The position numbers and the translations under genes are program-made. Below are positions 1 through 35,438 of a stretch of 35,438 bases of DNA, piece after piece. The DNA lies in the NCBI GenBank assembly GCA_944324195.1, contig CALUVJ010000011.1:1-35438 (forward strand), read 5' to 3'. This DNA is from Candidatus Gastranaerophilales bacterium. Lineage in GTDB: Bacteria; Cyanobacteriota; Vampirovibrionia; Gastranaerophilales; Gastranaerophilaceae. The notes beneath the pieces are model-generated. The model worked only from the letters and a program-made list of their open reading frames with translations. It did no database searches and was not told where the DNA came from. How positions within the stretch are numbered: the first letter of the stretch is position 1; every line of letters begins with the position of its first letter.

Positions 1-106
1 TACGGGCTCGCTTGCGGGAATGAGTTCCTCCCGAACTCCCGCTCCCGCACGCTCCGCCCTACCGAAAATCCGCTCTCACCCAATGCGGCGAGGGAAGAGT
101 TTTGAA
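1..106. repeat. GC-rich dispersed intergenic repeat, copy 1 (cut by window start)
   Basis: Bases 1-69 match 3773-3842 almost exactly: one single-base gap, then identity through the 'gagttcctcccgaactcc' core up to 'ccctaccgaaaat'. Similarity then decays towards about base 106. The stretch is much richer in GC than its surroundings and has no credible gene. The left edge lies outside the window. In the second copy an 11-bp hairpin lies just upstream, so the full element may include that hairpin. Function unknown; a dispersed intergenic element is the simplest reading. Confidence 0.75.
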
Positions 107-167
107 ACCCTGCCGAAAAGCCGCTCTCCCTGCTGGAATGATGATAAACTAAATTCATATAATTAAC

Positions 168-193
168 AAAAAAAAGCCTCTTTGGGGAGAGGC
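168..193 (-). terminator. Intrinsic terminator of the 281-793 gene
   Basis: On the minus strand the stem GCCTCT/AGAGGC (176-193, loop of six) is followed by eight T (168-175). It lies about 90 bases after the stop of the minus-strand gene ending at 281. The rest of 1-280 holds only the GC-rich repeat and AT-rich spacer. Confidence 0.8.
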
Positions 194-280
194 GAGGGGA
201 ATTTTTCTTAAGTTAATAGGTATTACACTTCACTATTTTTCTTCACACTAAAGGTTTTAGAGTTTGTTATTTAATTGTTA

Positions 281-793
281 TCAGAGTCCAAACTTAGGAG
301 CGCTATTTCTTGCATCCTCCGCGGCAAGCTGTTTTACTGATTCAAGCATTGCACGTTTCATCTTGATTCGCTGCTCTATTTCATTCATCTCTAATTGGAT
401 CTCTTTTTCTTTTTCATTAAGGATTTGTATTTCTTGCTGCTTAAGCGCTTTCATCGATTCTTCTTTAAATTTGGCAAAAGCACTCATTTCAATCTGATAC
501 TGTGCTAATGCATTACCCGTCCACGGGACCTGACCAATCATTTTCATTGTTTGAAGATTTTGCATCGCACTCATCGAACTTGCTTGGTTAGAAAACTGTG
601 CAAACATTGACGCTCTTGGTAAAAGCTCTGCAGAAAGTCCGGCAATGTTATTCATTGTCATTATGCCGGAACCGCCAAGAACACTTGCGTATTTCTGGTA
701 ATTAGAAAGCCGGTTGCGGGTTTGAATAGCCAGCTTTTCTAAATAATTTATTTCGCGTGTTAATCTCTGGGTTTCCCAGAATGCCATTAACAT
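281..793 (-). CDS. Small helical/coiled-coil protein of unknown function
   Basis: A 170-residue protein I do not recognise. It is mostly alpha-helical by composition: charged N-terminal helices, a central Met/Ala/Ser-rich part (about 45-90) and a long Glu/Lys/Gln/Met-rich coiled coil (about 110-155). There is no signal peptide and no membrane segment. The first ATG at 793 is preceded by AGGTAGG at a good distance; a second in-frame ATG lies two codons on. The gene stands alone between its own composite promoter (855-887) and its own terminator (168-193). That promoter is shared with three other unknown genes in this window, which suggests co-regulation. Size and helical character would suit a secreted or structural helper protein, but this is speculation. 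Confidence 0.75.
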   Translation of the reverse strand: MLMAFWETQRLTREINYLEKLAIQTRNRLSNYQKYASVLGGSGIMTMNNIAGLSAELLPRASMFAQFSNQASSMSAMQNLQTMKMIGQVPWTGNALAQYQIEMSAFAKFKEESMKALKQQEIQILNEKEKEIQLEMNEIEQRIKMKRAMLESVKQLAAEDARNSAPKFGL

Positions 794-854
794 AGTGAAC
801 CTACCTAACTTTTACTAACCTGCGTAACATTAAAACTAACCTTTAACCTTACAA

Positions 855-887
855 ATATATAAAGTATTTTTCTTTACGTAAATTGCC
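855..887 (-). promoter_or_regulatory. Composite promoter module A (for the 281-793 gene)
   Basis: Read on the minus strand: GGCAATTT (880-887), exactly 12 bases, then ATACTTTATATAT (855-867). The same 8-mer and spacing recur upstream of the 25815-26018 gene. Further upstream a CTTAACAAA lies 13 bases before the 8-mer. If TATATA is the -10 element, the 8-mer sits at about -38 to -31, the place of a non-canonical -35 box. Confidence 0.7.
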
Positions 888-982
888 TTTTTTATTTTGT
901 TTTGTTAAGATTTGTTAATGAATAATTATATTTATTTGAGTGAGCAAGGCAAAAAGTTTAATTCTAAAGAAAGGATAGTGTA

Positions 983-1429
983 ATGATAAAGGATAAACTG
1001 GAATATGCAAACACATATTACGGAATTTCAGATAGTTTAAAGAAAGGGTTTGAATGGCTTAAGAACAATGATTTAAAATCCCTGGATGATGGCAGGTATC
1101 AAATTGATAATAATATATATGCAAATATTCAAAGCTATGAAACAAAAGAGAATGCTCCCTACGAAGCACATAGAGAGTATGCTGATATACAATATATGGT
1201 AGAAGGTGCAGAAAAAATAGGAGTAACTAATTATTCAAACTGCACTACCGTAGAAACTTATAATAAAGAAAAAGATATAGAGTTTTTGAACCTAAATCAA
1301 AAGGATTCGTATGAGTTGATAAATGAAGGAGAATTTTTGGTTTTGTTTCCGCAGGACGCTCACAAACCATCCATAAATCCTGATAAAAAATTGAACGTAA
1401 AAAAAGTTGTTGTAAAAGTTAGATTATAA
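983..1429 (+). CDS. YhcH/YjgK/YiaL (DUF386) family protein, NanQ-like
   Basis: A 148-residue single-domain protein of the YhcH/YjgK/YiaL cupin-like family, close to the usual family length of about 150. Family members include the sialic-acid anomerase NanQ and the beta subunit EbgC, and bind a metal in a beta-barrel. Visible hallmarks are the 'YEAHREYADIQYMVEG' block (about residues 60-75), with Glu/His candidate ligands, and 'LFPQDAHKP' near 122-130, with a conserved His. The ATG at 983 follows AAAGGA at 7 bases. It is cytoplasmic and stands alone, divergent from the 281-793 gene, so no substrate can be read from neighbours. A sugar-processing role is known for the family; the exact substrate is not inferable. 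Confidence 0.85.
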   Translation: MIKDKLEYANTYYGISDSLKKGFEWLKNNDLKSLDDGRYQIDNNIYANIQSYETKENAPYEAHREYADIQYMVEGAEKIGVTNYSNCTTVETYNKEKDIEFLNLNQKDSYELINEGEFLVLFPQDAHKPSINPDKKLNVKKVVVKVRL

Positions 1430-1436
1430 ACGAGGC

Positions 1437-1464
1437 GGCGGAATTTGATTTATCAAATTCCGCC
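1437..1464. repeat. Perfect 13-bp hairpin between convergent genes
   Basis: GGCGGAATTTGAT (1437-1449) pairs perfectly with 1452-1464, with a two-base gap. It lies between the stops of the convergent genes at 1429 and 1479. Neither side has a T-run, so it is either a terminator without U-tract or an RNA-stabilising stem serving both transcripts. Confidence 0.6.
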
Positions 1465-1478
1465 TGTGAGGAGATTCT

Positions 1479-1886
1479 TTAAGCTGCAAAAATGTTTCTT
1501 GCATTTTTGTCTATTTCAAAATCATATAATTCGCCTTTGTAAGGATTCTTTTCGGAAGATTCATTATTTGTTGTAAATATATTCCACAATTCTCCAAGAA
1601 CAGGCTCTTTTACAACTTTTTTGTTTGCATGTTCTTTTAAGTATTTTAAAGTCTCTTTTAAAGATTTATTCAAAGTGATTTGTGTGGAAGCTTTGATTAC
1701 GGACATTTGAGGATTTATGTAAGTTTCTCTCAATGCCGTATCATTATTCAAAAGGGTTCTTTCAATAATTTGCTGAGCAGCTTCAGCTGATGCTCCGCCT
1801 TTATTTAAAATATTTTTTGCGGCATTTTTCAGAGCTTCTCTGTTGTCTAAATTGTAAGTAAATGATGCAGATACGTTTAATCCCAT
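1479..1886 (-). CDS. Small protein of unknown function under a sigma-28-type promoter
   Basis: A 135-residue protein I do not recognise. It begins 'MGLNVSASFTYNL', continues with Ala/Lys/Leu-rich helices (about 15-100) and has an acidic, aromatic C-terminal tail. It has no signal peptide, membrane segment or cysteine. The ATG at 1886 follows GGAG at 9 bases. Its promoter is a near-perfect FliA-type site (1936-1962), suggesting expression with late flagellar or other sigma-28-dependent genes. A TTTGT-N-ACAAA palindrome also lies upstream and is repeated in mirror image in front of the divergent 2099-3412 gene. The product may be secreted or cell-surface associated, but only the promoter supports that. 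Confidence 0.75.
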   Translation of the reverse strand: MGLNVSASFTYNLDNREALKNAAKNILNKGGASAEAAQQIIERTLLNNDTALRETYINPQMSVIKASTQITLNKSLKETLKYLKEHANKKVVKEPVLGELWNIFTTNNESSEKNPYKGELYDFEIDKNARNIFAA

Positions 1887-1935
1887 AATCCCTTGCTCCT
1901 TTTCCCGAGCTTTTTGTTTTCCCTTTGTAATATGT

Positions 1936-1962
1936 ATATCGGCACAATTAAAAAAAACTTTA
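1936..1962 (-). promoter_or_regulatory. Sigma-28 (FliA/SigD-type) promoter
   Basis: On the minus strand TAAAGTTT (1955-1962) is followed by 11 bases and GCCGATAT (1936-1943). The enteric FliA consensus is TAAAGTTT-N11-GCCGATAA, so 15 of 16 defined positions match with exact spacing. It reads towards the 1479-1886 gene, with an expected start near 1929. Confidence 0.75.
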
Positions 1963-1976
1963 GGGTTTTAAAAAAC

Positions 1977-2021
1977 ATTGTTACAAAAGTTAACATTTCT
2001 TTTGTAAAGTTTTGTAACAAA
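1977..2021. promoter_or_regulatory. Mirror-image pair of TTTGT-N-ACAAA operator-like sites
   Basis: The divergent intergenic region carries TTGTTACAAAA at 1978-1988 and TTTTGTAACAAA at 2010-2021. Each is a palindrome of half-sites TTTGT/ACAAA around one central base, and the 11-base arms are exact inverted copies of each other. One lies upstream of the sigma-28 promoter and the other is 12 bases upstream of composite promoter B. The same palindrome sits 12 bases upstream of composite promoter C near 25735. A dimeric regulator binding site is inferred. Confidence 0.6.
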
Positions 2022-2073
2022 TATGACAAAGTGTGAAATTCGATATTTTTTCTATACTTTATATATATAACAG
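2010..2073 (+). promoter_or_regulatory. Composite promoter module B (for the 2099-3412 gene)
   Basis: TTTTGTAACAAA (2010-2021), 12 bases, TGAAATTC (2034-2041), 12 bases, then ATACTTTATATATATAACAG (2054-2073). Both box sequences and both spacers are the same as in module C (25685-25741), although the spacer sequences differ. Conservation of boxes and distances, but not of spacers, indicates a functional promoter rather than a copied repeat. Confidence 0.75.
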
Positions 2074-2098
2074 ATGTAAGAAAAACGAGGTACAGAGT

Positions 2099-3412
2099 AT
2101 GAGCAGAATTAATTGCCACAGTTCTTTTAAACACTACGAGATGTTCCACTCCAGATGCGGCGGAAACAATTACGGCAGTATAAATAATACCGTATTTAAT
2201 ATTGACTGTGACGGACACGGCGGATTCTGGGGCGGCTTTGGCTTCGGTTTAGGCAATGCATTCGGCGGCTTCTTCAACAATTGGTTTGGCGGCGGCATGA
2301 ATTTTGGCGGTTTCGGAATGGGCGGATTCTTCCCATCCTTCGGTAACTTTAGTATGGGCGGATTTCCATCATTGTCAGGACTCTGGGGCGGCGGTAATAA
2401 CAATAATTCCAGAGTTTCAGACAGCAATAACAACGGAAAATGTACATGTTCAGAGCACTCTGATTCTGTTTGTAATGACCCTGACAGAACGAAACTTGCC
2501 AACTATACAAGAGAAATAACAAATCTTAGAGCAAAAGAAGATTTAACTCCGGATGAATTAAAAAATTTGTACAATAGGATACTTGCAGACAGAAAATTAA
2601 GCGAAAGCGATCCTAATCATAAATCAACAGACTTACCTGAATACGATGCAATGTTACAAGGTTTAAAAAATGACGGCATTGCTCGCGGCTGGGGCGATAT
2701 TACAACTGATGAATTCGGCAAAAAACCAAACGGCAGCGAGGATGATGGCAACGTTGACGGTGCAGACGACACTGACGGAGCTGGTGATGTCGATGGTGCC
2801 GATGATGCCGATGATGCAGGTAATGCCGGTAATGTTAATGGCGGTGGTGCTGCTGATGTTGTTGACAATGGTGACCCGGCTGGAAATGTTTCAGAAGATG
2901 AGATAACTGTCGGTGGTAAAAAGACAAAAATTGATGATATGACTCCTGACCAAATAAAAGGTATTTCAGATAGTGATATCAAGAATTTAACTCCGGAACA
3001 AGCCGGAAAATTACTTAAGAAATTAGGTATTGAAGACGGCGGAGTTGTAAAAGATGCAAATAACATAACAGTTCTTCTGTTACTTGAAAAAGCCGGTATC
3101 GATGTTAAATTCGCAGAAAATACTCACGAATCAGTAACAGACAACTGGATTCAAGGTAAAATTACAAATGTTAAGAAAGATAAAGACGGCAAAATCTCTT
3201 ATTCAGTAGATTGTACAAAACACGGTACACAAAAGAATATATATAACTTCGTACAGAAAGAGGAAAATTCTAATACCTATAAAGTAACCATCAAAGAAAT
3301 GGGTGAAGGTGTAAATTACGCCGACCAAAATGTAAAAGAAGTAGAATATACATATGATTCTTCAAAAGGTTATTTAACTCGTAACGGGTACAAATTCACA
3401 ACAAAACAGTAA
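2099..3412 (+). CDS. Gly/Phe-rich, Asp/Gly-rich low-complexity protein, unknown function
   Basis: A 437-residue protein from the ATG at 2099, which follows GAGG at 9 bases. Upstream in-frame starts would fall inside the promoter. The N-terminus (about 1-40) has several Cys and His. A Gly/Phe-rich tract (about 40-105) of GGF, FGG and GMGG motifs follows. After a short Cys-containing linker comes a helical part (about 130-200), then a D-G-A-rich tract (about 215-270) with repeated DGADD-like motifs. The last 170 residues look folded, with 'LTPEQAGKLLKKLGIEDG' and beta-rich segments. No classical signal peptide or membrane helix is seen. Asp/Gly tracts could bind calcium and the GF tract could self-associate; both are guesses. 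Monocistronic, with its own promoter and terminator. Confidence 0.8.
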   Translation: MSRINCHSSFKHYEMFHSRCGGNNYGSINNTVFNIDCDGHGGFWGGFGFGLGNAFGGFFNNWFGGGMNFGGFGMGGFFPSFGNFSMGGFPSLSGLWGGGNNNNSRVSDSNNNGKCTCSEHSDSVCNDPDRTKLANYTREITNLRAKEDLTPDELKNLYNRILADRKLSESDPNHKSTDLPEYDAMLQGLKNDGIARGWGDITTDEFGKKPNGSEDDGNVDGADDTDGAGDVDGADDADDAGNAGNVNGGGAADVVDNGDPAGNVSEDEITVGGKKTKIDDMTPDQIKGISDSDIKNLTPEQAGKLLKKLGIEDGGVVKDANNITVLLLLEKAGIDVKFAENTHESVTDNWIQGKITNVKKDKDGKISYSVDCTKHGTQKNIYNFVQKEENSNTYKVTIKEMGEGVNYADQNVKEVEYTYDSSKGYLTRNGYKFTTKQ

Positions 3413-3430
3413 TAGATAATAAAAACAAAA

Positions 3431-3456
3431 AACACCCTCATAAAAGGAGGGTGTTT
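3431..3456. terminator. Bidirectional intrinsic terminator
   Basis: AACACCCTC (3431-3439) pairs with GAGGGTGTT (3447-3455). T-runs follow on the plus strand and A-runs precede it, so it can stop both the 2099-3412 transcript and the convergent 3457-3630 transcript. Confidence 0.85.
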
Positions 3457-3630
3457 TTATTTTATAAAAACATATTTATTTTCATAAGTAGAAGGTTCCG
3501 GTTGAACATTTTTAAGAAATTCTCCCAGCGAATCAAACGGGTTTGTAATGAGCATTTTTTCATGCTTAATGTGCAAAATCTCATTATAAGATAATAGTCT
3601 TGTGACAGTTTCTTCGTTACTTAATTCCAT
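3457..3630 (-). CDS. Short hypothetical protein
   Basis: A 57-residue protein starting 'MELSNEE' if the ATG at 3630 is used. An in-frame ATG at 3657 adds nine residues, but it lies directly against the -10 box of a strong promoter (3658-3686), so it would fall at or before the expected transcript start. The 3630 start has a weak AAGAAG upstream. The chain is mixed helical with a C-terminal Pro/Glu/Tyr segment; no family recognised. The well-formed promoter plus the bidirectional terminator at its end support a real transcription unit. Confidence 0.55.
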   Translation of the reverse strand: MELSNEETVTRLLSYNEILHIKHEKMLITNPFDSLGEFLKNVQPEPSTYENKYVFIK

Positions 3631-3657
3631 ACTTCTTAATTCCGATTGGGATATCAT

Positions 3658-3686
3658 AGTTTAGCATTAAGTAATAAGGGTGTCAA
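3658..3686 (-). promoter_or_regulatory. Sigma-70-type promoter for the 3457-3630 gene
   Basis: On the minus strand TTGACA (3681-3686), 17 bases, then TAAACT (3658-3663) preceded by TGC, an extended -10. The predicted start near 3651 favours the downstream ATG at 3630. Confidence 0.7.
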
Positions 3687-3741
3687 TATTTTTAAGATGC
3701 CGGATTCAATCTATCCCAAGCCCTGTCTTGGATTATTCAGA

Positions 3742-3770
3742 GTGTCGGGAAGTTCTCAGCTTCCCGACAC
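3742..3770. repeat. Perfect 11-bp hairpin at the edge of repeat copy 2
   Basis: GTGTCGGGAAG (3742-3752) and CTTCCCGACAC (3760-3770) pair perfectly around a 7-base loop. There is no T-run. It adjoins the GC-rich repeat that starts at 3773 and may be part of the same element. Confidence 0.65.
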
Positions 3771-3772
3771 CT

Positions 3773-3870
3773 TACGGGCTACGCTTGCGGGAATGAGTTC
3801 CTCCCGAACTCCCGCTCCCGCACGCTCCGCCCTACCGAAAATTCGTTCTCCCGCAAGGGGCGAGGGGGAA
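3773..3870. repeat. GC-rich dispersed intergenic repeat, copy 2
   Basis: Second copy of the sequence at 1-106, nearly identical over the first 70 bases and diverging after 'ccctaccgaaaat'. It lies in the gene-free stretch 3660-4255, which holds this repeat, the 11-bp hairpin, the palindromic element at 3929-3997, short 'cactattcact' direct repeats near 4010-4035, and a candidate RNA gene. Open frames crossing the stretch do not look like proteins. Confidence 0.75.
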
Positions 3871-3928
3871 AGTTTTTCAAGTGGAGAGGGGTAATGAATT
3901 GGGTTGGGAAGTAGAGCTCCCTGCATCA

Positions 3929-3997
3929 TGTCATTGCGAGCGCAGCGAAGCAATCCGGTGGACTGCCGCGAAAATCAAAGATTTTCTCGCAGTGACA
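3929..3997. mobile_element. 69-bp palindromic element with 12-bp terminal inverted repeats (MITE-like)
   Basis: TGTCATTGCGAG at 3929-3940 is mirrored by CTCGCAGTGACA at 3986-3997, matching at 11 of 12 positions. The interior has a second inverted repeat around 'aaaatcaaagatttt'. I recall that 'cattgcgagcgcagcgaagcaatc' sequences are a widespread short palindromic repeat in many unrelated bacterial genomes. It is far richer in GC than its context, codes for nothing, and could be a non-autonomous mobile element or a folded RNA element. Confidence 0.6.
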
Positions 3998-4039
3998 GGG
4001 GTAAAGCGCTCACTATTCACTACTCACTATTCACTAATT

Positions 4040-4065
4040 AAAAAAAAAAGAGTCTTTATGACTCT
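4040..4065 (-). terminator. Intrinsic terminator (end of candidate small RNA)
   Basis: On the minus strand AGAGTC, a 5-base loop and GACTCT (4049-4065) are followed by about ten T (4040-4049). The orientation is strictly minus, because no T-run follows on the plus strand. No gene on that strand lies between it and promoter E. Confidence 0.7.
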
Positions 4066-4130
4066 AAAAACTTTAATGTGTGAAGTGTAGTATATATGTG
4101 TATGTGTAGTATAAAAAGTTGAATTAATAT
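4040..4130 (-). ncRNA. Candidate small RNA (about 90 nt)
   Basis: Composite promoter E (4131-4169, minus strand) points into a gene-free stretch that ends at a clear intrinsic terminator (4040-4065). Between them there is no ATG-started frame of useful length. The predicted RNA would start near 4130, with an unstructured A/C/U-rich 5' part (UACACAUACAC-like), and end in the stem AGAGTC/GACTCT plus a U-tract. This resembles the layout of trans-acting regulatory RNAs. Inference only; no known family is recognised. Confidence 0.45.
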
Positions 4131-4169
4131 CCTTATATATATTAAGTATTTTTAAGATAAGTAATTGAT
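4131..4169 (-). promoter_or_regulatory. Composite promoter module E (faces a gene-free stretch)
   Basis: Minus strand: ATCAATTA (4162-4169), exactly 12 bases, then ATACTTAATATATATAAGG (4131-4149). The spacing equals that of modules A-D and the box shares the CAATT core with A and D. A TGTAA core occurs 13 bases or so further upstream. It is divergent from the promoter of the zinc-ribbon gene. Confidence 0.55.
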
Positions 4170-4205
4170 ATAAACATTTTATAAATTTACATTTCTTAAC
4201 ATTAT

Positions 4206-4233
4206 TTGACAAAATATTTATGTTAATTAAATA
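4206..4233 (+). promoter_or_regulatory. Sigma-70-type promoter for the zinc-ribbon gene
   Basis: TTGACA (4206-4211), 16 bases, then TAAATA (4228-4233), 22 bases before the ATG at 4256. A consensus -35 with a moderate -10. Confidence 0.5.
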
Positions 4234-4255
4234 AGAATTAGTGAGGTTTTAACTA

Positions 4256-4633
4256 ATGTTTTTTACAAATATATTTAAACTGGGACATAAATGCAGTCAT
4301 GAACACGTAACTCCGGACAGGGAATGCGGTTATTGCCCTGATTGCGGTAAATTTATAAGAAACGAATGGTACATAACTCGTTGTGCATGCTGCGGAGTTA
4401 AATTGAAAACCGTTATCAGAAATGGTTTGATAGTTCCCCAGCATAAGTACTGTATAAACTGCGGCAGTGAAAATTTTTTGGTGGAAAAAATTGGGCAAAT
4501 TAATTTTATAGATATAAATTTTGCGGTTCTAGTAAAGAAAATCGCAAATGAAGAAAATGTGCTATGCGCTACAACACGCTGCTGGCAAGAAAAAACAGAC
4601 GCGCAACCCAAATTGCTAGTACAATATTTGTAA
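4256..4633 (+). CDS. Zinc-ribbon protein of unknown function
   Basis: A 125-residue protein with three Cys pairs in its first 75 residues: 'CGYCPDCG', 'CACCG' and 'CINCG'. These are typical zinc-knuckle halves that would bind one or two zinc ions. The ATG at 4256 follows GTGAGG at 9 bases. The last 21 codons overlap the 3' end of spmB on the opposite strand by 65 bp. That tail reads as antisense of spmB and is probably a run-on acquired after loss of an earlier stop. No membrane segment. Role unknown; zinc ribbons of this kind often bind nucleic acid or act as small adaptors. Confidence 0.7.
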   Translation: MFFTNIFKLGHKCSHEHVTPDRECGYCPDCGKFIRNEWYITRCACCGVKLKTVIRNGLIVPQHKYCINCGSENFLVEKIGQINFIDINFAVLVKKIANEENVLCATTRCWQEKTDAQPKLLVQYL

Positions 4634-5093
4634 TATCAGCAATTATTCCGGTGAGTATAGCATAGCGATATTTTTTTATCCCGACAGAGCCGAAATAAAC
4701 TGCCAGCACGTAAAAAGTTGTTTCAGAGCTGCCTGCCATAATGGCTGCAAGTTTAGCTACATACGAATCCGGTCCGTATTCTTTTACTATATCAGAAAAT
4801 AGACCGAGGGCGGCTGAGCCGGATAAAGGCCTTGTAAAAATTAACGGTATTATGTCAGGCGGAATTATTTCGTTTGCAAAATTTCGGAAACAATCAAGAA
4901 TTCCAGAAGCCCTAAACATAGAAACTGCAACTATAATCGCTACGAGATAAGGAATTATTGAAATTGAGACCTTGAAACCATCTTTTGCACCTTCTATAAA
5001 TTCTTCATATACAGGAACTTTTTTTATAAGTGCAAAGGTTAACATAATAAGTATCATTAATGGAAGTATGTATAAAGAGATTTTTTCAATCAT
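4569..5093 (-). CDS. spmB: Spore maturation protein B-like membrane protein (Gate domain)
   Basis: A 174-residue integral membrane protein with the nucleoside-recognition/Gate fold, matching SpmB in length and order. It has 4-5 hydrophobic helices and the typical 'RPLSGSAALGLFSDIVKEYGPDS' region followed by 'MAGSSETTFYVLAVYFGSVG'. The start was set at the ATG at 5093, which has GGAGG immediately upstream; a longer frame starts at 5132. It overlaps spmA by 8 bases and is translationally coupled to it. In Bacillus SpmA/SpmB take part in spore core dehydration, but many non-spore-formers keep the pair. Its substrate is not known. No sporulation genes are visible here. Confidence 0.88.
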   Translation of the reverse strand: MIEKISLYILPLMILIMLTFALIKKVPVYEEFIEGAKDGFKVSISIIPYLVAIIVAVSMFRASGILDCFRNFANEIIPPDIIPLIFTRPLSGSAALGLFSDIVKEYGPDSYVAKLAAIMAGSSETTFYVLAVYFGSVGIKKYRYAILTGIIADITNIVLAIWVARLFFLASSVL

Positions 5094-5670
5094 ACTTCCT
5101 CCAAATTTTTTGTAAAATAAGTGCAACGACAATAGCAGTAATAAAAGACAATGAAGTTACGATTAATGTCGGAAGGATAATTTCTGTCGGGTTTTTTGCT
5201 CCAAATCCAACTAAAATTGCTATTACGGTTGCCGGAATGATTTGAAACCCTGCAGTGTTCATTCCCAAAAACATACACATTGCATCGCTGGCTTTTTCTT
5301 TGTCAGGATTTTCTTCCTGTAATTCTTTCATGACTTTCAAGCCTATCGGAGTTGCGGCATTAGTTAATCCCAGCGCATTTGCTGTTATACTCATTGTAAT
5401 GTCGCCAATTGCCGGACTGTCTTTTTTTACATCTTTAAATAAAAATTTAGTTAGCGGATACAGTATTTTGGATATTTTTTGTACAAGACCGCTCTTTTCC
5501 GCAATACGCATGATTCCAAGCCAGAATGCCATAATTCCGATTAATGATAATGAAACTTCCACTGCGGTATTACATGCCGAAAGCATGGAATTTACAATTT
5601 TATCAAGTGTGTTATTAAAAATTCCTGCAACAATGGATAGCGCTATAAGAATAAAAAATATATAATTCAT
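5086..5670 (-). CDS. spmA: Spore maturation protein A-like membrane protein (Gate domain)
   Basis: A 194-residue polytopic membrane protein, the partner of SpmB. It shows the Gate-domain motif 'MSITANALGLTNAATPIGLKVMKEL' and then 'FLGMNTAGFQIIPATVIA', which are hallmarks of SpmA. Hydrophobic helices lie at about 1-18, 38-58, 80-105, 130-155 and 165-188. It is the first gene of the spmA-spmB pair and is divergent from the giant coiled-coil gene across a 93-base gap. The Shine-Dalgarno is weak. Its function outside spore formers is unsettled; a paired transporter or channel is the usual proposal. Confidence 0.9.
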   Translation of the reverse strand: MNYIFFILIALSIVAGIFNNTLDKIVNSMLSACNTAVEVSLSLIGIMAFWLGIMRIAEKSGLVQKISKILYPLTKFLFKDVKKDSPAIGDITMSITANALGLTNAATPIGLKVMKELQEENPDKEKASDAMCMFLGMNTAGFQIIPATVIAILVGFGAKNPTEIILPTLIVTSLSFITAIVVALILQKIWRKYD

Positions 5671-5698
5671 ACACTAATCTTAGAAAAAAAATTGGTAT

Positions 5699-5727
5699 TT
5701 GTCACTATTTTTATCTTAGTATATAAT
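5699..5727 (+). promoter_or_regulatory. Strong sigma-70-type promoter for the giant coiled-coil operon
   Basis: TTGTCA (5699-5704), 17 bases, then TATAAT (5722-5727), 36 bases before the ATG at 5764. It would drive the coiled-coil/FAD-oxidase/cutA/HExxH gene series. Confidence 0.8.
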
Positions 5728-5763
5728 AAGTTATGAACGTAGAATGTGGGATAGAGTAACTTT

Positions 5764-8700
5764 ATGGCAGATATAAATAATTTTACAGAAATTACAGAGA
5801 ATTTTGATACTATAAAAACTTTGCTGAATTCTATTAGAGCTCAGGGGATTTTAAATACCTCCGATGTAGATAAGCTTCTTGCAGGTATTAATTCTAAACT
5901 CGAAAAATTAAACACGGAAGAAGATATAGATTTGATAAAGGTGTTTTTGTCCGAGCTTAAACAAAATTTAGATGAAAGACACAGTGTTTTGTTGTCAAAA
6001 TTTGGCGCCATAGAGTCTTTGTTCTCTAATTTGCTCAAAAATAGTTCTGAAACACTAAAATCTTCAGAAGTGAAAGAGTTATTTGATATTGTTGCAACAA
6101 ATCTCTCTGTTTTTTCAAGAGAAGTTGTTTCGCAAAAGGAAACGCTCTCTGATATAATTTTACGTTTGGACGCAATGAGATCGGATGATTCTTTAAAGAA
6201 AGATTTGATTAAAAATATTTCTTTCTTGAAAAATGATATCGAACGTTTAACAAACGGTTTTGATTCCATTGTTCTCAGTCTTAATGAAAATTTTAAAACT
6301 GTAATTAAGTCGATCTCTTCTGTTGACCCTTCGGAAACAGTGAATAATTTCGGCAAAGAGCTGCAGGATATCGTAAATTCATCTAATACAATACTCTCTG
6401 CAATACAAATGCTTGATAAGAAAAACTTGCAAATAGAAGATGCGATAAAGACCCTTGCTACTCAGGATGACTTGACAAGTGCCAAGAAGTGGATTAGTGA
6501 TTTGGCTGCACAAGAGCAGCTGCTTACACAATCTATTGATAGTTTGGCAGATAAATATTATAAAATAGACAATCTGGCAGATAAAATTGATGCAACTGTA
6601 GAAATTATTGCGGGATTAAAAACTTTAATTGCCGACAAAGATGATAAAGCGGCAGCTGCAATTATTGATAAATTAAACCGGCTTGAAATTGATTTAAGCG
6701 CTATATCTTCCAATAGTTCGTTTGAAGAATTTAAACACTCTCTTGAGGCTGCTTTGAATAATATTTATAATAATTTTAATGTTTTTCAAGAAAGTTTCAA
6801 TAATGCAGCTTCGGAAGTTAAAAAGATTAATGAATCAATTGCGGCTCTTGATTTAAATGTTAATTTTAAGGGCTTAGCTTCAGACTTATCCCGCTCAGAA
6901 CAAAGTATTCGCGAGCATGTGAGCGTAGAAACAGACAAGGTTATTCAGCTTGTTGACGTAAACGCCGCAAGAACTCTGAATGAATTATCAGCCAATGCTG
7001 ATAATTTGGGCGAAAAAATTCATCAGGCTCAAAGTTTAATGTCAACTCTGTGTGAAAAAAGTTTTTCTGAACTGGAAGAAAGTATATTAGGCCTGAAAAC
7101 AATTGTGTCGCAAATTGATGAAAATAATGTATCGGCCAATAATGCCATATTTTCTAACATAACCGACAGATTGGCAATGTTTGAAAATAGTTTAAAAGCT
7201 TCTCTTGAAAAGCAGGAGGACTATGTTTCGACTTCATCTGATGAACTCATTGCTCAAATTAACGGTATTAAAGATTTATCCGGTGTTCTTGATTATAAAC
7301 TGGACTCTTCTGTTATAGAAATTAACAATGCAAAAACCGAATTTTCTACCCTAAGGCAGGCGGTTAATGATATGCTTGCTCTGGATTTCGTAAATAAGGT
7401 TAGTGATTTAAAGGTAGATTTATACGCGGTAAAACAAGATTTAACTACTGCTTTTGAATCTTCTTCCGCTGATTTTTCGGAAAAATTTACCGAAGATTTG
7501 TTCCGTAAATATGAACTTCTGGTAAGTAAGTTGGATAGTGTAGAAGAAGAAATTAAACAGGCTCAGGCATCTGTTTTAAACAACATAAAAACAAGTCTGG
7601 ATAACATTTCATCTTCGCTGGTTGATATTCTCTCTTATGTTAGTTCTGTCAAAGAAGTTAATATCGGTGATGTTGAATCGAAACTTGATAATTTGGCAAA
7701 CGTTATAAGTGATAATAATTTAACCTATATTGAAAACGTCAGAGATATTATTGATACGGCAAGAGTACAAGTTGAAAATAATATTAAAAATTTGCAGGAT
7801 GAAGCAAGTAAGCAGGCTGAGTCCGTAAATTCGCTTTTGAATCTCAACAGTGAAGCAATAAGAGATGATATACGAAATTCATACAATAAAATCCTGGAGG
7901 TGCAGAGCAGGTTTGATGAACTGAAAGATGCTCTCAGATTTAACAATACTGCAGTTAATGAAAATATCAGCAGTGTAATTTCCACTGCGACAGCGTTGAA
8001 AGAAGATTTTGATAATAAGTTAGTTACTTTGAAAAATTCAATTTTAGATAAAGTAGCAGACTTTCAAAAGGAATTTACCTGCGAGAATGCTGATAAAATA
8101 AGCGAACTGAAATTTGCATCAGAAGCTCTTCATACCAAAAGTCTGCAAGTCTCTGATGATATTAAAAATGAACTGAAAGGCGAAATATCTCAGCTTATAG
8201 GCTCCTTAAGACTTAATATAGAAGAATTGACAGAACAATTGGCCGGTACTTCAATCAAGCTTGAGGGGGCAAATCATGATATTGTAAACTGTGTAAAAAA
8301 TGATTTTAGTTCCTCTCTGGAGAATTTTAATTCTCAATTACAAGATTTTTCCGGCTGCATTGATACGAAACTAAACGATGTAATTACAAAATTTAGCGAT
8401 GTAGAACTTTCCGTAAATAACTTATCCGGAACTGCGACAAATGCTTTGGCATCTGCATTAGCAAAAATTTTGGACAATTTTGTGTCATTAAAAACTCTGT
8501 TAGGAAATTTGAATGATAAAACAGCAGATGATATTAGGAACAATGTGGATACGCTCGCTGCTGATTTTGAGAAACTCAGTAAAAAAATTGAAATTGTTGA
8601 TTCCAATATCGATGAAGATTTTACTCGTCAGTTATCTATAATCGAGACTAATTTTGAATATTTAAAGAAGAATATTGCGGATTTATTCGGGCAAACAAAT

Positions 8701-11700
8701 GAAACAATTGACAATACAATAAGTGCCGGCATGGCAAATGTTTCTGCTAATATCCGGGAAACTGTTATAGATAATCTTAATCAGTACAAGGAACAAGTAG
8801 AAAGTTTATTTAATAATATTTCTATAAAAAATGATGAACAAATAAAACTGATGGAATCAAAAGTTATAGAATTAAATAGTATTTTGCAGCAGTCTATGAA
8901 TGAACAAAATATTAAATCTGCAAATACATTAAATGAGTTGACTGAAAATCTAAGAAAAGTTTTGTCTGATAACATCGAGTTAACATTAGCGGATTACAAA
9001 TCTTTGAAAGAAGGTTTAAATAAATTTGCTAAGACAATGGAAAGTCAGAATTCTTCTATTTCAGAATATTTAAAGACTAAACTGGGGGATATTGCTAAAT
9101 TTGTAGATACCGGTTTGAATGTTCAGGCGCAAGCTATAAATGAAAAATTTAACGATATAACATTAGAGGTGAGTGAAATTGCCAGTGCTACAACCGGTTT
9201 AAACAATGAAATAACAAACCGTGTGTCTAAAATTTCGGCAGAAATTAACAATTTGAAATCTGATTTGTCAGATGTTCTGGGTGACAATTCGGAATTGATT
9301 GCCAATAAGCTGGAAGTCATTCTTGCACAGCTTACTGAGGGTTACAACAAACTTTCCGCTTCAACAATTGCAGCGGTTTCAGAAACAAAAGACAGTATTA
9401 CGGTAAATGTATCTAATGAAATCAATAATTTAAAGACGGCATTATCTGATGTGTTGGGTGATAGCTTCGGTTCAGTATCAGACAGAATAGATGATGTTCT
9501 TACTCACCTGTCGGATGAATGTAACAGCTTGTCGATATCCGCAGCAAAAGCGGGTACGGATACGACAGCTGCCTTAACCCAAAAGTTCTCGGAAGGTATT
9601 AACCGCTTAAAATCTGATTTGTCGCAGGTTTTGGGCGACAAGTCTGAACAAATTGTAAATAAATTAAATGTTATATTTGCAAATAAAGCTGAAGAAATTA
9701 ATAATTCATTAGCAGCAACTGCTAAATTATCTGAAGATTTAAAGGAAGGTATTAACCAAAAACTTTCTGATGAAATTAATGATTTAAAAGTAGGTCTTTC
9801 TACGGTTTTTGTAGACAGTTCCGGCTCCGTAATGAATAAAATGGATGTGGTTTTAGATGAAATTTATTCTGAATATGATAAATTACAAGCAGGAATTGTT
9901 AGTGCAATATCAGCTTCAGGTACCGAAATAGGTGAAAATCTAAACAGTGCGGTTCAGAATTCATCCGGGGTTTTAAATGCAGGTCTGGTTGAATTAAAAG
10001 AGAAGATGGAAAGTCTTTCTGAAGCTCAGCAAAGCAACCTGGCTTCGCAAATTTACGCCGTATTAAATGAAATCAAAAATCTTAACAATGATGTTGCAGA
10101 AAAGACAACTCTCATTAAACAGGCGGTATCAGAAGATGTCGCTGCAGAATTGAAAGGTTTAGCTGATAAAATTAATTCGTTGTTTGAAGAGCATTCTTTA
10201 AATATTCTAAAGCAATACAATGATGGCAGTTCAAAATTTTCCGAACTGTTGAATGCTAAAACTGCCGAATTTATGACGTCTTTACAAAGTTTAAATGATA
10301 GACTGGATAAGAATGACATATCATATGCAGATGTTTTTCAAACTCAGTTAAAGGATTTAAGCGTGTCATTTAATACATTGCTTGAAGAAACCAAAAATGC
10401 AACAAAGGCTGAATTTTCATCTATTGTAGAGACTCTTTTGGATAACCATCAAGAAACAATTCAAGAAGTTGAAATAGCCATAGATGATAAGGTTAATTCC
10501 ATACTGGCAGTAAGTGCAGATATTTCGGCCGGTGAATTGCAGTCTATGGAAGTTTTTGCCAATAAGATTTTAGAGCAAATTAATATAAGCAAAGATACTG
10601 TCGTCTCTTGTCGTGATTTTATAACCAATTTTGTAAAAAGCGAAGTTGAGATAATTTCCGGCGATATTGAAAAGGAGACAGATGTAATTGTCAAAGATTT
10701 GCTGGAACAGATGGATATAATGAAGGGGGCTCAAAAAGATGAGCTTTCCAAATTAGCAATTCAACTGGAAAATGTGGTTGAAGATTGTATATATAATAAT
10801 ATTAATGAGTTAAAATCTTATATTGATATTAAAAATGATACATCAGTTTTAAATAGCAAAATAGATAATATAAATTCGGAATTGAGCCGTACTGCGGAAG
10901 ATATACTTGCCGTTTCCGGTAAATTGCTTGAAGCAAGTGTATTTGAAAATACAATTTCCGATATGAAATCTGCTAATAATGTTCTGATTACATCTATGGC
11001 AGAAAATTTGAACAAACAAATTCAAAATTTTGTACAATCAAATATAACTCAATGTATTGATGACAGATTTAATTTATTTGATAAAAAGTTTGTTGATACA
11101 GTTGTTGACAAGTATGAAGAGCTAAAATTAATTTCAACACAGTATAATAATGCTTTTGATACAATTCAGGCATCTGTAAAGGATTTATTATCACGGTTTA
11201 CTGAGTCTAAAGAAGAAATATACAGAACATTACTATCTGTATTGAATGGTATAAATGGTGAAATTGACGAATTAAACTTAAGTTTTGCTGATTTAAAGGC
11301 GCATATTTTAAACAAGTCTTTTGATGAAGCATTCCAAGCATCAATTAATACTCAGATAAATGGTATTCAGGAACTTATCCAGAAGCAGTTTGGTTATTTG
11401 GAAGATATTAGTGAGTTGTGCTGCAGCAATTTACCGGAATTAACAGAAATGAATGCTCTTGTAAAATACAATATTTTACAAAGTATTGCGGAGGTTAATT
11501 CAAAGCTTGGAGCCCAGGAAACATCTGTTCATCAAGAGTTAGTGTCTTTAAAGACTGATATTATCACTCAGTTTTTGAATATTTTTAATCAAATATCTTT
11601 TGTAACTGAGCAAGAAGAAATTCTTGATTTTATTCAAGATAAGCATGCTGAATTAATTACAATATTAAGTCATATTGTTACTGCTGCTGAAGATGTTGAA

Positions 11701-12753
11701 AGTATAAAAGATAATCTGGCTGCAGTTGACATAAAAGTTGATAATATCAAAGATGATATTAATATTTTAAATGAAAAAATTGCATCTATTATTTCAAGTG
11801 ACGGCGATATAGATTATGTATACAGTTTACAAGATTTGGAATCTGATATTGCGAAATTAAGATTAACATTAAATGAGTTAAAAGAAAATAATAATTCAAA
11901 AGAGCTGGAAGAGTTAATAAATTCAACTAACGGTATTTATAATCTTGTGGACTCTTTGAAAAAAGAATTACCAAAGTTTGATGTTGAAGAATTTAAAAAA
12001 GATTTTGAAGCTTTGAATGAAGATATTGTCAGCATAAGCACCAGGACAAACAAATTGATACTTGCATCTGACGAATCATACAAAACTTTGCAAGAAAATT
12101 TGCAAGACTTTAAGCTTGTTATAAATGATTTAGATGAACGGACAAGAAATTTTGCTCATGAATCAGGGCTTGATAAAATCGATAACAAGTTAGGCGTAAT
12201 AAATTCAATGATTCAAAGCGGTGCAAAAACAAATCAGGTATTTAATCAGGTGTTTGAATACCTTGCGGAGTGGGTTGACAATGCGGGAGCACAAATTACG
12301 GCAATTTCCGATAAGGTGGAAACTCTGGATGATATTGGCCAAATTAAGGTAATGCTTGAAGATTTGAAAGCTGAAGCTGAAGATAATTCTGAAAGCACAG
12401 AATTAATTGAAGCTTTAAGTAATGTATTTGATAAACAAGCTAAGAAGATAAGTTCTTTAGAAGCCAAATTGGATAGAGTAATTGTTGAAACAACAATTAG
12501 TAATAAAAATAACAAGATTGATATGGCTCCTATTGAAGAAACTTTAAATAGATTTTTGGTAGCTATTGATGATAAAATGATATCTCAACAGGCGAAAATA
12601 AATTCTTTGGAATCTAAGCTGGAAGATGTAATGTCAATGATAAATCCGAATGATACAGTTCAACTTACCAAAAAAGTTGGCGGTATGGATAGACAAATTG
12701 CAAAATTAAATAAAAGTATTGAAAAAATAGCGTCACATGTTGTTGAAAAGTAA
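5764..12753 (+). CDS. Giant coiled-coil protein, unknown function
   Basis: A 2329-residue protein with no family I recognise. Almost its whole length is predicted alpha-helical coiled coil, rich in Asn, Asp, Glu, Lys, Leu, Ser and Ile with heptad spacing. I count only about five prolines. There is no signal peptide, no membrane helix and no catalytic motif. Residues about 1160-1395 contain four copies of a 59-residue unit with the pattern 'EINxLKxxLSxVLGDxS...NKLxVIL', at an exact 177-bp period; a weaker copy may precede them. The last 160 residues end in short coiled coils (LESKLEDVM, LNKSIEKIA). It should be a cytoplasmic rod or filament hundreds of nanometres long if fully extended. It is first in an operon and overlaps the FAD oxidase gene by 17 bases. 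A cytoskeletal, spacer or chromosome-organising role is possible but not shown. Confidence 0.9.
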   Translation: MADINNFTEITENFDTIKTLLNSIRAQGILNTSDVDKLLAGINSKLEKLNTEEDIDLIKVFLSELKQNLDERHSVLLSKFGAIESLFSNLLKNSSETLKSSEVKELFDIVATNLSVFSREVVSQKETLSDIILRLDAMRSDDSLKKDLIKNISFLKNDIERLTNGFDSIVLSLNENFKTVIKSISSVDPSETVNNFGKELQDIVNSSNTILSAIQMLDKKNLQIEDAIKTLATQDDLTSAKKWISDLAAQEQLLTQSIDSLADKYYKIDNLADKIDATVEIIAGLKTLIADKDDKAAAAIIDKLNRLEIDLSAISSNSSFEEFKHSLEAALNNIYNNFNVFQESFNNAASEVKKINESIAALDLNVNFKGLASDLSRSEQSIREHVSVETDKVIQLVDVNAARTLNELSANADNLGEKIHQAQSLMSTLCEKSFSELEESILGLKTIVSQIDENNVSANNAIFSNITDRLAMFENSLKASLEKQEDYVSTSSDELIAQINGIKDLSGVLDYKLDSSVIEINNAKTEFSTLRQAVNDMLALDFVNKVSDLKVDLYAVKQDLTTAFESSSADFSEKFTEDLFRKYELLVSKLDSVEEEIKQAQASVLNNIKTSLDNISSSLVDILSYVSSVKEVNIGDVESKLDNLANVISDNNLTYIENVRDIIDTARVQVENNIKNLQDEASKQAESVNSLLNLNSEAIRDDIRNSYNKILEVQSRFDELKDALRFNNTAVNENISSVISTATALKEDFDNKLVTLKNSILDKVADFQKEFTCENADKISELKFASEALHTKSLQVSDDIKNELKGEISQLIGSLRLNIEELTEQLAGTSIKLEGANHDIVNCVKNDFSSSLENFNSQLQDFSGCIDTKLNDVITKFSDVELSVNNLSGTATNALASALAKILDNFVSLKTLLGNLNDKTADDIRNNVDTLAADFEKLSKKIEIVDSNIDEDFTRQLSIIETNFEYLKKNIADLFGQTNETIDNTISAGMANVSANIRETVIDNLNQYKEQVESLFNNISIKNDEQIKLMESKVIELNSILQQSMNEQNIKSANTLNELTENLRKVLSDNIELTLADYKSLKEGLNKFAKTMESQNSSISEYLKTKLGDIAKFVDTGLNVQAQAINEKFNDITLEVSEIASATTGLNNEITNRVSKISAEINNLKSDLSDVLGDNSELIANKLEVILAQLTEGYNKLSASTIAAVSETKDSITVNVSNEINNLKTALSDVLGDSFGSVSDRIDDVLTHLSDECNSLSISAAKAGTDTTAALTQKFSEGINRLKSDLSQVLGDKSEQIVNKLNVIFANKAEEINNSLAATAKLSEDLKEGINQKLSDEINDLKVGLSTVFVDSSGSVMNKMDVVLDEIYSEYDKLQAGIVSAISASGTEIGENLNSAVQNSSGVLNAGLVELKEKMESLSEAQQSNLASQIYAVLNEIKNLNNDVAEKTTLIKQAVSEDVAAELKGLADKINSLFEEHSLNILKQYNDGSSKFSELLNAKTAEFMTSLQSLNDRLDKNDISYADVFQTQLKDLSVSFNTLLEETKNATKAEFSSIVETLLDNHQETIQEVEIAIDDKVNSILAVSADISAGELQSMEVFANKILEQINISKDTVVSCRDFITNFVKSEVEIISGDIEKETDVIVKDLLEQMDIMKGAQKDELSKLAIQLENVVEDCIYNNINELKSYIDIKNDTSVLNSKIDNINSELSRTAEDILAVSGKLLEASVFENTISDMKSANNVLITSMAENLNKQIQNFVQSNITQCIDDRFNLFDKKFVDTVVDKYEELKLISTQYNNAFDTIQASVKDLLSRFTESKEEIYRTLLSVLNGINGEIDELNLSFADLKAHILNKSFDEAFQASINTQINGIQELIQKQFGYLEDISELCCSNLPELTEMNALVKYNILQSIAEVNSKLGAQETSVHQELVSLKTDIITQFLNIFNQISFVTEQEEILDFIQDKHAELITILSHIVTAAEDVESIKDNLAAVDIKVDNIKDDINILNEKIASIISSDGDIDYVYSLQDLESDIAKLRLTLNELKENNNSKELEELINSTNGIYNLVDSLKKELPKFDVEEFKKDFEALNEDIVSISTRTNKLILASDESYKTLQENLQDFKLVINDLDERTRNFAHESGLDKIDNKLGVINSMIQSGAKTNQVFNQVFEYLAEWVDNAGAQITAISDKVETLDDIGQIKVMLEDLKAEAEDNSESTELIEALSNVFDKQAKKISSLEAKLDRVIVETTISNKNNKIDMAPIEETLNRFLVAIDDKMISQQAKINSLESKLEDVMSMINPNDTVQLTKKVGGMDRQIAKLNKSIEKIASHVVEK
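9241..9948 (+). repeat. Four tandem 177-bp (59-codon) coding repeats
   Basis: Units begin at 9241, 9418, 9595 and 9772, exactly 177 bp apart, each starting with an Ile-Asn-x-Leu-Lys type motif and continuing to (V/F)-(L/V)-(G/V)-D. The DNA has diverged while the period is kept to the base, so the duplications are old and held by protein-level constraint. A possible fifth, degenerate unit begins at 9064. Confidence 0.75.
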
Positions 12754-14125
12754 AATAGATAAGTTAAAAGATATAGTAGATATGTCTGATGTTCTAACAG
12801 ATAATGCTGAATTATACTGTTATGCGGAGGATTCTACAAGTGCACATTCTGTACGAACTCTTCCTGATGCAGTTGTTTTTGTTAAAAAAGCAGAAGATGT
12901 TCAGAATATTTTACGCTATGCAAATTCAAATAAAATTCCGGTAATTTCTCGCGGGGCAGGAACCAATATGGTAGGAGCCTGTACTTGTCCGAAAGGCGGA
13001 ATTGTTTTAAATTTTTCAAGAATGAACAAAATATTGGACTTTAACCCTATAGATATGACAATGACAGTACAGCCTGGTGTAATATTAGATGATATAAAGC
13101 GGTTGGCAGATTCAGAGGGACTTTTTTATCCGCCGGATCCTTCTAATTATAAAGTTTCTACGATCGGCGGCAGTATTGCTCAATCGTCGGGCGGGGCATC
13201 AGGTTTTAAATACGGAACGACAAAAGATTATATCTTGGGTTTGACAGTTGTTCTTGCCGACGGAACTCTTATGAAATTAGGTTCCGGAACAATTAAAGAT
13301 GCGGTAGGATATCATTTAAATCAATTGATAATAGGCAGCGAAGGAACTTTGGCTGTAGTAGTGGAAGCAAAGATTAAGTTAATCCCGAAACCTCAGTCAA
13401 GAAGGTCTGTTTTAGGGTATTTTGATTCGTTAGAAAATGCAGCCTGCGGTGTAAATAATATAATTAAAAAGAAAATATTTCCTGCGGCAATTGATTTTAT
13501 GGATAACAATTCTATAAGAACAGTAGAAGAATTTTATCCTTGCGGTTTAAAAACAGACAAAGAAGCAATGCTGCTAATAGATATTGACGGTTGTGAAGCT
13601 TCAATGTCTTATCAACAGAAGTGTGTACAAGATGCATTGGAACAAGCAGGTGCATCAGATATTCAAATAGCAGTTTCAGCAGAGGAAATTGAAAATATAT
13701 GGATCGCAAGAAGGGCGAGTTTTGCTGCAACAGCAAAACTCGCCCCTGACGTGCTTTCTGATGATATTATAGTGCCGCGTTCTTCAATCAGTAAAATGGT
13801 TTGCGCCTGTAAGGACATTTGTAATAAATACAGTTTAAAAGTCTGTATGGTCGGGCATCTTGGTGATGGCAATATCCATCCCCAAATAGCTTTAAATCTG
13901 GAAGATGATTCAGAATTTAAACGTTATATTCAGGCAAAATCTGAAATCTACAATTTGGCAATTTCTCTGGGCGGAACTATTTCTGCAGAGCATGGTGTCG
14001 GAGTTGAAAAAATTTCGTATATTAATAATATTGTGGATAATTCAGCTATTGAATATATGAAGAAAGTAAAAAGTATTTTTGATCCGAATAATATATTAAA
14101 TCCCGGAAAAGTATTTAAGATATAA
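12737..14125 (+). CDS. glcD: FAD-binding 2-hydroxyacid oxidase/dehydrogenase, GlcD family
   Basis: A 462-residue flavoprotein of the GlcD/D-lactate dehydrogenase family, full family length. The PCMH-type FAD domain spans about 40-215, with 'ISRGAGTNMVGACTCPKGGIVL', 'YPPDPSNYKVSTIGGSIAQSSGG' and 'GTIKDAVGYHLNQLIIGSEG'. The C-terminal FAD-oxidase domain ends with 'HLGDGNIHPQI', 'GGTISAEHGVG' and 'FDPNNILNPGKVF', the metal/substrate region of these enzymes. Members oxidise glycolate or D-lactate and pass electrons to a partner. The ATG at 12737 lies inside the end of the giant gene (17-base overlap) without a good Shine-Dalgarno, so coupling is likely. No GlcE/GlcF partner is adjacent. Substrate is uncertain; D-lactate is more likely in a fermenter. 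Confidence 0.88.
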   Translation: MLLKSKIDKLKDIVDMSDVLTDNAELYCYAEDSTSAHSVRTLPDAVVFVKKAEDVQNILRYANSNKIPVISRGAGTNMVGACTCPKGGIVLNFSRMNKILDFNPIDMTMTVQPGVILDDIKRLADSEGLFYPPDPSNYKVSTIGGSIAQSSGGASGFKYGTTKDYILGLTVVLADGTLMKLGSGTIKDAVGYHLNQLIIGSEGTLAVVVEAKIKLIPKPQSRRSVLGYFDSLENAACGVNNIIKKKIFPAAIDFMDNNSIRTVEEFYPCGLKTDKEAMLLIDIDGCEASMSYQQKCVQDALEQAGASDIQIAVSAEEIENIWIARRASFAATAKLAPDVLSDDIIVPRSSISKMVCACKDICNKYSLKVCMVGHLGDGNIHPQIALNLEDDSEFKRYIQAKSEIYNLAISLGGTISAEHGVGVEKISYINNIVDNSAIEYMKKVKSIFDPNNILNPGKVFKI

Positions 14126-14134
14126 GGAGAAGTT

Positions 14135-14452
14135 ATGGATATAATAGTTATTTACTGTACCGTACCTGAAAAAAAAGTTGCAAAAAATATTACAAAAATT
14201 TTGATGAAACATAAATTGGCAGCTTGTGTAAGCATGATTGATAAAGTTAATTCGGTTTTTTCGTGGGATGGAGAAATTTGTGAAGAAAAAGAAGTTTTAA
14301 TGATGATAAAAACAAGACGTACAAATTATGCAAAAATAAAGCTGGTAATTGAAGATTTACATCCGTATACAGTGCCTGAAATAATAGCTTTGCCGGTTGT
14401 AGATTGTAGTGAAGATTATTTAAAATGGTTGATAAAAGAGACAGGGTCATAG
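14135..14452 (+). CDS. cutA: Divalent-cation tolerance protein CutA
   Basis: A 105-residue CutA1 protein, a trimeric PII-like ferredoxin fold of about the usual length. Family marks are 'IVIYCTVP', 'KLAACVSMI', 'SVFSWDGEICEEKEVLMMIKTR' and 'LHPYTVPEIIALPV'. It is cytoplasmic and associated with copper/divalent metal tolerance in Escherichia coli, though its molecular role is unclear. The ATG follows GGAG at 6 bases, 9 bases after the FAD oxidase. It overlaps the next gene by 28 bases. Confidence 0.93.
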   Translation: MDIIVIYCTVPEKKVAKNITKILMKHKLAACVSMIDKVNSVFSWDGEICEEKEVLMMIKTRRTNYAKIKLVIEDLHPYTVPEIIALPVVDCSEDYLKWLIKETGS

Positions 14453-15228
14453 AATTAATACAATATATCGAATCATTGGGTGTAAGTGTCAATGTGTGTA
14501 AAAATAAGGCTCGCGGTAACAAAGGTCTATTTTTGACAAAGAATAACCAATTTTATAGAATTGATATTTCAAAATCTATAGATGATGAAAATATATTATC
14601 CGTGTTACTGCATGAGTTCGCTCATTATATACATTACAAATACGATAGAAAGTTACAATCTTTAAATTTTGTTTTTGAAGATTTGTCTGAAGCTGAGCTG
14701 GAGGAATTATTGCAGGTTACAGTTTTAAATGTTCCGAAAGATGCAGCTTCTCAGCTTTATAATACAAAGGTTCGGCTTTGTGAAGAAGTAAATATGCTGG
14801 CAAAGTCTATAAAGCAGGATTTCCCGGAATTTAAAAAATCTGCGCCTTTTAAGCCAATAGAAAAGAGTTTAGGGTATCCTGTTAAGTACTTATTAAAGTA
14901 TGACTGTATAAAGTATAATAACAGAATATATTCGGTAGATAATTTAGATTGCGACTTTGAATGTTTATCAAAGTCGCAGCAAAATTATATATATTTAAAA
15001 TCAAAACAGAGATATTTGTTTCGCTTAAATGCAAAAATTAATAAATTAAATAAGTATTATAACAATATGTCAGAATTATGGGCCAGGTTTTTTTCAATGT
15101 TTTTTACGGATGAAATTCAGGCCAGAAAAACGGCTCCGCTGCTTTCAAATAAGTTTTATAAAGTAATAACGAATAATAAAATAAAAGAGATTACAAATGT
15201 GAATAAAATATTACAATTTGTCACATAA
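14425..15228 (+). CDS. HExxH-type putative metallopeptidase
   Basis: A 267-residue protein with the zinc-protease motif 'LLHEFAHYIHY' (His63, Glu64, His67) and an acidic helix 'LSEAELEELL' some 20 residues later that could give a third ligand. This layout recalls small ImmA/IrrE-like metalloproteases, but I cannot place it in a named family. There is no leader peptide and no clear membrane helix, so it is probably cytoplasmic. The rest is Lys/Asn/Tyr-rich and helical. Translation starts 28 bases inside cutA with a weak Shine-Dalgarno, suggesting coupling. It is the last gene of the operon that starts at 5764. Proteolytic activity is inferred only from the motif. Confidence 0.7.
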   Translation: MVDKRDRVIELIQYIESLGVSVNVCKNKARGNKGLFLTKNNQFYRIDISKSIDDENILSVLLHEFAHYIHYKYDRKLQSLNFVFEDLSEAELEELLQVTVLNVPKDAASQLYNTKVRLCEEVNMLAKSIKQDFPEFKKSAPFKPIEKSLGYPVKYLLKYDCIKYNNRIYSVDNLDCDFECLSKSQQNYIYLKSKQRYLFRLNAKINKLNKYYNNMSELWARFFSMFFTDEIQARKTAPLLSNKFYKVITNNKIKEITNVNKILQFVT

Positions 15229-15288
15229 ATACTTTATTTTTTTACAGATATAGTATAAAATATAAGTGTATAAGAAGAGAGCAGATTT

Positions 15289-16071
15289 ATGATTACAAAT
15301 TTTAAAAAACAGACTCGTTTAGATGATACAAAAGTTTTAATAGGCGTATTTATTGCTTTTTTAATTCTGGTTTTTTTTCTGGCACCGCCTAGAGATAAGT
15401 TATCACAGTTATGCTTTTGGGCAAATAATACGAAATTTTTTATTGCAAAAACTTTAGGTAACAGTAAAGCAACAGAGTATATTTTTCATCGCAATAATGC
15501 AATATATTTAGCAAAAATGTACCCTAATAAAAACAGCGCCGTTAAAGAAATGGATAAAGCTATAAAGGCTCTTCCAAAGGCTGCTTCAGATAACGAATTA
15601 AGAATGCTTTATAAAGACAGGGCTGAAATAAAATTATTTATCGGCGATTATAAAGGCGCATTAAATGATTATATAAATTCTGATATGATAACGTTTAATG
15701 ATAGTTTAAAAGTTGCATTATTATTTAAAGTTGCAGGTAATTACAGGGAAGCATTATCATATTGTAATAATATGCTTAATAAAGATAATTCGGCATATGC
15801 GGGTTTTGCATGCATAGCAGATATTTATAATACGGTAAATAGACCTGATGTAGCATTAAAAGTTTGGGATTTGGCTATAGACAGAAATAAAAATAATCCG
15901 CGTGCGTATGTAGATAGAGCTATGTTGAAAAAGTCTATGGGCGATATGGCCGGTTATAACAGTGATATTAAAATAGCTAAGGAATATTCTCCTACAATAG
16001 ACACAGAAGCTTCAATAATAGAAGATGCTTTGCATCCGAAGATGCTGACACTTGAAATAAGGAAATCTTAA
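15289..16071 (+). CDS. Membrane-anchored TPR protein
   Basis: A 260-residue protein with a short cytoplasmic N-terminus, one membrane helix (about 16-32) and a soluble helical part made of TPR-like repeats. Examples are 'LYKDRAEIKLFIGDYKGALNDY', 'ALLFKVAGNYREALSYCNNML', 'CIADIYNTVNRPDVALKVWDLAI' and 'AYVDRAMLKKSMGDMAGYNSDI'. TPR arrays bind partner proteins, so a scaffold role at the membrane is expected. It has its own upstream region with a TATAAAAT box 60 bases after the HExxH gene. No enzyme domain is present and the specific partner is unknown. Confidence 0.8.
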   Translation: MITNFKKQTRLDDTKVLIGVFIAFLILVFFLAPPRDKLSQLCFWANNTKFFIAKTLGNSKATEYIFHRNNAIYLAKMYPNKNSAVKEMDKAIKALPKAASDNELRMLYKDRAEIKLFIGDYKGALNDYINSDMITFNDSLKVALLFKVAGNYREALSYCNNMLNKDNSAYAGFACIADIYNTVNRPDVALKVWDLAIDRNKNNPRAYVDRAMLKKSMGDMAGYNSDIKIAKEYSPTIDTEASIIEDALHPKMLTLEIRKS

Positions 16072-16086
16072 TATTAATTTTATACT

Positions 16087-16115
16087 TTGTTCCTATGTTT
16101 GTTTTACAATATAAA
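16087..16115 (+). promoter_or_regulatory. Sigma-70-type promoter for nadB-nadC
   Basis: TTGTTC (16087-16092), 17 bases, then TATAAA (16110-16115), 29 bases before the nadB ATG. No NiaR- or NrtR-like operator is obvious. Confidence 0.6.
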
Positions 16116-16144
16116 TATAAATAGTAGTTTGGCGGAGCAAAGGC

Positions 16145-17767
16145 ATGAAGTATTCTGAATATTCAGTGGTAGTAGTAGGAAGCGGGGCCGCAGGGCTTTA
16201 TGCAGCATTAAAAATTTCACAGCAAATAAATTTACCTGACGGAATATTGTTACTAACCAAATCTTTTTTAGGTAACAGTAATTCGTTATATGCTCAGGGC
16301 GGCATTGTTGGTGTATTGCATCAAAATATTAATGATAGTGTAGAAAAGCATGTAACGGATACCCTGAGTGCAGGTGCCGGTTTGAGTGACAGAGCTTCGG
16401 TGGAATATATCTCACAAGCTTCTGACGAAGTTATTAATGATTTAATGGATAACGGAGTAGAGTTTGACAGAAATCCGGATGGAAGCTTGACATTTACTCT
16501 TGAGGCAGCTCATAGTATAAAACGAATATTGCATGCCGGCGGTGATGCAACCGGGCGTGGAATTACGGAAGCTTTGTGCCGTGAAGTCCGGGCTGATGAA
16601 AATATTGTAGTAATGGAAAACTCTATGGCTGTTGAATTATTGGTTAATTCTGAGCGTGAGTGCAAAGGGATAATTGTATATAACGGATTGACAGGTGAAC
16701 ATGAAATTGTGTATACTTCGGCCTTGGTGCTTGCTACAGGCGGAATCGGACAGTTATATCGATATACGACTAATCCTGACGGAGCAACGGGAGACGGCAT
16801 AGATTTAGCCTATAATGCCGGAGCGGTTATTCAGGATATGGAATTTGTTCAGTTCCATCCGACAGCATTAGCTCTCAGCCCTGACAGTAAAGATAGATTT
16901 TTGATTTCAGAAGCGGTTCGCGGTGAAGGAGCGAAACTTATTAACAATCATGGTGATGAGTTTATGTCAAAATATCACGATAAGAGAGAACTTGCACCGC
17001 GGGATATTGTTACAAGAGCGATATATAGTGAGATGAGTCAGGAACATAAATTTAATGTATATTTAAATGCTTCTATGATAGATTCAATGAAGTTATTCAA
17101 GAGATTTCCCACAATATCAAAACGCTGCAATGAAAAGGGGCTTGATATTTCAAAAAATCCTATACCGGTTGCTCCGGCAGCACATTATAGCATGGGCGGT
17201 ATAAAAGCAACAGTAGAAGGTAAAACTTCTATAAAGGGTTTATATGCGATAGGAGAATGCGCATCTACAGGCTTACATGGCGCAAACAGGCTTGCAAGTA
17301 ACTCACTGCTCGAGTGTGTTGTTTGTGCTTATGAATTAGCAGATTATCTCTCATTTGCAAATTTGACGACTCCTAAAAAAATTGATGAAAATATTAGAGA
17401 AATTATAGATATTTATTCACAACCATTGAGCGAAACTGATTATAATATCGAGCTTTTGAAATCTCAATTGAGAGATATTATGTGGAATGGTGCCGGAATT
17501 ATTAGAAATGAGACTTCATTAAAGGAGAGTGAGGGCAAAATTAATAACCTGAAACAGGCATTTAAAAGAGGAAGAAAATGTTTGAATAAAGAAGAGTATG
17601 AATATCGAAATATGCTTACTGTTGCATCGCTGATTATCGAAGGGGCGCTGGCGCGTAAAGAATCCCGCGGAGCTCATTGCCGCTCGGATTATCCGCAAAA
17701 AGATATAGAAGCAAGACATTCAAATATAACAAAAAACACTAAAAAGGAGCTTATATATGCTAAATAA
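16145..17767 (+). CDS. nadB: L-aspartate oxidase
   Basis: A 540-residue flavoprotein that oxidises L-aspartate to iminoaspartate, the first step of de novo NAD synthesis. It can use fumarate as acceptor in anaerobes. The FAD-binding 'VVVVGSGAAGLYAAL' lies at the N-terminus. It also has 'NSLYAQGGIVG', 'FVQFHPTAL', 'EAVRGEGAKL', 'ELAPRDIVTRAI', 'AAHYSMGGI' and 'LHGANRLASNSLLECVV', all typical of NadB and the related fumarate reductase flavoproteins. The ATG follows GGAG at 8 bases. nadC follows with an 11-base overlap. nadA (quinolinate synthase) is not in this operon. Confidence 0.95.
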   Translation: MKYSEYSVVVVGSGAAGLYAALKISQQINLPDGILLLTKSFLGNSNSLYAQGGIVGVLHQNINDSVEKHVTDTLSAGAGLSDRASVEYISQASDEVINDLMDNGVEFDRNPDGSLTFTLEAAHSIKRILHAGGDATGRGITEALCREVRADENIVVMENSMAVELLVNSERECKGIIVYNGLTGEHEIVYTSALVLATGGIGQLYRYTTNPDGATGDGIDLAYNAGAVIQDMEFVQFHPTALALSPDSKDRFLISEAVRGEGAKLINNHGDEFMSKYHDKRELAPRDIVTRAIYSEMSQEHKFNVYLNASMIDSMKLFKRFPTISKRCNEKGLDISKNPIPVAPAAHYSMGGIKATVEGKTSIKGLYAIGECASTGLHGANRLASNSLLECVVCAYELADYLSFANLTTPKKIDENIREIIDIYSQPLSETDYNIELLKSQLRDIMWNGAGIIRNETSLKESEGKINNLKQAFKRGRKCLNKEEYEYRNMLTVASLIIEGALARKESRGAHCRSDYPQKDIEARHSNITKNTKKELIYAK

Positions 17768-18587
17768 GTTTTTTATAGAAGAACACGTAAGAAATGCGTT
17801 AAATGAAGATATCGGTTTTGGAGATATAACAACGGATGCACTGACAACCGAAAATGATAAAATGTCTTGTTCCTTAAATACCAGAGCAGACGGTATATTT
17901 TGCGGTAAGGATGTGTTTGAAATGGTATTTAAAATGTTATCACCCGATATAAATATAAAATTTTATTTTAGTGATGGTGATAGTATAGCAAGCGGAGATA
18001 AAATTGCTGATATAGAAGGTCCTGCACGTTATATATTAATGGGAGAGAGAACTGCTTTAAATTATATACAGCGAATGAGCGGCATCGCTACTGAGACAAA
18101 TAAATATCAAAAAGCAATTGGTAATTATAAGGCTAAAATTGTTGATACCCGCAAAACAACCCCGGGGTTTAGAGCTTTTGAGAAGTATTCTGTAAAAATG
18201 GGCGGCGGCAGTTTGCATAGATTTAATCTTGCAGATTGTGCGATGATAAAAGATAATCATATAAAGTTTTCAGGTTCATTGACAAATGCAGTAAACAAAT
18301 TGAAACAGAATATTTCTCACGCGCACAAAATCGAAGTGGAGTGTGATACCTTAGAACAAGTTCAAGAAGCACTAAACTGCGGTGTCGATATTATAATGCT
18401 TGATAATATGAATATAGATACTATGCGCGAAGGGGTTAAATTAGTTGATGGTAAGGCAGTAGTTGAAGCAAGCGGTAATGTAAATTTAAGCACTGTTAGA
18501 GAAATTGCTTCTACCGGAGTTGATATAATATCATCCAGTGCAATCGTTGCCAAAGCTCCTACACTGGATATTGGCTTGGATATGTAA
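17757..18587 (+). CDS. nadC: Nicotinate-nucleotide pyrophosphorylase (carboxylating)
   Basis: A 276-residue enzyme that converts quinolinate plus PRPP to nicotinate mononucleotide and CO2. It shows 'EDIGFGDITTDAL' at the N-terminus, 'GERTALNYIQRMSGIAT', 'DTRKTTPGFRAFEKYSVKMGGG..HR' with the substrate-binding Arg and Lys, 'IKDNHI' and 'EVECDTLEQ'. It is full length. AGGAG lies 6 bases before the ATG and the gene overlaps nadB by 11 bases, so the two are coupled. It converges with the 14-residue-repeat gene, leaving two bases between stops. Confidence 0.95.
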   Translation: MLNKFFIEEHVRNALNEDIGFGDITTDALTTENDKMSCSLNTRADGIFCGKDVFEMVFKMLSPDINIKFYFSDGDSIASGDKIADIEGPARYILMGERTALNYIQRMSGIATETNKYQKAIGNYKAKIVDTRKTTPGFRAFEKYSVKMGGGSLHRFNLADCAMIKDNHIKFSGSLTNAVNKLKQNISHAHKIEVECDTLEQVQEALNCGVDIIMLDNMNIDTMREGVKLVDGKAVVEASGNVNLSTVREIASTGVDIISSSAIVAKAPTLDIGLDM

Positions 18588-18589
18588 CT

Positions 18590-18868
18590 CTACATATTTT
18601 TTCTGATTTTATTAAGCTCATCATCTAATAAGCGCTTTTGGTTTTTTATGTCTCGTAAATCTATATCTAATTCTCTAACTTGATTTTTTATCTTGTTAAT
18701 TTCGTTGTTGAGTTCTCTTTTTTCATCTTTGATTTTATTTGTTTCATTATCTAAATCACGCTTTTGACTTTCCAAATCCTTTTCCTCACTGACAAAGGAA
18801 CTGCTGCCGGAAGCTTTATGTGATATGGGCTGAAGGTGATTTAAACAATTAATGGCTGTAATATTCAT
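18590..18868 (-). CDS. Mini coiled-coil protein with 14-residue repeats
   Basis: A 92-residue protein with an N-terminal segment of about 30 residues (starting 'MNITAINCLNHLQ') and then four near-perfect 14-residue repeats of the type 'KDEKRELNNEINKI', i.e. two heptads each. It should form a rigid coiled coil of about 60 residues. The ATG follows GGAG at 5-6 bases. It stands alone between nadC and the tRNA and on the opposite strand from both. Family not recognised. The repeats are regular enough to expect length variation between strains. Confidence 0.75.
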   Translation of the reverse strand: MNITAINCLNHLQPISHKASGSSSFVSEEKDLESQKRDLDNETNKIKDEKRELNNEINKIKNQVRELDIDLRDIKNQKRLLDDELNKIRKNM

Positions 18869-18951
18869 ATAATCTCCAGAATTTTCTATTTATATTAAAA
18901 CACCTAAATAAAAATTTTGCTATTGTTATGTTAAAATAAATAATGTATTAC

Positions 18952-19025
18952 CTCCTTGTAGCTCAGTAGGATAGAGCGCAGGTCTCCGAAGCCTGAGGTC
19001 GTGGGTTCAATTCCCGCCAAGGAGG
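18952..19025 (+). tRNA. tRNA-Arg (anticodon CCG)
   Basis: A complete cloverleaf: acceptor CTCCTTG/CAAGGAG, D-arm GCTC/GAGC, anticodon stem CAGGT/GCCTG with a terminal T-G pair, loop CTCCGAA giving anticodon CCG, a 5-base variable loop and T-arm GTGGG/CCCGC with loop TTCAATT. The discriminator is G and CCA is not encoded. It decodes CGG, a rare codon in this AT-rich genome. Confidence 0.93.
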
Positions 19026-19087
19026 TTTTATTTATGACTTAAATATGTTATACTTTATAAGTAACTTGGAATTAGAGGATACTGCCT

Positions 19088-20980
19088 GTGGGCTTTTTCG
19101 ACAGCATAAGAAAATTTAAAAATCAATTAGATCAAGTTGAATCAACAGTATATTCCGGTAAGCAATCTCTGTTGGAAGTTTATGAGATTAACGCTAAGCT
19201 TGAAGCTGAAATAGAAGCAAGAACCCGGGAGCTTGATCGTGCAAACAGGCAAATGCTTACTTTGCAGCACATTTGGGAAATGATGAATTCATCAAAACCG
19301 CTTTCGAGTGTTTTAAATGCAATAGTTAACAGTTTACAGGGCGAACTGGGTTATATGTACAGCTTTATTGTGAAAGAGAAGGCCGACAATGACGGTACAT
19401 ATCTTCAGGTTGTTGCGTCATCTAATAATAACCTTGATGCTCAATTTTTGGAAAAATTTAATTGCAGTGTCTCAGATTTTAGAATGAATTTTCCGGATAT
19501 ACCTGAATTAAAAAAAGCGGTTAAAAATAATCAAATTTATCAATCAATTGATTTAAATGAATTAGTTTGCGGGTTTATACCGGAGTTAGAGAAACAAAAA
19601 GTTGATGAATTTTTGAAGTCTGCACGAATGAAATCATATATTATGGTTCCTTTAATGTCAAAACAAACACATTTCGGGTCATTATTAGTATTTTCATCCC
19701 GAGAAAGTATAAGCGGCAGTGAATTAAATTTTTTGAGTTTGTTTGCAAAGCAGATTGAATTAGCTATTACAATAGCAGATTTGTTTGAAGCCGTAAAAGC
19801 GCAAGCAGTAACTGATGGTATGACAGGACTGTATAACCGGCGATATTTTGAAGAATTTATCAAAAAGGAGGCAATTCGTTCTAACCGCCAAAATCAAAAG
19901 TTTACAGTAATCGGCTTGGATTTGGATCATCTGAAGCAAATTAATGACACTTACGGGCACAATTACGGTGATATTGCTATAAAAGCAATTGCTGAGGTTT
20001 TAAAAAATAATGCTCGTTCAATTGATGTGGCGGCCAGAATGGGAGGAGAAGAATTCAATATAATACTTCCGGGTGTTGATTCTGCCGGCGGGTGCATTGC
20101 CGCTGAACGTATAAGAAAAGCTATTGAAGCTGTAGAATTGGAAAAAATAGGGCATATAACGGCAAGTTTAGGTGTTGCCACTTATTTGGAACATTCGGAT
20201 GACATAGAAGAACTTTTAGAAATTACAGACAGAGCGATGTATGAATCTAAAAGAAACGGACGTAATCGTGTTACAATTGCCAGACCTGCTTATGAAACAT
20301 CATGGCAGGAAATTGCGGTAAATACATTTGTTGATATTTTAACGAAACATCGAATTCCTGTAGATGAAGCAACTTCAAGGTTATTAACAAAAAAACTGAA
20401 TGAAATGAATATAAATAATGAAAAATTATATCAAGTTGCCGATGCCCTTGTAAATACTTATAATCCGGAACATATTCAAGGCAGCGTGAAGAAAAAAGTA
20501 GAACTTGCCGGTTTGCTTGCAAAACGGTTTGATTTATCAAAAGATGCGATAGACAGATTAAAAATAGCGGTGTTATTATATGATATCGGCAACACTATGC
20601 TGCCAAAAGAAATCCTGAGAAAATCCGAACCTCTGACGGAGGATGAAAAATCTTATATAAAGCAGCATCCTGTAATTGCGGCTCGTGAAATTCTAAAACC
20701 TATTTCTAATATTGTAGATGTTATTCCTATTATAGAAAAACATCACGAAAACTGGAACGGAACCGGATATCCGTCAAGGCTTTCCGGGGAAGCTATTCCG
20801 ATTGAATCTCAAATAATTTTGATTGTAGATGCATATTTTGCACTGTTAGAAAAAAGACCATATAGAGATGCAATGTCAAAAGAAGATGCTCTTAAACAAA
20901 TAGAGCAAGAAATTAACCAAAAATGGAGTGATAAACTTGCTAAAGAGTTTATCGGAATTGTAAAAAATGATTTAAGTTAA
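19088..20980 (+). CDS. GAF-GGDEF diguanylate cyclase with degenerate HD-GYP domain
   Basis: A 630-residue cytoplasmic signalling protein. In order: an N-terminal coiled coil (about 1-60), a GAF-like sensor (about 65-230), a GGDEF domain (about 240-395) and an HD-GYP-like domain (about 410-625). The cyclase looks active: 'MTGLYNRRYFEEF', 'LDLDHLKQINDTYGHNYGD' and 'MGGEEF' are intact, and an RxxD product-inhibition site (RSID) sits five residues before GGEEF. The HD-GYP part keeps 'HHENWNGTGYP' but has YDIGN where HDIGK is expected and lacks the first metal His. It is probably no longer a phosphodiesterase. The start is GTG with GAGGA 8 bases upstream. It is followed after 12 bases by padR and probably co-transcribed. 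Confidence 0.9.
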   Translation: MGFFDSIRKFKNQLDQVESTVYSGKQSLLEVYEINAKLEAEIEARTRELDRANRQMLTLQHIWEMMNSSKPLSSVLNAIVNSLQGELGYMYSFIVKEKADNDGTYLQVVASSNNNLDAQFLEKFNCSVSDFRMNFPDIPELKKAVKNNQIYQSIDLNELVCGFIPELEKQKVDEFLKSARMKSYIMVPLMSKQTHFGSLLVFSSRESISGSELNFLSLFAKQIELAITIADLFEAVKAQAVTDGMTGLYNRRYFEEFIKKEAIRSNRQNQKFTVIGLDLDHLKQINDTYGHNYGDIAIKAIAEVLKNNARSIDVAARMGGEEFNIILPGVDSAGGCIAAERIRKAIEAVELEKIGHITASLGVATYLEHSDDIEELLEITDRAMYESKRNGRNRVTIARPAYETSWQEIAVNTFVDILTKHRIPVDEATSRLLTKKLNEMNINNEKLYQVADALVNTYNPEHIQGSVKKKVELAGLLAKRFDLSKDAIDRLKIAVLLYDIGNTMLPKEILRKSEPLTEDEKSYIKQHPVIAAREILKPISNIVDVIPIIEKHHENWNGTGYPSRLSGEAIPIESQIILIVDAYFALLEKRPYRDAMSKEDALKQIEQEINQKWSDKLAKEFIGIVKNDLS

Positions 20981-20992
20981 CCGGATTAGATA

Positions 20993-21508
20993 ATGATAGA
21001 GCTTTTAATTTTATTTGAATTGAGTAGAAAAGTTTTAACGATGTATGGTGTTTCAAAAGAGATACGTGCGTCATTTTCTGTTTTAACAACTCCAAGTTAC
21101 GGAACTATCAAACCGGCGTTGAATAGATTAGAAAAAGGAGGCTTTGTAAAGACACAGAAAACTATGTCCTCGGGCGGCCGTCCTTCAACATACTATTCAA
21201 TAACCAAAGCAGGTATGGATGAGTTAATGAGACTTATTGCAGAACCGCCGTTGGACAATCCTATTCAGTTTTTAACAATGGCGCGTGTTAAACTCGCATG
21301 TGCGGATGTTTTAGATAATGACAAGCGTTGTCGGTTATTTAAACAATTAAAAACTAAAGCTGAAAGTATTCTTATAGACACACAAAATATTATATCAAGC
21401 AAAGAATTGTCATTTTATCCCCGAATGGTTTTTGATAATTTAATATGCGAATATAAAAATTTTATTATACTTATTGAAGGATTTGAACATGCCGGCAGTC
21501 ATAAGTAA
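20993..21508 (+). CDS. PadR-family transcriptional regulator
   Basis: A 171-residue regulator. The N-terminal winged helix (about 1-85) has the PadR pattern: 'MIELLILFELSRK', a recognition region 'SYGTIKPALNRLEKGGFV', and the wing 'GGRPSTYYSITKAGMDEL'. The C-terminal helical part (about 95-165) would dimerise. PadR proteins are dimeric repressors responding to small molecules. It lies between the GGDEF protein (12-base gap) and the DUF512 gene (20-base overlap), so the three are likely one operon. The regulator's target may be this operon, but no operator is obvious. Confidence 0.85.
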   Translation: MIELLILFELSRKVLTMYGVSKEIRASFSVLTTPSYGTIKPALNRLEKGGFVKTQKTMSSGGRPSTYYSITKAGMDELMRLIAEPPLDNPIQFLTMARVKLACADVLDNDKRCRLFKQLKTKAESILIDTQNIISSKELSFYPRMVFDNLICEYKNFIILIEGFEHAGSHK

Positions 21509-22757
21509 TGTTATACAAGGCTCAATTGCTGATGATTTAGGAATTAATTGCGGTGATATTTTACTTTCAATCGATGATACAGAATTGGAAGATATGATTG
21601 ACTATTATTTTATGGTTAAAAGCGAGATTTTGACTATAAAAATTCAAAAAAGCAGCGGTGAGATTGAAGAAATCGAAATAGAAAAAGATTTTGATGATGA
21701 TTTGGGGATGATTTTTGAGAGTGCTGTTTTTGACAGGGTTAAACCTTGCCTGAATAATTGTATTTTTTGTTTTGTAGCACAGCAGCCAAAAGGCTTAAGA
21801 GAAACTTTATATGTAAAAGATGATGATTACAGGCTTTCATATTTGCAAGGGACTTACATAACTGCAACGAATCTTACAGATAAAGATAAAGAGCGAATTG
21901 CAAGGATGCATTTGGGCCCTTTTTATATTTCTGTCCATACTACCAATCCTGATTTAAGGGTGAAAATGTTAAGGAATCCGAATGCTGCGAAAATAATGGA
22001 ACATTTAAACTGGTTTAAAGAAAATGAAATACCTTTTCATGCACAAATTGTACTTTGCCCGGGATATAATGACGGAGATGAGCTGAAGAGAACTCTGACT
22101 GATTTAACTGCATTAGGAGAGGTTCTTTTGTCGGTAGCTATCGTACCGGTAGGAGTAACGCAGTTTAGGGATGTAAAATTGAAAACGGTCGATAAACATA
22201 TAGCTGAAGAAACAATTGAAATTTCTTCTGTTTTTCCGAAGGTATGCTGCTCGGATGAGTTTTTTTTGTTAGCAGAAAAAGAAATTCCTAAAGCGGAATA
22301 TTATGGTAATTTTTCACAGCTGGAGGACGGTGTTGGAGCATTGCGAACACTTATTGACGATTTTAATGAGATAAAACTTCCTAAAAAGTTATCCAAACCT
22401 CTAAGCCTTACTCTTGCCTGTTCTGTAGCAGCTGTGTCGGCATTTGAATATATAGCTGAAAAATTAAACAAAATTAAAAATTTAACAGTAAAAGTTTGTC
22501 CGGTAAAATCAACTTATTGGGGTGCGAATATTACTGTCGCAGGGCTTATTACTTCTGATGATTTGATACAAGCAATAGCGCATGAAGAATCAGATTATGT
22601 AGTTGTGCCTTCTATTATGTTAAAGCCGTATTCAGATTTGTTTTTAGACGGAAAATCTATGAAAGATGTTATAGAAATAACGGGCAAAAATATTTTTATT
22701 GTAAAAAATAATTATTCTGTGTGTGAAATTGTAAATCTGATTTATCAAAGTGTATAA
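21489..22757 (+). CDS. DUF512 radical-SAM-like protein with N-terminal PDZ domain
   Basis: A 422-residue protein: a PDZ-like domain (about 1-60) with 'GSIADDLGINCGDILLSIDD', then a radical-SAM-type cluster motif Cys87-x3-Cys91-x2-Cys94 ('CLNNCIFCF'). 'QQPKGLRETLYVKDDDYRLS' and 'GPFYISVHTTNPDLRVKMLRN' follow, and a DUF512 region makes up the C-terminal half. This is the family annotated as a conserved Fe-S oxidoreductase in Cyanobacteria and Firmicutes; its reaction is not known. The ATG at 21489 has GAAGGA 7 bases upstream and overlaps padR by 20 bases; an in-frame TTG at 21474 is less likely. Confidence 0.88.
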   Translation: MPAVISNVIQGSIADDLGINCGDILLSIDDTELEDMIDYYFMVKSEILTIKIQKSSGEIEEIEIEKDFDDDLGMIFESAVFDRVKPCLNNCIFCFVAQQPKGLRETLYVKDDDYRLSYLQGTYITATNLTDKDKERIARMHLGPFYISVHTTNPDLRVKMLRNPNAAKIMEHLNWFKENEIPFHAQIVLCPGYNDGDELKRTLTDLTALGEVLLSVAIVPVGVTQFRDVKLKTVDKHIAEETIEISSVFPKVCCSDEFFLLAEKEIPKAEYYGNFSQLEDGVGALRTLIDDFNEIKLPKKLSKPLSLTLACSVAAVSAFEYIAEKLNKIKNLTVKVCPVKSTYWGANITVAGLITSDDLIQAIAHEESDYVVVPSIMLKPYSDLFLDGKSMKDVIEITGKNIFIVKNNYSVCEIVNLIYQSV

Positions 22758-22874
22758 AATTTGTATATTAAATATAAGTAGATTGGGTAATATACTATAA
22801 AGCGGGTATATTATTTAATATTGTTGTGGGGAACAAAAGATAACATTAGATTACCCCGATAGGAGGATTTATTA

Positions 22875-23561
22875 ATGAGTACAGCAGTTAGCACAGAAAA
22901 GAAAACTATTAGCGTAATTATAATAGAAGATTTTAAACTGACAAGGGTTGGGCTAAGATGTGCATTAAACTCAAATGAGGATATTAAAGTTGTTGCTGAA
23001 AGTGACAATGCACTGGACGGTTTAAAACTGATTGAGCAGTATGCTCCCAATATTGTACTAATGGATCTTGGTCTTGCAGGCATGAACGGTATAGAAGCAA
23101 CTGTTAAAGTAAAAGAAATGAATCGTGATATTAAGGTTATTGCATTAACTTCGCATGACAGAGAAGAAGAAGTTATTGCAGCACTATCTTCAGGCGCGAT
23201 GGCATATTGCTTGAAAGATATAGACCCTACAAAATTAGCGGATGTAATTAGAGATGTCAATAGCGGTGTTTGCTGGTTAGACCCGGTTATTGCAAGAAAA
23301 GTTTTAGATTCATTCCCAAAACAGGAAACCCTCGGTATTTTAAAAGATAAATCCTCTGAAGAAGGCCGTGTTCCTTTAACTGAAAGAGAATTTGAAGTTT
23401 TAAAGCATCTTGTTGAAGGCAAAAGCAATACGGAAATAGCAAAAGAATTAATAGTAAGTGTACACACTGCTAAGGCTCATGTATGTTCTATTTTACAAAA
23501 AATGTGTGTTAATGATCGGGTACAGGCAGCGGTAAAGGCTGTTAAAGAAGGACTTGTTTAA
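22875..23561 (+). CDS. NarL/LuxR-family response regulator
   Basis: A 228-residue response regulator. The receiver domain (about 12-130) has the acidic pair 'IEDF', phospho-acceptor Asp64 in 'VLMDLGLAGMNG', Thr92 and Lys114. The C-terminal GerE-type helix-turn-helix (about 165-225) has 'LTEREFEVLKHLVEGKSNTEIAKEL' and 'VHTAKAHVCSIL'. No histidine kinase lies near it, so it is an orphan. The ATG follows AGGAGG at 8 bases and the untranslated leader is likely 60-80 bases, with a TATACT box near 22793. It ends in its own terminator and so forms a single-gene unit. Confidence 0.92.
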   Translation: MSTAVSTEKKTISVIIIEDFKLTRVGLRCALNSNEDIKVVAESDNALDGLKLIEQYAPNIVLMDLGLAGMNGIEATVKVKEMNRDIKVIALTSHDREEEVIAALSSGAMAYCLKDIDPTKLADVIRDVNSGVCWLDPVIARKVLDSFPKQETLGILKDKSSEEGRVPLTEREFEVLKHLVEGKSNTEIAKELIVSVHTAKAHVCSILQKMCVNDRVQAAVKAVKEGLV

Positions 23562-23582
23562 CTCTTAAAGCATATAAACCGG

Positions 23583-23618
23583 ACAAGGCAGCAATAATAT
23601 GCTGCCTTGTTTTTGTTT
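23583..23618 (+). terminator. Intrinsic terminator of the response regulator gene
   Basis: ACAAGGCAGCA (23583-23593) pairs with TGCTGCCTTGT (23600-23610), followed by a T-rich tract. It also rules out ATG codons at 23607 and 23619 as starts for the next gene. Confidence 0.9.
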
Positions 23619-23648
23619 ATGCTAAAATTAAAAAAAAGGGTAACAATT

Positions 23649-24401
23649 TTGACTATAAAAATAGCAATAATCGGAAAAAGCGGAAGCGGAAAAACAACTT
23701 TAACAAAAGCTTTATTACAAAGCATTCAACAAAAGTTTTCTGATAAATCAGTATTACTTTTTGACAATGACCTTACAAGCGAATTAGCTCATTCATTTGG
23801 TTTGGATATAAGAAATACAATATATGGTATAAGAAGCGGAAAGCACGAATATAAAACGGGTATTCCGGAGGGCATGACAAAGCACGAATATATTGAATGG
23901 GCAATGGAAGATATTCTTGTAGCTTTGAGCGAAAATGTTGATATAATTGTATCTTGGTTTGTCGGTGCAAAAGATTGCAGATGCCCGGTAACTGCGCAAA
24001 TAAATGATGCCTGTCAGAGATTAATAGAACGGTATGATTTTGTAATTTTTGACTGCGAATTTGATTTGAAATATTTGAATCAGCTTGTCGATACTAATAT
24101 TGATTTAGCACTAATAGTTACAAACCCTACGATTGATTCTATTCATTTGTCCAAAAGAATTGCGGAATTTTCTGCAAAATATGCTGCCGGGGGACAGCTG
24201 GGACTTGTTATTAATAAAGTTAAAAATGAAGATATGAATATAATTTCAGAGCAATTGTCCGATACGGATGTTGATGTTCTCGGAATGATACCGTTCGATG
24301 AATCACTTGAAAACGGAAAGCTTGACAGATTATCAACAATTGTTCTTGATGCAGTAAATCAGTTTTATTTCAGACTAAATCTGCCGCAGGAGAATAAATA
24401 A
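23649..24401 (+). CDS. CooC-like P-loop ATPase
   Basis: A 250-residue MinD/CooC-type ATPase. The P-loop 'GKSGSGKTT' is at residues 9-17. It continues with 'LFDNDLTSELAHSFGLDIRNTIYGIR' and 'IPEGMTKHEYIEWAMEDIL', a Cys motif in 'GAKDCRCPVTAQINDACQRLI', 'DFVIFDCEFDLKYLNQ' and 'LALIVTNPTIDSIHLSKRIAEF'. This is the pattern of CooC, the ATPase that matures the nickel site of carbon monoxide dehydrogenase. The start chosen is TTG at 23649, with AAAGGG 9 bases upstream, because earlier ATGs lie in the terminator. The stop overlaps the folD start by one base (TAATG). The target metalloenzyme is not in the window. Confidence 0.75.
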   Translation: MTIKIAIIGKSGSGKTTLTKALLQSIQQKFSDKSVLLFDNDLTSELAHSFGLDIRNTIYGIRSGKHEYKTGIPEGMTKHEYIEWAMEDILVALSENVDIIVSWFVGAKDCRCPVTAQINDACQRLIERYDFVIFDCEFDLKYLNQLVDTNIDLALIVTNPTIDSIHLSKRIAEFSAKYAAGGQLGLVINKVKNEDMNIISEQLSDTDVDVLGMIPFDESLENGKLDRLSTIVLDAVNQFYFRLNLPQENK

Positions 24402-25222
24402 TGATATTGGACGGTAAAGCAGTTTCTAATAAAATACTGGAACATTTAAAATTAAAAATACAAGAGTTTAATATAAAAGCACATCTTGTTGTAATTTTAG
24501 TAGGAGATGATCCGGCAAGCCAGATATATGTACGTAATAAAAAACTGGCTGCAGAAAAAATAGGTATAAGATCTACTGTTATTAAATATAAAAGTGCTAT
24601 AACAGAAGCTGAATTGTTAGATAAAATAGAACAATTAAATCATGACGCAAATGTAACCGGTATATTAGTTCAATTGCCGCTTCCGGAACATATTGATAAA
24701 AACAAAGTTGCACAGGCGATTTCTCCTAAAAAAGATGTAGATGGATTTTCTCCGGAAAATGTCGGGAAATTGGCGATGGGCCTTGAACCATATTTTTATC
24801 CGGCAACACCGCAAGGTATTATAATGCTTTTAGATGAATATGATATTCCTATTCAGGGAGCTGATGCATTAGTCATTGGGCGTTCCAATATTGTAGGCCG
24901 CCCTATGGCACAAATGCTTTTGAGACGAAATGCTACGGTAACAATGGCTCATTCATATACTAAAGATCTGGATAGTAAAATAAAAACCGCTGATATTGTT
25001 ATATCTGCGGTTGGTAAAAAAATTGTAAGATGTAAGATGGTTAATAAAAATTCTGTAATTGTTGACGTTGGAATATTTAGAGATTCCAATGGCAAACTGA
25101 CCGGTGATGTAGATTTTGAAATGTTATCATCAAGTGTGAAATATATAACACCCGTGCCCGGCGGTGTTGGTCCGATGACCATAGCATCATTAATGTACAA
25201 TGCTTCAAAGGTTTATCATTAA
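24401..25222 (+). CDS. folD: Bifunctional methylenetetrahydrofolate dehydrogenase/cyclohydrolase
   Basis: A 273-residue FolD, interconverting 5,10-methylene-, methenyl- and 10-formyl-tetrahydrofolate. The catalytic Tyr-x3-Lys lies in 'SQIYVRNKKLAAEKIGI'. It also has 'GILVQLPLPEHID', 'KDVDGFSPENVGKLAMG', the Rossmann 'VIGRSNIVGRPMAQMLL' and the C-terminal 'TPVPGGVGPMTIASLM'. It is full length and cytoplasmic. It is coupled to the CooC-like ATPase through a TAATG overlap. It supplies one-carbon units together with the glycine cleavage genes at 32509-35248. It converges with the small gene at 25226, with three bases between. Confidence 0.96.
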   Translation: MILDGKAVSNKILEHLKLKIQEFNIKAHLVVILVGDDPASQIYVRNKKLAAEKIGIRSTVIKYKSAITEAELLDKIEQLNHDANVTGILVQLPLPEHIDKNKVAQAISPKKDVDGFSPENVGKLAMGLEPYFYPATPQGIIMLLDEYDIPIQGADALVIGRSNIVGRPMAQMLLRRNATVTMAHSYTKDLDSKIKTADIVISAVGKKIVRCKMVNKNSVIVDVGIFRDSNGKLTGDVDFEMLSSSVKYITPVPGGVGPMTIASLMYNASKVYH

Positions 25223-25225
25223 TTA

Positions 25226-25657
25226 TTAAGACTGCAATAAACCTGTGTCCTGAGCAGCATTTTGAGTTGCTGTCTTTTGACCTTCTTGTTGAGCTCTTAA
25301 TTGTTCAAGCATTGATTCATACATCGTTTGCATTGTGTCATACTCAACATCCATTTCTGCAAGTTCTAATGATAATTCCTCGTTATATTGTTTAACTTTT
25401 GCATGGGCATATGCGTCGGCCAGTTGCTCATTTTTGTTATTTTCTGCAACTCTTACGCCGCCTACATTTAATTCTTTTGTGTTATCAATTGCTGAATCAA
25501 ATGCACTTTCCCATTTTTCTTCGTATTTAACTTGTTTTTCTAACTTTGCACTGTTAGCTTCATATTTACCGCTCCAGTAAATTTGCTGCTGAGTGTAGTA
25601 GTTAATTTCTGCATTTGTGTTTAATAATGTTCCTAATAAAGCTGCTGTGTTTGCCAT
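25226..25657 (-). CDS. Small helical protein of unknown function
   Basis: A 143-residue protein beginning 'MANTAALLGTLLNTNAEINYY'. It is almost entirely helical, with a Glu/Lys coiled-coil stretch (about 30-60), another at about 85-120 ('EELSLELAEMDVEYDTMQTMYESMLEQLRAQQ') and a disordered Gln/Ala/Thr-rich tail. No signal peptide or membrane helix. The ATG at 25657 has AAAGG 9 bases upstream. Its promoter is composite module C with an upstream palindrome. Size and helical make-up resemble the 281-793 product and both begin with short hydrophobic helices, though I see no clear sequence homology. Confidence 0.75.
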   Translation of the reverse strand: MANTAALLGTLLNTNAEINYYTQQQIYWSGKYEANSAKLEKQVKYEEKWESAFDSAIDNTKELNVGGVRVAENNKNEQLADAYAHAKVKQYNEELSLELAEMDVEYDTMQTMYESMLEQLRAQQEGQKTATQNAAQDTGLLQS

Positions 25658-25684
25658 CTTTCTATACCTTTTTTCATCTTACAT

Positions 25685-25741
25685 ATATATAAAGTATTTA
25701 CGAAATATTGAATTTCAAAATAAGTTTACTTTGTTACAAAA
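25685..25741 (-). promoter_or_regulatory. Composite promoter module C with upstream palindrome
   Basis: Minus strand: TTTTGTAACAAA (25730-25741), 12 bases, TGAAATTC (25710-25717), 12 bases, ATACTTTATATAT (25685-25697). It matches module B at every box and both distances. It reads towards the 25226-25657 gene. Confidence 0.75.
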
Positions 25742-25750
25742 CTTAACAAA

Positions 25751-25790
25751 AAAAGATATCTGATAAATAATTATTTATCAGATATCTTTT
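25751..25790. terminator. Bidirectional terminator, perfect 20-bp palindrome
   Basis: Bases 25751-25770 are the exact reverse complement of 25771-25790 (core GATATCTGATAAATAA), flanked by A-runs and T-runs. It ends the minus-strand transcript of the 25815-26018 gene and insulates promoter C. Confidence 0.8.
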
Positions 25791-25814
25791 TATTTTATAT
25801 AAATATTAATTCTA

Positions 25815-26018
25815 TTAGTTGTTGCTTAATACTAATCTGAAAGTTGCTAAATTTTTAATAGAAAGCATTTTATGTTTGTTAGCTTGCTTTTCAGAGATAG
25901 CGAATATTCTGCAAATTCTCTGGATTTCTTCTATATCTTGTCTTGTTTCAAGTTTGTAAACATTTTTAATAGGATCTGCTATAACTGACATTGTGGCGTT
26001 TAATTCTTCTTCTTTCAT
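25815..26018 (-). CDS. 67-residue helical protein of unknown function
   Basis: A short, highly charged helical protein that begins 'MKEEELNATMSVIADPIKNVYK', followed by 'TRQDIEEIQRICRIFAISEKQANKHKML'. No family recognised and no membrane segment. The ATG at 26018 follows AAGGA at 8 bases. It has its own composite promoter (module D, 26046-26078) and a strong terminator just after its stop, which argues that this short gene is real. Promoter D matches promoter A of the 281-793 gene, so the two are probably expressed under the same conditions. Confidence 0.75.
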   Translation of the reverse strand: MKEEELNATMSVIADPIKNVYKLETRQDIEEIQRICRIFAISEKQANKHKMLSIKNLATFRLVLSNN

Positions 26019-26045
26019 ATTTCATTTCCTTTTCTATGCTTATGT

Positions 26046-26078
26046 ATATATAAAGTATTTCACGTTGATAAAATTGCC
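26046..26078 (-). promoter_or_regulatory. Composite promoter module D (for the 25815-26018 gene)
   Basis: Minus strand: GGCAATTT (26071-26078), exactly 12 bases, ATACTTTATATAT (26046-26058). The 8-mer, its preceding A-run and the spacing are the same as module A. A CTTAATATT lies 13 bases upstream, comparable to CTTAACAAA in A. Confidence 0.7.
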
Positions 26079-26148
26079 TTTTTTTATCAAAATATTAAGA
26101 AATATTACAAATTTATTTATGTAAGCAGTGCTGAAACTCGGGTTATGA

Positions 26149-26177
26149 TTGCTAAATATTGATATTTATAGTATGTT
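26149..26177 (+). promoter_or_regulatory. Putative promoter giving a leaderless HEAT-repeat transcript
   Basis: TTGCTA (26149-26154), 17 bases, TATGTT (26172-26177). The expected start falls at about 26184, on the GTG start codon itself. No Shine-Dalgarno is present before that codon. Confidence 0.4.
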
Positions 26178-26183
26178 ATTTTT

Positions 26184-27113
26184 GTGGTTAACAAAGCTTT
26201 AGATTTCGATGTAATATTGAAGAAGTGTGGAGTTGGTGTTGATGCTCCTTTAGTTGTTGTCAATAAAATAACAGAGGTTGCATTAACTTTGTCAGAAAAT
26301 GACAGGGTGGATTTTTTTGAATATTTACTTTCAAATATAAGTGATAAAAAGGTTTTAAGTGAGGTAATTAAATTAGTTTATCCTTTAAAATCGGAGAAAA
26401 TTTTATCAAAACTTTTAGACATCTTGCTCTTAAGGTCCGGTAATGAGTCAGAGCAGGATGAACTTATTGATATTAGGGTTTTATGTGCGAAAGCTATTGC
26501 GGATTATCGTGATACATCTACGGTTAACGCTTTTTTATACTGTTTAAATAATAAAAAAGAACATTACAAAGTCAGACTGGCTTGTGCAGATGCACTGGGG
26601 CGTATAGGTGACAGGTATGCAGTAAAACCTTTAATAAATGTAGTAAAGGATGAAAATGAAAAATCTGTGTATGTTCAGGAGTCTGCAACGTTTGCTCTGG
26701 GTTTGCTGGGCGATATGAGTGCGGTTGACCCGCTGGTAAGTATTATGGAGTCAAAACAGGGTTTACTGGGAAAATTTTCATTTTTAAAGGAAAAAATTGT
26801 GGAAGCATTGGGCAAGCTAAATCCTAATAATGCAAAAGTGTTGAAAGTTTTAAAGAATGCTCTTTTAGATTCTTCTCCGATGGTAAGAATTAATGCAATC
26901 GAGGCAATTATGAACAGTGAAAGCGAGCAGGCTTCAGATATGATACGCCAGGCACTAAATGATGAGGATGAAGAAGTTATGCGGAATGCTCTTATTGCAT
27001 TATATAATTTAAACGGAAGAGATATTTTAGATGAAGTTATATCTCTTCCCGGTTACAGTGAATTTTTAAAAGCCGAAGCAAAGGCTCTTATTGAAGAATA
27101 TGAGGAGGATTAA
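26184..27113 (+). CDS. HEAT-repeat protein
   Basis: A 309-residue all-helical protein made of HEAT/PBS-lyase-type repeats. Examples are 'YKVRLACADALGRIGDRYAVKPLINVV', 'VYVQESATFALGLLGDMSAVDPLVSIM' and 'PMVRINAIEAIMNSESEQASDMIRQAL'. The first 80 residues are a more divergent helical part. HEAT arrays bind proteins or, in cyanobacterial relatives, help attach bilins; no bilin proteins are present here, so a generic scaffold is likelier. The GTG start at 26184 lacks a Shine-Dalgarno and may be leaderless. It is followed immediately by queC; the next start comes directly after its stop. Confidence 0.85.
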   Translation: MVNKALDFDVILKKCGVGVDAPLVVVNKITEVALTLSENDRVDFFEYLLSNISDKKVLSEVIKLVYPLKSEKILSKLLDILLLRSGNESEQDELIDIRVLCAKAIADYRDTSTVNAFLYCLNNKKEHYKVRLACADALGRIGDRYAVKPLINVVKDENEKSVYVQESATFALGLLGDMSAVDPLVSIMESKQGLLGKFSFLKEKIVEALGKLNPNNAKVLKVLKNALLDSSPMVRINAIEAIMNSESEQASDMIRQALNDEDEEVMRNALIALYNLNGRDILDEVISLPGYSEFLKAEAKALIEEYEED

Positions 27114-27797
27114 TTGAAAAGTGCAGTTATATTAATGTCAGGCGGATTAGATTCACTTGTTGCGGCTGGCTTTTCCCAAAAAGAATATGATATAAAACTA
27201 GCTCTTACATTTAACTATGGACAAAAGTCTGCATCGAAGGAAATTTCAGCTTCTGAAAAAATTTGTGAATATTATAATATTGAACACAAAGTTATAGATT
27301 TAGATTGGTTGAAAGAAATTTCCAAAACATCTCTTGTAACTGAAGTTGATATACCTACTGCAAATTTAGGTACAAAAGAGAGTGCACAAGCGGTGTGGAT
27401 TCCGAATAGAAACGGCTTGTTTCTCAATATTGCCGCTTCTTTTGCAGATGCTTGCGGTTATGATTATATACTCTTCGGGGCAAATAAGGATGAGGGTTTA
27501 ACATTTCCTGATAACACCGAGGAATTTCGTCACCAAATATCAAAAGTTTTTGAAACCTCGACATTAGTAAAACCTAAAGTAATAGCGCCCTTGATTAATT
27601 ATACTAAGGGTGATATAGTAAGAATTGCAGTAGAAGAATCCATGCCATTAAATTTGTTATGGAGCTGTTACAAATCAGGCGACAAACATTGTGGAATTTG
27701 TGAGTCGTGTCAGCATTTAAAAAGGGCCTTAATTGCAAATCATAAAGAAGATTATATAGATATATTATTTAGTAATGATGAAAACACTGTTAATTAA
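27114..27797 (+). CDS. queC: 7-cyano-7-deazaguanine synthase
   Basis: A 227-residue QueC that makes preQ0 from 7-carboxy-7-deazaguanine with ammonia and ATP, a step in queuosine synthesis. The PP-loop 'VILMSGGLDSLVAAGFS' is at residues 5-21. 'FTFNYGQ'-type and 'WIPNRNGLFLNIAASFAD' regions follow, and the C-terminal zinc-binding cysteines lie in 'CYKSGDKHCGICESC'. The start is TTG at 27114 with GAGGAGG just upstream, directly after the HEAT gene stop. It overlaps the DUF366 gene by 23 bases. No queD, queE or queF lies in the window. Confidence 0.95.
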   Translation: MKSAVILMSGGLDSLVAAGFSQKEYDIKLALTFNYGQKSASKEISASEKICEYYNIEHKVIDLDWLKEISKTSLVTEVDIPTANLGTKESAQAVWIPNRNGLFLNIAASFADACGYDYILFGANKDEGLTFPDNTEEFRHQISKVFETSTLVKPKVIAPLINYTKGDIVRIAVEESMPLNLLWSCYKSGDKHCGICESCQHLKRALIANHKEDYIDILFSNDENTVN

Positions 27798-28332
27798 AGA
27801 AGAGATTAAGTATATCGGATCGCAGCTTGCTCCTCACTGGATATATAAAAATTTTAAATTACAAGGAGATGCTATTGTTGCATTCAAGGGCGAGTGTGAA
27901 GTAAAGCTTTCCGAAATGGTAGACATTGAAGATGTAATCAATAACGAACCTATTTACAGTAAATATATGCTTAGTTTTATAACCGAACAATTTGGCGTAA
28001 ACCTTGTGGAAGGTGTATACAGACAACGGCTTTTAATTTGTATAATAAAAGAGTTGTTGGAAGAGTGTGGAATATTTGTAATAAGAAATGGTGATGATTT
28101 AATCATAAATGGTGCAAAATTATCTGTTTCTATTGCAACAAAATCTACTACATCAATATTAATCCATACAGGTTTGAATATTGTTTCTGAAAATGCTCCC
28201 GTTAATGCAGCGGGTTTGACAAGTGATTTGGGGATAACAGATATAGATAATTTTGCTCTTAGAGTTATGCAAAGATATTCTGAGGAAATTGATGATATAT
28301 ATTTAGCAAGTACAAAAGTTCGTGGAGTATAA
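27775..28332 (+). CDS. DUF366 family protein
   Basis: A 185-residue protein that I recognise as DUF366. It has the pattern 'SQLAPHWIYKNFKLQGDAIVAFKGECEVKLSEMVDIEDV', then 'RQRLLICIIKELLEECGI', 'GAKLSVSIATKSTTSILIHTGLNI', 'PVNAAGLTSDLGI' and a C-terminal 'KVRGV'. Members are about this length and have no assigned reaction. Conserved Lys, Asp and His suggest an enzyme. It starts within queC (ATG at 27775 or the adjacent ATG at 27778) without a Shine-Dalgarno, so it is coupled to queC. That link suggests work on a deazapurine or tRNA-modification intermediate, an inference from context only. Confidence 0.8.
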   Translation: MMKTLLIKEEIKYIGSQLAPHWIYKNFKLQGDAIVAFKGECEVKLSEMVDIEDVINNEPIYSKYMLSFITEQFGVNLVEGVYRQRLLICIIKELLEECGIFVIRNGDDLIINGAKLSVSIATKSTTSILIHTGLNIVSENAPVNAAGLTSDLGITDIDNFALRVMQRYSEEIDDIYLASTKVRGV

Positions 28333-28333
28333 A

Positions 28334-28960
28334 ATGGGTAAACAACATGGTTACAAAAAATACATGAAAAAGGAAGCTCAGCGGGATAATTCCTTGTTGA
28401 AAATATTTGTTATATCCTTTTTTGGAATGCTTTTGGTATTTACATTTTTGATAAAATCATTTTCTCCGTCTGTAGATACGACTGTAGGTGATTATTCACA
28501 CGATACAGAACCGGAAGCAGAAGCAGCTGCGGAGGAAACTAAAAAAATAGTGGATGACCGCCTGGTAATGATACAAAGCGAAGATCAAGGGCGTAATTTT
28601 TCGGATTTAATGGCAAAGCCTGATGACGTAAAAGTTGTACAGCCGGCTCCAGAGCCTAAGCCTGAAAGTGAAAATGTTATACAAGATGCACCTTCGGAAA
28701 CTCCCGCGGTAGAACCGGAGCCGCAAGCAGAGCCGGTTTATAAGGTATTTATCGGAACATATGCTTCCGCAGAACAGGCAAAGGTTGCAAAAGAAATAAT
28801 ACAAGAAACCGGAAGCGGATTGAATCCTATCGTTAAGTGTCTCGGCTCTAATAATTATACATTACAAGTCGGTATATTTAAAAATAAGCAGAGTGCGGCA
28901 TCATTATTGTATACTGTGCAGCAAAACCATTTGCCTGGAAGAATTGTTCAAGATTATTAA
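28334..28960 (+). CDS. SPOR-domain membrane protein
   Basis: A 208-residue single-pass protein: a basic cytoplasmic N-terminus (1-20), a membrane helix (about 21-41), an acidic Pro/Glu-rich periplasmic linker (about 45-133) and a C-terminal SPOR domain (about 136-208, 'YKVFIGTYASAEQAKVAKEI...NNYTLQVGIFKNKQSAASLL'). SPOR domains bind glycan strands lacking stem peptides at division sites, so a role in septal wall remodelling is likely. The start was set at the ATG at 28334, which has GGAG 6 bases upstream; a GTG four codons earlier overlaps DUF366. It follows DUF366 by one base. Confidence 0.88.
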   Translation: MGKQHGYKKYMKKEAQRDNSLLKIFVISFFGMLLVFTFLIKSFSPSVDTTVGDYSHDTEPEAEAAAEETKKIVDDRLVMIQSEDQGRNFSDLMAKPDDVKVVQPAPEPKPESENVIQDAPSETPAVEPEPQAEPVYKVFIGTYASAEQAKVAKEIIQETGSGLNPIVKCLGSNNYTLQVGIFKNKQSAASLLYTVQQNHLPGRIVQDY

Positions 28961-29090
28961 GCTTTGCAAAAAAATCTTTACATCGTGAAATATTTTGAAA
29001 ATTTTTTAGAATTTTATGATACATTATATATATGAAATCCGTTATGGGGAATTAAGTTTGACTATCATAGGTTAGTATAGGAGATGTTTG

Positions 29091-29723
29091 ATGTCTAATT
29101 ATTTGACTAAAGAAGAGATAAGACAGTGGAGAAGTTCTCTTGAAAAAATTACATTAGAAGAATTTGCAGCCAGATTGGGAAAAGAAGTAGAAGAGAAGAA
29201 GCCGACAAATGACCTTGTTGATATAGTTATGACAAGAGGAACTTCTTCTAATACAGATACTAAAATAAATGATGGATTTTCTAAAATTGCAGAACGGGCT
29301 TTTGCAAGAGAGCGTCAAATATCTCATACCCCGTTTTCTATAGGTCGTAATGAATTATTGGAAAAAACAAATGCCGTACAACGTGCTGCTGAGACAAAGA
29401 GTGTCATTGCAAAGAAGCCTGTTCCGGAAAAGAAATCGGAAGTAAAAACGGCGGAGAAAACTTCCGTAATTGAAAAAGCGGAAGAAATTGCAGTACAAAA
29501 GGATATTCAAATTACATTAAAGAAGGCGTTAACTGATAGAGAACAATTGGTTTTCGATTATCTGATGAATAATGTCGGTAAAACAGTCTATGCGAAAGAC
29601 TTAGCAAAGTTGTTAGATTTACCGAGAGACTATGTTTATAAATATATCAAAAATTTACGGGCCAAAATTGAAGGAGATAAGCTGAAAAACGTTCCTTCCG
29701 GTGGCTTCGTATTAGCTGAGTAA
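29091..29723 (+). CDS. Winged-helix DNA-binding protein, unknown family
   Basis: A 210-residue protein. The N-terminal 55 residues are helical ('LTKEEIRQWRSSLEKITLEEFAARLGKEVEE'), followed by a long Lys/Glu/Thr-rich probably disordered linker (about 60-150). The C-terminal 60 residues resemble a winged helix: 'LTDREQLVFDYLMNNVGKTVYAKDLAKLLDLPRDYVYKYIKNLRAKI...PSGGFVL', comparable to response-regulator or RepA-type effector domains. There is no receiver or ligand domain. The ATG at 29091 follows GGAG at 7 bases. An AT-rich promoter region near 29019-29034 (ATACATTATATATATG) resembles the -10 part of the composite promoters. The DUF262-like gene follows after two bases and is surely co-transcribed. 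Confidence 0.75.
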   Translation: MSNYLTKEEIRQWRSSLEKITLEEFAARLGKEVEEKKPTNDLVDIVMTRGTSSNTDTKINDGFSKIAERAFARERQISHTPFSIGRNELLEKTNAVQRAAETKSVIAKKPVPEKKSEVKTAEKTSVIEKAEEIAVQKDIQITLKKALTDREQLVFDYLMNNVGKTVYAKDLAKLLDLPRDYVYKYIKNLRAKIEGDKLKNVPSGGFVLAE

Positions 29724-29725
29724 TA

Positions 29726-30817
29726 ATGAAAGTTGTAAATTTACTTGAGTTCTTAAATAATGCAAAAGATTTATTCACATTGGATTATGCAAAATGTGAT
29801 AATACTCTTGTTAATTTTTTGGATTTAATGACTGAAGATGAACAATTTACGCAAAAAATTGATCTTGGTATTATATTTGTAAATCAAAAATCACTTGACC
29901 AGTATACAATTGTAGATGGCTTGAACCGCATATTGTCATTGTCTTTATTATTACATGCGGTATGTGAGTGTTACAAAAAAACGACTGCACAAAATGATAA
30001 GGCAATAAAAACTATTCGTAAGAAGTATTTATTAAGCGGTACAAGATTGAAATTACGATTAAACGAAAACAGTAGTGTAATATATAGCAAGATAATTAAC
30101 GGAGAGCGTCTTTCCGGCCATGAGAAACAGTCTCCGATGTTTATTTTGCTTCACAATTTTTGGTCGCAAATAAAAGAAGAAAATTTGCAGGCTGCAAATA
30201 TTTTTACAATGCTGAAAAAGATATTTGTAACGGTTGTTGAGACAAACGATGTTTCTAAACGTAATTTATACTATAAACTTAACTATGCACGGAACTTAGA
30301 TCAACTTTTGCTTATAGAAGATTATTTAAAAGAAAACGGCATTTATGAAGATTGGAAATTTATCAGAAGTAAGTACTTTGACCGAAGGGATGATATCATT
30401 TTATTTTTAAAAGATTTTTTTGTAACAAAATTTAATTATAAGAAATTTAATCCTGACAGGCTTTATGAAAGTTTTGTAAATTATTTTGAGACAATGATGC
30501 AGTATATGCCGGAAGATGTAATAATAAAAAAGATGCGTCGTTCAGCAGCGTTATATTATAATATTTTAAATGTTAATTTCAATAATGATAATATAAAAGA
30601 AGCTATTATTAATATAAAAAAATCCTCCGGCGAAGACACATATGCTTATATATTAGAAGTGTATGAGGATTTTGTGGACGGGAACATATCAGAGTCAACC
30701 TTTATAGAAATATTAAATACAATTGCAGAGTACTTAAAAAACAGAAAAAATACCGATAATAATATTGCATTTAATGAGTTGATACAATATTTAAATGCCT
30801 TTATTACATGCAAATAA
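29726..30817 (+). CDS. DUF262 (GmrSD N-terminal/ParB-fold)-like protein, divergent
   Basis: A 363-residue protein whose first half follows the DUF262 pattern: 'DLGIIFVNQKSLDQYTIVDGLNRILSLSLLLHAV' aligns with the family's 'iiDGqQRLtTL' motif, here as DGLNR. 'KLRLNENSSVIYSKIINGE' and later 'NLYYKLNYARNLDQLLLIEDYL' correspond to the segment before the usual lid region. No C-terminal DUF1524/HNH nuclease domain is present and the C-terminal half is helical. DUF262 proteins include the modification-dependent restriction enzyme GmrSD and other defence NTPase/nucleases. The DGQQR change suggests altered or lost activity. The gene follows the winged-helix gene by two bases without a strong Shine-Dalgarno. 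Family membership is moderately certain; function is unknown. Confidence 0.6.
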   Translation: MKVVNLLEFLNNAKDLFTLDYAKCDNTLVNFLDLMTEDEQFTQKIDLGIIFVNQKSLDQYTIVDGLNRILSLSLLLHAVCECYKKTTAQNDKAIKTIRKKYLLSGTRLKLRLNENSSVIYSKIINGERLSGHEKQSPMFILLHNFWSQIKEENLQAANIFTMLKKIFVTVVETNDVSKRNLYYKLNYARNLDQLLLIEDYLKENGIYEDWKFIRSKYFDRRDDIILFLKDFFVTKFNYKKFNPDRLYESFVNYFETMMQYMPEDVIIKKMRRSAALYYNILNVNFNNDNIKEAIINIKKSSGEDTYAYILEVYEDFVDGNISESTFIEILNTIAEYLKNRKNTDNNIAFNELIQYLNAFITCK

Positions 30818-30922
30818 TATTATTTTGGAAAATATATTAATAACATTTTTTTAAATCGTTTTATACTTAATAATAGAAAGTTAAAAGAAGTAAAGAGATT
30901 TAAATTAATGGAGGATTTATAT

Positions 30923-31213
30923 ATGGGTAAAGACCGTATAAGTAATTCGCTGCAAATTTGCGAAAAATTGTTTAATGAGTTGGAAAATATTAATACAGTA
31001 TTGTTAATGACAAAGACTTTTTGTATGGAAAAGGAATTCAATCGGCAATATTACGGTATCTCGGAAGAGTCTGTCTTGCAACTAAGTGAAGAAAGAAATA
31101 ATTATATAAATATGCTGGTGATTTTGGCAGAAAAAATAGATACAGCAAGAAATCTAAATTTATCCTTGGAAAGAGAGCTACGTTTACATAATGACACCGA
31201 CTATTGCAGCTGA
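30923..31213 (+). CDS. Short helical hypothetical protein
   Basis: A 96-residue helical protein ('MGKDRISNSLQICEKLFNELENINTVLL...') ending 'NLSLERELRLHNDTDYCS'. The ATG at 30923 has GGAGG 8 bases upstream; an in-frame ATG at 30908 would lie before that site. The last 30 bases overlap the 3' end of nupC on the other strand. A TATACT box near 30862 could serve as its promoter. Family not recognised; its size, charge and helicity resemble flagellar-chaperone-like proteins, but I see no diagnostic motif. Confidence 0.65.
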   Translation: MGKDRISNSLQICEKLFNELENINTVLLMTKTFCMEKEFNRQYYGISEESVLQLSEERNNYINMLVILAEKIDTARNLNLSLERELRLHNDTDYCS

Positions 31214-32452
31214 AAGATAACAGCTGAGGGTTCCGCAAATAAGCGCTCTTAATCCTAATCTGGCCAGATTTTTTTTCTGATTAGGCGCGAGTTCTCCGAT
31301 TCCGCCGATTTGAATTGCAATAGAGCCGAAATTCCCGAAACTGCATAATGCAAAGCTTGCAAGCATAAAGCTTTTATCTTGCAGGCTGGCTGCTATGCGT
31401 GACAAATCAACATATGCAACCATTTCATTTAAAACTAATTTTGTACCCATTAAGGCTCCAACGACAGAAGCATCTTTGAGCGGAACACCAATGATTATTG
31501 CAAAAACAGCAAATATTTTTCCAAGTATGAATTTAAGAGAAAGATGGTTTAGGAAAGCAAAATGAGAACAACCCGGGCAGAATTTGTACAATAGAATTCC
31601 GCTTAAACCCAAAACCCAATCTATGAAGGCAACAAGAGCAACAAGAGCCAATATCATGGCAGTTACGTTGATAGCAACTTTCATACCTTCAGAAGCTCCG
31701 TTAGAGATGGCTTCAAATACATTGGCAAAAGTTCTTCTTTTAGAAATTCTAATATTGTCACGTGTTTCAGGCTCACCGGTTTCCGGGTACATAATTTTTG
31801 CTAATATTAAAGCTCCCGGAGCAGCCATAATAGATGACGCAAGTATATAATGAGCAGGAATACCCATTCCAATATATATAGGCATAATAGCACCGGAAAT
31901 ACACGCCATGCTTCCGGACATAGATGCTAAAAGCTCCGAGCGTGTAAGTTTCTCCAAATATGGTTTAATCATAATCTGAGCAAGAATTTGTCCCACAAAA
32001 GAGCTGGCAACATTGGAGAGAGCTTCTGCTCCGGACACGTGCATAATTTTATTCATTGCTTTGCCGAGAGCAGCAACTACACGCTGCATTATTCCGTAAT
32101 AGTAAAGTATATTAACCAGTACCATCATAAATATGTTGGTACAGATAAGTTGTATTGCAAATATGCTGCTTCCTGTGCCAAACAGTTCGCTAAGTCTTGT
32201 TTTGTCGAGCAGCGGGCCAAAAACAAACAATCCGCCTTCAGTAGCAAAGTCCAGTATTTTTTTGATAAAAGCTCCAATCATCAAAAAAATTTTTTCTCCT
32301 AACGGAACTTTAAATATAAAAACTGCGAGTAAAATTTGCAGAATAAAACCGGTAACAACTGTTTTATAATTAATGGCCTTTTTGTTGTTTGACATCAAGA
32401 AAACTATTAAAAATATAGTAATAATACCGATAAGCCCGACAAATCTTTCCAT
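31184..32452 (-). CDS. nupC: Concentrative nucleoside transporter (NupC family)
   Basis: A 422-residue polytopic membrane protein of the CNT family, which takes up nucleosides by sodium or proton symport. The N-terminal Nucleos_tra2 region is followed by the Gate domain ('ANASSFVGQ'-like 'SNVASSFVGQILAQIMIKPYL', 'MACISGAIMPIYIGMG') and the C-terminal core ('GASEGMKVAINVTAMILALVALVAFIDWVL', 'KLVLNEMVAYVDL', 'FALCSFGNFGSIAIQIGGIGELAP'). It is full length. The ATG follows AGGAG at 5 bases. It lies downstream of the gcv operon on the same strand but behind a terminator, with a TATAAT-rich gap of its own. Confidence 0.95.
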   Translation of the reverse strand: MERFVGLIGIITIFLIVFLMSNNKKAINYKTVVTGFILQILLAVFIFKVPLGEKIFLMIGAFIKKILDFATEGGLFVFGPLLDKTRLSELFGTGSSIFAIQLICTNIFMMVLVNILYYYGIMQRVVAALGKAMNKIMHVSGAEALSNVASSFVGQILAQIMIKPYLEKLTRSELLASMSGSMACISGAIMPIYIGMGIPAHYILASSIMAAPGALILAKIMYPETGEPETRDNIRISKRRTFANVFEAISNGASEGMKVAINVTAMILALVALVAFIDWVLGLSGILLYKFCPGCSHFAFLNHLSLKFILGKIFAVFAIIIGVPLKDASVVGALMGTKLVLNEMVAYVDLSRIAASLQDKSFMLASFALCSFGNFGSIAIQIGGIGELAPNQKKNLARLGLRALICGTLSCYLSAAIVGVIM

Positions 32453-32489
32453 TCATACTCCTAAATTTTGTGATTATAATTATTATATC

Positions 32490-32520
32490 AAAAAAGAAGC
32501 AGTCTGATTTAGACTGCTTC
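32490..32520 (-). terminator. Intrinsic terminator overlapping the gcvPA stop codon
   Basis: On the minus strand GAAGCAGTCT (32511-32520), a 5-base loop and AGACTGCTTC (32496-32505) are followed by six T. The gcvPA TAA at 32509-32511 sits at the loop, so the stem's first arm encodes the last residues of the protein. Confidence 0.85.
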
Positions 32521-33747
32521 AATATAATTTACAATATCATCTTCTGTATTCATTTCTGTTGTGCAAACCAGGACGTGCTTGTCATCCAGTCTTATACCGC
32601 CAAGAATATCGGCTTTTTTAAGTTTATCCAAAAACTGTTTAGAATCCTTTACTTCAATGACAAATTCATTAAAAAAGTTTTTATTTAAAGTTTTAATTCC
32701 TTTTCCGTTAAGCATTTTAGACAGTGCATGCGCCATGTTTGCGGAAATAATACCGGTTTGTTTAAAGCCTTCTTCTCCCAGCAGACTCAAATATAAAGTT
32801 GCGGATAGTGCGATTAAAGACTGGTTTGAACAGATGTTGCTGGTTGCTTTTTCCCTTTTAATATGTTGTTCTCTTGTTTGAATTGTCAGAGTAAAAGCTT
32901 GATTACCTTCAGCATCAACGGTTCTTCCGACTAATCTTCCCGGCATTTGGCGCATATAGGCTTCTTTGCAAGCCATAAAACCGGCATGCGGTCCGCCGAA
33001 ATTCATACCTATTCCCAGCGGTTGTATGTCTCCGACAACAATATCGGCTTCTGCCGGCGGTTTGATTACTGCAAGCGCAGAAATATTGGCACATACAATT
33101 AAAATGGTATCTTGCTTTGTAACTTCCGGGATTTCGCCGAAATAGTCAGGGTACTGAATAAGTATGGCGCAGTATTCAGAAACATTTCCCGGAAGTTCTT
33201 CAAACCATTCTATTTCAATATTTTGTGCCCAACAGTAGGTTTTTATGACTTCGCTGTATTCCGGATTTATTTTATTAGATATAAGCACTTTATTTTTCTT
33301 GCCTTTGCCGATTCTGTGTGCCATAAGGACTGCTTCTGCGCAGGCAGTTCCGGCATCATACATAGATGCGTTTGCTATATCCATTCCGGTAATACGTGAA
33401 ATCATTGTTTGATATTCATAAATAACTTGCAGAGTTCCTTGTGAAATTTCCGGTTGATATGGCGTGTATGCAGTCAAAAATTCAAATCTTTGTGCTACAT
33501 AGTTTACACAAGCGGGTATAAACTTGTTATAAACACCGCCGCCCATAAAACAAGCATATTCAGTCTTGTTTTTTCTTGCAAGCTGCCGGATTTTCCGTTG
33601 AGTTTCCAACTCATTTAACGGATTCCCAATGGCAAAATCTTTACATTTTGCAGGAATTTGTTTAAACAAATCTTCAAGACTTGCTTGGGAAATTTCTTTC
33701 AGCATGTCATTTCTGATATCTTTTGTATGAGCTAAAAATTTATTCAT
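32509..33747 (-). CDS. gcvPA: Glycine dehydrogenase (decarboxylating) subunit 1
   Basis: The 412-residue N-terminal half (alpha subunit) of the split P-protein, which decarboxylates glycine in the glycine cleavage complex. It shows 'CFMGGGVYNKFIPACVNYVAQRFEFLTAYTPYQPEISQGTLQVIYEYQTMISRITGMDIANASMYD', typical of GcvPA, and 'LGIGMNFGGPHAGFMACKEAYMRQMPGRLVG'. Usual length is about 440-450, so this copy is slightly short. It overlaps gcvH by one base. The PLP-binding beta subunit gcvPB normally follows, but here a terminator and nupC do, so gcvPB must lie elsewhere. Confidence 0.94.
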   Translation of the reverse strand: MNKFLAHTKDIRNDMLKEISQASLEDLFKQIPAKCKDFAIGNPLNELETQRKIRQLARKNKTEYACFMGGGVYNKFIPACVNYVAQRFEFLTAYTPYQPEISQGTLQVIYEYQTMISRITGMDIANASMYDAGTACAEAVLMAHRIGKGKKNKVLISNKINPEYSEVIKTYCWAQNIEIEWFEELPGNVSEYCAILIQYPDYFGEIPEVTKQDTILIVCANISALAVIKPPAEADIVVGDIQPLGIGMNFGGPHAGFMACKEAYMRQMPGRLVGRTVDAEGNQAFTLTIQTREQHIKREKATSNICSNQSLIALSATLYLSLLGEEGFKQTGIISANMAHALSKMLNGKGIKTLNKNFFNEFVIEVKDSKQFLDKLKKADILGGIRLDDKHVLVCTTEMNTEDDIVNYIEAV

Positions 33748-34121
33748 TATTCTATTTCTTCTTTATAATCTGAGTAATCTAATAAGTCTGCAAATTCGAT
33801 TTGGTCTGCATCAGATTCAATTTTAACAAACCATTTATCTTCAAATGTTTCGTCGTTGAGTAATTCCGGACTATTAACAATTTGTTCATTAATTTCTACT
33901 ACCTTGCCGGATATAGGCATATAAATTTCAGAAGCGGCTTTAACTGACTCAATAGTTGCAAACGCTTCATTTTTAGAAAATTCCGTACCGGTTTCAGGAA
34001 GCTCAACAAAAACAATGTCGCCGAGCTGTTCAATTGCGTAATCAGTAATACCGATTTCATACTTTCCGTCTTGTTCAAGAAGATATTCGTGTGTTTTTGT
34101 GCATAACATACTTTCGTTCAT
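33747..34121 (-). CDS. gcvH: Glycine cleavage system H protein
   Basis: A 124-residue lipoyl carrier that shuttles the aminomethyl group between P, T and L proteins. The lipoyl lysine is Lys61 in 'FATIESVKAASEIYMP', preceded by 'YEIGITDYAIEQLGDIVFVELPE'. It is standard length. The ATG follows GGAG at 9 bases; gcvT ends 29 bases upstream and gcvPA starts within its stop codon. The lipoylation enzymes and L protein are not in the window. Confidence 0.96.
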   Translation of the reverse strand: MNESMLCTKTHEYLLEQDGKYEIGITDYAIEQLGDIVFVELPETGTEFSKNEAFATIESVKAASEIYMPISGKVVEINEQIVNSPELLNDETFEDKWFVKIESDADQIEFADLLDYSDYKEEIE

Positions 34122-34150
34122 TCAAATTGTCTCCTTTATAGCTATTTAAA

Positions 34151-35248
34151 TTATCCTTTATTATTTTTCTTTACAAAAGGGCGTTTTACTATTTCTGCAT
34201 TGTGCAATTTATCTCTTATCATTACTTGAATTGTAGAGCCTACAGTTAAATTGTCAAGGTTTTTTATGTAAGCAAGTGCAATGTTATCCCCTCTGACGGG
34301 AGAGACACCGCCGCTCGTAACGTTTCCGATTTTTTCGCCATTGTAATAAATATCGTATCCGTGTCTTGCGATATTTTTATCCAGCATTTTTAGGCCTATG
34401 AGTTTTTTTTCGATTCCGTGTTCAAGCTGCTCCATTATGTGTTTTTTGCCGTTGTAATCTTCAGTTTTTGTTTTAGAGACAGACCAGCCCAAACCTGCTT
34501 CAACAGGTGTGGTATTTTCATCCAAGTCATTGCCGTAGAGATGTAAAGCAGCTTCTAATCTTAATGTATCTCTGGCTCCCAGCCCGATTGGCTTTATTCC
34601 GAAATTTTTGCCAGCTTCCAGAAGTTTATCCCATAAATATTCTGAAAACTCGTTTTTTACAAGAATTTCAACCCCATCTTCCCCGGTATAACCTGTTCTG
34701 GAAATCCACAAATTTATGTTAAATAATGTAGCGCGTTTTATATTGAAAAATGCCGGAAGATTTTCAACCCCGAGACTTCTTATCAAATCGCAGGCTTTTG
34801 GCCCCTGAACGGCAAGGAGAGAATAGTTGTGGGATTCGTTTATAATTTCAACATTAAAGCCAATTTTATTTCTTACCATCCAATTTAAATCTTCATCAAT
34901 TCTGGATGCGTTAGCTATTATCAAGTACTTATTATCTTCAAGCTTGTATATAATTAAATCATCTATAATTCCGCCATTTTTATTCGTTAATTGACAGTAA
35001 ACTGCTTTATAGTTAACGAGTTTAGTTATGTCCTGCGGTACAAGCTTGTTTAAGAAAGGGAGGGCATCTTGCCCCAATACAATCATTTCTCCCATATGGG
35101 AAACGTCAAACAGACCTGCATTTTCTCTTACGGTTTTGTGTTCTTCAATAATAGAAGAATATTGTACAGGCATGTCCCAGCCTGCAAAATCAACCATTCT
35201 TGCTCCCAGTGCGATATGTTTATCATGTAAAAAAGTCTGTTTAGTCAT
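34151..35248 (-). CDS. gcvT: Glycine cleavage system T protein (aminomethyltransferase)
   Basis: A 365-residue aminomethyltransferase that transfers the one-carbon unit from the H protein to tetrahydrofolate, releasing ammonia. Family marks are 'MVDFAGWDMPVQYSSIIEEHKTVRENAGLFDVSHMGEM', 'GGIIDDLIIYKLED', 'ISRTGYTGEDGVEILV', 'ARDTLRLEAALHLYGNDLDENTTPVEAGLGW' and a C-terminal barrel with 'GNVTSGGVSPV'. It is full length. It is the first gene of gcvT-gcvH-gcvPA with a consensus promoter. The 5' leader is only about 25-30 bases, too short for a glycine riboswitch. Its methylene-tetrahydrofolate product can feed FolD. Confidence 0.97.
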   Translation of the reverse strand: MTKQTFLHDKHIALGARMVDFAGWDMPVQYSSIIEEHKTVRENAGLFDVSHMGEMIVLGQDALPFLNKLVPQDITKLVNYKAVYCQLTNKNGGIIDDLIIYKLEDNKYLIIANASRIDEDLNWMVRNKIGFNVEIINESHNYSLLAVQGPKACDLIRSLGVENLPAFFNIKRATLFNINLWISRTGYTGEDGVEILVKNEFSEYLWDKLLEAGKNFGIKPIGLGARDTLRLEAALHLYGNDLDENTTPVEAGLGWSVSKTKTEDYNGKKHIMEQLEHGIEKKLIGLKMLDKNIARHGYDIYYNGEKIGNVTSGGVSPVRGDNIALAYIKNLDNLTVGSTIQVMIRDKLHNAEIVKRPFVKKNNKG

Positions 35249-35276
35249 AAAATATATTCTCCCCTGCTCCTTTTAT

Positions 35277-35305
35277 ATTGTCTTTATAAATATAGTTCCT
35301 GTCAA
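35277..35305 (-). promoter_or_regulatory. Sigma-70-type promoter of the gcv operon
   Basis: Minus strand: TTGACA (35300-35305), 17 bases, GACAAT (35277-35282), then a short leader with GGGGAG before the gcvT ATG. Confidence 0.65.
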
Positions 35306-35413
35306 GAAATATATGTTTTGATACTTATTATGTAAAATTATGTAACATTAAATAAAAAACATGTTATAGAATATTTAAATGTGGCATATACTATATATAA
35401 GGATATATGCACC

Positions 35414-35438
35414 ATGTTGATTAAGGATAGACTTTTAA
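35414..35438 (+). CDS. Possible start of a gene cut by the window end
   Basis: ATG at 35414 with AAGGA 10 bases upstream opens a frame that is still open at the last base. Upstream, ATACTATATATAAGG (35388-35402) resembles the -10 part of the composite promoters and a TGTAACA core lies near 35341, but the 8-mer and its spacing are not well kept. Only eight codons are visible, so the product cannot be named. Confidence 0.3.

Follow-up and report, generated by a model that had tools for sequence, protein, structure and literature searches.

The promoters that RpaB controls in photosynthetic cyanobacteria carry the HLR1 box, with the consensus KTTACAWW-N2-KTTACAWW; a box at about −66 to −45 leads to activation, and a box that overlaps the transcription start leads to repression (PMC13421787). 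In Synechocystis, RpaB controls the small RNA (sRNA) PsrR1 and the group-2 sigma gene sigD (PMC13421787). RpaA, RpaB and NblS have also been reported in non-photosynthetic Melainabacteria by Di Rienzi et al. (2013) and Soo et al. (2014), who assigned them no function in these organisms and considered that they might have another one (PMC3787301, PMC4040986).

We analysed a stretch of 35,438 nt (hereafter, the window) from a Candidatus Gastranaerophilales bacterium, in which an earlier, sequence-only reading had proposed a five-copy composite promoter. Like the HLR1/RpaB promoters of photosynthetic cyanobacteria, this promoter has an 18-bp tandem box with a 10-bp period upstream of the core, at what may be about the activation distance, and an RpaB ortholog is encoded in most of the host genomes searched. 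Unlike them, it belongs to non-photosynthetic fermenters and mostly precedes genes for unknown proteins rather than photosystem genes; its box is often reversed, the spacing between box and core is rigid and the core is undescribed. The proposal that the regulon had not been described agrees with our literature search, which was limited and in which absence is no proof: neither the promoter nor the sRNA at site E had been described in the papers it covered, and none of them reported HLR1 boxes from Melainabacteria.

The composite promoter and its core

All five proposed copies were present, namely A at 855-887 (−), B at 2034-2073 (+), C at 25685-25717 (−), D at 26046-26078 (−) and E at 4131-4169 (−), each with a 12-base gap between an upstream 8-mer and the downstream element. 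Reduced to AATT-N13-ATACTTWATATAT, the composite occurs 5 times in the window versus 0.00 in 100 dinucleotide shuffles. The genome-wide scan suggested by the earlier reading (1.84 Mb, 115 contigs) returned 21 exact composites and no match to the reversed pattern; the 13-mer ATACTTWATATAT was found 24 times, with AATT at the exact composite distance in 21 cases. Across 37 genomes (the source genome, 21 others of its genus and 15 from other families of the order), the composite was detected in 35, with 13-38 copies per same-genus genome and 0-7 per genome of the other families, and the reversed control gave zero in all genomes except one. A scan of about 85,000 species, each represented by one genome, gave at least 80 matches; all those listed were Gastranaerophilales, Melainabacteria or Cyanobacteria by name, or unnamed or misnamed metagenome-assembled genomes (MAGs), and their source habitat was mostly gut or rumen. 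The composite pattern is real, lineage-wide and beyond chance.

The pattern was also present in 12 contigs of the IMG/VR viral collection, several of which carry it before a 94-98-aa protein. A homolog of this protein is a promoter target in the source genome (contig C5), and an identical core lies at the end of contig C87. It is possible that phages or other mobile elements make use of the host promoter.

We collected 100 distinct sites from 7 genomes (80 read from six relatives plus 22 from the source genome). The upstream element of the earlier reading is real, but its 8-mers reduce to [GT][CA]AATT. Nearly all sites are of one of two types, AAAAAAGGCAATT (NCAATT; 67 sites) or TGAAATT (NAAATT; 32 sites). 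The full core is [GT][CA]AATT-N13-ATACTTTATATAT, with CAATT/CTTTATATA as its conserved heart; because the 100 sites were picked by the core pattern, the core columns are invariant by construction. An independent view came from sites anchored on the tail of the site E sRNA in 25 species, for which the promoter search tolerated up to 4 mismatches. There, CAATT, CTT and ATA were invariant and the gap was always 13, and the remaining letters of the −10 varied.

In the window, the −35-like and −10-like elements lie at 881-886 (GCAATT) and 855-867 (ATACTTTATATAT) on the minus strand for promoter A, at 2035-2040 (GAAATT) and 2054-2066 (ATACTTTATATAT) on the plus strand for B, and on the minus strand for the other three: at 25711-25716 (GAAATT) and 25685-25697 (ATACTTTATATAT) for C, at 26072-26077 (GCAATT) and 26046-26058 (ATACTTTATATAT) for D, and at 4163-4168 (TCAATT) and 4137-4149 (ATACTTAATATAT) for E. 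The distance from the 13-mer to the first open reading frame (ORF) or start codon peaks at 20-40 nt. According to the earlier reading, a pattern as common inside genes as between them would speak against a promoter; only 9 of the 80 sites fetched from relatives overlap an ORF of at least 90 aa, and these are mostly start-codon over-extensions or short ORFs.

The core did not match the sigmaA promoter TTGACA-N17-TATAAT, and the sigma28 element TAAAGTTT-N11-GCCGATAA was absent from these cores. Instead, we observed conserved −35 and −10 elements unlike those of sigmaA at a fixed spacing (CAATT-N13-CTTTATATA), as would be looked for in an alternative-sigma promoter, including at the 25 RNA-anchored sites.

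The HLR1-type box, RpaB and candidate sigma factors

The sequence TTTTGTAACAAA upstream of promoters B and C had been described as a palindrome. It is better read as part of a longer, 18-bp direct repeat with a 10-bp period, of which it forms the right half: TTTGTAAAGTTTTGTAAC in B (2001-2018) and TTTGTTAAGTTTTGTAAC in C (25733-25750). This repeat matches HLR1: the box of promoter B scores 16/16 on the minus strand (GTTACAAAACTTTACAAA) and that of promoter C 15/16 on the plus strand (GTTACAAAACTTAACAAA). HLR1-like boxes also precede promoter A (901-918, −; TTAACAAATCTTAACAAA, 14/16) and promoter E (4186-4203, +; TTTACATTTCTTAACATT, 15/16). The best box of promoter D (12/16) was no better than those in shuffled sequence.

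Among all 100 sites, 77 had an HLR1 match of at least 14/16, and 28 a perfect one. Such matches were present at 32 of 32 TGAAATT-type sites (17 perfect) and 67% of GCAATT-type sites, compared with about 4% of shuffled upstream regions. At 26 of the 32 TGAAATT-type sites, the box was reversed and stood at an identical position. No good box was present at site D or at about a fifth of the GCAATT-type sites. When the spacer between half-sites was varied, a 2-base spacer (10-bp period) gave 77 of 100 sites, whereas other spacings gave 11-18. PhoB-type boxes have an 11-bp period. Like the tandem boxes of PhoB and PhoP, those described here are promoter-upstream direct repeats of the kind to which OmpR-family regulators bind; unlike for PhoB and PhoP, an 11-bp period scored no better here than other spacings. 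The box ends about 15 nt before the core and spans −53 to −36 relative to the 13-mer, which corresponds to about −71 to −54 or −66 to −49 from the transcription start, depending on the start assumed. A location some 50-70 nt ahead of the probable start would be near the published window for activation, −66 to −45.

Allowing at most one mismatch, the source genome contains 125 HLR1 boxes versus 36 matches to the reversed pattern, so the box is used beyond the AATT-N13 promoter class. Perfect-box loci include a second class, in which a box in reverse orientation is followed by TAAAGTTT..GCCGATA, a sigma28 promoter. In 12 of 14 sigma28-type promoters of the source genome, a gap of 17 nt separated the best box from TAAAG, and by reading a box is also present at the 17-nt gap in the other two; since most of these loci were picked by their box, box presence is biased here and the spacing is not. 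Both classes stand back to back in the window, where the box at 2001-2018 serves promoter B and the adjoining box at 1980-1997 (+; GTTACAAAAGTTAACATT, 15/16) serves the divergent sigma28-type core TAAAGTTTTTTTTAATTGTGCCGAT (1938-1962, −) of the ORF at 1479-1886 (−). A third kind, with an HLR1 box upstream of a sigmaA-like promoter, was found near 35329-35346. Flagellin genes (C2:2264 and C2:41655) and many sigma28-type promoters were also preceded by HLR1 boxes, and several of these promoters drive "MGMAASQ.." proteins.

The recurrence of the same box at a fixed distance before sigma28-type promoters implies that box and core are separate modules; by analogy, the new core would be read by a further sigma factor. 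The two promoter types of this genome share the box and its distance, each with a core of alternative-sigma type (putative for the new class), whereas the sigma28 (FliA/WhiG) core TAAAGTTT-N11-GCCGATAA is unrelated in sequence to [GT][CA]AATT-N13-ATACTTTATATAT. The earlier suggestion of either an alternative sigma factor or an activator-dependent class need not be a choice, as the evidence favours both: a box that matches HLR1 and a separate core that is neither sigmaA nor sigma28.

As for the regulator, an OmpR-type response regulator from a relative (G009) passes the NCBIfam RpaB equivalog model NF045944 (353.8 bits versus a cut-off of 330). Orthologs were found in 29 of 34 genomes searched, including the source genome, whose ortholog (contig C17) is 93% identical to that of G009. 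In the remaining five, which are draft genomes, no RpaB was found at E ≤ 1e-60; these genomes do carry the promoter, and some of them are nearly complete MAGs. The source genome has a second RpaB-like gene (contig C85, 3922-4659), 86% identical to the query, which may represent MAG contamination or a paralog.

The source genome has nine sigma70-type genes. Besides SigA, they encode two group-2 factors whose recognition helices resemble that of SigA, one factor each of the FliA/WhiG and SigB/F types, two ECF factors, a small factor whose gene adjoins an integrase-like gene, and a divergent group-2-like factor on contig C63. The C63-type factor differs from SigA in region 2.4 (WWIKQAMFKAISEQ in place of WWIRQAITRAIADQ) and region 4.2 (GVTKECIRQT in place of GVTRERIRQI), at the positions that read the −10 and the −35. 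Of the genomes searched, only G001 and G024 have no relative of it, and by eye HLR1-like boxes lie upstream of the gene in most genus members examined. On these sequence features, the divergent factor is the best candidate for reading the new core. Against this link, G024 has 2 promoter sites yet no such sigma gene, and other families have the sigma yet only 0-7 exact sites. The idea that the C63-type factor regulates itself through an AATT-N13 core was rejected; the core upstream of its gene is sigmaA-like. A conserved 26-bp palindrome, TATACTTxTGATATATCAxAAGTATA, also lies upstream of this gene, where it overlaps the sigmaA-like −10; it is probably the operator of some regulator.

Targets and the small RNA at site E

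As had been claimed, targets A-D are proteins with no confident family assignment (by Pfam scan for A-C), and for each of them, homologs in other species are likewise preceded by this promoter. Target A (281-793, −) has 170 aa and a homolog in one other genome. The 437-aa target B (2099-3412, +) is rich in Gly and Asn and has homologs in two. Target C (25226-25657, −; 143 aa), with homologs in four other genomes, is predicted to form a long helical hairpin (pLDDT 76), and target D (25815-26018, −; 67 aa) has a homolog in G009. For another target, of 302 aa, AlphaFold gave a model of low quality (pLDDT 52). Pfam scans of targets across the class gave only CHAP, matrixin and weak coiled-coil matches; by eye, targets elsewhere include one protein similar to CopG and one that resembles a subunit of ferredoxin-NADP reductase. 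Most outputs of the class are proteins to which no function can be assigned, and many of these are small; at least one sRNA is also among the outputs.

This sRNA lies behind promoter E, which has no ORF downstream. Its length is about 80-140 nt depending on the species and about 90 nt in the window (4040-4131, −, with the 5′ end placed by prediction). The RNA consists of a nearly invariant unstructured stretch, ACTACACTTCACACATTAAA, in which ACUACACUUCACAC is part of the invariant portion, and a terminator (AGAGTCATAAAGACTC-T10). In 25 species the RNA follows this same promoter, and its DNA was matched in all 34 genus genomes searched. An Rfam 15 scan of the window returned only tRNA and no family for this RNA. 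Like PsrR1 of Synechocystis, it would belong to an RpaB-type regulon, as predicted here, and it combines an unstructured conserved stretch with a terminator. The Synechocystis RpaB regulon is further resembled in that an sRNA is among the targets and HLR1-like boxes, judged by eye, precede a group-2-like sigma gene; the pairing of sigD and PsrR1 with this sigma gene and sRNA may be regarded as a loose parallel.

Two side observations were made. A 2329-aa protein encoded at 5764-12753 of the window has apolipoprotein-like coiled-coil repeats (below the Pfam cut-off) and is syntenic near E-type sites in relatives. A full-length FHIPEP (FlhA-like) gene is found twice in most genomes, at C38:14447-16423 and C64:1171-3162 in the source genome, and in several species one of the two has a promoter copy close behind. 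Type III secretion was considered as an organising theme and rejected: a separate secretion system is unsupported because the genus has many flagellins and one set lies in the flagellar operon of a relative from the order.

Competing explanations and significance

We consider it likely, judging from the sequence comparisons, that these sites form a lineage-wide Gastranaerophilales promoter class that combines HLR1/RpaB activation with an alternative-sigma core. RpaB, an OmpR-type response regulator, would bind the upstream box and activate transcription, a direction suggested by the position of the box. The core [GT][CA]AATT-N13-ATACTTTATATAT would be read by an alternative sigma factor rather than by SigA, with the divergent group-2-like factor of contig C63, conserved across the order, as the best candidate. 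One activator may then feed two or more sigma regulons, given the same box before sigma28-type (FliA/WhiG) promoters. Coincidence in AT-rich DNA (34% G+C) is refuted by the zero counts that shuffled sequence and almost every reversed control gave, and its probability is virtually nil. It is also very improbable that a dispersed repeat or mobile-element remnant carried the promoter around. Some near-identical copies do occur at contig ends and on viral-collection contigs; for most sites, this origin is refuted by spacers that are unrelated, as the earlier reading had claimed, by many unrelated targets and by the retention of homologous sites across species.

Two further alternatives keep the architecture and change one of its readers. 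SigA or a SigA-like group-2 factor could read the core, with RpaB offsetting a poor −35 and no new sigma specificity involved. We think this rather unlikely: TATATA is similar to a −10, the genome encodes SigA as well as two group-2 factors whose recognition helices are like those of SigA, and HLR1 boxes also precede sigmaA-like promoters such as that near 35329-35346, but the invariant CAATT 13 nt upstream is unlike TTGACA, the 13-mer is conserved far beyond a −10, and the sigma28 promoters show the box paired with cores of other sigma factors. That the box is bound by a different OmpR-family regulator, either RpaA or an unrelated PhoB-type protein, seems unlikely, as both the HLR1 consensus and the 10-bp period are matched and the RpaB assignment is at equivalog level. 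Pointing the other way, tandem half-sites are common to OmpR-type regulators, the paralog RpaA, which may have similar sites, has been reported in these genomes (PMC3787301), and no RpaB was found in 5 of the 34 genomes.

Returning to the RpaB-activated class with an alternative-sigma core, we tentatively extend it to a possible arrangement in which RpaB would be a hub working with several sigma factors, one of them new and order-specific (CAATT-N13-CTTTATATA), and would control a lineage-specific set made up of small proteins (possibly exported), genes of the sigma28 type and a new sRNA. If this is true, either photosynthesis is not what the RpaB circuit was built for, or the circuit was wholly rewired in Gastranaerophilales. 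RpaB has been noted in non-photosynthetic cyanobacteria since 2013 without a function, and a candidate regulon can now be given. Together, the promoter set, the predicted box, the core with its candidate sigma factor and the sRNA make the role of RpaB without photosynthesis testable. They bear on whether this cyanobacterial light and redox regulator predates photosynthesis in the lineage, and they provide a starting point for the study of dozens of unknown proteins from gut bacteria of a common group.
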